Below, piece after piece: positions 1-64,000 of a DNA stretch of 64,000 bases; the first letter of the stretch is position 1, and every line of letters starts with the position of its first letter. The stretch comes from an uncultured Ruminococcus sp. Its GTDB lineage: Bacteria > Bacillota > Clostridia > Oscillospirales > Ruminococcaceae. The stretch is from positions 1-64,000 of the forward strand of contig CAMZZN010000004.1 in the NCBI GenBank assembly GCA_947345935.1. The letters run 5' to 3'. Position numbers and translations under genes: made by a program. A model generated the notes under the pieces. The model was not told the DNA's origin. It searched no databases and saw only the letters and a program-made list of their open reading frames with translations.

Positions 1-210
1 AAAAAAGACATCAATTTCAAGAAATGGTGCTGGCTCAACTGGCAGTCAGCATGTAGAGGCATGCAAATTGATCCATTCTTATCTCCTTGTACAAAGCTCA
101 AGTCCAAGTGGATCAAGGACCTCCACATAAAACCAGATACACTGAAACTACTAGAAGAGAAAGTGGGGAAGAGCCTTGAATACATGGGCACAGAGGAAAT
201 TTTTCTGAAT
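1..210 (+). other. Rodent LINE-1 ORF2 fragment (chimeric contig end)
   Basis: From base 1 this stretch reads in one open frame as the C-terminal part of a rodent (mouse-type) LINE-1 ORF2 protein: KKWCWLNWQSACRG, then QIDPFLSPCTKLKSKWIKDL, then HIKPDTLKLLEEKVGKSLE and MGTEEIFLN. I recognise it from memory of L1 ORF2; no search was run. At about 200-212 the L1 match stops, where L1 would continue with an Arg/Thr-Pro-Met-Ala type sequence. From there the frame aligns instead to the bacterial paralogue at 2288. The simplest explanation is a chimeric assembly or ligation of host DNA to bacterial DNA at the contig end, not horizontal transfer. It suggests a rodent gut source. Confidence 0.9.
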
Positions 211-2265
211 GAGTTGACCGACGTAAGCTATGTGAGTCGTATTGCTCCATATGACGGCGGTATCTGCCTGTTTTACACAAGTATTGACGGAGGATGCAAA
301 TTTGTACGTACTGATAATGAATTTAATGTTGAAGTCTCCGGGGTAATATCTGATAAGGATAACGGAATATCTTATAATGTTCATGACGACGGAAGCTTTG
401 ACATTGTTATTGCCGATACGGATTTTGAATTTGAGTACGACGACGATCAGACGATAACCAATTATGATAAATATTTAACCGAAGCCGAATTCACGTTCCG
501 GCTGCTCAGTTTCGACAGAGACGGAAAACTTGTCAGTCAGTGTGATATAGAAGATGCCGGAAAATATTTCGACCCAGAAATATCCGGTATGCGCGAGCTT
601 GTTCCTTGCGGTGAAGATAAACTTATGCTCAGCTTCGGCAGCGGTTTTGTTTTGTTTGACCGGGACGGAAATATTATAGATATTGACGCAGGAAGTCAGT
701 ACAGCCAATGTTATATCGCCCCTGCTTCGGACGGAAGGATACTTTTTACACAGAACGCTTCATACGGCTATATGAAGCCTGATTCCGTAGCTATTCCTTC
801 TGATATGAAGTACAGCGAACTGCTCACAGGCAATTTCAGGGAGCCTATTGAAGGCAGCGGAGAATTTATGGTATATTTCAATCTGAACGACGGTCTGTAT
901 GGCATGACGGAAAACGAAGAAATTATAATGGTGGTGGACTACGATAAGTCGCTTATGACAAGTACGTCCGGATTAATTGTACCGTTCGGCGACGGAAAAT
1001 TTATTATGAATGGCGGCGGTAACAATATCATGGTATATACACGGCGTCCGGATGGCTATGTCGAAAAGCGTACAGCGATAGATCTTTGGATGATAGATTG
1101 CGGCGGAACAAGTCTTCATGAGGATGCAACGGATTTCTGTGCACTCAATGACCAGTATTATATCAATATTACAGAAAGTGTGAGCTTCGACGACCTGCCT
1201 GCTGCGGTACTTTCCGGCGACGGTCCCGATCTCATTTATGGTTTTAATTCAGGAGAAATGTTCAAGCTTGTGAATCTGGGGGCGTTTGCCGATCTGACGC
1301 CCTATCTGGACGGCGGCACAGGTCTCTCACGTGATGATATACTGCCCAATGTCCTGGAAGCCTATGAGTACAAAGGCGGAATATATACTGTTTCCGGAAA
1401 TTTTGCTGTTCAGCTTATTACGGCTAAAAAAGATTTTATCGGGGACGAATACCGCAGTTGGTCAATAGAAGATTTTCTTGATATCTACGATAACCGTCCG
1501 GAGGGTATGATGGTATTCGATCAGCAGTATATCGCCTCAATGCTTTGCAGCGAAGATGTATGGATAGACCGTGAAAAAGGTACCTGCAATTATGATTCTG
1601 ACAAATTTATACGTATTCTGGAGATATGCAAAGAACATGAAAAAAACTATCCTGAGATTGATTATAACAACCCCGATGATATAAGGAAGATGATGTCGGT
1701 ATTCGGGGATAATAAAGCAATGCTCGGAGCAGAGATGATAGAACTTTGTGGTTTTAAACATTTGTTCAGATACCTTGGCTCTTGCGGACTGACCATTGAA
1801 GACGTATCGCTGCTGAATCTTCCGGGAACGGAAAAAGGAATGGTAAGTCCGATTGGCAATTACTCAATTATGTCAGACAGTGATTGTCCGGACGGGGCAT
1901 GGAAATTCATTTCATATGTCATTAAAGATGAAAATCGGTGGAGCGGTGATTATATGCATCCGATCACTAAGGATGCATTTGAAAAAAGTATTGAGAAATT
2001 CATAGATCCTTCCGAAGGAAGAATAATAGATTCATCCAGCATAAATGATGTAGAATATTCCTTTGAGGCTTCCGCATCGAAAGATCAGGTCATGCGCTAC
2101 TATGATTTTGTAATGAATTGCAGCACTCTTTCTTATCATGACAATGACGTTTCAACTATTTTTTATGAAGAATACGACAGATTTCTCAATGACGAAATAA
2201 CTGCCGTGGAATGCGCTGATAATTTGCAAAATCGAATTAGTATCCTGCTTGCAGAAAAATTATAA
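205..2265 (+). CDS. Solute-binding-like protein, 5'-truncated by the LINE-1 chimera
   Basis: The open frame runs from base 1, with the first ATG at 61, but only about 205 onward is bacterial. The true start, signal peptide and lipobox are lost. What remains is a paralogue of the gene at 2288, with closely matching segments: VHDDGSF, then TDFEFEYDDD, then a Tyr/Thr-rich region. The N-terminal ~270 bacterial residues look beta-rich, possibly propeller-like, with DRDGN-type turns. The C-terminal half resembles a type 1 extracellular solute-binding fold: a WMIDCGG strand, AVLSGDGPDLIYGF, LGAFADLTPYLDGG, and a C-terminal CADNLQNRISILL helix. By its paralogue it should be an exported lipoprotein that binds a solute, perhaps a sugar; the ligand is unknown. 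It lies 22 bp before the second copy and is probably co-transcribed with it. Confidence 0.75.
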   Translation: MNELTDVSYVSRIAPYDGGICLFYTSIDGGCKFVRTDNEFNVEVSGVISDKDNGISYNVHDDGSFDIVIADTDFEFEYDDDQTITNYDKYLTEAEFTFRLLSFDRDGKLVSQCDIEDAGKYFDPEISGMRELVPCGEDKLMLSFGSGFVLFDRDGNIIDIDAGSQYSQCYIAPASDGRILFTQNASYGYMKPDSVAIPSDMKYSELLTGNFREPIEGSGEFMVYFNLNDGLYGMTENEEIIMVVDYDKSLMTSTSGLIVPFGDGKFIMNGGGNNIMVYTRRPDGYVEKRTAIDLWMIDCGGTSLHEDATDFCALNDQYYINITESVSFDDLPAAVLSGDGPDLIYGFNSGEMFKLVNLGAFADLTPYLDGGTGLSRDDILPNVLEAYEYKGGIYTVSGNFAVQLITAKKDFIGDEYRSWSIEDFLDIYDNRPEGMMVFDQQYIASMLCSEDVWIDREKGTCNYDSDKFIRILEICKEHEKNYPEIDYNNPDDIRKMMSVFGDNKAMLGAEMIELCGFKHLFRYLGSCGLTIEDVSLLNLPGTEKGMVSPIGNYSIMSDSDCPDGAWKFISYVIKDENRWSGDYMHPITKDAFEKSIEKFIDPSEGRIIDSSSINDVEYSFEASASKDQVMRYYDFVMNCSTLSYHDNDVSTIFYEEYDRFLNDEITAVECADNLQNRISILLAEKL

Positions 2266-2287
2266 GTAGCAGAAACGAGGAATAACT

Positions 2288-4540
2288 ATGAAAAAATTAT
2301 CGGCAGTTTTACTCACACTTACCATGCTTCTTACAGCGGCGTGTGCAAAAAACGGCAGCGGAAGTTCCGACACTGCGGACAAAACGGCGAAGAGCGTAAG
2401 CGTTGTCCAGACGTCATATAAGGAATTCAAAATAAGCGTAGGCGATATGGTCGGCAGTACCGTAAGCTTACAGAAATACAGCGGCGGTTATTGTTATTTT
2501 TATGAGGACAGACAGCTTGAGCTTAAAATGGTCAGATTCGACAGCAATTTTAAAGCTTCCGAGCCGATATCATTGGGAAGATCGATCGGCATGGGTTACG
2601 GTATAACTGTACATGATGACGGAAGTTTTACTATTCTTTCGCCTGTCACTGACTTTGAGCTTGAATATGACGAAAATGGGAATATAAACAATTACACTGA
2701 ATTTACCATAAATGGCAGTATCTCTTTTGTGCTCACCGAATATGACAGCTCCGGCAGCGTGATAAGTCAGACCGATGTTCCGGGACTGGAAGAGGATTTC
2801 GATATGCGCCGGTGCAATATATCAGATATGACTCCGCTTGACGACGAAAAGTATATCGTCTCGATGTTGAGCAGCGCTGCTGTTATCGACAAAAACGGAA
2901 ATATCATCGACAGTCAGATATACGATCAGACTCTGGTTTATTTCGGCATGGACAGCGAAGGGGAAGTCATTATGTCAACGTCGAGCAATTTTTCATATAT
3001 TAATGAGGACGATATTCTTGCACCTCCGTCGGAGACAGATAACTTTTCGGATTTTAACGATTATTCCACAGGCGCTAAATCCGGATCAATGGGATTTAGG
3101 GCATTTTTCAAGAGAGATGACGGAATATACGGCTTTACAGACAATAATGAACTTGTCCTTATAGTGGATTTCAAAAGCTCGATGATAGAAGCCGGTTCTG
3201 TCAGTGATTTTATCTGTTGCGGCGACGGTCAGTTCCTTACTGCCGGATATGATTCTGATTCTCTGAAACTTTACACACGCCGTCCCGACGACTATACCGA
3301 CAACCGTCAGACGGTTAACGTATGGCAGATAAACTGCGGCACGAGCGATAAAGATGCTGTTGAATTCAATAAGCAGAATGACGATTATCTGATAAAGTAC
3401 GCTGTAGATCTGAAAAACCTTGATGATCTCAGCAAAGCTGTTCTTACGGGAGAATCGCCGGACCTTATATATTATATAAACAGATCGGTTCTTGACGGAA
3501 TGATAAATCTGGGAGCTGCTGCCGACCTCTACCCTATGATGGAAAGCTATGACGGAGTTAAGCCCTATGATCTCATGCCGAACGTAATAGAAGCCTTTGA
3601 TATGGACGGAAAGCTGTATGCAATTCCGGAAAACTTCTGTGTTTCGTTTTGTTATGCCAACAGCGATTATATCGGCGAGGAATACAGTGACTGGACATTT
3701 GAAGATATGTATGATCTGTACGATAACCGTCCGCAAGGAATGAGCTTCGCAGTAGAAACATACGGCGGGCTGGAGAATTTTTTGATAATAGATTATCAGT
3801 TGCCGTGGATAGACAGCGAAAAAATGACTTGTAATTTTGACAACGACAGGTTTATAAAGCTTCTCGAATTCTGCAAGAATACGGAAAATCCGGCATATCT
3901 TGAAAACGGCAGTTATGATGCTGAATATTTTGAGAAAAAATTAACCTGCATGAAAGATATGAAAGCAATGCTGAATAACGACAGCAGGGCAAGATATGGG
4001 CTTGATGGTATTGTCAATTCTCTCGGAGAAACCGGTCTGACATTGGATGATGCTTCTATTCTCAGTATGCCAGATAGCGGCGGTACAGGTACGATTACCT
4101 GTGACAACTGTTATACCGTACTGAATACCGGAAGCTGTCCGGAGGGCGCATGGGCGTTTGTTTCATATCTTCTCAGTGAAGAAAAGCAGATGGAAACTGT
4201 CAGCTATGCTCCCGGATTTAACTGGACAAACAAGAAAACGTTTGAGGCGGCTCTGCAAAAAACGATAACGGACGGCAATAAGCCTGAAATAAAAAAGATA
4301 GAGCATAATTCTGACAACGGTACGTTTACATATGAATATCCGGTCACCGTGACTGCAGAACAGGCTGACAGATATCGTGATCTTGTTCTTAACAGCAATA
4401 GTCTTGAATATTATAATGACGACGTGCGTTCCATACTTTCTGATGAGTATTACCGCTATGCCAATGATGAGATCACAGCCGAGGAATGCGCAGCATACAT
4501 TCAGGACAGAGTGGCAATACTGCTGTCGGAGCAGGAATAA
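2288..4540 (+). CDS. Lipoprotein: beta-rich domain fused to a solute-binding-like domain
   Basis: A protein of 750 residues with a lipoprotein signal peptide (MKKLSAVLLTLTMLLTAAC, lipobox Cys19), so it is probably anchored on the outer face of the membrane. A GAGGA ribosome site precedes the ATG. Residues ~45-330 are beta-rich with repeated DxNGN turns. Residues ~340-750 resemble ABC-transporter solute-binding proteins (VWQINCG, AVLTGESPDLIYYI, LGAAADLYPMM, YAIPENF, and a GAWAFVSYLL segment typical of the C-lobe). No permease or ATPase gene lies nearby, so a transport role is inferred from fold resemblance only. It may instead sense or bind glycans. It forms a tandem pair with the upstream paralogue. 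Confidence 0.75.
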   Translation: MKKLSAVLLTLTMLLTAACAKNGSGSSDTADKTAKSVSVVQTSYKEFKISVGDMVGSTVSLQKYSGGYCYFYEDRQLELKMVRFDSNFKASEPISLGRSIGMGYGITVHDDGSFTILSPVTDFELEYDENGNINNYTEFTINGSISFVLTEYDSSGSVISQTDVPGLEEDFDMRRCNISDMTPLDDEKYIVSMLSSAAVIDKNGNIIDSQIYDQTLVYFGMDSEGEVIMSTSSNFSYINEDDILAPPSETDNFSDFNDYSTGAKSGSMGFRAFFKRDDGIYGFTDNNELVLIVDFKSSMIEAGSVSDFICCGDGQFLTAGYDSDSLKLYTRRPDDYTDNRQTVNVWQINCGTSDKDAVEFNKQNDDYLIKYAVDLKNLDDLSKAVLTGESPDLIYYINRSVLDGMINLGAAADLYPMMESYDGVKPYDLMPNVIEAFDMDGKLYAIPENFCVSFCYANSDYIGEEYSDWTFEDMYDLYDNRPQGMSFAVETYGGLENFLIIDYQLPWIDSEKMTCNFDNDRFIKLLEFCKNTENPAYLENGSYDAEYFEKKLTCMKDMKAMLNNDSRARYGLDGIVNSLGETGLTLDDASILSMPDSGGTGTITCDNCYTVLNTGSCPEGAWAFVSYLLSEEKQMETVSYAPGFNWTNKKTFEAALQKTITDGNKPEIKKIEHNSDNGTFTYEYPVTVTAEQADRYRDLVLNSNSLEYYNDDVRSILSDEYYRYANDEITAEECAAYIQDRVAILLSEQE

Positions 4541-4585
4541 ATGCAAAGCCGCCAGGCGGTCTTTGTGCGGTATTGCCTAAAAAAC

Positions 4586-4619
4586 TCCGGCGCACAAAAC
4601 CGTGCGCCGGAATTTTTTC
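4586..4619 (+). terminator. Rho-independent terminator
   Basis: A perfect 10-bp stem TCCGGCGCAC/GTGCGCCGGA with a 6-base loop is followed by ATTTTTTCT. It ends the solute-binding-protein pair, and the convergent regulator gene ends at 4629. Confidence 0.9.
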
Positions 4620-4628
4620 TGTATAGGT

Positions 4629-5501
4629 TTACTTTTTCTTTACAGCGACCCAGATCTGACTTTTATAGTCAGCTGCCGATATATCTCCCTCGTCGTAGAC
4701 TTCGATATCCATTTCATATGTCGGTTCGTAGTCTGCCGTTGGGAAAAACTCTGTAACTATACGATGCCATGTCTCCTGGATTGCACTGGGCATAGGACCT
4801 TTGCAGTCAAATATTGCCCATGTTCGTTTTGGTATTTTTTTGATGCGGTATCCGTCAGGAATATCACAGCCGTTTTTGCATCTTGCAGCGATAGAGTACT
4901 CAAATGTACTGCTGTCGGCAGAATTATCATTATAACAAATTCCGTACAGATTCTTCTCGTCAGGAGAAAGACAGCTCACCAGAAAATCCATTGTACCGTC
5001 AGCACGTGCTCTGTCCCAAAAATCCGGAATAGTTTTCTGATTTTCATCGTCAGCCGCCGAATGGATCTCAGCCCTTTCAATGACTGTAAAAGCCTCTTTT
5101 TCAACGATTTTGTAATTCATACCTTCTCCGCCTTTCAATGATATTGTTATACGCAGGGGGGAAAATGATCTCAGAGCAGCCGTGCCCTTTCTTACAGATA
5201 AGGGAGTAACCCCGTGAAAACGTACAAAAGCTCTCGAAAAACCCTCAGGAGTATCGTAGCCGTATTTCATCGCTACATCGATCACTTTTCTGTCCGCATC
5301 GAGCAGTTCGCTGCCGGCAAGCGCAAGTCTGCGGTTACGGATGTATTCTCCGGGAGTAAAGCCGCAGATAAGGGTAAATATTCGCTGAAAGTAAAATGCT
5401 GAAACATTCATTTCACGTGCGATAAGTTCATAATCTGTCGGTTCTGTAATATGCGCCTCCATATAATCAATGGCACGCTGAAGTCCCTTTATCCAATTCA
5501 T
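4629..5501 (-). CDS. AraC-family regulator with GyrI-like effector-binding domain
   Basis: A transcription factor of 290 residues. The N-terminal ~100 residues hold two helix-turn-helices of AraC type (ELIAREMNVSAFYFQRIF, then TPGEYIRNRRLALAGSELL, then YGYDTPEGFSRAFVRFHGVTP split across the second HTH). Residues ~130-290 form a GyrI/Rob-like small-molecule-binding domain (MNYKIVEKEAFTVIERAEI, a FWDRA motif, and the C-terminal strand YEMDIEVYDEGD). I chose the ATG at 5501 because GGAGGGA sits just upstream at 5507-5513; the frame is open further upstream but without a ribosome site. Such proteins usually respond to a hydrophobic or cationic compound. The gene diverges from the carbonic anhydrase gene, and the target is unknown. 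Confidence 0.88.
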   Translation of the reverse strand: MNWIKGLQRAIDYMEAHITEPTDYELIAREMNVSAFYFQRIFTLICGFTPGEYIRNRRLALAGSELLDADRKVIDVAMKYGYDTPEGFSRAFVRFHGVTPLSVRKGTAALRSFSPLRITISLKGGEGMNYKIVEKEAFTVIERAEIHSAADDENQKTIPDFWDRARADGTMDFLVSCLSPDEKNLYGICYNDNSADSSTFEYSIAARCKNGCDIPDGYRIKKIPKRTWAIFDCKGPMPSAIQETWHRIVTEFFPTADYEPTYEMDIEVYDEGDISAADYKSQIWVAVKKK

Positions 5502-5597
5502 TTTTATCCCTCCTGCTGCACTTATAATACCATTTTTAAGAATAAAATTCCTGATATTTTTTGCTGACTTTTGTCTGATTCTTTGTGTATTGCTGCC

Positions 5598-5626
5598 TTT
5601 ACAAACCTTATCTGCCGTGATATAAT
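5598..5626 (+). promoter_or_regulatory. Sigma-A promoter of the carbonic anhydrase gene
   Basis: TTTACA at 5598-5603, a 17-bp spacer, TATAAT at 5621-5626, about 38 bp before the ATG at 5664. It lies inside the upstream extension of the open frame, which supports the later start. Confidence 0.75.
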
Positions 5627-5663
5627 ATTTATTGTAAATATTATATTGAAACGAGGTATTGCT

Positions 5664-6242
5664 ATGAATAATAACGCTCAGAACTGCACTGCCGAGGAGG
5701 CTCTGCAAAAGCTTATTGCAGGAAACAATGAATATCTTGAACATAATAAAAACACGTCGGATGTTTCCGGCGAAATACGCTTACGAACTCATAATATCGG
5801 CCAGAAGCCTTATGCCATAATAGTTGGATGTTCCGATTCAAGGGCAATTCCCGAAGTGATATTCAATGCCGGGATCGGCGATCTTTTTGTTATCCGTGTT
5901 GCCGGAAATGTTATTGACAGACATCAGCTGGGAAGCATTGAATATGCCGCAGATCATCTTGGCACAAATCTTGTTGTGGTTCTTGGTCACGATCACTGCG
6001 GTGCGGTTGACGCAGCAATGAATCATGACCCTGACGGTCATATCGGCTATCTGGTAGAAGAGATCAGGACTGCGATAGGTACGGAAAAGGACGAATACCG
6101 GGCATGCTGTCTGAATGCCCGTCACAGCGTACGAATGATAGAAGAAAATGCCGATATAATGCACCTCGAAGAGGAACGTGGACTGAAAATAATCAGTGCA
6201 ATGTATCACCTTGACAGCGGAAGGGTAGATTTTGAGCTGTAA
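5664..6242 (+). CDS. Beta-class carbonic anhydrase
   Basis: A 192-residue enzyme for reversible hydration of CO2 to bicarbonate. It shows the beta-class signatures: CSDSRAIPE with the first zinc Cys and the Asp-Arg dyad, and GHDHCGAV carrying the zinc His and second zinc Cys. The RVAGNVI motif lies between them. Length fits the compact bacterial form. The start at ATG 5664 follows an AACGAGG ribosome site and a promoter. It probably supplies bicarbonate for carboxylation in the cytoplasm. The gene ends exactly against the convergent AraC gene (stop at 6240-6242) with no spacer for a terminator. Confidence 0.92.
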   Translation: MNNNAQNCTAEEALQKLIAGNNEYLEHNKNTSDVSGEIRLRTHNIGQKPYAIIVGCSDSRAIPEVIFNAGIGDLFVIRVAGNVIDRHQLGSIEYAADHLGTNLVVVLGHDHCGAVDAAMNHDPDGHIGYLVEEIRTAIGTEKDEYRACCLNARHSVRMIEENADIMHLEEERGLKIISAMYHLDSGRVDFEL

Positions 6243-7118
6243 TCAGATCTGAACATTTGCTGCGCCATTTTTCCGGTAATTTCCCGGAGTGCATCCGGTC
6301 ATCCTTTTAAAAAGACTGTTGAAGTTTGAGAGCGAGTTAAATCCGCATTTCTCTGAGATATCAAGTATGCTTTCAGCAGTTTTGATAAGGCGGTATTTTG
6401 CTTCGTCAATTCGCTTTCTGATAATGTAGTCGATAGGAGAAATACCGGTTATTGTCTTGAATATCCTGCAAAGATACGAACGGCTGATCCCGAATTTTTG
6501 TTCAAGCAGCGCAAGATCAATATGTTCATAATAATTCAGGTCTATATATTGAATAATACTGCGTACCTTAGCGGCAGAGTTTACACTGAGGATTTTTCCG
6601 GAATCAGGCTTGTCAGAATTATTTCTGAAAACAAGGGCAAAAAATCGGAGAAGAAGTGAGCGTATCATCATTTCATATCCTTTTTGTTCTGAATCATATT
6701 CCGCTTCAATTTCAGCAAGAATATCTGAAAGCAGCCGGGCACATTTTGTTGAATGTTCTATTTTTGTGCATTCAGCGTATGAACTGTCTGGAAACAAACG
6801 AAGATATTCAATATCAAAAATATTCGTCGTTCCTCTGCCTATGAGGAGCGGGTCGAACATTACTACCTGCATTATCAGTTCCTTATCGTCATGACATAGA
6901 TGAATGTCGTTGTTGCCAATAATAAAAATATCTCCGGCAGAAAAGCTGTAATCGACGCCGCAGATAAGATACTTGCCTGTTCCGTTTTTTATAAAACAGA
7001 TTTCAGTTTCGTTATGCCAGTGCAGTTCATGAAATCCGTTCTCCACTCCGTGACTGACGCTGCTTTCAAATGGAAAATCACGTTCCTGTATTAAAGTTGG
7101 CTTTGGCAGTTTTTTCAT
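6243..7118 (-). CDS. AraC-family regulator with N-terminal cupin domain
   Basis: A regulator of 291 residues. An N-terminal cupin-like sugar-sensing domain (ELHWHNETEICFIKNGTG with the usual HWH, then YSFSAGDIFIIG) is followed by a linker and a C-terminal pair of AraC helix-turn-helices (GISRSYLCRIFKTITGISP; the second HTH contains FNSLSNFNSLFKRMTGCTP). Proteins of this layout commonly control carbohydrate-use genes. The preferred start is the ATG at 7118, 4-5 bases after GGAGGC; an in-frame ATG at 7130 overlaps that ribosome site. The gene converges on the carbonic anhydrase gene. Target genes are not evident from the neighbourhood. Confidence 0.9.
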   Translation of the reverse strand: MKKLPKPTLIQERDFPFESSVSHGVENGFHELHWHNETEICFIKNGTGKYLICGVDYSFSAGDIFIIGNNDIHLCHDDKELIMQVVMFDPLLIGRGTTNIFDIEYLRLFPDSSYAECTKIEHSTKCARLLSDILAEIEAEYDSEQKGYEMMIRSLLLRFFALVFRNNSDKPDSGKILSVNSAAKVRSIIQYIDLNYYEHIDLALLEQKFGISRSYLCRIFKTITGISPIDYIIRKRIDEAKYRLIKTAESILDISEKCGFNSLSNFNSLFKRMTGCTPGNYRKNGAANVQI

Positions 7119-7146
7119 GTATGCCTCCATATGATATATTATAACC

Positions 7147-7178
7147 TGTTCGCATAGGAAATTTCGTACATCTTTTCG
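7147..7178 (+). repeat. Intergenic element, copy A
   Basis: TGTTCGCATAGGAAATTTCG followed by TACATCTTTTCG resembles 35166-35196 (TGTTCATAGGAATCTTCATT, then CATTTTTTCGG). Its core also resembles 45909-45921. The rest of the 7131-7402 gap is AT-rich; I see no gene in it. Confidence 0.4.
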
Positions 7179-7402
7179 TCAAATTCTGACAGCTGTTGCG
7201 TTAAAAAAATTCACCATACGCCCGAAGGAAGTGCCCTTGGGGTACGACAGTATGCTTTCGCTTTTTTCCTTGCATCCGTAAAAATTATGCTCGAAAATCT
7301 GCACTTGATTTTTATGTAAACAGGTTCTTAATTGCTGCTGTATATATTATATCATAAAGAATGTAAAAAATCAACAAGAAACTAATAGATCCGGTGATAA
7401 AT

Positions 7403-8089
7403 ATGAATGAAAAATTTAAAAGAAAAATACTTCATCTTTTGTTTCCGACAAGATGTCCGGTATGCGGCGATTTTATCGGGAGCATGGATAGATTCTGTAA
7501 CGACTGCGACGGAAAAATGCACAGATATAACGGAAATCATTATATCATAGGTTCGGAGAGTTTTACAGCTTCTTTCGTATACGACAAAAATATTATTCCT
7601 GCCATAATGCTGATGAAAGACGGAATATGCGGAAATGCCGGCTATGCTCTTGGAAATGAACTGGCAGACAAACTTGAAGACGACGGGATTGTGGATAAGA
7701 TCGATGTAATAATTCCCGTTCCTATGCACAGGAGCGACGAGAGGGCAAGAGGTTATAATCAATCAGATGTCATAGCTCGGGTCATAGGTAAACGTTTTGG
7801 AATTCAGGTTAATGACAGAGCTGTTGTGAAGATCCGCAGAACAAAGCGGCAAAAGACGCTTGACCGCAAAACGAGAATGTTGAATTTGAAAGGCGCATAT
7901 GCCGTCAGCTCGCCTGAAATAATTTCCGGTAAGCGTATTCTGATTGTGGACGATATATGCACCACCGGCAGTACGTTTACAGAACTGACTGCGCTTATTC
8001 TGGAAAACGGCGCTTCAGAAGTTAGATGTGCCGCTTGCTGTTATACGCTTGATCCGCATGAAAAAACGGTCATACCGGATGAGGATTAA
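7403..8089 (+). CDS. ComF-family phosphoribosyltransferase-like protein
   Basis: A 228-residue ComF-type protein. It has an N-terminal zinc-ribbon (CPVCGDF ... FCNDC), the family's IIPVPMH strand and RGYNQSD motif, and a PRPP-binding loop ILIVDDICTTGSTF. ComF proteins act in DNA uptake or in recombination after uptake in competent Firmicutes, and many non-competent species also carry one. The start could be GTG 7394 or ATG 7403; GGTGAT upstream favours 7403. It stands alone between the AraC gene and the surface-fibre operon. Confidence 0.9.
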   Translation: MNEKFKRKILHLLFPTRCPVCGDFIGSMDRFCNDCDGKMHRYNGNHYIIGSESFTASFVYDKNIIPAIMLMKDGICGNAGYALGNELADKLEDDGIVDKIDVIIPVPMHRSDERARGYNQSDVIARVIGKRFGIQVNDRAVVKIRRTKRQKTLDRKTRMLNLKGAYAVSSPEIISGKRILIVDDICTTGSTFTELTALILENGASEVRCAACCYTLDPHEKTVIPDED

Positions 8090-8225
8090 AGGCGGCGTTC
8101 TCTGAATGTTGTAGTATACAGAATGTGGAATTTATACAAATTGCATAAATTTCACGAATGACGTTCCCGATTCATGGGCTTCATATTTTTATTTTTTTGT
8201 GATTATTCACAAGAAAATGATTTAC

Positions 8226-8255
8226 TTGATATTTTTTGTTCAAAAGTGCTATACT
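8226..8255 (+). promoter_or_regulatory. Candidate promoter of the surface-fibre operon
   Basis: TTGATA at 8226-8231, an 18-bp spacer and TATACT at 8250-8255, about 100 bp upstream of the first ORF of the operon. No other good promoter is seen before 21966, so the whole set may start here. Confidence 0.6.
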
Positions 8256-8355
8256 AAGAACATGAAATAAAGAAATGATTTTCCGGTAATTGAAACACGG
8301 CGATGCATTTTAAATTGAATGCGGAATTCTGTTTCAGCAAAGGCAGGCGAAATGT

Positions 8356-8559
8356 ATGACGGACAAGGAATTGCATAAGCTGAAAAAGTCGGAGCTTCTT
8401 GAGCTTCTTTTTACAATGCGTAAAGAAATCGACGTTCTTCAGACTGAAAACGGCGATCTGAAGCAAAAGCTCAGCGAAGCCTCTTTAAATCGGGAAATTC
8501 TTGAAAAAATTTTTCATGCTGTATGTCCCAACGAAAAGGAGGGAAGCGATTCTGAATGA
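8356..8559 (+). CDS. Small coiled-coil protein at the head of the fibre operon
   Basis: A 67-residue, highly charged protein predicted from composition as one continuous helix or coiled coil (KLKKSELLELLFTMRKEIDV, then LQTENGDLKQKLSEASLN). It has no signal peptide. Its stop codon overlaps the start of the signal peptidase gene (ATGA), so the two are translationally coupled. I do not recognise the family. Location suggests a helper or regulator for the surface-fibre proteins, perhaps through interaction with the signal peptidase's cytoplasmic N-terminus, but this is only inference. Confidence 0.7.
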   Translation: MTDKELHKLKKSELLELLFTMRKEIDVLQTENGDLKQKLSEASLNREILEKIFHAVCPNEKEGSDSE

Positions 8560-9149
8560 ATATGACCGAAATCGGTAATTCGATAGACAGTCTGCCAAGT
8601 GCAGAACAACTCGAATCAGAACTTAAAAAAATTAAATATCGAAATGATTTTAGGAAAATACTTAGAAGCACTGTATCCTCTCTTCTTGTTGTTGCTGCAA
8701 TAGCGGTTCTGGTGTCCATGCTTTTTCTGCCTGTTTTACGTGTTACAGGTTCAAGCATGACCCCTACTATGCAAAATGACGAACTAATTATATGTTCTAA
8801 AAGAAGCAATTTCAAGCAGGGAGATATAGTCGCTTTTTATTTTAACAACAAGATTCTTCTGAAAAGAGTTATAGGAACTGCCGGAGACTACATAAATATT
8901 ACAAGCGACGGAACTGTTTACGTAAATGGAGATAAGCTTGACGAGCCTTACGTAAGCGAACTTGCCCTTGGAACGTGCGATATTGAAATGCCGTATCAGG
9001 TGCCCGATAACAGAATTTTTGTTATGGGGGATCATCGCTCGGTTTCTATTGACAGCCGCTCCACAACGGTAGGATGTATCGCTGACGAATATGTTATCGG
9101 AAAGGTTATCTTCCGTATATGGCCTTTTGACAGTATCGGAACAGTTTGA
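8556..9149 (+). CDS. Signal peptidase I (dedicated to the fibre operon)
   Basis: A type I signal peptidase (S26) of 197 residues. A cytoplasmic N-terminal ~45 residues precedes one membrane segment (SLLVVAAIAVLVSMLFLPVL). Then come the catalytic Ser in GSSMTPTM and the catalytic Lys in ILLKRVIGTAGD, and the C-terminal box FVMGDHRSVSIDSR. Such enzymes in pilus loci (SipA type) process pilins or help assembly. The N-terminal tail is longer and more charged than in housekeeping versions. It is coupled to the small coiled-coil gene upstream and followed 33 bp later by the giant adhesin, whose long signal-anchor sequence may be its substrate. Confidence 0.93.
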   Translation: MNMTEIGNSIDSLPSAEQLESELKKIKYRNDFRKILRSTVSSLLVVAAIAVLVSMLFLPVLRVTGSSMTPTMQNDELIICSKRSNFKQGDIVAFYFNNKILLKRVIGTAGDYINITSDGTVYVNGDKLDEPYVSELALGTCDIEMPYQVPDNRIFVMGDHRSVSIDSRSTTVGCIADEYVIGKVIFRIWPFDSIGTV

Positions 9150-9182
9150 CAGGTTCCGGAGGCGAATAAGTTTAAGGAGGGG

Positions 9183-12100
9183 ATGATTTCTTTGAAAGGA
9201 TTACAGACAATAATCCGAAAATACCTTAAAGATCATGAAAAACGGAAGAAATATCTTGCCGTTATCATGACGCTTTCTATCGTCGTTACATTTGCCGTAC
9301 CGATGAGCCTTATTATGCCGGCTGTCAGCATGACACGGGACAATTCTTCAATCGTTGCCGACCAGCTGGCAGCGTACAATGCGGACAGCGGCGGAAAAAT
9401 GCTTACTAATGCTGCCGGAACAAATGGCAATGAAGTAGACGGTATAATTTACAGTCAAGCTGAAATGTCGGATGTGACTCTTCTTGTCGGTGATAATATT
9501 CCGTGGGCAGAAGGTCTTACGGTGGAAGAAGTTATTGAAGAAGCAAAAAATCAATATTTCTTAGGAATAGCACACGATTTCTGTGTTTTTATAGAAAATG
9601 ATTTTGATCCAAAGGCAGCGGACGCCGAGGGAAGGGTTGCTGTTGGCGGAGATATAACTTTTATTCAGTCAGGCAATGAATGGAACTACCAGATAGGTTC
9701 AGGCGATTATGGCGCAGCTAAATCTCTGAATAATACGATCAGTTATGACGGAAATAAAAATTATGCTCATGCGATTGTAGGCGGAAAAATAGTTAACGTT
9801 AATACGATGAGCACAGGCAGTGGAAATATAAAATTCGGCGGTGCAAACAATTATGATGAAACGTCGGGATATCACACTGTAAATCGTGGAAGCGAATATA
9901 GCTATACATTCTTTTATAAGCCGGAAGAAGATCTGTACAAACGTCTGGTTGTTGGTGATATTGACGGTTCATATCATTATGAAGACGGTACAAAAGACAG
10001 CGTTGCATATAGTTCGGATCATGCTCATGATTATCCCGGCGATTGCAACGACGGAAACGGAAATGATCTGAAACATTCGTATCTTGGTCATGTTAATGAG
10101 TTGGCGCAGATCTATAAACAGCCGGAAGGCGGACTTATAGATTTTGCGGATGCGTTTATTTATTTACGTAAACGTTCAAAAGAACTAAGTAAGGTTAAAT
10201 CAACAGGTATAATAAGCGAAAATGGTTCAACTTTAGCTTTAACGTGTCCCGAATGTACTGTTGATGGCGACACAGTTTATTTTAATATTCCTGAATGGAA
10301 ATATGGTGAAGTCAAATTTGAAAATGTGCCGGTAACGACACAGAAAGACGAGCATGGCAATGATAAGATCTACCCTACTTGTAATCTTGTCATAAACTGC
10401 GGCGGAAGTGTATTTAATATCGGAAGCGGCGGAGGCAAAATAACTACCAGTATAAATGGTGAAGAAATCTCTTCAACGGATGATAAGACTAATAATCATC
10501 CTTCATCGGAGAAGATCCTGTATAATTTTTATGAGGCAACAACAGGTACGATTCAGACGAATTTTAACGGAACGATTTTTTCTCCGTTTGCAGACGTTAC
10601 TTCCGGAAAAAAAGCCCCCGATAATACGTCAGAAGCTTCCGGACATCTCTCCGGAGCTTTGATCGCAAAGTCTTTTGAAGGTTATCTTGAATTTGGTTAC
10701 AGACCTTATCGAGGCAACAGTGAAATTATTTCTCTTACATCCGGATATTCAGTTCCGGTTGATAAATTTATTGAAGGAACTGAAAATGGTCTGGCAGGTG
10801 CGTCTTTTTCAGCAATTGATACCGATACAAATGAAACGGTCTTTTCATGGGTAAGTAATGGAGAAACTGTGGATGTTCCGTTTCCTACGGCTATTGATTT
10901 TTCAGGAGATACATTCTACACCACGACAACGACGACTACAACGACTACAACAACAACAACTACTACAGCAACGGAAACAACTGTGACTGAGGATGTTGAA
11001 AATCAGATTCCTGAAGTATCTACAGATGTAACTGATGAAGAAACGCAGCAGTCTGAAAATTATGATGATAACACCGGATCTGACATTCAGAATGAACCTC
11101 AGGCTCAGGCTTATGAAACAGAGTCCGAATATATTACGATAACAAAAAATTATGAAATTTCAGAAGGAAACGCTCCTGAAGGATTCTTTGGAACAGATAA
11201 GAAGTATTACGTTCAGATAACTGAAAGCGTCGATACTTCAAATACGATTTTAAATGGAAGTAAGGGTACTATTCCGACGCACGTTAAAACATCGTTCTTT
11301 ATCAGAGACGAAAATGACAAAGAAATTGCTAAATGGTATTTTGATATATCCGATGTGCATGAAGGTGATAAAGTCAGTGAAAGAACTATAAAAATTCTTG
11401 ATAAAGATTATACTGAAGTTGAAACTTTCACATTAAAAATCGCTAAAAACAAAATTATTGAAATTTCTTCTGACGGTGGAGAGAGTTTTACTGATTTAAG
11501 CCAGGAACAGGTTATTGAAACTGTAAAGGGCAGATATTACTTTGATCCGGATGTAATAATGTTAATGCCGCTCCCTGAAAGAAATCTTGAATTTGAAAAC
11601 AAACATGGTTTACTTTTTAAGAAAGTCGATGATTCAGGAAAGGATGTAACAGACGCAGCTATTCAGCTCCTGGATGAGAATAAAGATCCAATTGCAGATA
11701 CAAGTATATGGAATTGGGATAAATCTAAAAACTCTTTCCTGATTGATGCGGAAAAGCTTACTCCGGGGAAAACTTATATATTCCATGAGTCAGAAACGCC
11801 GGTTAAATACGAAACTGCTAAGGATGTATACTTTAGTCTGAAAGATGACAGGATCATCGTTGAGTATTGGATTGACGGAGAGACTGAACGTAAATTTATT
11901 GATCTTACTGAGACGCAGTCTATCAATATGATTGATGTCAGAAAGTACGGCGCAGTTCCTTCTCTTAAAAAGGTTCATAAGAAGCTTGTGGACGGAGCGG
12001 TAACTGAAGAGCTTGAGATTCTGCCGGGTGCAACAATTGGACTTTTTGCTCAGAATGGTGATAAGATTTGTGAATGGACGGATTTCACAGGCGAAGAGAC

Positions 12101-15100
12101 TTCAATGAAAGAAGCGCTGGCAGACTGCGGTTCGACGAAATATACTGAAAACGGTTATCTGAAACCCGGCGTGTACTATCTGTATGAAACAAAGATACCA
12201 ACTTGTACGAATGAAGAACTCCACGCTGACCCGGGAAAGATGTATTTTACCGTTACTGATGACTTTAAAATCGTTGAGGGGTATAGTTCTGTTATTGGAT
12301 TAAAAACAGATAATCCCACTGGCAGCCAGGTTTACTTTAAACCTGAAAATGTTGACGTTATAGAAAATGTTAATTATTTTCACGTTATAGCAAGCGCTGA
12401 TATTCAGCAAATGTATGATGTAGGAAGCCTTAGCGGTGAAATAAATCGTGGTTCTGATTTTGAGCATACTTTTGATGTGCCTGAAAATTGGGATATTACA
12501 AAAAACTCCATACAATTTCAGAATTGGAGTGGCGGTTTAACCGTATCATATCTTGAAATCAGAACATCTGACGGAATAACATATGTATATGGAACAAATC
12601 CTGACTCGCCAGCAGGCGGCAGTGAAGCATCCGGCGACCATACAAGCAAATATTTGGAAGTCCAGAATGAATCGCTTCTCCAGGTGGAAAACATCCGACA
12701 GGGCGACACTAAGGATATTACAGTAAATAAGTCATGGGCAGCTGACGATGATTTCAAGAATCTCAGACAAGAAGTGACATATGTACTGTACAGTACAACG
12801 GAAAATCTGACGGATTTATCTCCTGAAAGTCTTAAAAAGCTCATTGAAGATAATAAAGCAGATAGAGTTACAGTTCCAGAGAAATATACGACAGACGACG
12901 GTACGGAAAAGGATCAATCGACTGAATTAAAGCTTTTCGAAAGCAATAATTGGTCTCAGACGATTCATGGTCTTCCTACAAAGTCGAATGAAACAGACGT
13001 AAACGGTAAAAAGTTGAATCTGAATTATTTCATTATTGAAAACGAAGTCACCGGTTATATACCGTCGTATACAATTACAGGCGATATGCTTACGGTTACC
13101 AATACGCTTGAGACAATTAGTCTGACGGCTAAGAAAGTGTGGGAAAACGGTACTGATGTACCAAAGCCGGATCTGTTGAAATTACAGCTTCAGATGAAGA
13201 ATGGTGATGACTGGGAAAATCTCAGGACAGTAATTTTGACGGGCGACAGCTGGGAGGCGTTGGTTGAAGGACTTCCGAAAGGAAAATCCTACAGGATTGT
13301 GGAAAATGTGGTTCCGAATGGCTGGAAGTGTATGTCATTGAATAACGCCAGCGCCCCCACAGATACAAGCCAGGAAGAGTATAATAGTGTTCTTTCGATC
13401 ACAAATGAACCCAAGGTCGCAAGTCTTATTGTGCAAAAGTTCTGGAATTCTGTTGATGATGAAAAATCAAGACCGGATAAAGTCAGGGTAAAAATTTATA
13501 GGACTACTAAAGTTCCTGCAACGAAAGTTACGTATCCTGTAGATCAGGCAGATAACGAGGTTCTGACAGATTATGCAAGACTTCTGCAATACTCGCTTTT
13601 CTTCTATGATGCAAATATGTGCGGAGATGATGTAGCAAATACAAGTAATTATCAGTGGCGTGGTAATTGCCATACAGAAGATGATGTGCCAGGTGGTTTT
13701 CATGATGCAGGCGATCATGTAATGTTTGGTTTGCCAGGCGGATTTTCTGCAATGAATTTGAGTTGGAGCTTATATGAATTCCGTGATCAGTATGACGATT
13801 TAGGACAGACAGATCATGCAAAGCTTATTCTTGATCATTATGCAGACTATTTCAGAAAAAGCATAAAAACAGAGAATGGCACAGTGCAATTTATGTATCA
13901 AAAAGGCGACGGTAACATTGACCACGCTTATTGGGGCATACCTGAAACTCAGCCGTCACGAAGCGATCAGAGTTATTGGGTAAGTGATGCCGGAAGTGAT
14001 ATTGCTGGAGAATATGCGGCAGCACTGGCATTAAATTATCTGAACTTTGGCAATGAAGAGGATCTGCAAAAGGCTATGGAACTCTATGCATTTGCTGATT
14101 CAGTTAAAGCAAAAGTTATAGGAAAAACAGAAGATCCGACAACGCCGAATCAGTATGATTTTTACATAAGTAAAGATTATAAAGATGATATGGCAATGGC
14201 GGCAGTATGGCTTTCAGTTGCATGTGATAGAGCTGGTAATGGAAAAAAAGATTACTATAAGGATGAGGCAGTAAAGTATCTGGATGGCAATTTTGAATCC
14301 TGGGAGGGATATCATTATAATGAAGTTCAGAAAGGCGCTTATTTAGCGGCTTCACATTATCTTGGTATTGACGATAATAAGAAGAACGACTACAGAGGCA
14401 AAGGCAAAATTGATATCAATGATTATTACTATGCGCAGGATGAATGGGGCTTTTCAAGATATGTCAACGGTTATTTAACAATTGCATTGATTGACGCTAA
14501 ATACAACGGTCAGAACAAAGATGCCCAGAATGTTCAGCGTGCTGCAAAACAAATGCAGATCATGCTTGGCGACAATACTTGGGGAGCAGATGGCAATCCA
14601 CTTTGTCTTGTAACAGGCTTCTCAAAATATTCACCTCAGAGACCACATTTCCGTGCAAGCAGCGGTGAAACTTTCGATATGAAAGTAAAAGACGATACAA
14701 CGATCATTGACGGATACGATGATAAATATACGTTAATCGGTGGAATTATCGGAGGACCTAAGGCTGACGGAACATATAAAAATAATGCCGGCAGTTATGT
14801 AAAGTATGATGATAAGCGTTCAGAATATGCGGTAAATGAGGTCGCTTCTGATTACAATTCCGTTCTTGCGAGCGCAGCAGCCGGATTATACTATTTCTTC
14901 GGAACAGGCAATACGTATGATATACCTGGTGTAAAAAATTCTTATAATGGAAAACCGAAAAACGAAGTGAGTCAGCCGCAGCTGCAAAGTATCAGCGAGC
15001 TTCCTATGCTTCTGATGACTAAGGTTAAGTCGGTCAGGGCAGCGGAGAAGTATTATTCGTACAAAGAAGTTGGAACAGTATCAGGATCTAAAACATTTCC

Positions 15101-17522
15101 ATTATCATACGAAAATATTACAAAAATTGAATTAGATTATCAATTTAATGGCGGCGATGGCGGCGCTAACCTTACCTTTAATGATTGGGAGATACAAAAT
15201 AAAGAATCAGTGGGTAACAACACATATGTTTACAAATTTGATTCTCCTAAAAATATCAGAAACTTCTGCGTTCAAGGAATATGGAATACAGAATCTATTA
15301 CTATTTCAGAAATCCGCTTTTACTATGACGCAGGCAGTTCATTCACCGTAACCCCATCATCTGCAACTCTTATTAAAGGAGACAGCATTGATCTCACTGC
15401 ATCAGGACACAGCGGAGATATTAGTTGGAGTTCCGGCGAGACAAATGTTGCAACAGTGGACGAAAACGGTAAAGTTACAGCAGTTGGCACTGGAAAAACA
15501 ACTATAACCGGAATAGATGATGAGGAAAAAGAAGGTACTTGTGAAATTACAGTTGAAAACTTTAAAATCACAGAGAGTCCGGATTCGGTGAATGAAAATA
15601 GTGAGTTTATGATCAAAACTAATGCATCCGTCAGCGAATGGAATTTTGATGATTCAAAGATCGAGTATGTTTCTTCAAATGGCAATGAACATAAATTCAA
15701 AGCAAAAGATGGTGCAAGTGGCAACGCAGAAATAACTGCAAATCATGGTACTTCAAGCGATATTGTAAATATCACTATCAACCAGATAGCGTTTACAATC
15801 ACTCCAAGCACTTGCGATCTCCCGATTAACGAAGAAGTAACGCTTACTGCAAATGCTCCGGCTGAATGGACAGCTGATACTGGAAAGGTTCAGATAATTT
15901 CTACAAGTAATGACAAAAAATCTTGTGTAGTTAAAGCTTTAAACGGAGCAGGCAGTTCTGCAACAATTACTGCAACACGAACTGCGGATACTTTTAAGTC
16001 TGCTTCGGCTACGATCAATATCAAGCCGAAAAATCAGTGGTATACTTTAGAAGGATTCTCAGTCAGCGGTGATAGTGGACAGAGCAAAAACTATAAAGGT
16101 AATTGGGAAAACATTATTAAAATTGAATTCATTGATAAAAATGGAAACAGTCTTGCCGATGGAGGAAATGTTTGTGATAGTAGTTTCGGATGTTCTTTTA
16201 ACTATGTTGCAAATGGCGAAACGAAAGAACAGCACGACTGGATTGATAACGATAATATGAGAACTCTTTTACGTACTCTTTCAACAACTTTATTTAATGA
16301 ACCAGTAACTGTTACTGAAATAAATTTTAATAGTGTTAAAACATGGTCTAATGAATTCAATATCAAAGAAATCCGGCTGCACTGTGTTGATGTTCCAACA
16401 TACACCATAACTTCCGACAAAACCGAACTTCTTCCCGGAGAAACGGCAGCGCTTACGGTAACGGACGCAGACGGAAACAAGATCAACGGTATTAATTGGA
16501 CTATTCCTGAGGGATGCGGTACAATTACACCGAATAACGACGGTACTTATACCTATACAGCCGGAGGTCATTTTGGCGAAAAAGAATTCACTGGAGAGGC
16601 AAACGGTATCAAAGGTAAAATTAAATTCACAACAAAATCAATTACAGCCAATTCGCTCATCCGGCTTCGTACCGGCGGTACTGCGCAGATCACATTAAGC
16701 GATACCGCAGAGGCAGCGATAACTTACCTCAACAATGATGATACTGTTGCGGCAATTGACGAAAACGGTAATGTAACGGCAAGAGTCGTTGGAGAAGCAA
16801 ATGTCGTTATCGTTTGCAACGGAATCGAAACGGATTGTCAGGTAAACGTTCAGGTTCTCGATGCGCTGACGAGCAGCAATCCTATTGTATCAATCAAACC
16901 TGGCAGCACGGTTCAGCTTACTGTTGATAACGCTATAGGCACTGTGACATGGGGTATGCCGCAAGGTTCGGATACATCCATTGCAACGGTTGACTCCAAT
17001 ACAGGCGTTGTGAACGGTTTGAAAAACGGAACTGTGACCGTTGTTGCAGTTGATACTTATGACAATTCAACCTATGAATTCACAGTTAGTGTCAAAGATA
17101 TGGCGGCAGTTGTTACTCTTCCCGAGGGCAGCGAACCGGTAGGAGATTTTTACGACGTATATGCTAAGGATGATTGGAAGTTATCAATTCCTAATCTTCC
17201 TATTACCGACGAAAACGGACGCCCCTATTATTATTACATTGTCGAGGTTGACGAAAATGGCAATCCGATAACTGACGACAATACGCTCAAGAGTAACGGT
17301 TCTGTTTACATTCCTGTCGATTATGACAATGGAAAAGCTCTGGATGAAACAAACCCAACAGAGCTGAGCGTTGAAAACAAAAAAATCGGCGAATCTATGG
17401 GAGAGCTTCCTTCTGCCGGCGGCGAGGGAACGGCAAAATACTACGTAACGGGCATTATCATAATGTGCTCAGCCGCCGCTTATTATCTTATCAGACGACG
17501 CAGAAGACGTGTCGCAGAATAA
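9183..17522 (+). CDS. Giant sortase-anchored adhesin with a GH9 cellulase inserted in a Cna_B domain
   Basis: 2,779 residues. In order: signal-anchor (~22-50); choice-of-anchor A-type adhesin domain (~125-520, FCVFIENDFDP, RVAVGGDITF); Thr tract (~579-596); several Cna_B/SpaA-like domains (~800-1410); first half of a last Cna_B (LIVQKFWNS, Lys1419, VRVKIYRTT); GH9 catalytic domain (~1455-1910) with DAGD at 1508-1511, His1822 and acid Glu1886 in NEVASDYN; two similar unassigned beta modules around residues 1950-2050 and 2280-2400; BIg2-like Ig domains; second half of the Cna_B (~2650-2735, WKLSIPNLP, Glu2688, Asn2732); LPSAG at 2742, a membrane helix and an Arg-rich tail. It probably displays a beta-glucan/cellulose hydrolase on the cell surface or a fibre tip. 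The start is ATG 9183, but TTG 9192 has better spacing (9-11 bases) from AAGGAGG. Confidence 0.92.
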   Translation: MISLKGLQTIIRKYLKDHEKRKKYLAVIMTLSIVVTFAVPMSLIMPAVSMTRDNSSIVADQLAAYNADSGGKMLTNAAGTNGNEVDGIIYSQAEMSDVTLLVGDNIPWAEGLTVEEVIEEAKNQYFLGIAHDFCVFIENDFDPKAADAEGRVAVGGDITFIQSGNEWNYQIGSGDYGAAKSLNNTISYDGNKNYAHAIVGGKIVNVNTMSTGSGNIKFGGANNYDETSGYHTVNRGSEYSYTFFYKPEEDLYKRLVVGDIDGSYHYEDGTKDSVAYSSDHAHDYPGDCNDGNGNDLKHSYLGHVNELAQIYKQPEGGLIDFADAFIYLRKRSKELSKVKSTGIISENGSTLALTCPECTVDGDTVYFNIPEWKYGEVKFENVPVTTQKDEHGNDKIYPTCNLVINCGGSVFNIGSGGGKITTSINGEEISSTDDKTNNHPSSEKILYNFYEATTGTIQTNFNGTIFSPFADVTSGKKAPDNTSEASGHLSGALIAKSFEGYLEFGYRPYRGNSEIISLTSGYSVPVDKFIEGTENGLAGASFSAIDTDTNETVFSWVSNGETVDVPFPTAIDFSGDTFYTTTTTTTTTTTTTTTTATETTVTEDVENQIPEVSTDVTDEETQQSENYDDNTGSDIQNEPQAQAYETESEYITITKNYEISEGNAPEGFFGTDKKYYVQITESVDTSNTILNGSKGTIPTHVKTSFFIRDENDKEIAKWYFDISDVHEGDKVSERTIKILDKDYTEVETFTLKIAKNKIIEISSDGGESFTDLSQEQVIETVKGRYYFDPDVIMLMPLPERNLEFENKHGLLFKKVDDSGKDVTDAAIQLLDENKDPIADTSIWNWDKSKNSFLIDAEKLTPGKTYIFHESETPVKYETAKDVYFSLKDDRIIVEYWIDGETERKFIDLTETQSINMIDVRKYGAVPSLKKVHKKLVDGAVTEELEILPGATIGLFAQNGDKICEWTDFTGEETSMKEALADCGSTKYTENGYLKPGVYYLYETKIPTCTNEELHADPGKMYFTVTDDFKIVEGYSSVIGLKTDNPTGSQVYFKPENVDVIENVNYFHVIASADIQQMYDVGSLSGEINRGSDFEHTFDVPENWDITKNSIQFQNWSGGLTVSYLEIRTSDGITYVYGTNPDSPAGGSEASGDHTSKYLEVQNESLLQVENIRQGDTKDITVNKSWAADDDFKNLRQEVTYVLYSTTENLTDLSPESLKKLIEDNKADRVTVPEKYTTDDGTEKDQSTELKLFESNNWSQTIHGLPTKSNETDVNGKKLNLNYFIIENEVTGYIPSYTITGDMLTVTNTLETISLTAKKVWENGTDVPKPDLLKLQLQMKNGDDWENLRTVILTGDSWEALVEGLPKGKSYRIVENVVPNGWKCMSLNNASAPTDTSQEEYNSVLSITNEPKVASLIVQKFWNSVDDEKSRPDKVRVKIYRTTKVPATKVTYPVDQADNEVLTDYARLLQYSLFFYDANMCGDDVANTSNYQWRGNCHTEDDVPGGFHDAGDHVMFGLPGGFSAMNLSWSLYEFRDQYDDLGQTDHAKLILDHYADYFRKSIKTENGTVQFMYQKGDGNIDHAYWGIPETQPSRSDQSYWVSDAGSDIAGEYAAALALNYLNFGNEEDLQKAMELYAFADSVKAKVIGKTEDPTTPNQYDFYISKDYKDDMAMAAVWLSVACDRAGNGKKDYYKDEAVKYLDGNFESWEGYHYNEVQKGAYLAASHYLGIDDNKKNDYRGKGKIDINDYYYAQDEWGFSRYVNGYLTIALIDAKYNGQNKDAQNVQRAAKQMQIMLGDNTWGADGNPLCLVTGFSKYSPQRPHFRASSGETFDMKVKDDTTIIDGYDDKYTLIGGIIGGPKADGTYKNNAGSYVKYDDKRSEYAVNEVASDYNSVLASAAAGLYYFFGTGNTYDIPGVKNSYNGKPKNEVSQPQLQSISELPMLLMTKVKSVRAAEKYYSYKEVGTVSGSKTFPLSYENITKIELDYQFNGGDGGANLTFNDWEIQNKESVGNNTYVYKFDSPKNIRNFCVQGIWNTESITISEIRFYYDAGSSFTVTPSSATLIKGDSIDLTASGHSGDISWSSGETNVATVDENGKVTAVGTGKTTITGIDDEEKEGTCEITVENFKITESPDSVNENSEFMIKTNASVSEWNFDDSKIEYVSSNGNEHKFKAKDGASGNAEITANHGTSSDIVNITINQIAFTITPSTCDLPINEEVTLTANAPAEWTADTGKVQIISTSNDKKSCVVKALNGAGSSATITATRTADTFKSASATINIKPKNQWYTLEGFSVSGDSGQSKNYKGNWENIIKIEFIDKNGNSLADGGNVCDSSFGCSFNYVANGETKEQHDWIDNDNMRTLLRTLSTTLFNEPVTVTEINFNSVKTWSNEFNIKEIRLHCVDVPTYTITSDKTELLPGETAALTVTDADGNKINGINWTIPEGCGTITPNNDGTYTYTAGGHFGEKEFTGEANGIKGKIKFTTKSITANSLIRLRTGGTAQITLSDTAEAAITYLNNDDTVAAIDENGNVTARVVGEANVVIVCNGIETDCQVNVQVLDALTSSNPIVSIKPGSTVQLTVDNAIGTVTWGMPQGSDTSIATVDSNTGVVNGLKNGTVTVVAVDTYDNSTYEFTVSVKDMAAVVTLPEGSEPVGDFYDVYAKDDWKLSIPNLPITDENGRPYYYYIVEVDENGNPITDDNTLKSNGSVYIPVDYDNGKALDETNPTELSVENKKIGESMGELPSAGGEGTAKYYVTGIIIMCSAAAYYLIRRRRRRVAE

Positions 17523-17531
17523 CACACATCA

Positions 17532-17571
17532 GCGGAAACTGCACCGCATATGAAAAAGATGCAGTTTCCGC
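17532..17571 (+). promoter_or_regulatory. Stable hairpin between adhesin and major pilin genes
   Basis: A perfect 12-bp stem GCGGAAACTGCA/TGCAGTTTCCGC with a 16-base loop and no immediate T-tract. It may be an mRNA processing or stability element, or a leaky terminator, that sets adhesin and major pilin levels apart. Confidence 0.6.
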
Positions 17572-17617
17572 ATCCGCCCAAGACTATATTTTTATTTAAT
17601 TTGTAAGGAGAATTTTT

Positions 17618-19306
17618 ATGAAAAACTTTAAGAGATTTACAGCAGCAGTCGCTGCAACATTAATGGCAGCTTCACTTTCTATTCCTATGGCTATGAACGT
17701 TTCGGCAGAAAAAGATATAATTAAATTTACTGGCGAGGTGGGTGAGAATCATCAATACTTTGCATTTAAAATTTTCGGAGGCGAAGTTAAAACAATAGAT
17801 GAAGGTGGTGTACAAAAGACCGAGCTTACAAATATTGTTTGGGCAAATGAGTCAAAATCAGCAGATTTCCTTGATGCTTTAAAGTCAGATACATCAATTG
17901 GAAGTGATTTTTCAGACTGTACTAATGCTGCCGAAGTAGCCGCTGTGCTTGGTACTTATAAGAATAAAAGTCCTGAAGCAAAGGCGTTTGCTAAGTTCGT
18001 AGCTGCAAATAAAGATAAAGTTCAAGGTATAAATGCAATGGCAGCTCCTATTATTGAGGCTAAGTCGGACGGATATTATGTAATAATTGAATCAAGTTTA
18101 ATCAATGGAGACGCTTCTATTCCAACAGACTCTGCTATGACTTCATACCTCCTTGCTGTATATGATGCAAGTGAAGGTGCAGAGCTTGAAGTAAAATCAG
18201 CAATACCGACGGTTATCAAGAAGATCAAAGAAAACTCTACGTTAGATGAAAGCGTTGGTACAACAGATAATAGAATGAGCGATTATGTTATTCCGACAGA
18301 TTACAATGATACTGCCGATTTCAGTATAGGCGATACGGTTCCTTTCCAGATCGTTGGTTCAATGCCGTCCAATATCGACGAGTATGCAAGTTATAAATAT
18401 ATTTTCCACGATACACTTGATTCACAGTTTACACTTGCAGATGAATTTGGAACAAGTGATGTAACAATTACTATTGACGGAACTGAGATTACCTCTGGTT
18501 ATACTGTTACAGCTGTAGACAACGAAATTACAATTACGTTTGCAGACATCAAGAAAGTTGCTACGCTTACAGCAAATTCAAAGGTTGTAGTTGATTATTC
18601 AGCTACATTGAGCAATGCCGCAGTTATCGGACAGAATGGTCAGAAAAACGCCGTATATCTTGAATATTCAAACAATCCTAATGTTGGTGGCGAAGGAGAA
18701 ACAGATACTACAAGTAAAACTCCGAAGGATGAAGTAATTGCATTTACATACGAGCTTGATGTAACAAAGATTGATGGTGCAAATGAAGATTTAAAACTTG
18801 AAGGCGCTAAGTTTAAGCTTCAGGCTACTGATGGTGAACACAAAGATAAGTGGGTAATAGTGGATAAAAATGGTAAGGTTTTAGGTTGGGTTGATACAGA
18901 AGCAGACGGCTCGGAACTTACTTCAAATGATGACGGTATATTTAAGGTAATTGGTCTGGATAAGGGAAACTACAGCTTTAAAGAAATAGACCCTCCCAAG
19001 GGTTATAATATTTTAGAAGATCCGGTTGCGTTTGATATCACTGCAACCATAGGGAATTCTCAGAATGACAATGAAATTACAGGTGATGAGTTATCCTATC
19101 TTCGTCTTACTGTGAATAATCAACAAAAGCCTGGTTCTGTAGGTACAGGTACAGTTGGAATGAGCATTGAGAATAACTCTGGTTCCACTCTCCCCAGCAC
19201 CGGAGGTATGGGTACTACTCTGTTCTACCTCGGCGGCGGCGCTATGGTAGCCGTAGCAGGAATCGTTCTTATTGCAAAGAAGAGAATGAACAAAAATGCA
19301 GAGTAA
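17618..19306 (+). CDS. Major pilin, SpaA type, LPSTG-anchored
   Basis: 562 residues, classic backbone pilin. Signal peptide (FTAAVAATLMAASLSIPMAM). A candidate pilin-motif lysine region lies near residues 195-205 (AIPTVIKKIKENS). An isopeptide-forming fimbrial D2-like domain follows, then a C-terminal Cna_B with an E-box-like YSFKEIDPPKGYNIL. The sorting signal LPSTGG is at 525, followed by a membrane helix and the KKRMNKNAE tail. Its lysine would be joined to the LPST Thr of the next subunit by the class C sortase encoded next. A strong AAGGAG site precedes the ATG. Hairpins flank the gene on both sides, which suits the most abundant subunit of the operon. Confidence 0.93.
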   Translation: MKNFKRFTAAVAATLMAASLSIPMAMNVSAEKDIIKFTGEVGENHQYFAFKIFGGEVKTIDEGGVQKTELTNIVWANESKSADFLDALKSDTSIGSDFSDCTNAAEVAAVLGTYKNKSPEAKAFAKFVAANKDKVQGINAMAAPIIEAKSDGYYVIIESSLINGDASIPTDSAMTSYLLAVYDASEGAELEVKSAIPTVIKKIKENSTLDESVGTTDNRMSDYVIPTDYNDTADFSIGDTVPFQIVGSMPSNIDEYASYKYIFHDTLDSQFTLADEFGTSDVTITIDGTEITSGYTVTAVDNEITITFADIKKVATLTANSKVVVDYSATLSNAAVIGQNGQKNAVYLEYSNNPNVGGEGETDTTSKTPKDEVIAFTYELDVTKIDGANEDLKLEGAKFKLQATDGEHKDKWVIVDKNGKVLGWVDTEADGSELTSNDDGIFKVIGLDKGNYSFKEIDPPKGYNILEDPVAFDITATIGNSQNDNEITGDELSYLRLTVNNQQKPGSVGTGTVGMSIENNSGSTLPSTGGMGTTLFYLGGGAMVAVAGIVLIAKKRMNKNAE

Positions 19307-19348
19307 TTGCTGATTACAGAGCAAAAAATTATTTTATTTAACCTTATT

Positions 19349-19376
19349 CCTGTCGGCGGAGTAATCTGCCGGCAGG
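19349..19376 (+). promoter_or_regulatory. Hairpin between major pilin and sortase genes
   Basis: A 9-bp stem CCTGTCGGC/GCCGGCAGG (one G-U pair in RNA) with no T-tract, just before the sortase ribosome site. It may lower expression of the downstream sortases and minor pilin relative to the major pilin, either by partial termination or by protecting the upstream 3' end. Confidence 0.5.
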
Positions 19377-19392
19377 CGTCAGGGAGGGCTTC

Positions 19393-20277
19393 ATGAGAAA
19401 AAAATCAGGCAGACTTTCAACGATTATTTTAATCATAATACTACTCGTGGGGCTCTACGTGATGCTGTATCCGATAATAAGCAACTGGTGGAACGAGAGG
19501 GTTCAGACCAAAGTAATTGCAAACTATAAAGAGACTGTCGCCGAAATGGACAGCGGCAATATCGAAAAGATTATAAACGAAGCTCACGAATACAACAGGC
19601 AGCTTGTCGGGCTGTATGCTCCTTTTATAAATTATGACAAGATCCCCGGTTATGACGATATACTTAACGTTTCCGGTACGGGAATAATGGGCTATATCAC
19701 GATTCCTGTTATCCGTGCCGAATATCCCATATATCACGGAACAAGTGAGGAGGTTCTCAACATTGCCGCAGGACATTTGCAGGGCTCGTCAATACCGGTC
19801 GGAGGAGCAGATACGCACGCTGTCATATCAGCGCACAGGGGATTGCCCTCTGCCAAGCTTTTTACTGATCTTGACAAAATGGTTGAGGGAGATACTTTTA
19901 CGATAACGATTCTCGATCAGGTCTATACCTACGAGGTAGAAAAAATTCTTACTGTTAAGCCGGAGGATGTAGATAAACTGGCAATAATTCCCGACAAGGA
20001 TTATGTAACGCTGATGACCTGCACTCCGTACGGTGTAAATACTCACCGTCTGCTGCTGCGTTCACGCAGGATAGAAACTGTTTATGACGAAACAGAGGTG
20101 AAAGTCAAGGTAAATCCGGACGCATTACAGGTTGATCCTATGCTTGTTGTGCCGGTTATTTTCACGGTATTTGTTATCATACTGATATTTATCTGGATCA
20201 TTGGCGGTAAAAGGAACAGGACAAAAACGCTGGACTATACAAAAATCAAAATAAAGAACGAAGAGGATGGTGATTGA
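19393..20277 (+). CDS. Class C (pilus-polymerising) sortase
   Basis: 294 residues. N-terminal membrane helix (STIILIIILLVGLYVMLYPI), a sortase beta-barrel with catalytic His in HAVISAHRGLPSAKLF, Cys in TLMTCTPYGVNTHR and Arg in LLLRSRR, and a C-terminal membrane helix (VIFTVFVIILIFIWIIGG). The two membrane segments and the TPYGVNTHRL motif are typical of class C enzymes, which polymerise pilins through lysine isopeptide bonds. Substrates should be the LPSTG pilin upstream and probably the LPSAG and LPQTG partners. An AGGGAGG site precedes the ATG. The downstream minor pilin ORF overlaps its 3' end. Confidence 0.94.
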   Translation: MRKKSGRLSTIILIIILLVGLYVMLYPIISNWWNERVQTKVIANYKETVAEMDSGNIEKIINEAHEYNRQLVGLYAPFINYDKIPGYDDILNVSGTGIMGYITIPVIRAEYPIYHGTSEEVLNIAAGHLQGSSIPVGGADTHAVISAHRGLPSAKLFTDLDKMVEGDTFTITILDQVYTYEVEKILTVKPEDVDKLAIIPDKDYVTLMTCTPYGVNTHRLLLRSRRIETVYDETEVKVKVNPDALQVDPMLVVPVIFTVFVIILIFIWIIGGKRNRTKTLDYTKIKIKNEEDGD

Positions 20278-21319
20278 TGTGCGGGTAAAAAAATATGATC
20301 GTGCAGCGGCATTTATAATATGTGTTATTACGTCTGTTTTGATAATGTTCAGCGGAACGAATATTGGAGTCCGTGCGGAAAAAACGGGTTCGGTATCTCT
20401 CGTGTGTGAAAGCGGAGGTGAAAAGCTTTCCGGAATGACGTGGCGGCTTTATTATGCGGGAAAGCGCAGCGGAAATACGATTGTTCCTGATGGAGAATTT
20501 TCCGGATATAAAGTGACTTTTGGCGATCTGTCGGCAGACGCACTGATGTCGGCGGCTTCAACTCTTGAAAGTTACGCCGTTCTTGACGGTATTGTTCCGA
20601 ATGCTGAGGGAGTCACCGACTCTAACGGAAAGATCAGGTTTGATGATCTCGAAAAGGGAATTTATCTTGTCTGCGGAGATAAGCTGACTGTCGGAAAGGG
20701 AACTTATACTCCTGCTCCGATGTTTGTGGAAGTCTCTGAAAGCGATCCGGATATGACTGCATTTCCTAAGTTCACATATCAGGATGTACTCGGAGCTGAC
20801 ACCGAGAGATTCAGGCTCATGAAGATCTGGGAAAACGACGAGAAGTTTCCGCAGGACAGGGCTGTTTCAATAAGCGTTGAGATATATTGTAATTCGGTTC
20901 TCAAAGAAACAGTAACTCTTAGTGAAGAAAATAGCTGGACATACGACTGGACGGCAAAAACCGGCGATACATGGCGTGTTATAGAAGTAGATATACCGGA
21001 AAATTACACTGTAACATACCGTTCAAATGAAAATCAGTTTGTAATTGTTAATACCCATGAGAACGTTAAGCCGATCGTAACAACGACCACAACGGCTATA
21101 ACAACATCGTCCGGAACAACTACCGGTTCTTCTGTCACAGGTACAACGACTGCCGCAGATGTCCGGACAACAGTGACTACGGTGCGCCAGACGGAATCAA
21201 AGCTTCCCCAGACCGGGCAGCTCTGGTGGCCGGTACCTATACTTGCTCTTGGCGGAATAATTTTTGTAGGAATCGGATGCCGTTTGATCGCAGGAAGCAA
21301 AAAGGAAGATGATCGATGA
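20267..21319 (+). CDS. Minor/basal pilin with Thr-rich linker and LPQTG anchor
   Basis: About 350 residues. Signal peptide (AFIICVITSVLIMFSGTNI), two Cna_B-like domains (~35-165, ending in GIYLVCGD-type strands, and ~170-255 with LMKIWENDEKFPQ, WTYDWTAKTGD and FVIVNTHE), a Thr-rich wall-spanning linker (~260-300), LPQTG at 313 with Pro-Trp-rich flank, a membrane helix and a basic tail. The linker and C-terminal position suggest a basal subunit that attaches the fibre to peptidoglycan. The start is uncertain: ATG 20267 overlaps the sortase gene by 11 bases, and in-frame GTG 20279 has the better-placed GAGG/GGTGAT. The stop overlaps the next sortase start (ATGA). Confidence 0.88.
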   Translation: MVIDVRVKKYDRAAAFIICVITSVLIMFSGTNIGVRAEKTGSVSLVCESGGEKLSGMTWRLYYAGKRSGNTIVPDGEFSGYKVTFGDLSADALMSAASTLESYAVLDGIVPNAEGVTDSNGKIRFDDLEKGIYLVCGDKLTVGKGTYTPAPMFVEVSESDPDMTAFPKFTYQDVLGADTERFRLMKIWENDEKFPQDRAVSISVEIYCNSVLKETVTLSEENSWTYDWTAKTGDTWRVIEVDIPENYTVTYRSNENQFVIVNTHENVKPIVTTTTTAITTSSGTTTGSSVTGTTTAADVRTTVTTVRQTESKLPQTGQLWWPVPILALGGIIFVGIGCRLIAGSKKEDDR

Positions 21320-21966
21320 AAAGAACACATGGAATGTGTTGCATAGCTATCGGGGCAATGCTGCTTATTGCGGCGTTGTCCCTTGTTATCTGTAATTCCC
21401 GTATGAATAAGGAAGCCGAGGAAAATGCGGAACGAGTGCTTACTGCTATGAAGGAAAAAATTCCTGAGCAGACAAAGTCACAGCCTGTCACTGAGTTTGC
21501 CTCAGACGATCTTTTTCATGAATACAAACTCCCTGAAACAACGGAGAAAATTACTGAAGAACCTGTTATTGAAATTGAAAATAATGATTATATCGGCTAT
21601 ATTTCGCTTCCTGCGTTGGGAATCGAGCTTCCCGTTATGAGCAGTTGGAGTTACGATAATCTTAAAATATCGCCATGCCGATATAAGGGCAGCGCTGCCG
21701 GCGGCGATCTTATAATTGCCGCACATAATTATAGTTCTCACTTTGGACGTCTGGATGAGTTCCAGGGCGGCGAAGAGATCATTTTTATTTCCGCAGACGG
21801 AACAGTCTTGAATTATGAGGTTATACAGACGGAGAATATTTCCGGAAAAGATGTTGAAGCAATGGAGTTCGGTTCAGCTGACGAATGGGATCTGACTCTT
21901 TTTACTTGTACTCTCAGCGGTCAGAGCCGTGTGACTGTAAGAGCCGTAATAAAAGAAAGCGAATAA
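21316..21966 (+). CDS. Second sortase of the fibre operon (class undecided)
   Basis: 216 residues. N-terminal membrane helix (IAIGAMLLIAALSLVICNS), a charged stalk, then a short sortase barrel: GYISLPALGIELPVM, catalytic His in LIIAAHNYSSHFG, Cys in LTLFTCTLSGQSRVTVRA with the final Arg. The absence of a C-terminal helix and the TLFTC motif separate it from class C. It is likely to act as the anchoring enzyme that moves the finished fibre to lipid II. It is translationally coupled to the minor pilin gene and is the last gene before a strong terminator. Confidence 0.9.
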   Translation: MKRTHGMCCIAIGAMLLIAALSLVICNSRMNKEAEENAERVLTAMKEKIPEQTKSQPVTEFASDDLFHEYKLPETTEKITEEPVIEIENNDYIGYISLPALGIELPVMSSWSYDNLKISPCRYKGSAAGGDLIIAAHNYSSHFGRLDEFQGGEEIIFISADGTVLNYEVIQTENISGKDVEAMEFGSADEWDLTLFTCTLSGQSRVTVRAVIKESE

Positions 21967-22009
21967 CAAACACCTCCTGAGGTATATTCCGCAGGAGGTG
22001 TTTGTTTTT
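21967..22009 (+). terminator. Rho-independent terminator of the fibre operon
   Basis: A 13-bp stem CAAACACCTCCTG/CAGGAGGTGTTTG (21967-21979 with 21992-22004) followed by TTTTTGG. A weaker AGGATGT/ACATCCT hairpin lies at 22017-22047. Confidence 0.92.
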
Positions 22010-22100
22010 GGTATTTAGGATGTGTTGACTAAGCATAAAAACATCCTTTTGGCAGAAAGTCTACTAAAAAATCCGCACATTATTTTAGTGTCAGCATACC

Positions 22101-24887
22101 TTAATTTACAGATATTAATAGTTTTTTCATAAGACAAAGATCATACGAGTCAATAATACCGTCATTGCAGAGATCGCCGGCTTTCCAGTCTGCAAGTTTT
22201 GTACCGGGAATGTCAAGTATATATTTCTGCAATGCGACAATATCGGCAATATTGAATTTACCATTTGCATCGACATCTCCGATTACCGTCCAGGATGCTT
22301 TAGGTGCGGAGGGTTCGAGAATAAATTTCTGACCGTCTCCTCCCCAGTATTCCCACTGATTGATGTTAGCGCCGTCTTCTGTGCTTATTTCAAATACGTC
22401 AGCGCATGATTTTCCATACGAAGCAGCAGTGAGGATTGAATATGATCCGTCTTTATTGCATTGGAGCATAAACTTCTGTGAACTGTCATTTTTCAGTTCT
22501 GACAATATCATATTTGCTCCATTTTCAGCTGAATTACTCTCAACGGTAAGAGCCTTTCCGTTTGCGTTCAGAATCGTATATGTGCCATCGTTTTGCTTTA
22601 TGATCGTCCAGTTTTGTATGCTGCTTTGTACAGCATTGCCGCTTATATCCGCCATAAACAGTCCGCTGTTGAGATTTTTTATCGTATAAGTTCCGCTGGG
22701 GACGGCAGGATGTACGGGTTCAATTTTCCAGAGTTGACAATCGTAGTTATTATATGCGAACTGATTGATATTTCCACCGTTTTCTGTAGACCATTCAAAT
22801 ACGTCGAGACCGCTTTTTCCGCCTGAACATTTTGAAACAATACCGTAATAATTTCCTTTTTTCACAAGCTTGAAAAGCTGATTGTCTGTTCCGGTATATG
22901 TTTGGAGCTCAACGTTTGTTCCGTCGTCGGCAGTGTTTGAAGCGACTGCGATACATTTTGATTCGTTGCCAAGTGAAGCTATTCTGAAATACTCATTGTC
23001 AACGGCGATAAGTCTCCACTGCTGCGCCCATGATTTGTTGAAATCCCATTGGTGGATATTTGTGCCGTCATCAAGCCTTCCGTCAGGGAGGTCGAGAGAA
23101 AGATTGCTGTTTTTATTTGTTATGTAATAGGAAATACCGCTTATAAGATCAGTACCGCTGATTTTTATGGACTTGCTGTTTTCACCTGCCGTATCGGGAG
23201 ACATAACAAGTTCCGCATTATTGTTTGTATAGTCGGTCAGACCTTGTCTTTCCTTTCCGGTAAATTCCTTTGTCTGAGCGCCCCAGACGGTTTGGTTATT
23301 ATTTCCAACTGCTGTAAACGACATTACCTTAGTGCCCTTTTCGTTTTCTGCGGCAATGAAATATCCGCTGTAACGCTGATTTCCAATTGTAATTGTTGCA
23401 GCTGCATTATCAGCAGCCTGTTCCCATTTTCCTGAAACCGCTCCGGAAATTGTATGATCTGCGTTAAGCTTGATATTTTGATAATTAATAATGTTTCCAT
23501 CAGTTGTATTTCCGTGATTTATATATTCGTAATCGCCTATAATGTCAGCTTCGTCATATCCGCCTGATGCAATGTGATCGCCGCTATATTCAAAAGGTGT
23601 TACGACCGGCCAACCGTCCTCGTTGAAGAACATTTCATGAACACGGACTTCATGGAACTCAAAACCGTCGTCAAATCTTGCATGATAGAAAAGGTACCAT
23701 TTTCCGTCGTCATCACACAGAACGGAATTATGTCCGCACGCCATATAAGCTTTGTCAAGACTGCTGAATTTGTAGTTTCCCATAACTTTAAGTCCAGTGG
23801 AGTCAAGATTGGTATTTGGTTCCATAACAGCCTTTCTTCCTGCCGCATCGTAAAAAGGGCCCGTAGGGCTTTCGGAACGAAAAACACGCATATTATATCC
23901 GCCTTCGGAAACAAGACCGCCGTAAGTTATCCAAAGGTAGTAATATCCCGTGTCAGAATTATATTCAATAAACGGTCCTTCTCCTGATTTATGATATCCG
24001 CCCGAAAGCTTAGTACCGAAGTAACTGTCCACAATGCGTCCGTCGGCAGTCGTTCCACTTTTAGGGTGAATGCATTTGCCTGTTGTTGGATCTATTTCCA
24101 GTGTGAAGATTCCACCTGACCATGAACCGTAGGTCATATACATTTTACCGCTTGTATCATAATAAATAGTAGGATCGATAGCATTTGGGAAAAGCTGATT
24201 GTTAAAGTTTTTGTTGTTAAACCAATCCTTGTTGTAGGAAACCTTTCCATCAGCTATTAACTCGTCAATATTTGTTGACGTATACTTGCGGTTGACTTTT
24301 TTCCGACCGTCTTTACTGGCAGCATAGCTGTCGTTTTCAGTAAATCCGGAATAAATAAGCGTATCTGCAAAAGTAAACGGTCCAGCAGGATTTTTCGATA
24401 CTGCGTAACAAATTACAGAACGCATGTAAGTTGAAGTCGTACAGAAGTACATAACATAAGCGCCCTTTGTTCCGTCTGTATTAACGTATTCGGGATTCCA
24501 TATAACGTCAGGCGCCCATACTGCAAATCCGCTGGAATTTGGATTCAGCTTGTCACAGTCTTCAAGGTTTTCTCCTGCCCAGTCAAATGCTTTTTTAAGG
24601 TTCTGCGACAAGTCACCGAATTCGACGTTATTTGGTGTAGTATACCCATTTGTGAATCGTGTCCAGTTCTGGAGATCGTTTGATCTTGCTGCGTCGATAT
24701 GCGAGCCCCAGACGTAATATGTACCGTCTTTCGCTTTGATTATAGAAGGATCGTGAACGGATACACGTGCTTTTCCGGAGGCTGCGTCGGTGTTGATATT
24801 ATATGAAATATCTGCGTTGAATGCCGAAAACAGCATTGCTCCTGAGAGGGCAAGAGCCGCTGTTTTCCGGAAGGAATTTTTTTTCAT
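22101..24887 (-). CDS. Dockerin-bearing GH43 arabinanase-like enzyme with ricin-type CBM regions
   Basis: 928 residues, secreted. Signal peptide; GH43 five-blade propeller at ~40-430 with catalytic candidates Asp46 (HDPSI), Asp238 (NAIDPT) and Glu303 (SGEGPF); a beta-barrel accessory domain (~440-560) as in large endo-1,5-alpha-L-arabinanases; two ricin-B/CBM13-like regions (~575-715 and ~720-860, with NQFAYNNYDCQLWKI- and INQWEYWGGDGQKF-type repeats); and a C-terminal type I dockerin (DVDANGKFNIADIVALQKYI, then DLCNDGIIDSYDLCLMKKLL). Expected role: cutting arabinan or arabinose side chains of pectin while docked on a cohesin scaffold. No scaffoldin is in the window. It has its own strong promoter. 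Exact GH43 specificity is inferred. Confidence 0.92.
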   Translation of the reverse strand: MKKNSFRKTAALALSGAMLFSAFNADISYNINTDAASGKARVSVHDPSIIKAKDGTYYVWGSHIDAARSNDLQNWTRFTNGYTTPNNVEFGDLSQNLKKAFDWAGENLEDCDKLNPNSSGFAVWAPDVIWNPEYVNTDGTKGAYVMYFCTTSTYMRSVICYAVSKNPAGPFTFADTLIYSGFTENDSYAASKDGRKKVNRKYTSTNIDELIADGKVSYNKDWFNNKNFNNQLFPNAIDPTIYYDTSGKMYMTYGSWSGGIFTLEIDPTTGKCIHPKSGTTADGRIVDSYFGTKLSGGYHKSGEGPFIEYNSDTGYYYLWITYGGLVSEGGYNMRVFRSESPTGPFYDAAGRKAVMEPNTNLDSTGLKVMGNYKFSSLDKAYMACGHNSVLCDDDGKWYLFYHARFDDGFEFHEVRVHEMFFNEDGWPVVTPFEYSGDHIASGGYDEADIIGDYEYINHGNTTDGNIINYQNIKLNADHTISGAVSGKWEQAADNAAATITIGNQRYSGYFIAAENEKGTKVMSFTAVGNNNQTVWGAQTKEFTGKERQGLTDYTNNNAELVMSPDTAGENSKSIKISGTDLISGISYYITNKNSNLSLDLPDGRLDDGTNIHQWDFNKSWAQQWRLIAVDNEYFRIASLGNESKCIAVASNTADDGTNVELQTYTGTDNQLFKLVKKGNYYGIVSKCSGGKSGLDVFEWSTENGGNINQFAYNNYDCQLWKIEPVHPAVPSGTYTIKNLNSGLFMADISGNAVQSSIQNWTIIKQNDGTYTILNANGKALTVESNSAENGANMILSELKNDSSQKFMLQCNKDGSYSILTAASYGKSCADVFEISTEDGANINQWEYWGGDGQKFILEPSAPKASWTVIGDVDANGKFNIADIVALQKYILDIPGTKLADWKAGDLCNDGIIDSYDLCLMKKLLISVN

Positions 24888-24959
24888 ATAGTCACTCCTT
24901 TTTAACCTGTTAAAAGTTTGCCTAATAATTCATTAACAGATTATTAATTATTTTCTTTC

Positions 24960-24988
24960 AGTATACACTATTTTTCTGGATTTGTCAA
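24960..24988 (-). promoter_or_regulatory. Promoter of the GH43 gene
   Basis: On the minus strand: TTGACA (24988-24983), a 17-bp spacer, TATACT (24965-24960). A short inverted repeat TTAAC-CT-GTTAA at 24902-24913 lies in the leader close to the ribosome site. Confidence 0.85.
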
Positions 24989-25031
24989 TAAAAAATGATA
25001 TAACTAAATGGTATTTCAACGAGTAAATATA

Positions 25032-25081
25032 GTCTTAACGCAAAAAGCACGTCTTAATCGGCGTGCTTTTTGCGTTAAGAC
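25032..25081 (-). terminator. Long perfect inverted repeat, terminator
   Basis: Twenty-bp arms (25032-25051 and 25062-25081) around a 10-base loop, with internal AAAAA/TTTTT. It lies just after the small minus-strand gene at 25114 and upstream of the GH43 promoter, so it insulates the two. Confidence 0.8.
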
Positions 25082-25113
25082 CTGTCTGCGTACGATGCAG
25101 AACGGCTTATGAA

Positions 25114-25551
25114 TTATTCCGTTTTATGCGGTTCAAGTATGGTGATAAAGTATTCCAAATTTGACGCTTGATTTGGGAAGCTATCTATATGAGGAGTGGT
25201 TTGAAGGATTACGTCGTCAAATTCCTGCGTATGAATATTGAAAAGTTTCCCCTCAATAATTATTTGATTAGCCATACCTTTCTTGATTGTCAGCTTTTTA
25301 GGCGAATGAAAATCGTACAAAGCGGCGCTTTTTATCGGAATTATAGTATATAGAACCAAAATATTCGTATTCGTAATCGCAGCGAATCCGGAAGCGATTG
25401 CTTTTGAACTAAACAATGTTTTTGTTTTAAGGGAAACTCCGACTGAACACAACGCTTGCGAAGCGAGGGGAGTCAGCAGCTGGTCAAAACATTTTATCAT
25501 ATTTTCTTCCGTGTAACCGGACATTTTATTTAGCATGCCAAATAAGCCCAT
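25114..25551 (-). CDS. Small protein with PH-like fold (unknown function)
   Basis: 145 residues, no signal peptide or membrane segment. After an N-terminal helix (YTEENMIKCFDQLLTPLA), the pattern GFAAITNTNILVLYTIIP, then KKLTIKKGMANQII, then a C-terminal helix, resembles bacterial PH-like (YokE type) domains. This is a pattern judgement. I chose the ATG at 25551 for the AGGAG site at 25559-25563; the frame is open to 25626 without one. The gene has its own consensus promoter and diverges from the ABC-F resistance gene, sharing a palindromic control region with it. Confidence 0.7.
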   Translation of the reverse strand: MGLFGMLNKMSGYTEENMIKCFDQLLTPLASQALCSVGVSLKTKTLFSSKAIASGFAAITNTNILVLYTIIPIKSAALYDFHSPKKLTIKKGMANQIIIEGKLFNIHTQEFDDVILQTTPHIDSFPNQASNLEYFITILEPHKTE

Positions 25552-25659
25552 AGAAATTCTCCTGAATTTTGTAAAACTATTACTTTCAACGTAGTAGTCG
25601 TAAAAATTTGCCGAAAAGGCAAGCATTTATTTTATTTACTCAAACTCCAAGTTTATTCC

Positions 25660-25688
25660 ATTATACTGCAAAACTATTACGTTGTCAA
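25660..25688 (-). promoter_or_regulatory. Promoter of the PH-like gene
   Basis: Minus strand TTGACA (25688-25683), 17-bp spacer, TATAAT (25665-25660): a perfect consensus. Confidence 0.88.
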
Positions 25689-25715
25689 GTTTTTGGATTT
25701 AATTTGTCTCACATC

Positions 25716-25739
25716 ATTGACAAGTCAACACTTGTCAAT
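25716..25739. promoter_or_regulatory. Palindromic operator candidate between divergent promoters
   Basis: Perfect 10-bp arms ATTGACAAGT/ACTTGTCAAT around CAAC. It sits 27 bp from the minus-strand -35 and 22 bp from the plus-strand -35. A related half-site TTGTCAAGT (25682-25690) covers the minus-strand -35. Size and symmetry suit a dimeric repressor; no regulator gene is adjacent. Confidence 0.55.
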
Positions 25740-25761
25740 CAGAAAAAATAATATAACTATA

Positions 25762-25790
25762 TTGACAAATCCGGCATTGTATGGTATAAT
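25762..25790 (+). promoter_or_regulatory. Promoter of the ABC-F gene
   Basis: TTGACA at 25762-25767, 17-bp spacer, TATAAT at 25785-25790: a perfect consensus. The transcript would have a ~210-base leader before the ABC-F start. Confidence 0.9.
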
Positions 25791-25822
25791 CAAAACATAA
25801 TTTAAGAATGTGAGGTGGAAAG

Positions 25823-25834
25823 ATGCGTAAGTAA
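25823..25834 (+). CDS. Three-codon leader peptide (Met-Arg-Lys)
   Basis: ATG-CGT-AAG-TAA preceded by a strong GAGGTGG ribosome site 4 bases upstream, about 25 bases after the expected transcription start. A strong site on so short a frame, followed by a terminator just before a ribosome-protection gene, fits ribosome-mediated attenuation as known for several ABC-F genes (for example Listeria lmo0919). A drug-stalled ribosome here would change leader folding. Confidence 0.6.
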   Translation: MRK

Positions 25835-25957
25835 TCCTGTATTTATTAAGGTATACAAAAAATCAGCGGCAGTATTTCTGTCAGTTTTGTTGTGCCTTTT
25901 TTGCAGGATCAATACGCTTTTCCGTCTGTATATAGGGCAGTTATGCCTCTTTTTGTG

Positions 25958-25992
25958 CAGCCGCAGGAAACGTATATCCTGCGGCTGTTTTT
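25958..25992 (+). terminator. Attenuator terminator upstream of ABC-F gene
   Basis: Stem CAGCCGCAGGA/TCCTGCGGCTG (25958-25968 with 25977-25987) and TTTTTG, directly before AAGGAGG of the ABC-F gene. The sequence TCAGCGGCAG near 25865 could compete with one arm. The 25627-26007 gap thus holds two promoters, a palindrome, a leader peptide and this terminator. Confidence 0.85.
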
Positions 25993-26007
25993 GAAGGAGG
26001 TAATTAC

Positions 26008-27504
26008 ATGTCATTAATAAATGTATCTGATCTGACATTTTCTTATGACGGAAGTTCTGAAAATGTTTTTGAAAATGTGAATTTACAGCTTGATACCAAT
26101 TGGAAATTAGGATTGACCGGACGAAACGGGAGGGGGAAAACTACACTTCTCCGGTTGCTTACCGGAGAACTTCGTGGCAGCGGAACTATTTCGTCACAGG
26201 TTGAATTTGAGTATTTCCCATACCATGTGGAATATCCGGAAATGTTTACTATCGACATCATTCGGGAAATTGCTCCGGAAGCTGACGACTGGGAGATCTA
26301 TCGTGAAATGTCACTGCTGAAAATAGGGCATGAAGCGGATTATCAGCAATTCTTCACGCTTTCTGGCGGCGAGCAGGCGAAAGCGATGCTGGTGGGATTA
26401 TTCTTGCGACGGAATTCATTTCTGCTGATAGACGAACCCACAGATCATCTTGACAGCAACGGCAGACGGATTCTGGGACAGTATCTGAGTCGGAAAAAAG
26501 GATTTATTATTGTATCCCATGACAGAATGCTGCTTGATGAGTGTACCGATCATATTCTGTCAATAGACAGATGCGGAATCAGTTTGCAAAAAGGAAATTA
26601 TTCCGATTGGCAGCGCAGTAAGGATATGCAGGACAGCTTTGAGCTTGCCATGAACGAGAAACTGAAAAAAGATATAAAGCGTCTTGAAGCGGCAGCAAAA
26701 CGCACGGCAGAATGGTCGGACAAGGCGGAAAGAGCAAAGATCGGTTTTGATCCGATGAAAGTTGAAAAAAATATATCCAGACGTCCCAATGAAGCGGCTA
26801 AAGCCAAGAAGATAATGTCACGTTCCGCTGCTATATCAGAGCGAAGGGAGAGGGCAGTCCGTGAAAAATCCGGACTGCTGAAAAATATTGAGCAGACGGC
26901 AGAACTGAAACTCATTCCTCTTGAATTTCATTCCCGACAGCTTTTACAGCTCGAAAAGATTTCGATAAATTATGGCGGAAGAATTGTTTGCAGCGGAGTT
27001 GATCTGACTGTTATACAGGGAGAACGGATAGCTCTTGTCGGCGGAAACGGATGCGGAAAAACGAGCATACTGCGGCTTATTAATGGCGAGAACATTGAGC
27101 ACGGCGGACTTGTTGTCCGGAACGGTCAGTTGAAAATATCTTATGTGCCGCAGAAAAGCGATCATCTTTATGGTTCGCTGAGAGAATATGCGGAATCGCT
27201 TGGGATAGAAGTCAGCCTGTTTTTTGCCGTTCTGAGAAAGCTCGGTTTTTCACGTGAACTTTTTGAGCGTAACATGTCAGAATTCAGCGCCGGTCAGAAG
27301 AAAAAGGTTCTTATAGCTGGAAGTCTATGCGAACGTGCGCATCTTTACATCTGGGATGAACCGCTGAATTATATCGATATTATTTCACGTATACAGATCG
27401 AAAGGCTTATCTTTGAAAGCCGTCCGACCATGATATTTGTGGAGCATGACGAAGCCTTCAGAGAAAAAATTGCGGACAGAGTTATTGAAATCGGTATGAA
27501 ATAA
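26008..27504 (+). CDS. ABC-F ribosomal protection protein, Lsa-type
   Basis: 498 residues with two ATPase domains and no membrane segments. First domain: Walker A GRNGRGKTTLL, signature LSGGEQAKAML, Walker B FLLIDEPTDHLD. A charged inter-domain linker (~200-300) follows. Second domain: GGNGCGKTSIL, FSAGQKKKVLIAG, LYIWDEPLNYIDI. The start MSLINVSDLTFSYDGSSENV and the WDEPLNYID motif match the Lsa group, which dislodges lincosamide, streptogramin A and pleuromutilin antibiotics from the ribosome. Resistance is inferred, not shown. Expression is probably induced by attenuation through the leader described upstream. Confidence 0.9.
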   Translation: MSLINVSDLTFSYDGSSENVFENVNLQLDTNWKLGLTGRNGRGKTTLLRLLTGELRGSGTISSQVEFEYFPYHVEYPEMFTIDIIREIAPEADDWEIYREMSLLKIGHEADYQQFFTLSGGEQAKAMLVGLFLRRNSFLLIDEPTDHLDSNGRRILGQYLSRKKGFIIVSHDRMLLDECTDHILSIDRCGISLQKGNYSDWQRSKDMQDSFELAMNEKLKKDIKRLEAAAKRTAEWSDKAERAKIGFDPMKVEKNISRRPNEAAKAKKIMSRSAAISERRERAVREKSGLLKNIEQTAELKLIPLEFHSRQLLQLEKISINYGGRIVCSGVDLTVIQGERIALVGGNGCGKTSILRLINGENIEHGGLVVRNGQLKISYVPQKSDHLYGSLREYAESLGIEVSLFFAVLRKLGFSRELFERNMSEFSAGQKKKVLIAGSLCERAHLYIWDEPLNYIDIISRIQIERLIFESRPTMIFVEHDEAFREKIADRVIEIGMK

Positions 27505-27513
27505 TGCTATAAT
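27485..27513 (+). promoter_or_regulatory. Promoter of the MmcQ/YjbR-type gene
   Basis: TTGAAA at 27485-27490, 17-bp spacer, TATAAT at 27508-27513; it overlaps the 3' end of the ABC-F gene. Confidence 0.65.
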
Positions 27514-27574
27514 GGAGACACAGCATTTGTTTGCATAGCAGATTCAGTAAGACAGCAGGAAAGGAAAAAGAAAA

Positions 27575-28348
27575 ATGCGAAGAAAAATATTTCAGTATGC
27601 ATTAGAAAAGTATGGTACACAGCCGGAATATCTATGGGAAAGAACACCGGATGCAGCTGTTCTCCGTCATTCAGACAACAGAAAGTGGTATGGAGTTGTT
27701 ATGACCGTGGCATATAAAAAGCTCGGACTTGCCAAGGAGGGGAGCGTTGATATTCTTGATGTAAAGACTGACTCTCTGCTGGCGGGCTCGCTGAGACTTA
27801 AAAAAGGGATCTTACCGGGATATCACATGAATAAGGGAAGCTGGATAACGCTTCTTCTTGACGGCACGCTCGGGGAGGATGATATATTTTCGATTCTCGA
27901 TATGAGCTATGAGCTGACGTCAGGCAGAAAAGTCGGATCCTCTGATAAATGCAGCAACTGGATAATTCCGGCAAATCCAAAGTATTATGATATTGACAGG
28001 CATATATCAGAATGTGATGACGGAGTATTTCTCTGGAAGCAGAGCAGAAGTATGTCGGCAGGCAATAATGTCTATATTTATGTAACCGCTCCGGTGTCCG
28101 GCATCAGGTATAAATGCCGTGTACTGGAGGCAGATATTCCCTATAGAATGTCCGACGATAATATAAGAATGACAAAGGCTATACGCCTGAAACTGTTGAA
28201 ATGCTACGATGAGCCGATAAGTCTTGCACATCTTCGGGAACACGGAGTTTTTTCGGTGCGTGGACCGAGAAGTATGCCGGATAGTCTTGCACGTGAGCTT
28301 GATGACGGTTCCGGATCGGGCGGCGAACCGGAATTTTCAAAAAAATAA
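27575..28348 (+). CDS. MmcQ/YjbR-family protein with an EVE-like C-terminal half
   Basis: 257 residues. Residues 1-120 match MmcQ/YjbR (CyaY-like DNA-binding fold): an AVLRHSDNRKWYGVV strand pair, VDILDVKTD, GYHMNKGSWITLLLDG, and a final SYELT helix. Residues ~125-240 resemble an EVE/PUA-like domain (NWIIPANPKYYDI, FLWKQSR, VYIYVTAPVSGIRYKC, VLEADIPY). EVE-like domains bind modified bases in other proteins, so a nucleic-acid-binding role is plausible; the function of this fusion is unknown. AGGAAAGG precedes the ATG. Confidence 0.82.
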   Translation: MRRKIFQYALEKYGTQPEYLWERTPDAAVLRHSDNRKWYGVVMTVAYKKLGLAKEGSVDILDVKTDSLLAGSLRLKKGILPGYHMNKGSWITLLLDGTLGEDDIFSILDMSYELTSGRKVGSSDKCSNWIIPANPKYYDIDRHISECDDGVFLWKQSRSMSAGNNVYIYVTAPVSGIRYKCRVLEADIPYRMSDDNIRMTKAIRLKLLKCYDEPISLAHLREHGVFSVRGPRSMPDSLARELDDGSGSGGEPEFSKK

Positions 28349-28369
28349 GAAAAAAATTACAAAAGGTAC

Positions 28370-28398
28370 TTGAAAAATTTCTTGAAATAGTGTAAAAT
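28370..28398 (+). promoter_or_regulatory. Promoter of the glycolytic cluster
   Basis: TTGAAA at 28370-28375, 17-bp spacer, TAAAAT at 28393-28398, ahead of pgk. Confidence 0.7.
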
Positions 28399-28458
28399 AT
28401 AATTGTACGTTGTTATAATATTAACAACTTATCTTATAAACGAAAGGATGTCATACCA

Positions 28459-29679
28459 ATGGCAGGATTAAACAAGGTTACAGTAGAAGACATTAACGTT
28501 AAGGGCAGAAAGGTTCTTGTAAGAGTTGACTTCAATGTTCCCCTGAAGGACGGAGTTATCACAAACGACAACAGAATCCAGGCAGCTCTTCCCACTATCA
28601 ACAAGCTGATTGAAAACGGCGCAAAGGTTGTTCTTTGTTCGCATCTGGGCAAACCCAAGAATGGTCCTGAGGCTAAGTTCTCCCTTGCTCCCGCTGCTGC
28701 AAGACTTGCTGAGCTTGTAAACACAAAGGTGGTTTTTGCCGCTGACGATACAGTAGTAGGCGACAACTCAAAGAAAGCTGTTGCTGAAATGGCTGACGGC
28801 GAGATCGTTGTTCTTGAGAATACAAGATTCCGTGGCGCTGAAGAGACAAAGAACGGTGAAGAATTCTCTAAGGAACTGGCAGAGCTTGTTGACGGCGAAG
28901 TATTCGTTATGGACGCTTTCGGTTCTGCACACCGTGCTCATGCTTCAACAGCAGGTGTTACAAAGTTTGTAAAGGAAACGGCTGTAGGTTATCTGATGCA
29001 GAAAGAGATCAAGTATCTCGGCAACGCAGTTGAAGTTCCTGAGAGACCTTTTGTTGCTATTCTCGGCGGCGCTAAGGTTGCAGATAAGCTCAATGTAATC
29101 TCCAACCTCCTTGAAAAGTGCGATACGCTCATCATTGGCGGCGGTATGGCTTACACATTTATAAAGGCAAACGGCGGTTCTATCGGACAGTCTCTCGTTG
29201 ACGACGAAAAGCTTGACTACTGCAAGGAAATGCTTGCAAAGGCAGAGTCTCTCGGCAAGAAGATCCTTCTTCCTGTTGATACTACAGTAGCAGCTTCTTT
29301 CCCTGATCCTATCGACGCTGAGATCGCTGTTGAAAACGTAGATTCCGACAAGATCCCTGCTGATAAAATGGGACTTGATATCGGCGTTAAGACACAGGAG
29401 ATCTTTGCTGAAGCAGTAAAGACAGCCAAGACTGTTGTATGGAACGGACCTATGGGCGTATTCGAGAATCCTGTTCTTGCTAAGGGAACGATCGCAGTTG
29501 CTAAGGCTCTTGCTGAAACAGACGCTACAACTATCATCGGCGGCGGAGATTCCGCAGCAGCAGTTATGCAGCTCGGTTTTGCTGACAAGATGAGCCACAT
29601 TTCCACAGGCGGCGGAGCTTCTCTTGAATATCTTGAGGGTAAGGTTCTTCCCGGAGTTGCAGCAATCGCTGAAAAGTAA
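28459..29679 (+). CDS. pgk: Phosphoglycerate kinase
   Basis: 406 residues, normal for the family. Converts 1,3-bisphosphoglycerate and ADP to 3-phosphoglycerate and ATP. Seen motifs: [12 protein letters not shown] (substrate-binding Arg/Asp), [26 protein letters not shown], the nucleotide loop [20 protein letters not shown] and the GGGDSAAAV glycine motif. Codon use is strongly biased (repeated CTT/GCT/AAG), as expected for a highly expressed gene. First gene of a pgk-tpiA-gpmI run; a gap gene is not in the window. Confidence 0.98.
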
Positions 29680-29693
29680 TTCAATAAATCAAT

Positions 29694-29717
29694 AGGGCGA
29701 GTAGAGATATTCGCCCT
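29694..29717 (+). terminator. Weak hairpin between pgk and tpiA
   Basis: Stem AGGGCGA/TCGCCCT with a 10-base loop, followed by TATTAT rather than a T-tract. It may be a partial terminator or a 3'-end stabiliser. Confidence 0.45.
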
Positions 29718-29807
29718 TATTATAAAGTTAACAAAACGTCAATGATTTATTTCTAAACAGAATAGATATTGTAATTGGTAAAGTTTATTAAAAAGGAGTC
29801 GTTTATA

Positions 29808-30584
29808 ATGAATAAGTCAACAAGAAAGGCTATTATTGCCGGAAACTGGAAAATGAATAAGACAAGACCCGAGGCTAAGGAGCTTCTCGAAGCTATCAAG
29901 CCTCTCGTTGCAAACGCAGAGGGAAACGTTGAAGTCATCGCCTGCGTTCCTTTCACAAACCTTGAAACAGCTATCAATGCTACAGAGGGTTCTAACGTAA
30001 AGATCGGCGCTGAGAACGTTCACTTTGAGAAGAGCGGCGCATTTACAGGCGAGATCTCCGCAGATATGCTTACGGAACTCGGAGTTGAGTACGTTGTTAT
30101 CGGACACAGTGAGAGACGTCAGTATTTCGGCGAAACAGACGAGACAGTTAACAAGAGAACTCTTGCTGCACTTAATGCAGGTCTCAAGCCAATCGTTTGC
30201 GTTGGCGAGCTTAAATGGGAGCGTGAGTGCAACATTACTGAGGAAGTTATCGCACGTCAGATCAAGCTTGATCTCTGGTCTGTAACTGCTGAACAGGTAA
30301 AGAACGTCGTTATCGCTTACGAGCCTGTATGGGCTATCGGAACAGGACTTACAGCTACTCCCGATCAGGCAGAGAAAGTATGCGGATTCATCCGTGCTCA
30401 GCTTGCAAAGCTCTACGATCAGGCAACTGCTGATTCTGTAACTATCCAGTACGGCGGTTCTATGAATGCTGCAAACTGTGCAGAGCTTCTCGCAAAGCCT
30501 AACATTGACGGCGGTCTCATCGGCGGAGCTTCACTCAAGGCTGCTGATTTCAATACTATCGTTCAGGCTGCTGTAAACGGCTGA
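29808..30584 (+). CDS. tpiA: Triosephosphate isomerase
   Basis: 258 residues. Interconverts dihydroxyacetone phosphate and glyceraldehyde 3-phosphate. Seen: GNWKMNK with the active-site Asn-Lys, the catalytic His in VIGHSERR, catalytic Glu in AYEPVWAIGTG, and the phosphate-binding IQYGGSMNA and GGLIGGASL loops. ATG 29808 is chosen because AAGGAG lies just upstream; the frame is open 11 codons earlier without a site. Codon bias is as in pgk. Confidence 0.98.
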   Translation: MNKSTRKAIIAGNWKMNKTRPEAKELLEAIKPLVANAEGNVEVIACVPFTNLETAINATEGSNVKIGAENVHFEKSGAFTGEISADMLTELGVEYVVIGHSERRQYFGETDETVNKRTLAALNAGLKPIVCVGELKWERECNITEEVIARQIKLDLWSVTAEQVKNVVIAYEPVWAIGTGLTATPDQAEKVCGFIRAQLAKLYDQATADSVTIQYGGSMNAANCAELLAKPNIDGGLIGGASLKAADFNTIVQAAVNG

Positions 30585-30624
30585 TTATTAATCCATAAAA
30601 ATCTAATTTGAAAGGGTTTTAACA

Positions 30625-32142
30625 ATGTCAAAAAAACCTGTAGCGCTTATAATCATGGACGGATTTGGCTACAATCCGGAAGATTACGGCAATGCTATCA
30701 CTGCCGCTAAAACACCTAATATAGATAAATACATGAAAGGTCCCCATACTCTTATCGGAGCAAGCGGTCTCGATGTTGGTCTCCCTGACGGACAAATGGG
30801 AAATTCCGAGGTAGGTCATACCAATATCGGAGCAGGACGTATCGTTTACCAGATGCTGGTTAAGATCTCCAAGGATATCAAAGACGGAACTTTCTTTAAC
30901 AATCAGGTCATCCTTGACGCAATGAACAACTGCAAGGAAAAGAATTCCGCTCTCCACCTTATGGGACTTCTTTCTCCCGGCGGCGTACACAGTCACATGG
31001 AGCACCTTTTCGGTCTTGTAGAAATGGCAAAGAAAAACGGTCTTGACAAGGTGTATATCCATGCATTCCTTGACGGACGTGACGTTCCTCCGTCATCCGC
31101 AGCTGAATATATGGAAGAGACCGTTGCCGAACTCAACAAGATCGGTCTTGGAAAAATTGCAACGATCAGCGGACGTTTTTACGCTATGGATCGTGACAAT
31201 GCCTGGGATCGTGTTGAAAAAGCATATTCTGCTCTCGTTTATGGTGAGGGAATCAGCGAAGCTGATCCGGTTCAGGCAATAAAGAATTCCTATGCAAACG
31301 ATGTAACGGACGAATTTATGCTTCCTACGGTAATTGAGGGCGGCGCTCAGATCAGCGCTGACGACAGTGTTATTTTCTTTAATTTCCGTCCTGATCGTGC
31401 AAGACAGATAACAAGAGCATTTGTTGATCCTGATTTTGCGGGATTCACAAGAAAGAATGGATTTTTTCCTGTTAAATTTGTTTGTATGGCTCAGTATGAT
31501 GCGGCAATGCCTAACGTTACCGTTGCATATCCTCCAGAGCAGCTCACAATGACTCTTGGTGAATATCTCAGTAAATCGGGAAAGACACAGCTTCGTATAG
31601 CCGAGACTCAGAAGTATGCGCACGTTACGTTCTTCTTTAACGGCGGCGAAGAAAAGCAGTTTGAGGGCGAGGACAGAATACTTATCAAGTCACCCGATGT
31701 AGCGACTTTTGATATGAAGCCGGAAATGAGCGCATATGAGGTCTGCGATGCTGTTGTAGACGCTATAAACAACGATAAGTACGACGTTATTATTCTCAAC
31801 TATGCAAACTGCGATATGGTCGGACATACGGGTATTTTCGATGCCGCAGTACAGGCTGTTGAGGCGGTTGACGAGTGTGTCGGACGTATGGTGGAGGCTA
31901 TCCTTGCAAAGGGAGGCGCAGCTCTTATCACTGCCGATCATGGTAACGCTGATAAGATGTACGAACCTGACGGAAGTCCGTTTACGGCTCACACAACGAA
32001 TCCGGTGCCTCTTATTGCTGTCGGAATTGACGGACAGCTTCGCAGCGGCGGCGTTCTTGCTGATCTTGCACCTACGATGCTTGAAATACTTGAACTGCCT
32101 CAGCCAAAGGAAATGACGGGAAAATCGCTTCTTGTCAAGTAG
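30625..32142 (+). CDS. gpmI: Phosphoglycerate mutase, cofactor-independent
   Basis: 505 residues, typical length. Two-manganese alkaline-phosphatase-fold enzyme that converts 3- to 2-phosphoglycerate. Seen: first metal site LIIMDGFGYN, catalytic Ser in GQMGNSEVGHTNIGAGR, HSHMEHLFGL, FLDGRDVPP, the NFRPDRARQ Arg cluster, NYANCDMVGHTG and the C-terminal ITADHGNADKM metal motif. Third gene of the glycolytic run, 40 bp after tpiA, with an AAAGGG ribosome site. Confidence 0.98.
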   Translation: MSKKPVALIIMDGFGYNPEDYGNAITAAKTPNIDKYMKGPHTLIGASGLDVGLPDGQMGNSEVGHTNIGAGRIVYQMLVKISKDIKDGTFFNNQVILDAMNNCKEKNSALHLMGLLSPGGVHSHMEHLFGLVEMAKKNGLDKVYIHAFLDGRDVPPSSAAEYMEETVAELNKIGLGKIATISGRFYAMDRDNAWDRVEKAYSALVYGEGISEADPVQAIKNSYANDVTDEFMLPTVIEGGAQISADDSVIFFNFRPDRARQITRAFVDPDFAGFTRKNGFFPVKFVCMAQYDAAMPNVTVAYPPEQLTMTLGEYLSKSGKTQLRIAETQKYAHVTFFFNGGEEKQFEGEDRILIKSPDVATFDMKPEMSAYEVCDAVVDAINNDKYDVIILNYANCDMVGHTGIFDAAVQAVEAVDECVGRMVEAILAKGGAALITADHGNADKMYEPDGSPFTAHTTNPVPLIAVGIDGQLRSGGVLADLAPTMLEILELPQPKEMTGKSLLVK

Positions 32143-32152
32143 AATGAATTTT

Positions 32153-32186
32153 AGTGCCGGCTTTTTGCGTCGGCACTTGCTTTTAA
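32153..32186 (+). terminator. Terminator after gpmI
   Basis: Stem AGTGCCG/CGGCACT (32153-32159 with 32171-32177) followed by TGCTTTTA. It falls inside the open frame upstream of apbE, which argues that apbE starts after it. Confidence 0.65.
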
Positions 32187-32194
32187 AAATTAAT

Positions 32195-33226
32195 ATGCTT
32201 AAAACGATTTTAATAAGTTTTCTCTGCTTTGTCTCTCTGACGGGCTGCGGAAAGCGCAGTATTGCTCCTGATAAGAATTCAGCAACAGACCGCAGTGTGT
32301 TTGCAATGGATACATTCATGACTATGCGTGCCTATGGGGAGGACGGCGGAGCTGCCCTTGAAAAAGCTGAAAAAAGAATAACAGAGCTTGAATCATTATT
32401 TTCCGTGACTATGGAAAACAGCGATATACAGCGTATCAACAGCGCTAATGGCATTTCGGTATCTGTGTCGGAAGAAACGGCAGAACTGATCGGCGAAGCT
32501 GTCAGGTTTGGCGATGAAACTGATGGCGCACTTGACATAACTTTGTACAGTGTGCTCCGGGAATGGGGATTCACCGAAGATGAATTTCACGTACCGGATG
32601 CAGACAGTATCGCCGGTTCTCTTGAATATGTTGACTACAGCAGAGTTTTGGTTGACGTACAAACAGTCACGCTTCCGGCAGGATTCCAGATTGATCTTGG
32701 AGCGTTGGCAAAAGGGTATACATCCGATGCCGTAATTGATATATTACGTGAAAACGGAGTTGATTCGGCGGTTATCAGTCTCGGCGGAAATGTGCAGACT
32801 CTCGGCAGAAAGCCTGACGGTTCACGGTGGAAAATCGCAGTGCGTGACCCGTTTGCACCCGAAAGCGATATGTGCGTTCTTGAAACGGGGGAGACGGCTG
32901 TAGTTACCTCCGGAAGTTACGAACGTTTTTTTATTGGAGATGACGGAAAAAAATACTGGCATATCCTGGATCCATCCGATGGTTATCCTGCAGATAACGG
33001 TCTTGTTTCAGTTACAGTCATCGGAAAGAGCGGTCTGTACTGTGACGCAATGTCTACGGCATTGTTCGTTATGGGAAAGGAACGTGCTGTTGAATTCTGG
33101 AGTAAAAACAAGAATTTTGATATGATTCTTGTTACGGACTCTAAGGAGATCTTTTATACTAAAAGTAAAGAGTATGCTTTTGAAAATCTGACAGAAATGT
33201 CTGCGGAGGTGTTGGGGGATAACTAA
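32195..33226 (+). CDS. apbE: FAD:protein FMN transferase, lipoprotein
   Basis: 343 residues. Attaches FMN covalently to Thr/Ser of flavoproteins such as Rnf or Nqr subunits outside the membrane. Lipoprotein signal MLKTILISFLCFVSLTGC. Family motifs: FAMDTFMTMRAYG, IQRINSANG, QIDLGALAKGYTSDAV, ISLGGNVQTLG and the magnesium-binding HILDPSDGYPADNGL. The ATG at 32195 is preferred because it places the lipobox correctly and follows the terminator, but no clear ribosome site is visible. Followed closely by NusG-II and a Gx transporter, a grouping common in Clostridia. Confidence 0.93.
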   Translation: MLKTILISFLCFVSLTGCGKRSIAPDKNSATDRSVFAMDTFMTMRAYGEDGGAALEKAEKRITELESLFSVTMENSDIQRINSANGISVSVSEETAELIGEAVRFGDETDGALDITLYSVLREWGFTEDEFHVPDADSIAGSLEYVDYSRVLVDVQTVTLPAGFQIDLGALAKGYTSDAVIDILRENGVDSAVISLGGNVQTLGRKPDGSRWKIAVRDPFAPESDMCVLETGETAVVTSGSYERFFIGDDGKKYWHILDPSDGYPADNGLVSVTVIGKSGLYCDAMSTALFVMGKERAVEFWSKNKNFDMILVTDSKEIFYTKSKEYAFENLTEMSAEVLGDN

Positions 33227-33257
33227 AGGTGTAAAGCTGTGCCTTGCTGCTGTAATT

Positions 33258-33602
33258 GTGATTTTCATTTTATCGGCAGCGGCTTCATTTATTATCATGC
33301 GTCGGTCTGACAGGGGAAATCCGGAAAAAAATGCAGGCGCTAACTATGTGGAGATCGTCCGAGACAACGAAGTAATTTACCGTTTTGACCTTAACAGCGA
33401 ATCAGATCGTACCTTCCGGGTAGAATATCCGGGAGGCGGCTGGAATGATGTAACTGTCGAAAACTCGCAGATTTTCATTTCTGATTCCGACTGCCCTGAC
33501 AAGACGTGCATGAAAATGGGAAAGCTCCGTTCTGAATATGCGCCTATAGTATGTCTGCCGCACAAACTTGTGATACAATTTAGCGATAAGGGAGACGAGT
33601 GA
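33258..33602 (+). CDS. NusG domain II-containing membrane protein
   Basis: About 114 residues from GTG 33258. An N-terminal membrane helix is followed by a NusG-II beta domain (YVEIVRDNEVIYRFDL, YPGGGWNDVTVENSQIFI, SDCPDKTCMKMGKL, IVCLPHKLVI). The CPDKTC and CLPHK motifs are diagnostic. The start is undecided: GTG 33258 cuts the membrane helix, while the frame is open upstream to about 33219 (ITKGVKLCLAAVIVIF) behind GGAGG but offers no ATG, GTG or TTG there. A rare ATA, ATT or CTG start is possible. The domain is often found next to ApbE and the Gx transporter; its function is unclear. Confidence 0.82.
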   Translation: MIFILSAAASFIIMRRSDRGNPEKNAGANYVEIVRDNEVIYRFDLNSESDRTFRVEYPGGGWNDVTVENSQIFISDSDCPDKTCMKMGKLRSEYAPIVCLPHKLVIQFSDKGDE

Positions 33603-34129
33603 TGAAGATAAGAAAAATTACAGAGCTTTCACTGCTGACAGGACTTGCGCTGATAATATTCATAGTGGAACTTAGATTTCCGGATATCCTGCATATTCCC
33701 GGTGTAAAGCTGGGACTGTCAAATGTTATTACAGTATACGCTGTGTATAAATACAATGCCTGCGAGGTGTTTCTTATCGTATTAGCAAGAGTACTCCTTG
33801 GAACAATGTTTGCGTCAAATTTTTCAGCTCTGATCTATAGTTTCTCCGGAGCTGTCTGTTGCCTTGCAGGGATGCTGCTGCTGAAACGAATAATTCCTGT
33901 CCGGTGGCTGTGGTTATGCAGCATTATCGGAGCAGTTCTGCACAATACCGGACAGATTGCTGCTGCTATTGCTGTTATGCGTTCTTTTGCAGTGATATCT
34001 TATTATCCGTTTCTGATAGTCTGCGGATGCATTGCAGGCGCTTTTACAGGGATATGTGCTCAGCTTGTAATCAACAGAATAGGAAAAACAAGAAGAAGTA
34101 CTAAAGAAAAGAGGTTATTTTATGATTAA
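33602..34129 (+). CDS. Gx transporter family / heptaprenyl diphosphate synthase component I-like
   Basis: 175 residues, five or six membrane segments, with the family's LELRFPDILHIPGVKLGLSN-type segment (here VELRFPDILHIPGVKLGLSN) and ITVYAVYK. Annotated in databases either as Gx transporter or as heptaprenyl diphosphate synthase subunit I; the membrane topology favours an ECF S-component-like transport role. It overlaps the NusG-II stop (TGATG), so the two are coupled. ATG 33602 has GGGAGA upstream. Confidence 0.88.
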   Translation: MKIRKITELSLLTGLALIIFIVELRFPDILHIPGVKLGLSNVITVYAVYKYNACEVFLIVLARVLLGTMFASNFSALIYSFSGAVCCLAGMLLLKRIIPVRWLWLCSIIGAVLHNTGQIAAAIAVMRSFAVISYYPFLIVCGCIAGAFTGICAQLVINRIGKTRRSTKEKRLFYD

Positions 34130-34352
34130 TCCGGCGTCGCTTCTGAATTTAAAACGCTGCTTCGGTATTTTCAGAAACAATCACCCAAAGGCTATTCAGT
34201 TTGCGGAGAATATTTCGGACAAGATTGTCGAGGGCAGTATAATAGAGATCAACGTTCAGTTTCCTGACGGAAGCAGAAGTAAAGCAAATATTAAGGTAAA
34301 CAGGGATGATATTGAACTTATCGGCGAACTGCGGAGGTCGGTGGGCAAATGA
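34122..34352 (+). CDS. Small conserved-looking protein, unknown
   Basis: 76 residues, soluble, starting inside the last codons of the Gx transporter gene and overlapping the next gene by 4 bases. A helix (NLKRCFGIFRNNHPKAIQFA) precedes a small beta part (GSIIEINVQFPDGSRSKANI) and a terminal helix. Coupling on both sides supports a real gene. I do not recognise it. Confidence 0.7.
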   Translation: MINPASLLNLKRCFGIFRNNHPKAIQFAENISDKIVEGSIIEINVQFPDGSRSKANIKVNRDDIELIGELRRSVGK

Positions 34353-35158
34353 TTCCTTATAATAACAGTAAGCCGTCAGTTATTTTTTTTGACATAGATG
34401 GTACTCTTGTGACTGAAGATAAACGAAGCATTATTCCCGACAGCGCCAGCAACGCTATTGCCGAAACCAGGAGGCGGGGAAATCTGACTTTTATAAATAC
34501 GGGCAGAACTGCTTTCAATATCGGCAGCCGTGTGAGGGAACTTGGTTTTGACGGATATGTCTGCGGCTGCGGAACTTATATTGAATACGAAGGTAAGGTC
34601 GTCTCGGATAACCGTCTTGAACAGAAATTCTGCCGGAAAATTGCAGAGATCGTGAGGGAATGCTTTGTTACTCCTGTTTACGAAGACAGGAACGGATATT
34701 TCTTTGATGATAAACTCCCCATGAATGACGCTCTCAGAAATTTTCTTGATGTTTTCGTTGATCCGGGCATAGATATTACCGGACGTGTGGATGATGACGA
34801 TTTTATTTTCGACAAGTTTGTTGTATGGCTTGACGACAGTTCGGATGAAGAAAAATTTCGCTCTGAGATTGGAAAATATTTTGATATAATAGATCGTGGC
34901 GGAAGATTTTTTGAAAATGTTCCTCTTGGTTTTTCCAAATCTACCGGTATCAGATTTATTCTTGACAGGCTCGGAATACCGATTGAAAATGCTTACGCTA
35001 TCGGTGACAGTATGAACGATATCCCGATGCTCCGGGCTGTTCCCAACAGTATCGCAATGGGCGGCGCAGAACAGCTTTACCCATATGTTTCGTACATAAC
35101 AACGCCCATTGAAAAGGACGGTATCGCAAATGCCCTTGAACATTTTGGTTTGATCTGA
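34349..35158 (+). CDS. HAD-superfamily phosphatase, Cof type
   Basis: 269 residues. Motif I IFFDIDGTLV (nucleophile Asp), motif II INTGRT, Lys in GFSKSTGIRF, and motif IV AIGDSMNDIPML. The large C2-type cap between residues ~85 and 190 fits Cof/YidA-like sugar-phosphate or flavin-nucleotide phosphatases. The substrate is unknown. It is coupled to the small gene upstream and ends the ApbE cluster. Confidence 0.92.
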   Translation: MIPYNNSKPSVIFFDIDGTLVTEDKRSIIPDSASNAIAETRRRGNLTFINTGRTAFNIGSRVRELGFDGYVCGCGTYIEYEGKVVSDNRLEQKFCRKIAEIVRECFVTPVYEDRNGYFFDDKLPMNDALRNFLDVFVDPGIDITGRVDDDDFIFDKFVVWLDDSSDEEKFRSEIGKYFDIIDRGGRFFENVPLGFSKSTGIRFILDRLGIPIENAYAIGDSMNDIPMLRAVPNSIAMGGAEQLYPYVSYITTPIEKDGIANALEHFGLI

Positions 35159-35165
35159 GAGCTTG

Positions 35166-35196
35166 TGTTCATAGGAATCTTCATTCATTTTTTCGG
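35166..35196 (+). repeat. Intergenic element, copy B
   Basis: TGTTCATAGGAATCTTCATT followed by CATTTTTTCGG matches the element at 7147-7178 with few changes. A small GCCTTA/TAAGGC hairpin follows at 35207-35222. Confidence 0.4.
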
Positions 35197-35249
35197 AATA
35201 AACTTCGCCTTACTTTTAAGGCAGCGCCGCACGACGATCATTTTAAATA

Positions 35250-35278
35250 TTGACATGAACTTACAAAAGTGGTAAAAT
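35250..35278 (+). promoter_or_regulatory. Promoter of the lipoprotein-radA unit
   Basis: TTGACA at 35250-35255, 17-bp spacer, TAAAAT at 35273-35278, 34 bp before the TTG start. Confidence 0.8.
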
Positions 35279-35311
35279 AATTATGCACACAAATTTGGGG
35301 GAGGAATTAGC

Positions 35312-36370
35312 TTGAAAAAAATTCATGCTGCCGCAGCTTTCATGATTTTTGCGGCTGTTATATCCGGATGTTCGGATAAAAAAAGCGACTCATCGAAAAA
35401 AGAGGCGGAGAAAATTGTTTCTCCGAAAACCGTAACCTTTGAATGGCAGGCCCCCTATAAAGCAAAATTGGAGGAATTCAGAAAATCCGCTGACTATCAG
35501 GAGAGCAACGGGATCATTGGTTCTATGTTTGATCTGAGGGATCTTAATTCGGACGGTATTCCGGAACTTATAATTTCTCCGTCTGACGGAGCAGATTCGG
35601 TCTGTACCATTTATACATATTACGATGGCGTTCTGACGGAAATAGGTACGAACGGAAATAATGGATTTTTTAATTTTTATCCCTCTGCCGGAATTATCAA
35701 TAATGAATTTCAGGGCAGCGGTTTCGTTATGGGGGAATTCCGCCGTATTGAAAGCGGTTTGTTTGTGACAGAGATGACGTATTACAATAACATGGATTCA
35801 GTTGCTTCCGGTGCGGTTATACGGTATGAGATCGACAAAAAAGAAGTTCTTCAGGCGGAGTATAATGAAAAATTTTACAGTTTTGCAGATCAGCCGTCCC
35901 TTACTGTGGGAAGAAAGTATACATTTGGAGAAAATACGATAGATTATGCTGTATATTGCTCTGAAAGCTGGGATGACGCAGCATCCTCCGCTATGAAGAA
36001 GCAATTCAAAAACAAAATTAAAGAACTATCGGGAGAATATGAATCGGCAGGTTTTGAACTTCTGGATATGAACGGAGATGAATGTCCGGAACTTATTTTT
36101 TCCGAGGGTATTTCCAATCAGGATTCATGCCGCATATTTGTTTACAGTGACGGAGAACTCGCCGAGATAAGCGAAAAGTTAGGCATTAATGGAAGATTCG
36201 GATTTGACAACGAAAAAATGGTATTTTTCACTATTAATCCGCAAGATGTGGATAAGTATGGAAGCCTGACGGATATTTCCCTTGAGGGATACGAAAAATC
36301 CGGAAGTCTTATGGAGTGCGGAAGAAAATATCTTGCCAGCGACGAGACTGCCTTATCAATTTTTGATTGA
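35312..36370 (+). CDS. Lipoprotein with EF-hand-like DxNxDG repeats, unknown
   Basis: 352 residues, TTG start behind GGGGGAGG. Lipoprotein signal ending VISGC. Two halves each carry a calcium-loop-like motif followed by a strand: LRDLNSDGIPELIIS near residue 75 and LLDMNGDECPELIFS near 250, giving an internal duplication. Function unknown; this kind of exported repeat protein is common in Ruminococcus. Its stop lies 15 bp before radA. Confidence 0.82.
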   Translation: MKKIHAAAAFMIFAAVISGCSDKKSDSSKKEAEKIVSPKTVTFEWQAPYKAKLEEFRKSADYQESNGIIGSMFDLRDLNSDGIPELIISPSDGADSVCTIYTYYDGVLTEIGTNGNNGFFNFYPSAGIINNEFQGSGFVMGEFRRIESGLFVTEMTYYNNMDSVASGAVIRYEIDKKEVLQAEYNEKFYSFADQPSLTVGRKYTFGENTIDYAVYCSESWDDAASSAMKKQFKNKIKELSGEYESAGFELLDMNGDECPELIFSEGISNQDSCRIFVYSDGELAEISEKLGINGRFGFDNEKMVFFTINPQDVDKYGSLTDISLEGYEKSGSLMECGRKYLASDETALSIFD

Positions 36371-36384
36371 CCGGAGGGATAAAT

Positions 36385-37755
36385 TTGGCAAGATCACGAA
36401 TAATATATACTTGTAATCAATGCGGCTTTGAAAGTTCTAAATGGAACGGAAAATGTCCTTCCTGCGGAGCCTGGAACAGCTTTGAGGAGGGGACTCCGGA
36501 GATACCTTCAATTGCCGGACGCTCCTCTTCACAGAATATCGCCGACCTTTCAGATAAAATACTGGAACTTGAAAATATCGGATCGGACAGTGACATCCGT
36601 TACGATACCGGAACGGCGGAATTAAATCGTGTGCTCGGCGGAGGTCTTGTAAAGGGTTCTCTTGTTCTTTTAGGCGGCGAGCCCGGCATCGGCAAGAGTA
36701 CGCTGCTGCTCCAGGTATGTCAGTTTTTAGGCGAAAATCATTCTATCCTGTATGTTTCCGGAGAAGAATCCGCAAGGCAGATAAAGCTGCGTTCCCAGCG
36801 TCTTGGAGTGGATACTGAAAATCTCTATATTCTTACTGCTACAGACGCTGAAGCTATCGCAGCAACCATTGCCGGTTCTGCTCCCGATATCGTTATCATT
36901 GATTCAATTCAGACCATGAGTATCGGCAGAATACCGTCAAGCCCCGGAAGTCTTACTCAGGTGCGTGAGTGCGCCAATCTTTTTATGCATACGGCAAAAA
37001 CGCAGGAAATACCCATTATAATAGTAGGGCACGTCAATAAGGACGGGGCGATCGCAGGACCGAAAGTAATGGAGCATATCGTTGATGCCGTTCTTCATTT
37101 TGAGGGGGAGCGGCATCAGAGTTATCGTCTGCTGAGGGCGATAAAGAACCGTTTCGGCTCTACAAATGAGATCGGTGTTTTTGAAATGATTGACAGGGGA
37201 CTGAGGGAAGTTGAAAATCCTTCCCAGATGCTGCTTGCCGGACGTCCGCACGGTGTTTCCGGAACCTGTACCGCCTGTGTTATGGAGGGAAGTCGTCCGA
37301 TTCTAGCTGAAATACAAACTCTTGCGGCAAAAACCAGCTATTCTTCACCGAGAAGAATGGCTACCGGATTTGACTTCAACAGATTGAGCATAATTTTGGC
37401 AGTTCTGGAAAAACGTCTGGGAATTTATACCGGTTCTATGGATATTTACCTTAATGTTGTAGGCGGTTTTCGTCTTGATGAGCCTGCCGGCGATCTTCCG
37501 GCGGCTATGGCTCTTTTTTCCGGAATAATGGATAAGCCTGTCAGTGAGGATATAATTGCTTTCGGCGAAATAGGTCTTGGAGGCGAGATACGTTCTGTCT
37601 CTCACATTTCCCAGCGTATCCGTGAAGCCGAGCGCATGGGTTTCAGCGCCTGCATAGTACCGAAGCATTCAATGTCTGCGCTGGACGTGAACGACTACGG
37701 TATTAAGATTGTTCCGGTTTTAAGCTTAAAACAAGCATTTTCATATATTAAATAG
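36385..37755 (+). CDS. radA: DNA repair protein RadA
   Basis: 456 residues. Branch-migration helicase of homologous recombination. N-terminal zinc finger (CNQCGFESSKWNGKCPSCG), RecA-like core with Walker A GGEPGIGKSTLL, the RadA-specific IKNRFGSTNEIGVFEM motif, and a C-terminal Lon-protease-like domain (GFRLDEPAGDLPAAMALFSG). TTG 36385 follows GGAGGG; the frame is open six codons earlier. Confidence 0.97.
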   Translation: MARSRIIYTCNQCGFESSKWNGKCPSCGAWNSFEEGTPEIPSIAGRSSSQNIADLSDKILELENIGSDSDIRYDTGTAELNRVLGGGLVKGSLVLLGGEPGIGKSTLLLQVCQFLGENHSILYVSGEESARQIKLRSQRLGVDTENLYILTATDAEAIAATIAGSAPDIVIIDSIQTMSIGRIPSSPGSLTQVRECANLFMHTAKTQEIPIIIVGHVNKDGAIAGPKVMEHIVDAVLHFEGERHQSYRLLRAIKNRFGSTNEIGVFEMIDRGLREVENPSQMLLAGRPHGVSGTCTACVMEGSRPILAEIQTLAAKTSYSSPRRMATGFDFNRLSIILAVLEKRLGIYTGSMDIYLNVVGGFRLDEPAGDLPAAMALFSGIMDKPVSEDIIAFGEIGLGGEIRSVSHISQRIREAERMGFSACIVPKHSMSALDVNDYGIKIVPVLSLKQAFSYIK

Positions 37756-37774
37756 AAAAGAGTGTTGATTAAAA

Positions 37775-38956
37775 ATGGATAGAATTGCTTTTTTCAGGGA
37801 TCTTTCCATAATCATTGTATGTTCAAAACTTTTTGGTCTTGTGGCTCAGAAGCTTAAAGCTCCGCAGGTAGTTGGAGAAATAGCAGCCGGATTAATTATC
37901 GGTCCGGCTTGTTTTGGGATCGTAGGGAATTCCGATTATCTTTCACTTCTTGCGGAGATAGGCGTTGTTATGCTGATGTTTGGAGCGGGTCTTGAAACAA
38001 ATATGAGAGATCTTCTTAAAACAGGACCGAAAGCTCTGCTTATCGCCTGTGCCGGCGTTTTTGTGCCGCTTGTAGGAGGTACGCTTTTATATAGCTGTTT
38101 TTATGGATTCAGCGCAGTGGGCAGTGAGCAATTCTACCGGGCTGTATTTATCGGTACTATTATGACTGCCACTTCTGTTGGAATCACCGTGCAGACGCTC
38201 AAAGAAATGGGACGTTTGAAAAGTTCTACGGGAACGCTGATAACAAGCGCCGCAATTATTGATGACATCATTGGAATAATTGTGCTGACTTTTGTAATTG
38301 GACTGAAAAATCCCGAATCAAAGCCTACAGACGTAGTTATTCATACGCTTCTCTTTATAGCGTTCAGTTTTTGCCTTGGATTTCTTACATATTATATTTT
38401 TAAGTATATAGATAAAAAATATCCTCATCAGCGCAGAATCCCGATTCTTGGACTTGCGGTATGTATGTTCATGGCTTTTGCCGCCGAGGAATTTTTCGGA
38501 ATTGCAGATATTACGGGCGCATACGTCGCCGGACTGATATTATGCAGTCTCAAGGATTCAGAATATATTGCAAGAAAAGTTGATATTAATTCATACATGA
38601 TCTTTGGACCGGTATTTTTTGCGAGCATCGGTCTTAATACTACTTTCAGCGGCTTTACTCCGTCACTGCTTTTGTTTTCAGTTTTCTTTGTGCTTGTTGC
38701 TTTGCTGACGAAAATAATCGGCTGCGGACTTACGGCAAGGCTTATGCGGTATGATTTCAAGAACAGCCTGAAAGTTGGTGTGGGAATGATGACAAGAGGC
38801 GAGGTGGCGCTAATCGTAGCAAAAAAGGGTCTTTCAGAAGAAATGCTCGATCCGAAATATTTTGCTTCGGTCATCCTGCTTATAATTGTATCGTCTGTTT
38901 TGGTTCCGATTATTCTTAAACTGCTTTACAAGGGTGAAAAGGAGGAGATCACATGA
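37775..38956 (+). CDS. Cation/proton antiporter, CPA2 type
   Basis: 393 residues with about 12 membrane segments. CPA2 features: GEIAAGLIIGPACFG, the IDDIIGIIVLTFVIG core segment with paired acidic residues, ITGAYVAGLIL, and GVGMMTRGEVALIVAKKG. It probably exchanges Na+ or K+ for protons. No TrkA-N or regulatory C-terminal domain is present. It is 20 bp after radA and overlaps the patatin start by 4 bases. Confidence 0.92.
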   Translation: MDRIAFFRDLSIIIVCSKLFGLVAQKLKAPQVVGEIAAGLIIGPACFGIVGNSDYLSLLAEIGVVMLMFGAGLETNMRDLLKTGPKALLIACAGVFVPLVGGTLLYSCFYGFSAVGSEQFYRAVFIGTIMTATSVGITVQTLKEMGRLKSSTGTLITSAAIIDDIIGIIVLTFVIGLKNPESKPTDVVIHTLLFIAFSFCLGFLTYYIFKYIDKKYPHQRRIPILGLAVCMFMAFAAEEFFGIADITGAYVAGLILCSLKDSEYIARKVDINSYMIFGPVFFASIGLNTTFSGFTPSLLLFSVFFVLVALLTKIIGCGLTARLMRYDFKNSLKVGVGMMTRGEVALIVAKKGLSEEMLDPKYFASVILLIIVSSVLVPIILKLLYKGEKEEIT

Positions 38957-39801
38957 AATACGGTCTTGTTCTTGAAGGCGGAGCAATGCGTGGTCTTTTT
39001 ACGGCAGGCGTCATTGATGTGTTTATGGAAAACGGCGTTGTTTTTGACGGAGTTGTCGGAGTTTCAGCAGGAGCCGCTTTTGGGTGCAACTACAAATCGA
39101 ACCAGCCGGGCAGAGCAATTCGCTATAATACAAGGTTCTGCCGTGACAAGCGGTATTGCAGCGTAAGGTCACTGATAAAGACGGGTGATATGTTTGGTGC
39201 GGATTTCTGTTATCATGAGATCCCGGAAAAGCTTGATCTTTTTGACTTTGAAACATATGAAAGTTCGGCAATGGAATTCTTCGTCGTGTGTACTGATGTA
39301 ATGACCGGAAAGCCTGTATATCATCGCTGCGATACTATGAACAGTCATGAACTTGAATGGCTGAGAGCTTCTGCGTCTATGCCTATGGCGGCGAAAATAG
39401 TAAATGTTGACGGATACGATATGCTTGACGGAGGAATATCCGATTCCGTACCTTTGAAATTTATGGAGGATTCCGGATATGACCGTAATGTGGTCGTACT
39501 TACTCAGCCGAGAGACTATACGAAAGAGAAAAATAAGCTTATGCCGCTGCTGAAAATCGTTTACAGGAAATATCCAGAGCTGCTGAAAATTATGGAAAAC
39601 AGACATAAAATATATAATGGCGAGCTAAAATACGTCAGAAAAGCCGAACATGAAAAACGTGCACTTGTAATTGCACCGGAGACAAAGCTTCCAGTCGGAC
39701 GTGTTGAGCATGATCCGGACGTTCTACGTGAAGTTTATCGTATCGGACGAAAAGTCGGAACGAAGCATCTGACAGAGGTACAGAAATTTACTGCACACTA
39801 A
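38953..39801 (+). CDS. Patatin-like phospholipase, RssA/YjjU type
   Basis: 282 residues, cytoplasmic. Oxyanion loop EGGAMRGLF, nucleophile Ser in VGVSAGAAFG and catalytic Asp in LDGGISDSVP make up the Ser-Asp dyad. The C-terminal part is rich in charged helices. Likely acyl hydrolase on membrane lipids. Its ATG overlaps the antiporter stop (ATGA). Confidence 0.93.
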   Translation: MKYGLVLEGGAMRGLFTAGVIDVFMENGVVFDGVVGVSAGAAFGCNYKSNQPGRAIRYNTRFCRDKRYCSVRSLIKTGDMFGADFCYHEIPEKLDLFDFETYESSAMEFFVVCTDVMTGKPVYHRCDTMNSHELEWLRASASMPMAAKIVNVDGYDMLDGGISDSVPLKFMEDSGYDRNVVVLTQPRDYTKEKNKLMPLLKIVYRKYPELLKIMENRHKIYNGELKYVRKAEHEKRALVIAPETKLPVGRVEHDPDVLREVYRIGRKVGTKHLTEVQKFTAH

Positions 39802-39804
39802 AAG

Positions 39805-39854
39805 AATACAGGCAGAAAACACGCATTATACGTGTATTTCCGCCTGTATTTTTA
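39805..39854. terminator. Bidirectional terminator between convergent genes
   Basis: Outer stem AATACAGGC/GCCTGTATT and inner stem AAAACACG/CGTGTATTT, followed by TTTTTATT on the plus strand. It serves the patatin gene and the minus-strand peptidase gene. Confidence 0.85.
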
Positions 39855-41531
39855 TTATTCTATTCCCTTGGCGTATTCCATAAGTTTTTCTGCAAGTTCA
39901 CTGATATAATCTTCGTTAAGAACGTCGTTGAAGCCGGCTTCATTTGTTGCGGAGCGGAATGCATAGCTGCTGTCGTTGTAGGATATCCGAGCTATTTTCT
40001 CGTATTTTTCAAGAGCGGCATCCGGATCGCTGAGACAATCCTCCCAGATGTCAAAGGTTGCAAGAGCAGAAACGGCGTAACTGATATAATATCCGGGAGA
40101 TTCAAAAACATGATTTATCATATAGAGTTCAACTCCGGGTAAAGAATCTTCTGCGATATCTTCCCAACATTTCACAACATCTTCCGGAGTGAATGCAGCG
40201 GCGTTCTGAAGCACGGTATATTCAAATTCGCCTACCGCAAATCCTGAAACAACAGCGTTTACAAGATCATAGCTTTTAACGGCAAACATTGCGTCAGCCT
40301 GATCTCCGTAGATATCGTTGTAAAAACGTGTAAAAATACATTCAAAGCCCTGGGACTGTATCTCGGCTATATCCAGATTTGATGTGGCAAGATACGTCGG
40401 TACCTGATCGTATGTCTGCGCATAATAGTGTCCGAATTCATGAACAGGAGTAAGCAGACTGTAGCAATCCTTGTTGTCTGTGATATAGACAACGCCTTTT
40501 TTGCTGACAGGAAGATATGTTGTAAAAGAACCGTTATAGCTGCCGTCACCGTCGGAAATCGAGTATTCTTCGTCATCAAGGAGCTTTTGTGCCGCACTGC
40601 CGATTTCCGGAGAAAGCTCCCCGGCGTATTCGGCGATCGTTTCAAACGGATCGTCAAATTCCTTTGGTTTCGTCAGAATATCCATTCCGCCGTCCATTTC
40701 CATGATTTCTCCTATTATTTCATCGGAAACCGGAAGAAGCTTCTCTTTAACAACATCTGAGAGTTCCATTATCTCTTCCGGAGTATAGTCCCGATAATAT
40801 TGTTCATAAAACATTTCTTGGTCATATTCTTTCAGGATCTCCAGAAGTATCTCCGCACATATGAGATTTTTCTCGTCATCATCCATATCTTCATCGTAAG
40901 CAGCATCATGAAAGCGGTCGATCTTCTCATCTCTCAGCCAGTTCTCGACACGGGTGTATCCTTCAAGCCTGTATGTGTTCATAGAGATATCCGAATACAT
41001 TTCCAGTACTTCGTCATCATGAATTAGCGAAGTGAACATATCTCCGTAGTTTTCGCTGTTATATCCCTTGCAGAAAGCAAATGTTATAAGTTCGGCAGCG
41101 ATATACATATCTTCAGCTGCGTCATCGGCATCAGCCTCAAGACTGTCGTTGTTCATATCAAGATAATATGGGATAGTCAGAGAAGTATACTCTTCGTATA
41201 ACTGATCGAAATCGGCAAGGAGAGTATCAATATCATTCTGAACGGCGTCCTCATTTGAATCGACAGTAAGGTCGTCTATCAGCGTATCGACATGATTTCT
41301 TACAGTATCAAGCCGTCTTGAATCCTTTATAGGATTGAAATCGGCAGGCGTATTGTCCTTATCACGATTCTTGCCGTCAGAGGAACTTTTTTTGTTCTCT
41401 TTATCCTCGTTTCGGCTGTTCGATTTTTCTGTTCTTTCCGAACTGCTTCCCATTCCACGCAAGGTACAGGAACCTGCTGACCAGGTTAGAGTAAGAGCAG
41501 CGAGAAATGCGATCATCTTTTTGATTTTCAT
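39855..41531 (-). CDS. Lipoprotein zinc metallopeptidase, M3-like
   Basis: 558 residues. Lipoprotein signal MKIKKMIAFLAALTLTWSAGSC, a Ser/Lys/Asp-rich linker (~30-70), then a mostly helical body with the zincin motif VHEFGHYYAQTYD and a downstream third-ligand candidate IAEIQSQGFE. The spacing resembles M3 oligopeptidases (HExxH then E about 25 residues on), although the rest is shorter and divergent. Probably an exposed peptidase. It starts 17 bp after the HAD gene with GGGAGATAATC before the ATG, so it may be the last gene of the riboflavin transcript, though a functional link is not obvious. Confidence 0.82.
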   Translation of the reverse strand: MKIKKMIAFLAALTLTWSAGSCTLRGMGSSSERTEKSNSRNEDKENKKSSSDGKNRDKDNTPADFNPIKDSRRLDTVRNHVDTLIDDLTVDSNEDAVQNDIDTLLADFDQLYEEYTSLTIPYYLDMNNDSLEADADDAAEDMYIAAELITFAFCKGYNSENYGDMFTSLIHDDEVLEMYSDISMNTYRLEGYTRVENWLRDEKIDRFHDAAYDEDMDDDEKNLICAEILLEILKEYDQEMFYEQYYRDYTPEEIMELSDVVKEKLLPVSDEIIGEIMEMDGGMDILTKPKEFDDPFETIAEYAGELSPEIGSAAQKLLDDEEYSISDGDGSYNGSFTTYLPVSKKGVVYITDNKDCYSLLTPVHEFGHYYAQTYDQVPTYLATSNLDIAEIQSQGFECIFTRFYNDIYGDQADAMFAVKSYDLVNAVVSGFAVGEFEYTVLQNAAAFTPEDVVKCWEDIAEDSLPGVELYMINHVFESPGYYISYAVSALATFDIWEDCLSDPDAALEKYEKIARISYNDSSYAFRSATNEAGFNDVLNEDYISELAEKLMEYAKGIE

Positions 41532-41548
41532 GATTATCTCCCTTCATA

Positions 41549-42202
41549 TTATACGGTCAGCTTTGTAACCGCAGATATTATCTCAAGCGGACTGTCAACG
41601 ATGATATCAGCCGCCGCCAGTTCTTCAGGAGATCCATAACCGTAACCGCATCCTACGGATCGCAGATCATTCCTGACGGCGGTTTCAATATCATGGAAAC
41701 GGTCGCCTATCACTATGAATTCACCAGGATGCTTAGGCTTTATTTTCCTGAATATCTCATACTTCGGGATAAAACCGTATTCCTCGCAGCAATAGAAACA
41801 ATCAAAAAATCTGTCCAGGGCGAAAACTCTCCTGTGTCGTTCCATATAATGTATACGGCAGTTGCTTAGGAATATGAGTTGGTGTCCCATTTCTTTCAGC
41901 TGCGATAGCATTTCTTCTGCGCCGCTGAAAAGCTCACCCTCACCGAGTTCTATCCTCCGTGCCATATCCTCTCCGAGCCGGATGCGTGCCGTATCACGTA
42001 TCTCTTTATCAAGACCTGGCATAAAATTCTGCCACATATCGTTTGAATTAAATCCAAGCCAATAGCTTATCTCATAATCGGTATAGTTTTTTGGCTTTGT
42101 ATATCCGTTTTCAGCCAGCCACCGCATAGTTCTGCGAAATGCCGGAGCATAGGTTTTCATGGAATTATGGATCGTTCCGTCGTAGTCAAATATAAGATTC
42201 AT
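41549..42202 (-). CDS. HAD phosphatase in the riboflavin operon
   Basis: 217 residues. HAD motifs: LIFDYDGTIHNS (nucleophile Asp), FLSNCR, Lys in FIPKYEIFRKIKP, and VIGDRFHDIETAV. Phosphoglycolate-phosphatase-like with a helical C1 cap. It begins directly after the ribH stop (at 42204), in the same direction. Riboflavin synthesis needs a HAD phosphatase for 5-amino-6-(5-phosphoribitylamino)uracil that is not part of RibDEBAH, and this gene is well placed to supply it. That assignment is inference from position. Confidence 0.88.
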   Translation of the reverse strand: MNLIFDYDGTIHNSMKTYAPAFRRTMRWLAENGYTKPKNYTDYEISYWLGFNSNDMWQNFMPGLDKEIRDTARIRLGEDMARRIELGEGELFSGAEEMLSQLKEMGHQLIFLSNCRIHYMERHRRVFALDRFFDCFYCCEEYGFIPKYEIFRKIKPKHPGEFIVIGDRFHDIETAVRNDLRSVGCGYGYGSPEELAAADIIVDSPLEIISAVTKLTV

Positions 42203-42203
42203 A

Positions 42204-42668
42204 TTACTTGATGCGCTTGCAGAGGTTTATCATTTCAATAGCTCCCTCGGCGCACTCGGAGCCCTTGTTTCCTGCCTTTGAACCGGCACGTTCGATAGCT
42301 TGTTCAATATTTTCAGTTGTAATGATTCCGAAAAGCACCGGAACTCCGGTCTCCAGTGAGACCTGTGCAACGCCTTTGGCGGCTTCATTGCATACAAGCT
42401 CATAGTGGGAGGTGCTTCCTCTGATTATAGCTCCGAGACAGATAACAGCGTCGTATTTGCCGGTCTCAGCCATTTTTTTGGAGATAAGAGGAATCTCAAA
42501 TGCTCCCGGTACCCAGGCAACGCTGATATTTTCGTCGCTTACTCCGTGTCGGAGCAGAGTGTCAACTGCGCCGGAAAGAAGTTTCCCGGTGATAAATTCG
42601 TTGAATCTTGACACTACAATGCCGATTTTTGCTTCTTTACTGATAAGATTTCCTTCTAAAATATTCAT
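42204..42668 (-). CDS. ribH: 6,7-dimethyl-8-ribityllumazine synthase
   Basis: 154 residues. Condenses 5-amino-6-ribitylaminouracil with dihydroxybutanone phosphate. Seen: [45 protein letters not shown] with the catalytic His, and the C-terminal [17 protein letters not shown] 42668 is preferred (AAAGGA upstream). Normally forms an icosahedral capsid. Confidence 0.97.
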
Positions 42669-42687
42669 AATGCTTTGTCCTTTCTGA

Positions 42688-43887
42688 TTAATAATTGAGG
42701 ATATGCCCCATTTTGTCACGCTTTGTTTTAAGATAAAAGAGGTCGTGAGCCGTAGCGTCCATCTGGATAGGAACACGCTCTTTTATTTCAAGACCGAAGC
42801 CGCTGAGACCGTATACCTTGTCGGGATTGTTTGTAAGCAGTCTGAGCGTTTTGCAGCCGAGATCACGCAGTATCTGTGCGCCGATATAGTATTCCCTCAT
42901 ATCTCCGGGAAATCCCAGCGCAAGATTTGCTTCAAGCGTGTCCATGCCTCTGTCCTGTAGTTCGTAGGCACGAAGCTTGTTTATAAGACCGATGCCTCGT
43001 CCCTCCTGACGCATATAGAGAAGTATTCCTCTGCCTTCCTTTTCAATGCTGTTCATAGCTGCCGCAAACTGTTGTCCGCAGTCACATTTAAGAGAGCCGA
43101 AAGCGTCTCCAGTCAAACATTCTGAATGAACACGGCAGAGAATATCTTTGCCGTCGCCGATATCGCCCTTGACCAGAGCCACATGGTGTTCGCCGTTAAG
43201 CTGATTCACATAGCCCATAGCCCGGAATTCGCCGTATTTCGTTGGCAGCTTCGTATCTGCCACACGTTCCACGAGGATATCATGACATTTCCGGTAATCT
43301 TTCAGAGAACGAATGGTTATGAATTTCATTCCCCATTCTTCGGCTTTTGATTGAAGCTCTGCGGAACGCATCATCGTGCCGTCGTCACGCATTATTTCGC
43401 AGCAAAGACCGCATTCTTCAAGACCGGCAAGCCGCATAAGATCTACTGTAGCTTCAGTATGCCCCTCACGTTCAAGGACGCCGTTCTTCTTTGCGGTCAG
43501 CGGAAACATATGACCCGGACGCCGGAAATCTTCGGGCTTTGTATCTGCTGCAACAGCCATTCTTGCTGTAAACCCACGTTCTTCGGCAGAGATTCCCGTC
43601 GTTGTTTTTACGTGATCTATTGAAACAGTGAAAGCCGTGGAATGATTGTCCGTGTTGAAGTCTACCATCTGCGGCAGGCGCAGGCGGCGGCAAAGATCTA
43701 TACTCATTGGCATACAGATAAGTCCTTTTGCGTGCATTGCCATAAAGTTGACGTTTTCCGTAGTTGCAAACTGAGCGGCACAGATCATATCGCCTTCGTT
43801 TTCTCTGTTCTCGTCGTCAGTAACAAGGATTATTTCCCCTTTGCGCAGAGCGTCAAGAGCTTCCTCAACAGTGTTGTAGTGAAACAT
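42688..43887 (-). CDS. ribBA: 3,4-dihydroxy-2-butanone-4-phosphate synthase / GTP cyclohydrolase II
   Basis: 399 residues, both domains complete. N-terminal Rib[16 protein letters not shown], the [12 protein letters not shown] segment, GLCCEIM. C-terminal RibA (from ~205): [20 protein letters not shown] with the three zinc Cys, [22 protein letters not shown]. It supplies both substrates of the pathway. Confidence 0.98.
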
Positions 43888-43900
43888 AAAAATTCCTCCT

Positions 43901-44548
43901 TTAATATCCGTTTTGTGCCAGAAAATCCATAGTTATCCGGCTTTCCGAAATATTTTCAGACTTTGGACACATCAGTTTTTCCACGTATTTCCCAATGATA
44001 TCGTTTTCCAGATTTACCGTGTCGCCGCTTTTTTTTGATCCCAATACTGTCTGTACGGCAGTGTGGGGGATAACTGATATCTTAAAACCGTAGTCGGAAA
44101 CTGCGGCTACTGTCAGACTTATTCCGTCGACTGCTACGGAACCTTTTTCAACGATATACCGCATAATTCCGGCGTCAGCGCAGATCGTATACCAGACAGC
44201 TATGCCGTCCCTTTTTATATCTGAAATTGTTCCTGTGCCGTCGATATGCCCTGAAACAATGTGACCTCCGAATCGTCCGTTCGCAGCCATTGCACGTTCA
44301 AGATTTACCGGACTGCCAGGGCTGAGGCTTCCGAGGGAAGAACGGTTCAGGGTTTCGTTCATAACGTCAGCCCGGAAAGTATCTCCGGTAAGATCGGTCA
44401 CCGTCAGACATACGCCGTTTACGGCGATGCTGTCACCTATATTTGTATCAGAAATAACTTTTTCCGCTTTTATTTCGATAAACGACGATACTGCTCCACG
44501 CTGAACCGACCTGATGCAGCCTGTTTCTTCAACTATTCCCGTAAACAT
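43901..44548 (-). CDS. ribE: Riboflavin synthase, alpha chain
   Basis: 215 residues, two lumazine-binding repeats. [10 protein letters not shown] start, the first repeat's [13 protein letters not shown] and [33 protein letters not shown], then the second repeat's [13 protein letters not shown] and [15 protein letters not shown]. Dismutates dimethylribityllumazine to riboflavin. It overlaps the ribD 3' end by 20 bases. Confidence 0.97.
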
Positions 44549-45641
44549 TCTTTACCCTGCTTTCTATAAGAAAATCTTCTCCGAGCCGTGTTATCCCGCT
44601 GGTCTCTAGCATAAAAGCATTGTCCGGATAAGGCGTTCCTTCACCGCCTATGGGAGATTTAGCTTCCGCCCCACCAAAAAGTTTCGGTGAGATGTAAGAG
44701 AGTACGCTGCTGACGATACCTGCTTTAAGAGCCGACCAATTCATTTCAGCTCCGCCTTCAAGAAGAATGCTGTCGATCTTTTCACGTCCGAGAACCGTCA
44801 TAAGTTCACGGAGATCGACTCTGCCGTTTTCCTCTGATGTTTTTATAATGCGGCAGCCATATGATTCATATTCGTGTATGCGTGCGCTGTCGCTGGAAAT
44901 TGTTGCAATGATCGTCGGAATATCTCTGGCTGTTGTGACTATATTGCTGTGAAGCGGTGTTCTGAGAGCTGAATCGCATATTATCCGGATGGGATCTCTT
45001 CCGTTTTCAAGCCGGCAGTTTAACATAGGATCGTCGCTGAGAACAGTTCCGACGCCGACCATTATTCCGGAATGACGAAGCCGCTGAACATGAACGTCAT
45101 TGCGTGCCTCAGCGCCTGTGATCCACTTTGATTCGCCGGTATAACAAGCGATTTTTCCATCCAGCGTCATAGCGTATTTCATAGTCACATACGGGAGTCC
45201 TGTGGTGATATAATGGAAAAATATCCTGTTCAATGCGTCGCATTCTTCTCTGAGGATGCCTTCTGTTACTTCTATTCCATGTTCACGCAGAATCCGAACT
45301 CCATTTCCCGCAACAAGCGGATTTGGGTCAGGAGAGCCGATAAATACACGTTTTATTCCATGTTCAATGATTGCTTCTGTACATGGCGGCGTTTTCCCGT
45401 AGTGACAGCAAGGTTCAAGAGTTACATAAAGATCAGCTCCTGTGCAGTCTGTATTCTGTAAATCGCACTGTGCAAAGGCGTTGCGTTCAGCATGAAGTTC
45501 ACCGTATTTCATATGCCATCCAGAGCCGATTATCCTGCCGTCCTTCACGATAACAGCGCCTACCATGGGATTTGGCGAAACGAATCCCATTCCTTTTTTT
45601 GCAAGAGAAAGAGCAGTCCTCATAAAGCCGATATGTTCCAT
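44529..45641 (-). CDS. ribD: Bifunctional riboflavin deaminase/reductase
   Basis: 370 residues. N-terminal cytidine-deaminase-like domain with zinc site LHAERNAF and TLEPCCHYGKTPPCTEA, then a DHFR-like reductase domain (MKYAMTLDGKIA, SKWITGAEARNDVHVQRLR, LLEGGAEMNWSAL). ATG 45641 is preceded by GGAGGTA, itself right after the FMN-controlled terminator. Confidence 0.97.
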   Translation of the reverse strand: MEHIGFMRTALSLAKKGMGFVSPNPMVGAVIVKDGRIIGSGWHMKYGELHAERNAFAQCDLQNTDCTGADLYVTLEPCCHYGKTPPCTEAIIEHGIKRVFIGSPDPNPLVAGNGVRILREHGIEVTEGILREECDALNRIFFHYITTGLPYVTMKYAMTLDGKIACYTGESKWITGAEARNDVHVQRLRHSGIMVGVGTVLSDDPMLNCRLENGRDPIRIICDSALRTPLHSNIVTTARDIPTIIATISSDSARIHEYESYGCRIIKTSEENGRVDLRELMTVLGREKIDSILLEGGAEMNWSALKAGIVSSVLSYISPKLFGGAEAKSPIGGEGTPYPDNAFMLETSGITRLGEDFLIESRVKNVYGNS

Positions 45642-45654
45642 AGTACCTCCAAAC

Positions 45655-45680
45655 AAAAAGCCCCGGTTATTATCCGGGGC
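45655..45680 (-). terminator. FMN-controlled attenuator terminator
   Basis: Minus strand stem GCCCCGG/CCGGGGC followed by TTTTTGTTT, ending just before the ribD ribosome site. It is the expression platform of the adjacent riboswitch. Confidence 0.9.
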
Positions 45681-45713
45681 AGTAAATCCTGTATAGATAC
45701 AGTAACTATCTGT

Positions 45714-45855
45714 CTTCTTTCATCCGGACTTTGAGCCTGATAAACAGGCATAACCGTCGGCTCCGGAATTTCACCGGATCAACCTTTGCAAGGTTCGCAG
45801 GCTGCGGACGTTCCGTCCTCACTGCCGGTAGGGAATTTCACCCTGCCCTCGAAGA
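45714..45855 (-). promoter_or_regulatory. FMN riboswitch (RFN element)
   Basis: Reads on the minus strand with the RFN landmarks in order: CTTCGAGGGCAGGGTGAAAT, CCGGCAGTGAGGACGGAACG, GATCCGGTGAAATTCCGGAG, CCGACGGTTA, and AAAGTCCGGATGAAAGAAGA. FMN binding should promote the downstream terminator and shut off ribD-ribE-ribBA-ribH. Confidence 0.97.
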
Positions 45856-45862
45856 TAAATTT

Positions 45863-45891
45863 ATTATATCATGCCATAAGATATTTGTCAA
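45863..45891 (-). promoter_or_regulatory. Promoter of the riboflavin operon
   Basis: Minus strand TTGACA (45891-45886), 17-bp spacer, TATAAT (45868-45863), immediately upstream of the riboswitch. Confidence 0.9.
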
Positions 45892-45902
45892 TAGATTTTT
45901 TA

Positions 45903-45953
45903 AGAATTTGTTCTCATGGGATTTGTGTGCAATATCCTATGAGAATAAGTTCT
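45903..45953. repeat. Imperfect 19-bp inverted repeat
   Basis: Arms 45903-45921 and 45935-45953 match at 16 of 19 positions around a 13-base loop; the core is TTCTCATGGGA/TCCTATGAGAA. It lies between the divergent riboflavin and kinase promoters. Its core resembles the TGTTC..CATAGGA elements at 7147 and 35166. Confidence 0.5.
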
Positions 45954-46030
45954 AAGAAATAATGAATCTCTTGTTTTCCTTGCCGTTTAATTTTTCGTGC
46001 GAGCAGAAGGATATTACGAAATTGTTTTTG

Positions 46031-46059
46031 TTGACATAAAGATATTAATAGTGTATAAT
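46031..46059 (+). promoter_or_regulatory. Promoter of the PAS-kinase/ispDF unit
   Basis: TTGACA at 46031-46036, 17-bp spacer, TATAAT at 46054-46059, 32 bp before the ATG. Confidence 0.88.
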
Positions 46060-46091
46060 AAAACTGGTGAAAAAAATCAGGAGGAATTCAG

Positions 46092-47624
46092 ATGAGCATT
46101 GAAGCAGGAAACGGAATGTACATAATTGACAAAGGATTCAGGCTTCTCTATTTCAACAGCGCAGTACGGGCAGTTTATCCGGATGTTGAAAAGGGGGAAC
46201 TATGTTATAAATTCATGGGGGGCGGAAATGATATATGTCCTCACTGTCCGCTGCTGAGCAGCACGAAGCAGAGAACCTTCACCATCGGCGATCAGAAGCT
46301 GCTCATTCAGTCGTCGGAGGTAGATTTTCCGGAGACGGGCGAGGGATATGCGATGGCGTTTACTGCTGCTCCTGAAGGAAGAAGAACTGCTGAAAGTACT
46401 GTTTCAAAGCGTGACAGAGAACCTGTTGACAAACAGGTGGAAATACTTCAGCAGCAGCTGAAAGAAGCTCTTGAAAGAGCAGAGGATGCAGACAGGGCTA
46501 AATCTGCTTTTTTGTTCAATATGTCGCACGATATACGTACGCCTATGAATGCAATTCTCGGATTTGCAAAAATTGGTCAGAGGTTCGTTCATAATCCTAT
46601 AAAGACAAAAGGCTGCTTCAAGAAAATTGAAATCTCCGGTGAAAACCTGATGCGTATGCTGGGAGATATTCTTGAGATGGCAAGGATCGAAAAAGGCGAT
46701 ATTACCATTGAACCGAAAAAATGCAACCTTACCGAATATTTTTCAGCGCTCGGCGATATGGTGAGAGAGGATATGGAGCATAATCAACTGACCTTTATTT
46801 CTGATATAAAAGGCATACGTGACGCTGATGTCTACTGTGATACCGTCCATATGAATCAGGTTTTTCTGAATCTGCTTACCAATGCTATGAAATTCAATAA
46901 GCCCGGCGGTCATGTCTGGCTTACTGTCAGGCAGAAAAGGGGCAAGGATACAAACAGCGTTTATCTATATATTTCGGTAAAAGACGACGGCATCGGCATG
47001 AGCGACGGTTTTCTCGGAAGCGTTTTCGGAAAATTTGAAAAAGAGCGAAGTTCCACGGAAAGCCGGCGTCAGGGAACAGGTCTTGGTCTTGCAATTACAA
47101 AGCAGCTCGTTGAGGCAATGAAAGGAAAGATCAACTTTTCAAGTCAGACTGGGAAAGGAACTGAATTCCTTCTGGGATTCAAGTTCCCAAAGGCAGAAAA
47201 ATCAGATGATGCGCCGAAGTCGGTCAGGAGCGTAAAGGCGGATTTCACCGGAAGAAGAGTTCTTCTTGTTGAGGATAACGACATGAACCGTGAAATAGCC
47301 GTTGAGCTTATCGGAATGACCGGTATTACAGTTGAAACAGCCGTGAACGGTCTGGAAGCCGTCGAAAAAATAATTACAAGTCCCGACGGATATTATGACA
47401 TGGTTTTTCTTGATATCCAGATGCCTATAATGGACGGATACGAGGCGGCGAGACAGATACGCCGCCTTTCACGTGACGATGTAAAGAGTCTGCCTATTGT
47501 AGCTATGACAGCCAATGCTTTTTCGGAGGACGTTGAAATGGCAAAGGAAGCAGGAATGAACCAGCATATCTCCAAGCCTGTCGATATGGAACGCATTATG
47601 ACAGTTCTGAAATATTATCTGTAA
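46092..47624 (+). CDS. Soluble PAS hybrid histidine kinase with receiver domain
   Basis: 510 residues with no membrane segment. PAS-like sensor (~1-110) containing a Cys cluster (GELCYKF and DICPHCPLL); coiled linker; HisKA with phospho-acceptor His in FNMSHDIRTPMNAIL; HATPase with N-box NLLTNAMKFNKPGG, G1 VKDDGIGMS and G2 GTGLGLAI; receiver domain (~390-510) with LLVEDNDMNRE and phospho-acceptor Asp in VFLDIQMPIMDGYEAA. The Cys cluster may bind metal or respond to redox state. No DNA-binding output is attached, and no phosphotransfer partner is adjacent. Strong promoter and GGAGGAATT site. Confidence 0.92.
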   Translation: MSIEAGNGMYIIDKGFRLLYFNSAVRAVYPDVEKGELCYKFMGGGNDICPHCPLLSSTKQRTFTIGDQKLLIQSSEVDFPETGEGYAMAFTAAPEGRRTAESTVSKRDREPVDKQVEILQQQLKEALERAEDADRAKSAFLFNMSHDIRTPMNAILGFAKIGQRFVHNPIKTKGCFKKIEISGENLMRMLGDILEMARIEKGDITIEPKKCNLTEYFSALGDMVREDMEHNQLTFISDIKGIRDADVYCDTVHMNQVFLNLLTNAMKFNKPGGHVWLTVRQKRGKDTNSVYLYISVKDDGIGMSDGFLGSVFGKFEKERSSTESRRQGTGLGLAITKQLVEAMKGKINFSSQTGKGTEFLLGFKFPKAEKSDDAPKSVRSVKADFTGRRVLLVEDNDMNREIAVELIGMTGITVETAVNGLEAVEKIITSPDGYYDMVFLDIQMPIMDGYEAARQIRRLSRDDVKSLPIVAMTANAFSEDVEMAKEAGMNQHISKPVDMERIMTVLKYYL

Positions 47625-47641
47625 ACGAAAGGAAAATTAAC

Positions 47642-48340
47642 ATGGATACGTCAGCCATTATAGTTTGCGCCGGAAATTCATCCAGAATGGGAGGCGTCAA
47701 TAAAATACTTCTTCCGCTTGGAGAACATCTTGTAATAGGGGTAACTATGCAGGCGTTTCAGCAGTGTGAGAGCATAAAGGAAATAATAATAGTTGCCAGG
47801 GAGTCAGATATTCCGGCAATCAGAGCTGAAGCAGAGGCGGCTGGAATCACAAAGCTTACAGCTTTCGCTGTGGGCGGGGACACACGTCAGAAAAGCGTTA
47901 TAAATGGTGTGAGGTGCGCTTCTGCCGATACGGAATTGATAGCGATTCATGACGGCGCACGTCCCCTTGTGCGTCCGGAACACATTGAAAAAGCTGTAAG
48001 GGATGCCGGAGTTTTCGGCGGAGCTGCCCTGGGCGTTCCTGTCAAGGACACGATAAAAATGGTCGAAGACGGACTTATTACCGATACGCCGCCGAGAAAA
48101 CTGCTTTATATCACGCAGACGCCGCAGGTTTTTAAGCGCCGGCTTTACTTTGAAGGAATTGACTTTGCTCTTGAGCATTCTCTTGATTTTACCGACGACT
48201 GCCAGCTTGTGGAAGCTATCGGCGGCAAGATCGCCATGACGACGGGAGATTATACGAATATCAAAATCACTACGCCGGAGGATATACGTCTTGCGGAGAC
48301 GCTGATTAAAATGAGAGGAGAAACAGTATGTTCAGAATAG
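47642..48340 (+). CDS. ispD: 2-C-methyl-D-erythritol 4-phosphate cytidylyltransferase
   Basis: 232 residues. MEP-pathway enzyme making CDP-methylerythritol. Seen: nucleotide loop [62 protein letters not shown] and the final [11 protein letters not shown]. It overlaps ispF by 13 bases. Confidence 0.97.
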
Positions 48341-48813
48341 GTCATGGCTACGACGTTCACCGCCTTACAGAGGGAAGAAAGCTGATTCTTGGCGGCGTGG
48401 AGATTCCACATACAACAGGACTTCTTGGTCACTCTGATGCCGATGTTCTTCTCCACGCTGTTATGGACGCCATGCTGGGCGCTCTTGCACTGGGCGATAT
48501 AGGTCATCTTTTTCCAGATAATGACGACAGCTTTAAAGATGCCGACAGTACCGGACTCCTGAAAAGGGTTTGTGCAGTTTGCCGGGAAAAAGGCTATGTT
48601 ATCGGTAATATTGACTCAACGATCATTGCTCAGGCGCCAAAGCTTGCACCGTATATCGTACGAATGCGTGAAAAGATCGCAGACGTATGCGGGTGCGACG
48701 CTTCTCAGATAAGCGTTAAAGCAACAACCGAAGAAAAACTTGGATTTACCGGCGAAAAGCTCGGCATTTCAGCTCACGCTGTAGTATTAATGATAAAAGA
48801 AAATCAAAATTAA
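48328..48813 (+). CDS. ispF: 2-C-methyl-D-erythritol 2,4-cyclodiphosphate synthase
   Basis: 161 residues. Next-but-one MEP step. Seen: GHGYDVHRL (metal Asp, His), [28 protein letters not shown], and [11 protein letters not shown]. Translation is coupled to ispD. ispE, which acts between the two, is not in the window. Confidence 0.97.
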
Positions 48814-48835
48814 AAATAAAAATTTATTTTTTCTA

Positions 48836-48864
48836 TTGACATACCGCTCGTTTGGTGATATAAT
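48836..48864 (+). promoter_or_regulatory. Promoter of the trp operon
   Basis: TTGACA at 48836-48841, 17-bp spacer, TATAAT at 48859-48864, just upstream of the T-box leader. Confidence 0.9.
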
Positions 48865-48870
48865 AATCAT

Positions 48871-49155
48871 AGAAACCGATGATGCGGGGATAAAGCTGGA
48901 TATGCTTGCTCAGAGAGTCCGGGGTGCTGTGATCCGGGCGAAAAACAGTTCAGCAAATGGGCCGCTGAGGGTGCAGTGAAAAGGAATTGTATTATGTATT
49001 TGTACGATTTCGCAGTATTCTGCAACGTTTGATGTGCGTTAAATATCGGGGATATGATTGTATCCTGCAAGTGTACAGCGTTTTGCTGTAAATCAAGGTG
49101 GTACCGCGGATTATGTTTATTCGTCCTTGACAGATTTTTCTGTCAGGGACTTTTT
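48871..49155 (+). promoter_or_regulatory. T-box leader, probably tRNA-Trp specific
   Basis: AGAGAG-type stem I landmark at 48911-48918 (CAGAGAGTCCGG), candidate specifier TGG at 48958-48960 (Trp), the T-box sequence AAGGTGGTACCGCGGA at 49095-49110, and terminator stem GTCCTTGACAGA/TCTGTCAGGGAC (49123-49134 with 49139-49150) plus TTTTTATTTTT. Uncharged tRNA-Trp should stabilise the antiterminator and turn on trpEGDCFBA. T-box identity is sure; specifier position is inferred. Confidence 0.93.
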
Positions 49156-49181
49156 ATTTTTCTGTTTCATGGAGGTGCGTT

Positions 49182-50648
49182 ATGAAATTTTTACCTGATT
49201 TTAAAGAGGTCAATGAAATTGTGAAAAAGGGATGCTATGACATTCTTCCAGTGAGCTGCGAAATACTCAGCGACATATGCACGCCGATCGAGGCAATGAC
49301 GATCCTTAAAAATATTTCCAGTCACTGCTATATGCTTGAGTCGGTAGCGGGGCATGAAAAGTGGGGAAGGTACACATTTCTTGGCTTTGACCCGAAAACG
49401 CAGATCACAGCTGTTGGTAATGAGATAACTGTCGGCGATGTAAAAATGAAAACCGAAAATCCAAGTATTCAGATACGGGAGATCCTTTCCAGGTACAGAA
49501 GTCCGAAGTTTTCTTATCTGCCATCGTTTACGGGCGGTTTTGTGGGATATTTTTCATATGATTTTCTTTCATATACTGAACCTACGCTCCGGAGCAGCGT
49601 AGAAGATACTGAAGATTTCAAGGATGTTGACCTGATGCTTTTTGATAAGGTCATAGCTTTCGATAATTTTCGTCAGAAGATAATTCTCATCGCCAATATG
49701 AGTCTTGATGACCCGGAAACAGGCTATAACAAAGCCAAATTTGAGCTTGAACAGCTTGCGCAGCTTCTTAGGAACGGCGTGCGAAGAAAAGAACCTGCCG
49801 GACGTCTTACAACCGAAGTAACGCCGCTTTTTAACAAGGAGCAGTACTGTTCTATGGTGGAAAGGGCAAAGAACTATATCAGAGAGGGCGATATTTTTCA
49901 GATCGTACTTTCAAACCGCCTGAGTGCAGGATTTGAGGGAAGTCTCTTTAATACGTACCGTATTCTCAGAACGACCAATCCTTCGCCGTATATGTTCTAT
50001 TTTTCGGGAACTGACGTGGAGATCGCTGGTGCTTCTCCCGAAACCCTCGTTAAGCTTGAAGACGGTGTTCTTCATACGTTTCCGCTTGCAGGAACACGTC
50101 CCAGAGGCAAGACCGAAAAAGAGGATAAGGAGCTTGAAAGAGGGCTTCTTTCCGACGAAAAAGAGCTTGCAGAGCATAATATGCTGGTTGACCTTGGCAG
50201 AAACGATCTCGGAAAGATAAGCAGATTCGGAAGCGTTAAGGTAGAAAAGCTTCACAGCATCGAGCGGTATTCTCACGTAATGCATATCGGATCTACCGTA
50301 CGAGGCGAGATACGAGACGAATTTGACGCCCTTGACGCTGTTAGTGCAGTTCTTCCGGCAGGAACGCTTTCAGGCGCTCCAAAGATCAGAGCCTGTCAGC
50401 TTATAGCGGAGCTTGAAAACAACAAGCGTGGAATTTACGGCGGAGCTATCGGCTACATTGATTTTACAGGCAATCTTGATACTTGTATCGCTATACGTAT
50501 TGCCTATAAGAAAAATGGCAGGGTCTTTGTCAGAAGCGGAGCAGGAATTGTTGCAGATTCTGTTGCAGAAAAAGAATTCCAGGAATGCATAAACAAGGCG
50601 GCAGCCGTTGTTGATGCTCTTAAATCAGCAGAGGAGGCGGACGTATGA
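49182..50648 (+). CDS. trpE: Anthranilate synthase component I
   Basis: 488 residues. Makes anthranilate from chorismate with the TrpG amidotransferase. Feedback-site motif YMLESVAG near residue 50, then chorismate-binding signatures [60 protein letters not shown] and [19 protein letters not shown]. First gene of a complete trp operon. The trpG start overlaps its stop (ATGA). Confidence 0.98.
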
Positions 50649-51211
50649 TACTTCTGATAGATAACTATGACAGTTTTTCATATAATCTTTTTCAGCTTGT
50701 TGGGGAGATCTGTCCTGATATAAAGGTCATCCGCAACGATGAAATGACAGTAAGTGAAATAGAGGAACTTGCACCCGATAAGATCATAATTTCACCCGGA
50801 CCAGGACGTCCGGAGGATGCCGGAATTATCGTCGAAGCGGCAGGCACTGTATGCCGGAAGATACCGACGCTTGGTGTATGTCTTGGTCATCAGGCGATCT
50901 GTACTGCTTACGGTGCAACTGTGACATATGCACGAAAACTTATGCACGGAAAGCAGTCAATTATAAATTTCAGCTCGGATTGTCCGCTTTTTGTGGGAAT
51001 TCAGAAGAACGCTCCGGTGGCAAGATATCACTCCCTTGCGGCTGATCCTGATACCATACCCGACTGTCTTAAAATAACCGCATCGGCGGACGACGGCGAA
51101 ATAATGGCGGTTCAGCACAGAGAGTTTCCGATATACGGCGTTCAGTTTCATCCGGAATCCATTATGACGCCGGACGGAAAAACGATGCTCAGTAATTTTA
51201 TTTCACTTTGA
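50645..51211 (+). CDS. trpG: Anthranilate synthase component II (glutamine amidotransferase)
   Basis: 188 residues, stand-alone class I amidotransferase. [26 protein letters not shown], nucleophile Cys in LGVCLGHQAI, and the His-Glu pair in VQFHPESIMTP. Could also serve PabB, but its position couples it to trpE. Confidence 0.97.
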   Translation: MILLIDNYDSFSYNLFQLVGEICPDIKVIRNDEMTVSEIEELAPDKIIISPGPGRPEDAGIIVEAAGTVCRKIPTLGVCLGHQAICTAYGATVTYARKLMHGKQSIINFSSDCPLFVGIQKNAPVARYHSLAADPDTIPDCLKITASADDGEIMAVQHREFPIYGVQFHPESIMTPDGKTMLSNFISL

Positions 51212-51229
51212 TACAGGAGGTTTTGATTT

Positions 51230-52249
51230 ATGATTAAGGAAGCGATAGTCAAAATAGTTGACAAGCAGGATCTGACATATGACGAGGCATATCAGGTAAT
51301 TTTCGAAATAATGTCCGGAGAGACTACTGCAACACAAAATGCTGCATTTCTTGCTGCTTTGTCCACAAAGAGTGCAAAATCCGAAACCATTGACGAGATA
51401 ACCGGATGCGCCGCCGCTATGAGAGATCATGCTACAAAGTTTGAAAACGATCTTGATCTTCTTGAGATCGTCGGAACAGGAGGCGATAACGCTCATAGTT
51501 TTAACATTTCTACTACTTCTGCGTTTGTTATCGCATCATCGGGGATTCTCGTTGCAAAGCATGGAAATCGTGCGGCATCGTCAGACTGCGGAACGGCAGA
51601 CTGTCTGGAGGCGCTGGGCGGAAATATAAATCTTGAACCTGAAAAATGTCATGAGCTTCTTGAAAAAGCAGGATTTTGCTTTTTCTTTGCCCAAAAATAT
51701 CATACGTCAATGAAATATGTGGGAGCTATTCGCAGGGAACTCGGCATCAGAACGGTTTTTAACATACTTGGTCCTCTCACCAATCCCGCAAGCCCGAAAT
51801 ATCATCTTCTCGGAGTTTATGACGGATCACTGGCAGAACCGGTCGCCGAGGTTCTCATGAAGCTTGGCTCTGAAAGGGGAATGGTAGTTTACGGCACTGA
51901 AAAGCTTGATGAAATTTCTCTTTGTGCGCCTACAGCGGTTTGCGAGTATAAGGACGGCTGGATGAAGAATTATGTTATCACTCCTGAGCAGTTCGGTTTC
52001 GAGCGCTGTACAAAGGATGATCTTCTCGGAGGCACGCCCGCTGAAAATGCTTCTATTACACGTGGAATTCTCAGCGGAGAAATAAGAGATCACAAGCGTA
52101 ATGCCGTGCTTTTCAATGCCGGAGCCGCAATTTATATTGGTGGAAAGGCAGATTCAATAGAAGAGGGAATTGTTCTTGCAGGAAATCTTATTGACAGCGG
52201 AAAAGCGCTCAAAGCTCTTGACGCTTTCATTGACGTTTCAAATAGCTGA
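51230..52249 (+). CDS. trpD: Anthranilate phosphoribosyltransferase
   Basis: 339 residues. Adds phosphoribose to anthranilate. [18 protein letters not shown] (PRPP loop), [43 protein letters not shown], and GLDE-type [16 protein letters not shown] lies upstream of the ATG. Not fused to TrpG. Confidence 0.98.
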
Positions 52250-52258
52250 GGTGGCATT

Positions 52259-53044
52259 ATGAATATTCTTGACGAACTTGCGGCATCCGCTCGTGAACGT
52301 GTAGAAACGGCAAAATCGGTACTATCATACAGTGAAATCAGAAGACGTGCGGAGGAGCTTCAAAAGGGAACTTTTGAATTTGAAAAAGCAATAGGAGGCG
52401 ATGAAATATCGTTTATCTGCGAGTGTAAGAAAGCTTCTCCCTCAAAGGGAATAATTGCAGAGGATTTCCCGTATTTTCAGATAGCCAAAGAATATGAAAG
52501 AGCCGGAGCTGCCTGTATATCGGTGCTCACGGAGCCGACGAGATTTCTCGGCAGCGATAAATATCTTAAAGAAATAGTTGATACAGTTTCAATTCCATGC
52601 ATCCGGAAAGATTTTACCGTAGACGAGTACATGATCTACGAGGCAAAAATTTTAGGCGCAAAGGCGGTACTGCTGATATGCTCGATCCTGTCGGAAAAAC
52701 AGATCTCGGACTATATTGCCGTATGCGATTCCCTTGGCATTTCTGCTCTTGTCGAAGCTCACGACGAAGAGGAAGTGGAAATGGCGATAAGAGCCGGAGC
52801 ACGCATCATAGGCGTAAATAACCGTAATCTGAAAGATTTCTCCGTCGATACAGGCAACAGCCGCCGTATGAGAGAGCTTATACCACGAAACATCCTGTTT
52901 GTATCGGAAAGCGGCGTAAAGGACGCCGCTGATATACAGCTTCTCCGTGAATCCGGAGCTGATGCGGTGCTTATCGGCGAAACGCTTATGCGTGCGGCTG
53001 ATAAATCTGCAAAGCTTGCCGAGTTGAGAGGGGATAATAAGTGA
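52259..53044 (+). CDS. trpC: Indole-3-glycerol phosphate synthase
   Basis: 261 residues, TIM barrel. FICECKKASPSKGII (catalytic Lys), YERAGAACISVLTEP, IRKDFTVDEYMIYEAK, ALVEAHDEEEV, IGVNNRNLKDF, FVSESGVKDAAD, LIGETLMRA. The TrpF start overlaps its stop (GTGA). Confidence 0.98.
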   Translation: MNILDELAASARERVETAKSVLSYSEIRRRAEELQKGTFEFEKAIGGDEISFICECKKASPSKGIIAEDFPYFQIAKEYERAGAACISVLTEPTRFLGSDKYLKEIVDTVSIPCIRKDFTVDEYMIYEAKILGAKAVLLICSILSEKQISDYIAVCDSLGISALVEAHDEEEVEMAIRAGARIIGVNNRNLKDFSVDTGNSRRMRELIPRNILFVSESGVKDAADIQLLRESGADAVLIGETLMRAADKSAKLAELRGDNK

Positions 53045-53634
53045 AGACCAAGGTAAAAATGTGCGGGCTTCGCCGGGAAATCGACATTGAGTATGTAAAC
53101 AGGCTTCTCCCTGATTACATTGGTTACGTGTTTGCGAAGAAAAGCAGGCGGTTTATTTCACCTGAACAGACTGCAAAACTTACGCAGCTCCTTGACAAGA
53201 GGATAATTCCTGTCGGAGTATTTGTTGACGAACCGATAAACAATGTTATCGGACTTGTAAAAAACGGCACGATAAAGATTGCACAACTCCACGGAAATGA
53301 AAATGAGGAGTATATCAAAGCCCTCCGGAAAGAGAATATAGTCGTTATAAAGGCTATTATAGTTGAAAGCGAAGATGACTGCAAACGTGCCGAAAATTCG
53401 ACGGCAGATCATATTCTGCTTGATTCCGGAATGGGCAGCGGAAAGCCGTTCGACCACAAATTATTGAAAAATATTAAGCGTCCATATTTTCTTGCCGGTG
53501 GTCTTGACCGGGAGAGCGCAGGCAATGCCGTCAGACTGCTTGCGCCGTATGCCATTGATGTCAGCTCAGGTATTGAAACTGACGGTTACAAAGACTTTAA
53601 AAAAATGAAAGAATTTATGGATTCAATTTATTGA
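53041..53634 (+). CDS. trpF: Phosphoribosylanthranilate isomerase
   Basis: 197 residues, small TIM barrel, GTG start. [11 protein letters not shown] (catalytic Cys), [65 protein letters not shown]. Separate from TrpC, unlike in enterics. Confidence 0.97.
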
Positions 53635-53648
53635 AAGGACGGATAGAC

Positions 53649-54836
53649 ATGGAATCTAAAGGAAGATTCGGCATTCACGGAGGACAGTACATTCCCGAAA
53701 CGCTGATGAATGCTATTAACGAACTGGAAGAGGCTTACGATCACTATAAAAACGATCCGGAATTTAATCGGGAGCTTACACAGCTTTTGAACGAGTATGC
53801 CGGAAGACCTTCGCTGCTGTATTTTGCCGAGAAAATGACAAAGGATCTTGGCGGTGCAAAAATTTATCTGAAGCGTGAAGATCTCAATCATACCGGTTCG
53901 CATAAGATAAACAACGTTCTGGGTCAGGCGCTTCTGGCTAAGAAAATGGGCAAAACACGTCTCATTGCTGAAACAGGCGCCGGACAGCATGGTGTGGCAA
54001 CGGCAACGGCTGCCGCTTTGCTGGATATGGAATGCGTTGTTTTTATGGGCAGGGAAGATACGATTCGCCAAGCGCTGAATGTTTACAGAATGCGGCTTTT
54101 AGGCGCTGATGTCATTCCGGTCGTCACCGGAACGGCAACCCTCAAGGACGCTGTTTCTGAAGCCATGAGGGAATGGTCATCAAGGATAGACAACACTCAT
54201 TATTGTCTCGGTTCGGTTATGGGTCCCCATCCATTCCCGACTATCGTGCGTGACTTTCAGGCTGTTATTTCCAGAGAATCAAGGGCTCAGATCCTTGAAA
54301 AGGAGGGACGTCTTCCGGATGCGGTTATTGCCTGCGTGGGAGGCGGATCAAATGCGATAGGCAGTTTCTATCACTATATTCAGGATGAAAGCGTTAAGCT
54401 TATCGGATGCGAGGCGGCAGGCAGGGGAATCGATACCTTTGAGACGGCTGCAACGGTAAATACCGGAAGAATCGGTATTTTTCACGGTATGAAGTCGTAT
54501 TTCTGCCAGGATGAATATGGTCAGATCGCTCCCGTGTATTCGATTTCAGCGGGTCTTGACTACCCCGGCGTAGGTCCTGAGCACGCAAATCTTCATGATA
54601 TGGGACGTGCAGAATATGTTCCGGTCACCGACGAAGAAGCTGTAAATGCTTTTGAATATTTGTCAAGGGTCGAGGGAATAATCCCGGCTATTGAGTCGGC
54701 TCATGCCGTTGCATATGCAATGAAGCTTGCTCCGACAATGGATAAGGATAAAATTATAATCATCACTATCTCGGGCAGGGGCGACAAGGACTGTGCTGCA
54801 ATTGCCAGATACAGAGGAGAAGATATATATGAGTAA
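53649..54836 (+). CDS. trpB: Tryptophan synthase beta chain
   Basis: 395 residues, PLP enzyme joining indole and serine. [20 protein letters not shown] Lys in [20 protein letters not shown] (with HKINN), [26 protein letters not shown]-type phosphate loop (here [16 protein letters not shown]), [24 protein letters not shown]. The ATG at 53649 follows AAAGGAC; a TTG six codons earlier is not favoured. Confidence 0.98.
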
Positions 54837-55605
54837 AATAAAAAATGCATTTGCAGACGGAAAGGCATTTATACCGTTTATAACTTGCGGAGATCCCGAT
54901 CTGGAAACTACTGCGGAAGTAGTCCGTGCTGCTGCTGAAAACGGCGCCGATCTGATCGAGTTGGGTATACCTTTTTCAGACCCCACCGCAGAGGGACCTG
55001 TGATTCAGGGAGCTAATATCCGTGCTCTTACAGGCGGGATCACCACTGACAAGATTTTTGATTTTGTAAAGGAACTTCGCAAAGATGTTAAGATACCTAT
55101 GGTGTTCATGACATATGCAAACGTAGTTTTTTCCTATGGTACAGAGCGTTTTATGGCTAAGTGCCATGAAACTGAAATGGACGGCATCATTATTCCAGAT
55201 CTTCCGTTCGAGGAAAAAGGCGAATTTGCAGACGCTGCGAAGAAATATGGTATTGATCTTATTTCTCTTATCGCTCCGACATCCGATAAGAGGATCGCTA
55301 TGATCGCAAGAGAGGCTGAGGGATTTATTTATCTTGTTTCAAGCCTGGGTGTTACGGGTGTGAGAAGTGAAATAAATACAGATCTTGGAAATATTACAAA
55401 GATCATTCGTGAAAATACGGATATTCCTTGTGCGATCGGTTTCGGAATTTCAACGCCGGAACAGGCGAAGGCAATGGCTGCTGTTTCCGACGGTGCGATA
55501 GTAGGCTCGGCAATTATCAGGTTATTGGAAAAATACGGCAAATCTGCTGCCCCGTATGTAGGGGAGTATGTACGATCAATGAAACAGGCGGTTATGAACT
55601 TGTAA
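54829..55605 (+). CDS. trpA: Tryptophan synthase alpha chain
   Basis: 258 residues, TIM barrel cleaving indole-3-glycerol phosphate. [15 protein letters not shown], catalytic Glu in [20 protein letters not shown], catalytic Asp in [62 protein letters not shown]. It overlaps trpB by 8 bases; ATG 54829 lies behind AGGAG. Last trp gene; no clear terminator is seen after it. Confidence 0.98.
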
Positions 55606-55674
55606 AAAAATAAAATTTGTTAATATTTCTGGAAAACTATTGTTTTTTATTATTATCTGTGATATAATGTGGCT

Positions 55675-56070
55675 ATGGTTGTAGCTATGACTGTAACAAC
55701 AATTAACACTGTCGTAATGACATCAACAGCAGCAACATCAGTAACAAGAGAGGTAGATAATGATTCTATTGCTCACGGTTGCGGCAATGTGAATGTTAAC
55801 AACTCATATTCTTATATTACCGGTAATGGTTTGTTTAATGGTGATGCAAGATGTGTTGCTTCAGGAAATACTAATAACAAATATTATTGGGATCATCAAG
55901 GTCTCTCTTCTTCTGTTCCTACATATTTTACAATACACGTAGGTGCATACCTGAATCATTTGAGTTTTACAGATCCCGCCGCTAAGTATTATGTTGAATA
56001 TCGTCAGTACATGAGTACTCCTGTCGGTACAATCAATCAAAATAATGCACCTGCCGGATGGAATTCCTGA
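55675..56070 (+). pseudogene. Remnant of a secreted protein (5' end lost)
   Basis: Up to 131 codons (open from GTG 55669). It starts within a few bases of a TTGTTT-17-TATAAT promoter-like sequence (55640-55668) and has no ribosome site. The first ~25 residues look like the tail of a signal peptide (TINTVVMTSTAATS), followed by a Asn/Tyr-rich exported-type sequence ending in QNNAPAGWN. Either the real start was lost by deletion, or the message is leaderless. I do not recognise the family. Confidence 0.45.
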
Positions 56071-56842
56071 CAAAATAAACGTCAGGGATATAAAATTTGA
56101 AACGGTAAAGGATGAAATATGGCACAAAATGCTCAATACATCCGATTATTATGATTCAGTATCAGGAAAAATGTTCTATTAAGACGGTATAGGCGAGGTT
56201 CTGTGTATTGATTACCAATCTGACCTTAATAATTCCAGAGCATACACAAGCGTTTCAGAAGTCAGCGTATCAAACGCTGTGGATGCAGTTGCCGGAAATG
56301 CTGTAAGTTACGTCGGCAGCAAAGACTGTACTATAGAGGCTTTTACTGATTCCGATGCAATGGTTTATCTTAATAATGCCGACAAAACAGCCGAGCGTTA
56401 CGAGAAAAGTGTTATTTCAAGAAGAAATGACTGTCAGATAGACGATTCAATGCGTGTTGTTGTTGAAGAAGACGGAACCCCCGGATATTACTACAGAGCT
56501 AACGTAACTAATACATATCTTGCAAGTGCATCTTTACTTCCTCAGGAAATGACCTTTGGATTTTTAACGGATTTTGACGCATGGAACATTGATGGCACTG
56601 AGGAATATGCCGGACGAGAATGTTATGTGATTTCAGGAAAAGCAAATGAGAATTATGGACAGAAGCTTGGTGTTGAAAAATTTACTTTTTATGTAGACTG
56701 TGAAACGGGAGTTCTCTTGAAATATATTGGTTATGACGAATCACAGAATATTCGTAGTTATATAATAACAGAAGATATCTCTTTTGACAATGTTCAAACC
56801 ATATATGAGCCTGACGTATTAGATTATAGTTTTACTGAATAA
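56045..56842 (+). pseudogene. Exported-type protein interrupted by a stop codon
   Basis: A frame starting at ATG 56045 (LPDGIPDKINVRDIKFETVK) is closed by TAA at 56180-56182 (GKMFY-stop-DGIGEV) and then continues in the same frame to 56842. The part after the stop reads as a beta-rich protein (DSMRVVVEEDGTPGYYYRAN, EMTFGFLTDFDAWNIDG, YVISGKANENYGQ, FTFYVDCETGVLLKYIGYD), reminiscent of LolA/outer-membrane-lipoprotein-sorting-like exported proteins. There is no signal peptide or ribosome site at 56045. The longest intact piece is 56279-56842 (187 residues). Most likely a decayed gene; a sequencing error at the TAA is possible. Confidence 0.6.
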
Positions 56843-56940
56843 TGTACTTTTCATTAAATGAACGCTTATATATTAAATGCAGTTTGCAATAGCTGATTTC
56901 TGGTTAAGGCGAATGCCTGATTATAAAATGTAAAAATTCA

Positions 56941-56973
56941 AGCCTGTGGATTGATTCCACAGGCTCTTGTTTT
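56941..56973. terminator. Terminator between convergent genes
   Basis: Stem AGCCTGTGGA/TCCACAGGCT with a 5-base loop, followed by CTTGTTTTTTATTTT on the plus strand, at the 3' end of the aminotransferase gene. Confidence 0.88.
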
Positions 56974-58254
56974 TTATTTTATTTCAGAGAGAAGTTTTTC
57001 AGCGCTTGCAAGCTTAACACAGATAACAAAAAGTTCCATTGCCTTTTCGAGATCCTCCATAGGGGGATATGTAGGAGCAAGCCTGATATTTCTGTCATCA
57101 GGATCAATACCGTATGGGAAAGTAGCTCCAGCGCCGGTAAGAGTAACGCCAGCCTCGCTGCATAGTTTTACAATACGCTTAGCGCATCCTTTCATAGCGT
57201 TGAAAGATATAAAATATCCGCCCTCAGGATTAGTCCATGAGCCGATTCCAAGGGGAGCGATGTACTTTTCAAGAGTCTTGCATACAAGTTCGAACTTCGG
57301 AGCAATTATCTCCTTATGTTTCTTCATATGCTCGCACATATTTTCAAAGCTTCCGAAAAATTTCACATGACGGAGCTGATTCATTTTATCGTAGCTGATA
57401 ATACTGATACCGAGATGTTTTTTCAACTCCTCGACGTTTTTCCTGCTTGCCCCCATTACGGCAACGCCTGCGCCGGGGAAAGTAATCTTTGATGTAGAGC
57501 CGAAAATATAGACGATATCTTCGTTTCCTGCTTTTTTGGCTTCATCCAGGATATTGAGTATCATGACAGGATTATCAGTAAGATGATGGATGCAGTAAGC
57601 GTTGTCCCAGAAGATCCTGAAGTCCTTTGCGGCAGGATGAAGATTTGCAAAACGTCTTACAGTCTCGTCGCTGTATGAAATTCCGTCAGGATTTGAGTAT
57701 TGAGGAACGCACCATATTCCCTTTACGGAATCATCTTCTGCAACAAGTTTTTCGATCATGTCCATATCCGGACCGGTTTTTGTCATAGGTATATTTATCA
57801 TTTCGATCCCGAAAAATTCAGTTACTTTAAAATGCCTGTCATAGCCGGGAACTGGGCAGAGAAATTTTATCTTATCGTATTGCGACCATGGAGTGCAGCC
57901 GAGGATACCTTTATTATAAGCGGTCTGAACAGCCCAGAACATAGCGTTAAGGCTGGAATTTCCGAAAATAATGACCTCGTCGTCGTCAACTCCTATCATA
58001 TCTGAGAAAAGCTCTTTAGCCTCAGGAATACCGTCAAGCATTCCGTAATTTCTTACGTCAATGCCGTTTTCGCTGACAAAATTGCCGTCGTTAAACAGGC
58101 TGAGCATATCAACGCTGAGTTCAAGCTGTTCTTTGCAGGGGTTTCCTCTTGCCATATTCAAGCAGAGCTTCTGAGCTTTGAAATCATCGTAGAGAGCCTG
58201 AGTTTCATTCTTGAAGCAGATAAGCTGCTCTTTGTTCATCTGAGATAAATCCAT
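56974..58254 (-). CDS. Class Ic aspartate aminotransferase-type PLP enzyme
   Basis: 426 residues. Fold-type I PLP enzyme of the class Ic aspartate aminotransferase group (MocR-like catalytic part without a DNA-binding domain). Seen: LNMARGNPCKEQLELS, YGMLDGIPEAKELF, IFGNSSLNAMFWAV, VPGYDRHFKV, PQYSNPDGISYSDE, WDNAYCIHHL, and the PLP Lys in GSTSKITFPGAGVAV. Likely transfers amino groups between aspartate and 2-oxoglutarate. ATG 58254 is preferred (AGGTGATG upstream); the frame extends to a TTG at 58275. Confidence 0.93.
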   Translation of the reverse strand: MDLSQMNKEQLICFKNETQALYDDFKAQKLCLNMARGNPCKEQLELSVDMLSLFNDGNFVSENGIDVRNYGMLDGIPEAKELFSDMIGVDDDEVIIFGNSSLNAMFWAVQTAYNKGILGCTPWSQYDKIKFLCPVPGYDRHFKVTEFFGIEMINIPMTKTGPDMDMIEKLVAEDDSVKGIWCVPQYSNPDGISYSDETVRRFANLHPAAKDFRIFWDNAYCIHHLTDNPVMILNILDEAKKAGNEDIVYIFGSTSKITFPGAGVAVMGASRKNVEELKKHLGISIISYDKMNQLRHVKFFGSFENMCEHMKKHKEIIAPKFELVCKTLEKYIAPLGIGSWTNPEGGYFISFNAMKGCAKRIVKLCSEAGVTLTGAGATFPYGIDPDDRNIRLAPTYPPMEDLEKAMELFVICVKLASAEKLLSEIK

Positions 58255-58432
58255 TTCCGGAACATCACCTTTCAAACCGAATTATCAAATCTGTGATTTG
58301 TACCAACTTAAAGTATACCATATCAGTGCTTTTTTTTCAAGTGACAATATAACAAATATTATTGTTTTAAATCGCATTTTTTTGTTATTTTCTTCATAAA
58401 AAGCAGTATGGCGTTCTTGCTGATAAAAAGCA

Positions 58433-58461
58433 TTGACAATTATTGATTTTTTATATATAAT
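58433..58461 (+). promoter_or_regulatory. Promoter of the transglutaminase-dockerin gene
   Basis: TTGACA at 58433-58438, 17-bp spacer, TATAAT at 58456-58461, 50 bp before the ATG. Confidence 0.88.
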
Positions 58462-58510
58462 ATAGTCATATAAAGAAATATCAGCGTGAATTGGGAAAGG
58501 AGGTCGTTTT

Positions 58511-59743
58511 ATGAAAAAGCTTTCAGCAACAGCTGTTTCCATCGTTATCGTCGGAATGACGGCTGTTTCACCCACCTGCTATGCCGGGAATAATTCATAT
58601 TATGCAGAAGAACAGTTATATGACAGTAGTTCCGGGCTTGGCGCTTTGTATTTTGATACAACGAATTTTTATGCGAATTACTCGGAAAATTCCTACAACT
58701 ATGGTACGTTTCTTGATGAAAACAACGTTCAGGTCTACATGGAAATGATGAAGCTGATCAATCCTTCTGTCGAAACCGTAACGGTTAAGCTGCCGAATCC
58801 TATAAAATTTACTGTTTCTACTCTGGATAATTCCTCGATGACAGATGAAGATATTAATATCTACAGGAATACTCTGTTTTCAAACTGCCGTCCGGGGATC
58901 GACTGCGCACTTTTTGATATTCCTGAACTTTTCTGGATAGATCTTGAGCAGATGGGCGTCAATATAAAGAACTACAACGTTACCCATAATATTCGACAGG
59001 GGAACTATACCATTGAGGCAAGCGAGATAACTTTTACACCTGCGTATTACAAAAATTATGGGTCTTTGGACGGCGTAATGGAATATAAACAAAAGCTTGC
59101 CGATACAGTTGCAGATTTCCCTGTTGAGGGAAATACACGTTATGAGCAGCTGAAAAGTATTCATGACTATATCTGTTCTTATACGTTTTATGATATCGGT
59201 TCGCCGTTTGCAAGTTCGGCAGTGGGAGCCCTTGTCGAGCCGGGAGCTGTCTGTGAAGCGTATGCTGAAGGCTTTAAGCTTATCTGTGACAGCCTTGATA
59301 TTCCGTGTGTGCTTGTTGTCGGTAATTTCAGCGATCAGAGCGATGAAGCCCATATGTGGAATTATGTCCGGATGGAAGACGGAAAATGGTACGCTGTTGA
59401 TCTTACCTGGGACGATCTTGACGGTTATGGCGGTAAAGAAGTTAAGTACCAGTATTTTCTGAAAGGGGCAGATACGTTTCTGACATCTCATACCCCCTCT
59501 GAAGAATTGGGATTTACTACATTTATATACCCTGAACTGGCAGAAAGCGCTTACGTTCCTGAAACAATTCTTGTGGGCGACGTAAACCATGACGGAAAGG
59601 TGAATACGGCTGATCTTGTATATTGTACAAAGACGGTTCTTGCAGTTCATAAGCCGGTATATTCCTGCGACGTTGACAACGATGGCACTACAGACGCTTT
59701 TGATCTTGTATACCTGAGAAAAATTCTTCTTGGACTTATATGA
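58511..59743 (+). CDS. Dockerin-bearing transglutaminase-like protein
   Basis: 410 residues, secreted. Signal peptide (residues 1-25, ending CYAG). Unassigned N-terminal region (~40-200). Transglutaminase-like core with triad Cys248 (PGAVCEAYAEGFK), His281 (EAHMWNYVRM) and Asp297 (WYAVDLTWDD). C-terminal type I dockerin (~353-410, two calcium loops: DVNHDGKVNTADLVYCTKTV and DVDNDGTTDAFDLVYLRKIL). Such domains are usually cysteine proteases or crosslinkers. The dockerin places it on a cohesin scaffold, where it could trim or link proteins. GGAAAGGAGG ribosome site; own strong promoter. Confidence 0.93.
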   Translation: MKKLSATAVSIVIVGMTAVSPTCYAGNNSYYAEEQLYDSSSGLGALYFDTTNFYANYSENSYNYGTFLDENNVQVYMEMMKLINPSVETVTVKLPNPIKFTVSTLDNSSMTDEDINIYRNTLFSNCRPGIDCALFDIPELFWIDLEQMGVNIKNYNVTHNIRQGNYTIEASEITFTPAYYKNYGSLDGVMEYKQKLADTVADFPVEGNTRYEQLKSIHDYICSYTFYDIGSPFASSAVGALVEPGAVCEAYAEGFKLICDSLDIPCVLVVGNFSDQSDEAHMWNYVRMEDGKWYAVDLTWDDLDGYGGKEVKYQYFLKGADTFLTSHTPSEELGFTTFIYPELAESAYVPETILVGDVNHDGKVNTADLVYCTKTVLAVHKPVYSCDVDNDGTTDAFDLVYLRKILLGLI

Positions 59744-59790
59744 ATACGCTCTAATAAAAATAGGTTTTTAAATATATTTTTCTGTAGCTA

Positions 59791-59819
59791 TTGACAAAAT
59801 TCTGCAAGTGATGTATAAT
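59791..59819 (+). promoter_or_regulatory. Promoter of metK
   Basis: TTGACA at 59791-59796, 17-bp spacer, TATAAT at 59814-59819, just before the SAM riboswitch. Confidence 0.9.
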
Positions 59820-59829
59820 ATAAATATAA

Positions 59830-59932
59830 CCTTATCAAGAGCGGCGGAGGAAACAGGTCCTATGAAGCCCGGCAACCTGACTGTATATCAGACAAGGTGC
59901 TAAATCCTGCGGTTTACCCGGAAGATGAGGAT
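59830..59932 (+). promoter_or_regulatory. SAM-I riboswitch (S-box)
   Basis: CTTATCAAGAGCGGCGGAGG, then AACAGGTCCTATGAAGCCCG, GCAACC, AAGGTGCTAAATCC, and the closing GGAAGATGAGG: all S-box landmarks in order. SAM binding should favour the terminator that follows and lower metK expression. Confidence 0.97.
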
Positions 59933-59945
59933 TTCTATTAAAATG

Positions 59946-59970
59946 AAACGCTCCGGTCGGAGCGTTTTTA
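59946..59970 (+). terminator. SAM-controlled attenuator terminator
   Basis: AAACGCTCCG/CGGAGCGTTT hairpin followed by TTATATTTT, between the riboswitch and the metK AGGAGG. Confidence 0.88.
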
Positions 59971-59990
59971 TATTTTCAGGAGGTTTTTTA

Positions 59991-61175
59991 ATGAGCAAAC
60001 GTTTTTTTACTTCGGAGTCAGTTACCGAAGGACATCCGGATAAAATATGCGATCAGATTTCAGACGCTGTCCTCGATGCAATTCTTGAACAGGACAAGTT
60101 TGGTCGTGTTGCCTGCGAAACAGCAGTCACAACCGGAATGATACTCTGTATGGGTGAAATTACTACGACGGCTGATATAGATATTCCCAAGATAGCACGA
60201 CAGGTAGTTTCAGAGATCGGTTACGACAGAGCAAAGTACGGTTTTGACGCTCATACCTGTTCTGTTCTTACCTCTATTGATGAGCAGTCGGCAGATATAG
60301 CGATGGGCGTAAACGAAGCGTTTGAATACAGAGAGGAAAACAACGAAAGCGACGGTCTTTCCAATGGTGCGGGAGATCAGGGAATAATGTTCGGATATGC
60401 CTGCAATGAAACACCGGAATTGATGCCGCTTCCGATATCTCTTGCGCATAAGCTCGCTCTTCGACTTACTGAGGTGAGAAAAGACGGTACGCTGCGTTAT
60501 CTTCGTCCCGACGGAAAAACTCAGGTCACTGTTGAATATGACGACGGCAGACCTGTAAGAATTGACGCCGTTGTTGTTTCGTCTCAGCATTCAGCAGATA
60601 TAAATCTTAGTCAGCTGCGCAGCGATATTGAAGAATTCGTTATACGTCCCGTAATTCCGAAAGAACTGTTTGATGAAAATACAAAGATTTTCATTAATCC
60701 TACAGGAAGATTTGTGGTTGGCGGTCCGCAGGGAGACAGCGGTCTTACCGGAAGGAAGATCATTGTTGATACATACGGCGGATATTCACGTCACGGCGGC
60801 GGAGCATTCAGCGGAAAGGATCCGACAAAAGTTGACAGAAGCGCTGCATATGCTGCAAGGTATATTGCAAAAAACATTGTTGCAGCCGGATTGGCGGACA
60901 AGTGTGAGGTGCAACTTTCCTATGCTATAGGCGTAGCAGAGCCTATTTCGGTTCTTGTCGATACGTTCGGAACGGGCAGAGTAGATGAGGACAAGCTGTC
61001 CGAGGCAGTTACAAAGGTATTCGATCTTCGTCCTTCGGCTATTATTGAAATGCTCGATCTGAGAAAGCCGCAGTACAGAAAGCTTGCGTCCTACGGTCAC
61101 ATGGGCAGAGAAGATCTGGGTGCAGCATGGGAAAAGACCGACAAGGCAGAGATTATTAAGGCAGCTCTTGCATAA
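59991..61175 (+). CDS. metK: S-adenosylmethionine synthetase
   Basis: 394 residues. Makes SAM from methionine and ATP. Seen: [46 protein letters not shown], the signature [14 protein letters not shown] followed by [24 protein letters not shown], and [17 protein letters not shown] 59991 sits 8 bases after AGGAGG; earlier in-frame ATGs lie inside the terminator hairpin. Confidence 0.98.
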
Positions 61176-61185
61176 GGTGTATAAA

Positions 61186-61599
61186 ATGGAAACGAAAAAT
61201 TATGCGGAGATCCACATGAAAAATGCGGTTCTTATCGAAATTTTCAGCCGATATGCGGAAAATTATGTACTTGCGGAATTTATTGCGCCGGACGGTACGA
61301 TAAATCTTAAATTCAGGATGAATTCTCCTGTTGAGCCGCCGACTTGTTGTGAACATATTCTCAGTCTGCTTTTTGCGCTGTTTGAAAGTAATCCGGATAC
61401 GTCTGTCGGAAGAATATATATGTCCAATCAGAAAGAGATACTTCGTGAAACTGTTTACAGACTGGCGCAGGTGATGGACAGTTTCAGCGACGTTAGGCTT
61501 TCTATGCACATTGTAAAGAAGGATGAAAAGAATCCGGGTAAAGATATTACTCAGCATACTGAATTTACAATAACAAGAACAACAAGCAAAAGCTCATAA
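61186..61599 (+). CDS. Unknown protein downstream of metK
   Basis: 137 residues, soluble, probably co-transcribed with metK (10-bp gap, weak AAGGTG site). Sequence suggests an alpha/beta fold (ENYVLAEFIAPDGTINLKFR, CCEHILSLLFALFES, FSDVRLSMHIVKKDE). No family recognised. An ATG at 61216 is an alternative start. Confidence 0.75.
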   Translation: METKNYAEIHMKNAVLIEIFSRYAENYVLAEFIAPDGTINLKFRMNSPVEPPTCCEHILSLLFALFESNPDTSVGRIYMSNQKEILRETVYRLAQVMDSFSDVRLSMHIVKKDEKNPGKDITQHTEFTITRTTSKSS

Positions 61600-61640
61600 C
61601 GAAATTATTTAAGTTTTGTACATGAACATAGTAATCGCTA

Positions 61641-61676
61641 AAAAGCCGGCAGCAAGAAACTGCCGGCTTTTATTTT
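61641..61676. terminator. Terminator after the metK unit
   Basis: Stem AAAGCCGGCAG/CTGCCGGCTTT (61642-61652 with 61660-61670) and TATTTTG; the A-rich left side lets it act for the minus-strand recombinase too. Confidence 0.88.
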
Positions 61677-61695
61677 GTACTTGACTCTATTGCGT

Positions 61696-63159
61696 TTATA
61701 AAAATTCCACATTAAGTGACAGGTCGGAATCCTGCTTATTTTTATGCATTCTGATTGTTTTATTATAATATATTCTGCGTACAGCCGAATGGAGCAGTCT
61801 GTTCTTTTCTTCAGGACAGGATGAATTAAAATTCTCTATAACGCTTCTAAGTCCTTCAATAGCTTTATCAGCGGATAACTGAGGCGGATCCCGCTTGTCT
61901 GATATTTCCTTGACAGCCGCTTCAAGTGTTTTTATTTTCTCGTTTACTGCTCCGGAACGTTCGAGAAAGGTATTGATATCGTAAACTTCCTGTTCCAACA
62001 GATCATACATACGTGAAAGCTGACGTTTTGCCTTTGAAAGTTCAGATTCAAGGGCTGATCTTTTATCGGGTTCATTATTGGTTTTTACAACAGCCTTTTT
62101 TTTAAGTTCCTGAAAACGCTTTATACGGTAACGAAATGCCGCAAGCACTGCTTCGTCAACTGCATCAAATGCGGAGCTTACCGTTTTCCCTCTGCATTTT
62201 TGGTAAACGCAAAGCAGATGTTCGTGACCGCTGTTTGCGATAAATCTGCGTTTCATTTGATGAGTACAATTTTTACAGTACATTATCCCATGATAATAAT
62301 TAAGCAGAGTATCATTCGGGTGAAGCTGTGCAGCCGGATCTGTTTTTTTCTTCTGCTGAACGGCATTAAATATCTCTTCGCTGATAACAGGCTGGTGCAG
62401 TCCTTTGTAAAGCGTATTGCCGTTAGATTTGCTTTTCCAGCCTATTTTACCGCAGTACAGCGGATTTGTAAGTATCTTTTTAATACTCGGAGATTCCCAG
62501 TATTGACTTTTCCGGGGGCTGATACCCATGCGGTTCAACTCGTTGGCTATGTATTTCGCACCGTGACCGTCAAGATACATCTTATAGATCAGTTTTATTA
62601 TCTCAGCTTCCTCTGTAATTATTTCAAGCGTATGAACTTTAGGTTCAGGGTTGATTTTCCTGTAACCGTATGGTTCGGCGGCGCTGATATAATTTCCTTC
62701 TTTTATTGATGCAAGTCTGCCTGCCTGCATCCGACGATTGATAGTTTTGTATTCACGGCGGCTCATAAATAATGAGAATTCAAAGTATTCCTCGTCAAAC
62801 TCGTTATCTGGATCGTATGTCTTAGCAGGCGTAACTATCTTTGTATAAGAATTACGGAACGCCTGGGCGACAATGCCTTGATCTATAGTATCGCCTCTTG
62901 CAAGACGTTCCACCTCCACAACGAGAACCCCGGCATATTTTTTTTCGGCGACATCGGCAAGCAGAGACTGCATTTGCGGACGTGCGGCTATGCTGTCTCC
63001 GCTTACTATCTCCTTGTATATTTTTATAATATTCAGGTTTTGCCTTTCAGCAAGTTCAAGGAGCATATTCTGATGTCTGCTGAGAGTTTCCCCTTCGCCA
63101 CGGGCTTCCGCTTCAACGTCAGCTCTTGATTTTCGCAGATACATACAGTAATCCTTCAT
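61696..63159 (-). CDS. Large serine recombinase
   Basis: 487 residues. N-terminal resolvase domain with nucleophile Ser in MYLRKSRADVEAEARGEGE, EIVSGDSIAARP and VEVERLARGDTIDQG; recombinase domain (~160-260, EPYGYRKI, YIANELNRMGISP, ILTNPLYCGKIGWKSKS); zinc-ribbon (MYCKNCTHQMKRRF ... CVYQKCRGKT); C-terminal coiled coil (~340-450). It is of the kind used by phages and integrative elements, but no phage, conjugation or cargo genes flank it. It may be a domesticated or stranded integrase. An imperfect palindrome ATCCGGTAATGCCGGTAT (63199-63216) lies upstream. Confidence 0.93.
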   Translation of the reverse strand: MKDYCMYLRKSRADVEAEARGEGETLSRHQNMLLELAERQNLNIIKIYKEIVSGDSIAARPQMQSLLADVAEKKYAGVLVVEVERLARGDTIDQGIVAQAFRNSYTKIVTPAKTYDPDNEFDEEYFEFSLFMSRREYKTINRRMQAGRLASIKEGNYISAAEPYGYRKINPEPKVHTLEIITEEAEIIKLIYKMYLDGHGAKYIANELNRMGISPRKSQYWESPSIKKILTNPLYCGKIGWKSKSNGNTLYKGLHQPVISEEIFNAVQQKKKTDPAAQLHPNDTLLNYYHGIMYCKNCTHQMKRRFIANSGHEHLLCVYQKCRGKTVSSAFDAVDEAVLAAFRYRIKRFQELKKKAVVKTNNEPDKRSALESELSKAKRQLSRMYDLLEQEVYDINTFLERSGAVNEKIKTLEAAVKEISDKRDPPQLSADKAIEGLRSVIENFNSSCPEEKNRLLHSAVRRIYYNKTIRMHKNKQDSDLSLNVEFL

Positions 63160-63279
63160 ATCATCACTCCCTTTTTATTTGCCTTTGCTGCAAACTATCC
63201 GGTAATGCCGGTATAATGCTATTCCGTATCTCAGAAATATCAGATATGAATTCCTCAAAGCCCGGTTAGGACTTTTCAC

Positions 63280-64000
63280 TTATTTTAAATCTCCGTTAGC
63301 CGGATTATCAAGAACCTTTCCCGTATCGTCAAATCGTGAACCGTGACATGGACAGTCCCAGGAATGTTCGGCAGAATTCCATTTAAGAGCACATCCCATA
63401 TGAGGGCATCTTTTTGCTGTGGGAGTAATCAGATTCTTGATTGACTTTCCGCCGTTTATGAAAAGCTGCGGTTTAATGATATTTCTGGACGGATTGAAAA
63501 CATCCGCAAAATCATTGTGTTTGTCAATAACCATATCGCTTAGTATCATTGCAGCTGTCATTGCGCTTGTCATTCCCCATTTATTGAATCCGCTTGCCGT
63601 ATACAGATTCGGCGTATTGCCTGAATATTTACCAATATACGGTATTCCGTCAAGACTCATGCAGTCCTGAGCCGCCCAGTGATATTTCTCGGCAGCGTTT
63701 GGATAATGCAGCTTTGCAAAGTTACGCAGTTTATTCCAGTTTCCGCCGCTTTCGCCTGTTCTGTGACCTCCTCCGCCAACTAACAGCAAATTTTTGTAAT
63801 TCCTGAACGAAAATCCTGTATGATTTTCGTCAACGTACATTCCGTTCACATCTGGAGCGTTTTCCAGAGCAATAACATATGAACGATGCTGATAAAGTTT
63901 AAGAAAATAACTTCCATGCTTATTAATAAAAGGAAAATGAGTTGTAACTATTACTTTATCGGCTTTGATTCTGCATTTATCAGTGATTGCCGTGTTGCCT
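63280..64000 (-). CDS. FAD-dependent oxidoreductase with Rieske domain (partial, N-terminus outside)
   Basis: The frame is open to the window edge, so at least 240 C-terminal residues are present. It reads as the end of a DAO-type FAD oxidoreductase (VIVTTHFPFINKHGSYFLKL, LLVGGGGHRTGES, YTASGFNKWGMTSAMTAAMI), then a Rieske [2Fe-2S] domain with ligands CPHMGCALKWNSAEHSWDCP and CHGSRFDDTG. Substrate unknown. This pairing is common in Firmicutes. The start lies beyond base 64000. Confidence 0.9.
   Translation of the reverse strand, partial: GNTAITDKCRIKADKVIVTTHFPFINKHGSYFLKLYQHRSYVIALENAPDVNGMYVDENHTGFSFRNYKNLLLVGGGGHRTGESGGNWNKLRNFAKLHYPNAAEKYHWAAQDCMSLDGIPYIGKYSGNTPNLYTASGFNKWGMTSAMTAAMILSDMVIDKHNDFADVFNPSRNIIKPQLFINGGKSIKNLITPTAKRCPHMGCALKWNSAEHSWDCPCHGSRFDDTGKVLDNPANGDLK

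Follow-up and report, generated by a model that had tools for sequence, protein, structure and literature searches.

How does a cellulase come to lie inside a stalk domain of a sortase-anchored surface protein, and what would such an arrangement do for the cell? The question is raised by a stretch of 64,000 nucleotides from an uncultured Ruminococcus sp. (the window), in which a first-pass annotation had described one continuous frame with the first half of a Cna_B domain, a family 9 glycoside hydrolase (GH9), the matching second half and an LPSAG motif. The frame is present as described (9183-17522, 2779 aa), and the residues singled out in it, K1419, D1508 and D1511 of the DAGD motif, H1822, E1886, E2688, N2732 and LPSAG, were all found in their places. 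On the sequences analyzed here, the likely reading is that a GH9 cellulase is held inside the last Cna_B domain of a pilus adhesin, most likely the tip subunit, where it would form an isopeptide-closed loop beside the line of force with the Cna_B domain as its socket. The adhesin gene has the following parts:

9183-17522, + strand: giant sortase-anchored adhesin of 2779 aa, ATG start, single frame (ORF call)
9561-10697, + strand: N-terminal adhesive domain, pAdhesive_15 / choice-of-anchor A, residues 127-505 (Pfam, NCBIfam)
12717-13364, + strand: pair of Cna_B-like stalk domains that lack a large insert and serve as internal control, about residues 1179-1394
13422-13502, + strand: first half of the split Cna_B domain, residues 1414-1440, with Lys1419 (profile match)
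17148-17393, + strand: second half of the split Cna_B domain, residues 2656-2737, with Glu2688 and Asn2732 (profile match)
17406-17519, + strand: LPSAG sorting signal, membrane segment and basic tail, residues 2742-2779 (sequence)

The N-terminal domain matches pAdhesive_15, an ice-binding-like adhesive domain, at residues 127-505 (Pfam, E 3.4e-34), and choice-of-anchor A at residues 132-511 (NCBIfam). At the other end of the protein the sorting signal is complete, with LPSAG, a hydrophobic stretch and a basic tail. The best Cna_B stretch according to Pfam, residues 1238-1308, lies ahead of the GH9 block, and the two Cna_B-like domains without a large insert adjoin the split domain on its N-terminal side. 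When compared with the Cna_B profile (cut-off 22.3 bits), residues 1413-1443 reach 16.6 bits at profile positions 3-28 and residues 2656-2737 reach 20.1 bits at positions 38-72; both scores are below the cut-off, and the two matches cover complementary parts of the profile with no overlap. Joined, the halves of the window score 38.7 bits over positions 3-72 of 87, which supports the proposal that they are one Cna_B domain. All eight joined frames (the window, six GH9-type relatives and one SGNH-type) scored above the cut-off, with 27.3-47.6 bits. A profile built from 12 joined frames, nine of GH9 type and three from genome G026, found the collagen adhesin B repeats (PDB 1d2p, 9e-17) with the Lys, both Trp and the Glu aligned, and more weakly SpaC (6m48, 6.5e-4), whose Glu is unaligned; the Asn of the joined frames falls outside the aligned stretch in both matches. 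The gap of the joined frames in the PDB alignment places the insertion point in the loop that follows the second strand. It is here that the anchor-proximal Cna_B domain appears to be split, around a block of about 1,220 residues.

In order to determine how widespread the layout is, a profile of the first half plus GH9 was searched in 125 genomes of the genus, one per species, with at most 12 candidates scored per genome, and the resulting counts are lower bounds. Adhesin-type matches come from giant frames and begin at the first or second position of the profile; ordinary GH9s, among the matches listed, begin at position 22 or later. The same split layout was found in at least 23 loci of at least 22 of the 125 genomes, including a permuted case in genome G045, with the recurrent order of a K.W...LYR-like half, GH9, a W...LP..YYYxxE...N half and the anchor. 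This recurrence rules out an assembly join, and the layout is no single oddity of the window. The first half lies no more than about 65 residues ahead of GH9 in each of the 22 other loci. A contig edge cuts four of the 23 loci before the second half (L034, L094, L097 and L105); Lys, Glu and Asn are kept in all 19 loci that have both halves (read by eye) and are invariant in an 18-row alignment, and the cargo between the halves of these complete loci measures approximately 590-1,330 residues. The carriers include the cultured R. flavefaciens FD-1 (L035, identical with L122) and MAGs, several of them from guts or faeces of herbivores (roe deer, sheep, horse, goat, water deer and rabbit). Contigs often end within giant adhesin genes (L029/L030, L034, L094, L097, L103 and L105), so that loci are undercounted. 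Thirteen of 18 compared segments occur letter for letter in named records; these are apparently the same assemblies and so provide no independent evidence. One such stretch, L108 (JAMPAJ010000001.1), is titled Alistipes sp. and equals that of L096, whose genome is placed in the genus of the window; the title looks wrong. Outside the genus, 371 genomes at class level yielded no GH9 in a Cna_B domain but the window's own (E 1e-20; strand half or frame longer than 1,100 aa; best 3-4 candidates per genome), and 394 genomes at order level yielded genus members only (strict cut-off of 1e-60; best 3-4 candidates per genome).

The adhesin gene belongs to a pilus operon, in which it is the second gene and is accompanied by:

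8556-9149, + strand: signal peptidase I, first gene of the operon (Pfam Peptidase_S26, NCBIfam sigpep_I_bact)
17618-19306, + strand: major pilin, LPSTG, GramPos_pilinBB (Pfam/NCBIfam)
19393-20277, + strand: class C (pilus) sortase (266.5 bits, cut-off 160)
20267-21319, + strand: minor pilin, LPQTG, with a Cna_B domain without insert (Pfam)
21316-21966, + strand: second sortase (Pfam, NCBIfam)

The order is thus signal peptidase I, adhesin, LPSTG pilin, class C sortase, LPQTG pilin and second sortase. Signal peptidase I stands beside the adhesin in 14 of 22 relatives, and several of the remainder are contig ends. A promoter scan gave 39 sites, compared with 38.1 in shuffled sequences. Next to the operon there is a cellulosome-type neighbour on the - strand (22101-24887), a GH43 with ricin-type lectin repeats and a dockerin. 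Alternatively, a housekeeping sortase could attach the adhesin straight to the wall, in which case it would not be a pilus subunit at all. The LPSAG ending differs from the LPSTG of the pilin, and the genome of the window has eight sortase matches. Furthermore, neither pilin nor sortase was found within about 8 kb downstream of L104 (G061) and L107 (G098), although each of their genomes carries a class C sortase elsewhere, on a different contig. Against this, a pilin and a class C sortase adjoin the adhesin in 14 of the 17 loci with DNA downstream, the window included; six of the 23 loci (L034, L094, L097, L098, L099 and L105) end at or just after the gene. In known pilus operons, moreover, the tip pilin is often encoded by the largest structural gene. 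The third exception, L100 (G123), lacks both pilin and sortase over the 2.3 kb that remain before the contig ends, and is in two frames with the adhesive domain out of frame with the rest. Because some loci have no pilus operon beside them, we give direct wall anchoring somewhat more weight and the main reading somewhat less; even so, we regard direct anchoring as unlikely, albeit the most serious of the alternatives. Pilus membership is supported by the gene neighbourhood at the loci with an operon and not for every member of the group, L100, L104 and L107 being the exceptions. A class C sortase like that of the window (E 1e-70) occurs in 88 of the 125 genomes of the genus. Genome G026 has four class C sortase matches on four contigs (C27, C8, C66 and C17), which suggests several pilus operons.

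The block between the two halves of the split domain contains:

13572-14876, + strand: GH9 catalytic domain, residues 1464-1898, with D1508, D1511, H1822 and E1886 (Pfam PF00759)
15051-15332, + strand: beta-sandwich-like module m1, residues 1957-2050, a possible carbohydrate-binding module (sequence)
15339-15542, + strand: Big_2 domain, residues 2053-2120, the best of three stretches (Pfam)
16026-16394, + strand: second m1-type module, residues 2282-2404 (sequence)

The GH9 domain that had been noted in the insert is present, matching positions 1-443 of 444 of PF00759 (237 bits, E 5.8e-70), but it is not the whole insert, which also holds Big_2 domains and the two beta-sandwich-like modules. 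The nearest solved structures are the GH9 endoglucanases 2yik and Cel9M 1ia6. The m1-type module is repeated and carries the pattern NxTKIExD...W...EIRLYY; it could be a new carbohydrate-binding module, although carbohydrate binding is here a guess from sequence. A nine-row profile of these modules gave chance-level matches only in the PDB (best E 0.56), and the search of Pfam gave no convincing family (best 0.024, in one member).

As for catalysis, D1508, D1511 and E1886 align with the catalytic positions of 16 free GH9s, as the first-pass annotation had anticipated, and the second histidine is Phe in the window. The acid Glu position is readable in 22 of the 23 pilus GH9s, and Asp, Asp and Glu are all kept in 21 of these 22, that is, in the window and in 20 of the 21 others. 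The exception, L033 (G020), has lost the catalytic Glu and the His and is likely a pseudo-enzyme or binder; L107 has Gln at the His position. These two members raise the possibility that the module in general serves mainly as a cellulose-binding adhesin, either a pseudo-enzyme or a slow enzyme, and not as a hydrolase. The branches of most pilus GH9s are also longer than most free ones, and the genome of the window has 11 GH9 matches besides the adhesin's own (12 in total). The retention of both Asp and Glu in nearly all readable members argues against a mere binder, as does the dN/dS of 0.15-0.18 in three close pairs (0.079/0.515 in L031-L093); selection on the pilus GH9s is purifying in these pairs. 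We therefore judge a binding role improbable and a hydrolase the better description of the cargo. Taken with the operon and the conserved split frame, the catalytic residues support the original suggestion that the protein is a frame for displaying a cellulase on the surface or on a pilus.

The 23 pilus GH9s form one side of a branch when analyzed with 16 free GH9s (98/99) and with 25 (100/98), so that a single origin of the insertion is the simplest reading of the trees. One member has an unusual topology. In R. flavefaciens FD-1 (L035 / L122:14288-17296; genome G045) the Cna_B frame holds a circularly permuted GH9, which starts at GGYHDAGDH directly after the Cna_B strand. Model positions 37-454 correspond to residues 1460-1840 (Pfam matches profile positions 43-443 on this main part), and the normal first segment, model positions 1-39, comes afterwards in the same frame, at residues 1881-1919. 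An independent insertion of this GH9 is unsupported: it lies inside the pilus clade, also when 25 free GH9s are included, and the permutation therefore probably arose in place. Among the best matches listed from the 125 genomes of the genus, only that of FD-1 spans the junction; a long match in G019 was considered as a second permuted GH9 and turned out to be an ordinary one. The accessible text of the FD-1 genome paper lists 12 GH9 modules and makes no mention of such a sortase-anchored GH9 adhesin (PMC2721979).

The history of the cargo differs from that of the frame; this conflict and the permutation both go beyond what had been claimed for the locus. The window falls with L095, L096 and L030 in the tree of the adhesin N-terminus (100/99), and the same grouping is found for the class C sortase, SrtC (92/98). 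In the GH9 tree it groups with L031, L093, L094, L032 and L033 (100/98). The frame grouping is rejected by the GH9 data (AU p 0.0037), and the GH9 grouping of the window is rejected by the adhesin N-terminus (p 6e-85) and by SrtC (p 9e-61), the tested groups having been named after the trees had been seen. The dS between the window and L095 is lowest in the second half plus anchor (0.37), higher in the N-terminus (1.26) and approximately 2.5 (saturated) in GH9. Between the window and L093, identity is 73-76% in the first 100 GH9 residues and 44-52% in the stretch just before. Distances of the first half among 18 loci track those of the distant second half (partial r 0.42, p 0.0003) more closely than those of the adjacent GH9 (0.12, p 0.11); the correlation between halves is partly a whole-frame signal, as the domain preceding the split one also correlates with the second half (r 0.75). 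These sequence comparisons suggest that the GH9 cargo was probably exchanged between lineages under a conserved frame. Fast divergence of GH9 could in principle produce such a conflict without any exchange, since the branches of the pilus GH9s are long, above all that of the window (0.98-1.01), and the groups were chosen with the trees in view. This explanation appears quite improbable given that the rejections are reciprocal, that identity to L093 rises sharply at the start of GH9, and that dS differs several-fold along one gene. A second candidate for a GH9-only exchange, the pair L032 and L101, was dropped: the two are sisters in SrtC (100/99), are identical at the very C-terminus and have their sisterhood rejected by GH9 (p 7e-43), but the adhesin N-terminus does not join them and the break exceeds GH9.

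GH9 is also not the only hydrolase found in a Cna_B loop. Nine further adhesin frames (L040-L048) have no GH9 match, and six of them (L040-L044 and L047) stand beside a pilin and a class C sortase. An SGNH/GDSL hydrolase with GDS, GTN and DxxH motifs follows a Cna_B strand half in seven loci of four genomes: L046, L047, L048 and L200 in G026, L199 in G103, L045 in G002 and L041 in G054. In L047 the SGNH enzyme is in the anchor-proximal Cna_B domain, with another module ahead of it; in the other six loci the Cna_B domain lies further in, so that the loop is equivalent and the domain different. Downstream of the enzyme, the second half could be recognised by eye in L046, L047, L048, L199 and L200 (five of the seven loci); in L045 it was matched by profile (positions 2-337 of 339), and in L041 it comes from the pattern alone. 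Further Cna_B loops contain Big_2 and other modules outside assigned families. A rough regular-expression count of loop lengths, in which some halves are wrongly paired, gave 117 loops, 69 of them with 60 residues or fewer and 46 with more than 100. That the flanks of GH9 are not one domain, the first half being a decayed Cna_B remnant, the second a separate anchor-proximal domain and GH9 simply lying between stalk domains, is conceivable with other Cna_B-like domains in tandem in the same protein and with the docking of the halves read from sequence, but it is very improbable, as the halves match complementary, non-overlapping parts of the profile, an unrelated enzyme interrupts the equivalent loop in the SGNH loci, and Lys, Glu and Asn, needless in a remnant, are kept in every locus with both halves.

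With the two halves taken as one interrupted domain, the mechanism that we infer extends from docking and bond formation to force bypass, cellulase activity, pilus assembly and a tip position. After secretion the two Cna_B halves would dock, and Lys1419 in the first strand would form an isopeptide bond with Asn2732 in the last strand with the help of Glu2688, positions as in CnaB domains. In such folds the bond joins the adjacent first and last strands and is assisted by Glu, according to the accessible text of a survey of CnaA and CnaB domains (PMC12617251). As Lys is contributed by the first half and both Glu and Asn by the second, bond formation would turn the chain between Lys1419 and Asn2732 into a covalent loop and let pull bypass the cargo; closure of the enzyme in this way is probable and fits the conservation of the three residues. 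Pull would enter at the first strand, cross the bond into the last strand and continue to the anchor, with the enzyme off this line of force. Joined to the pilin by the class C sortase, the adhesin would most likely be the tip subunit, and the cell may use the N-terminal adhesive domain to grip and meanwhile cut cellulose at the point of contact. The Cna_B loop would act as a socket, with GH9 probably swapped between lineages and SGNH hydrolases in the equivalent loop of other adhesins. We lean, with less assurance than for the window itself, towards a broader reading in which the Cna_B domain of Ruminococcus pili is a natural enzyme socket: unrelated hydrolases (GH9 and SGNH) would be accommodated in one loop, ringed by an isopeptide bond and kept off the load path, with cargo exchanged and, in FD-1, once permuted in place.

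Several known systems share parts of this design. A large domain in the loop between the bond-forming residues of an isopeptide-type fold is described for RrgA and Spy0125 in the accessible text of the same survey (PMC12617251). The parallel with RrgA that had been drawn for this locus is loose, as the RrgA frame is called CnaA-like there; Spy0125, CnaB-like with a large insert, is the closer case. The inserts labelled in that survey, as far as its accessible text goes, comprise CnaB, vWFA and thioester domains and are described as mostly of the isopeptide or adhesion type (PMC12617251), whereas here they are hydrolases of two unrelated families. In the engineered SpyRing, SnoopRing and PilinRing an enzyme placed between reactive isopeptide parts likewise becomes a closed loop, and the authors of SpyRing stated in 2016, in the part of the text available, that nature was not known to make enzymes resilient by cyclisation of this kind (PMC4748275). 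In contrast, the Ruminococcus frame is apparently natural and conserved, with a predicted bond. Flagellinolysin is also an enzyme inserted in a surface-filament subunit, but according to the available excerpt it is a metallopeptidase in the hypervariable region of flagellin, with no isopeptide frame, pilus or cellulase (PMC5595980). Fibrillar enzymes are long stalked surface proteins with a catalytic domain; there, as the excerpt describes them, the enzyme replaces the adhesive domain and is not inside a stalk domain (PMC9210967). Ruminococcal cellulosomes contain GH9s (GH9-CBM3c, CBM4-GH9 and dockerin forms) of the same family in the same bacteria, but these are held by dockerins and the ScaE anchor, whereas the GH9 of the window belongs to an adhesin anchored by sortase; the accessible parts of these papers do not mention such an adhesin (PMC2721979, PMC4081043). 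Among the matches listed in a search of titles and abstract openings of the open-access literature, none described a cellulase or other hydrolase located within a CnaB domain or within a sortase pilin. Insertion into CnaB is thus already known, and an enzyme as the inserted cargo was not found described in the open-access literature searched.

If the proposed reading is correct, isopeptide-cyclised enzymes occur naturally in at least 22 of 125 species genomes of one genus, including fibre-degrading gut bacteria, and the presence of the cultured R. flavefaciens FD-1 among the carriers makes the idea directly testable. The frames would offer ready-made pairs of Lys strand and catcher of about 110 residues, taking approximately 590-1,330 residues of cargo with the reactive residues kept. 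In this sense they would be the natural equivalent of SpyRing. As load-bearing holders of surface enzymes they would also be an alternative to the cellulosome, giving these bacteria a further means to keep enzymes on fibre under flow.
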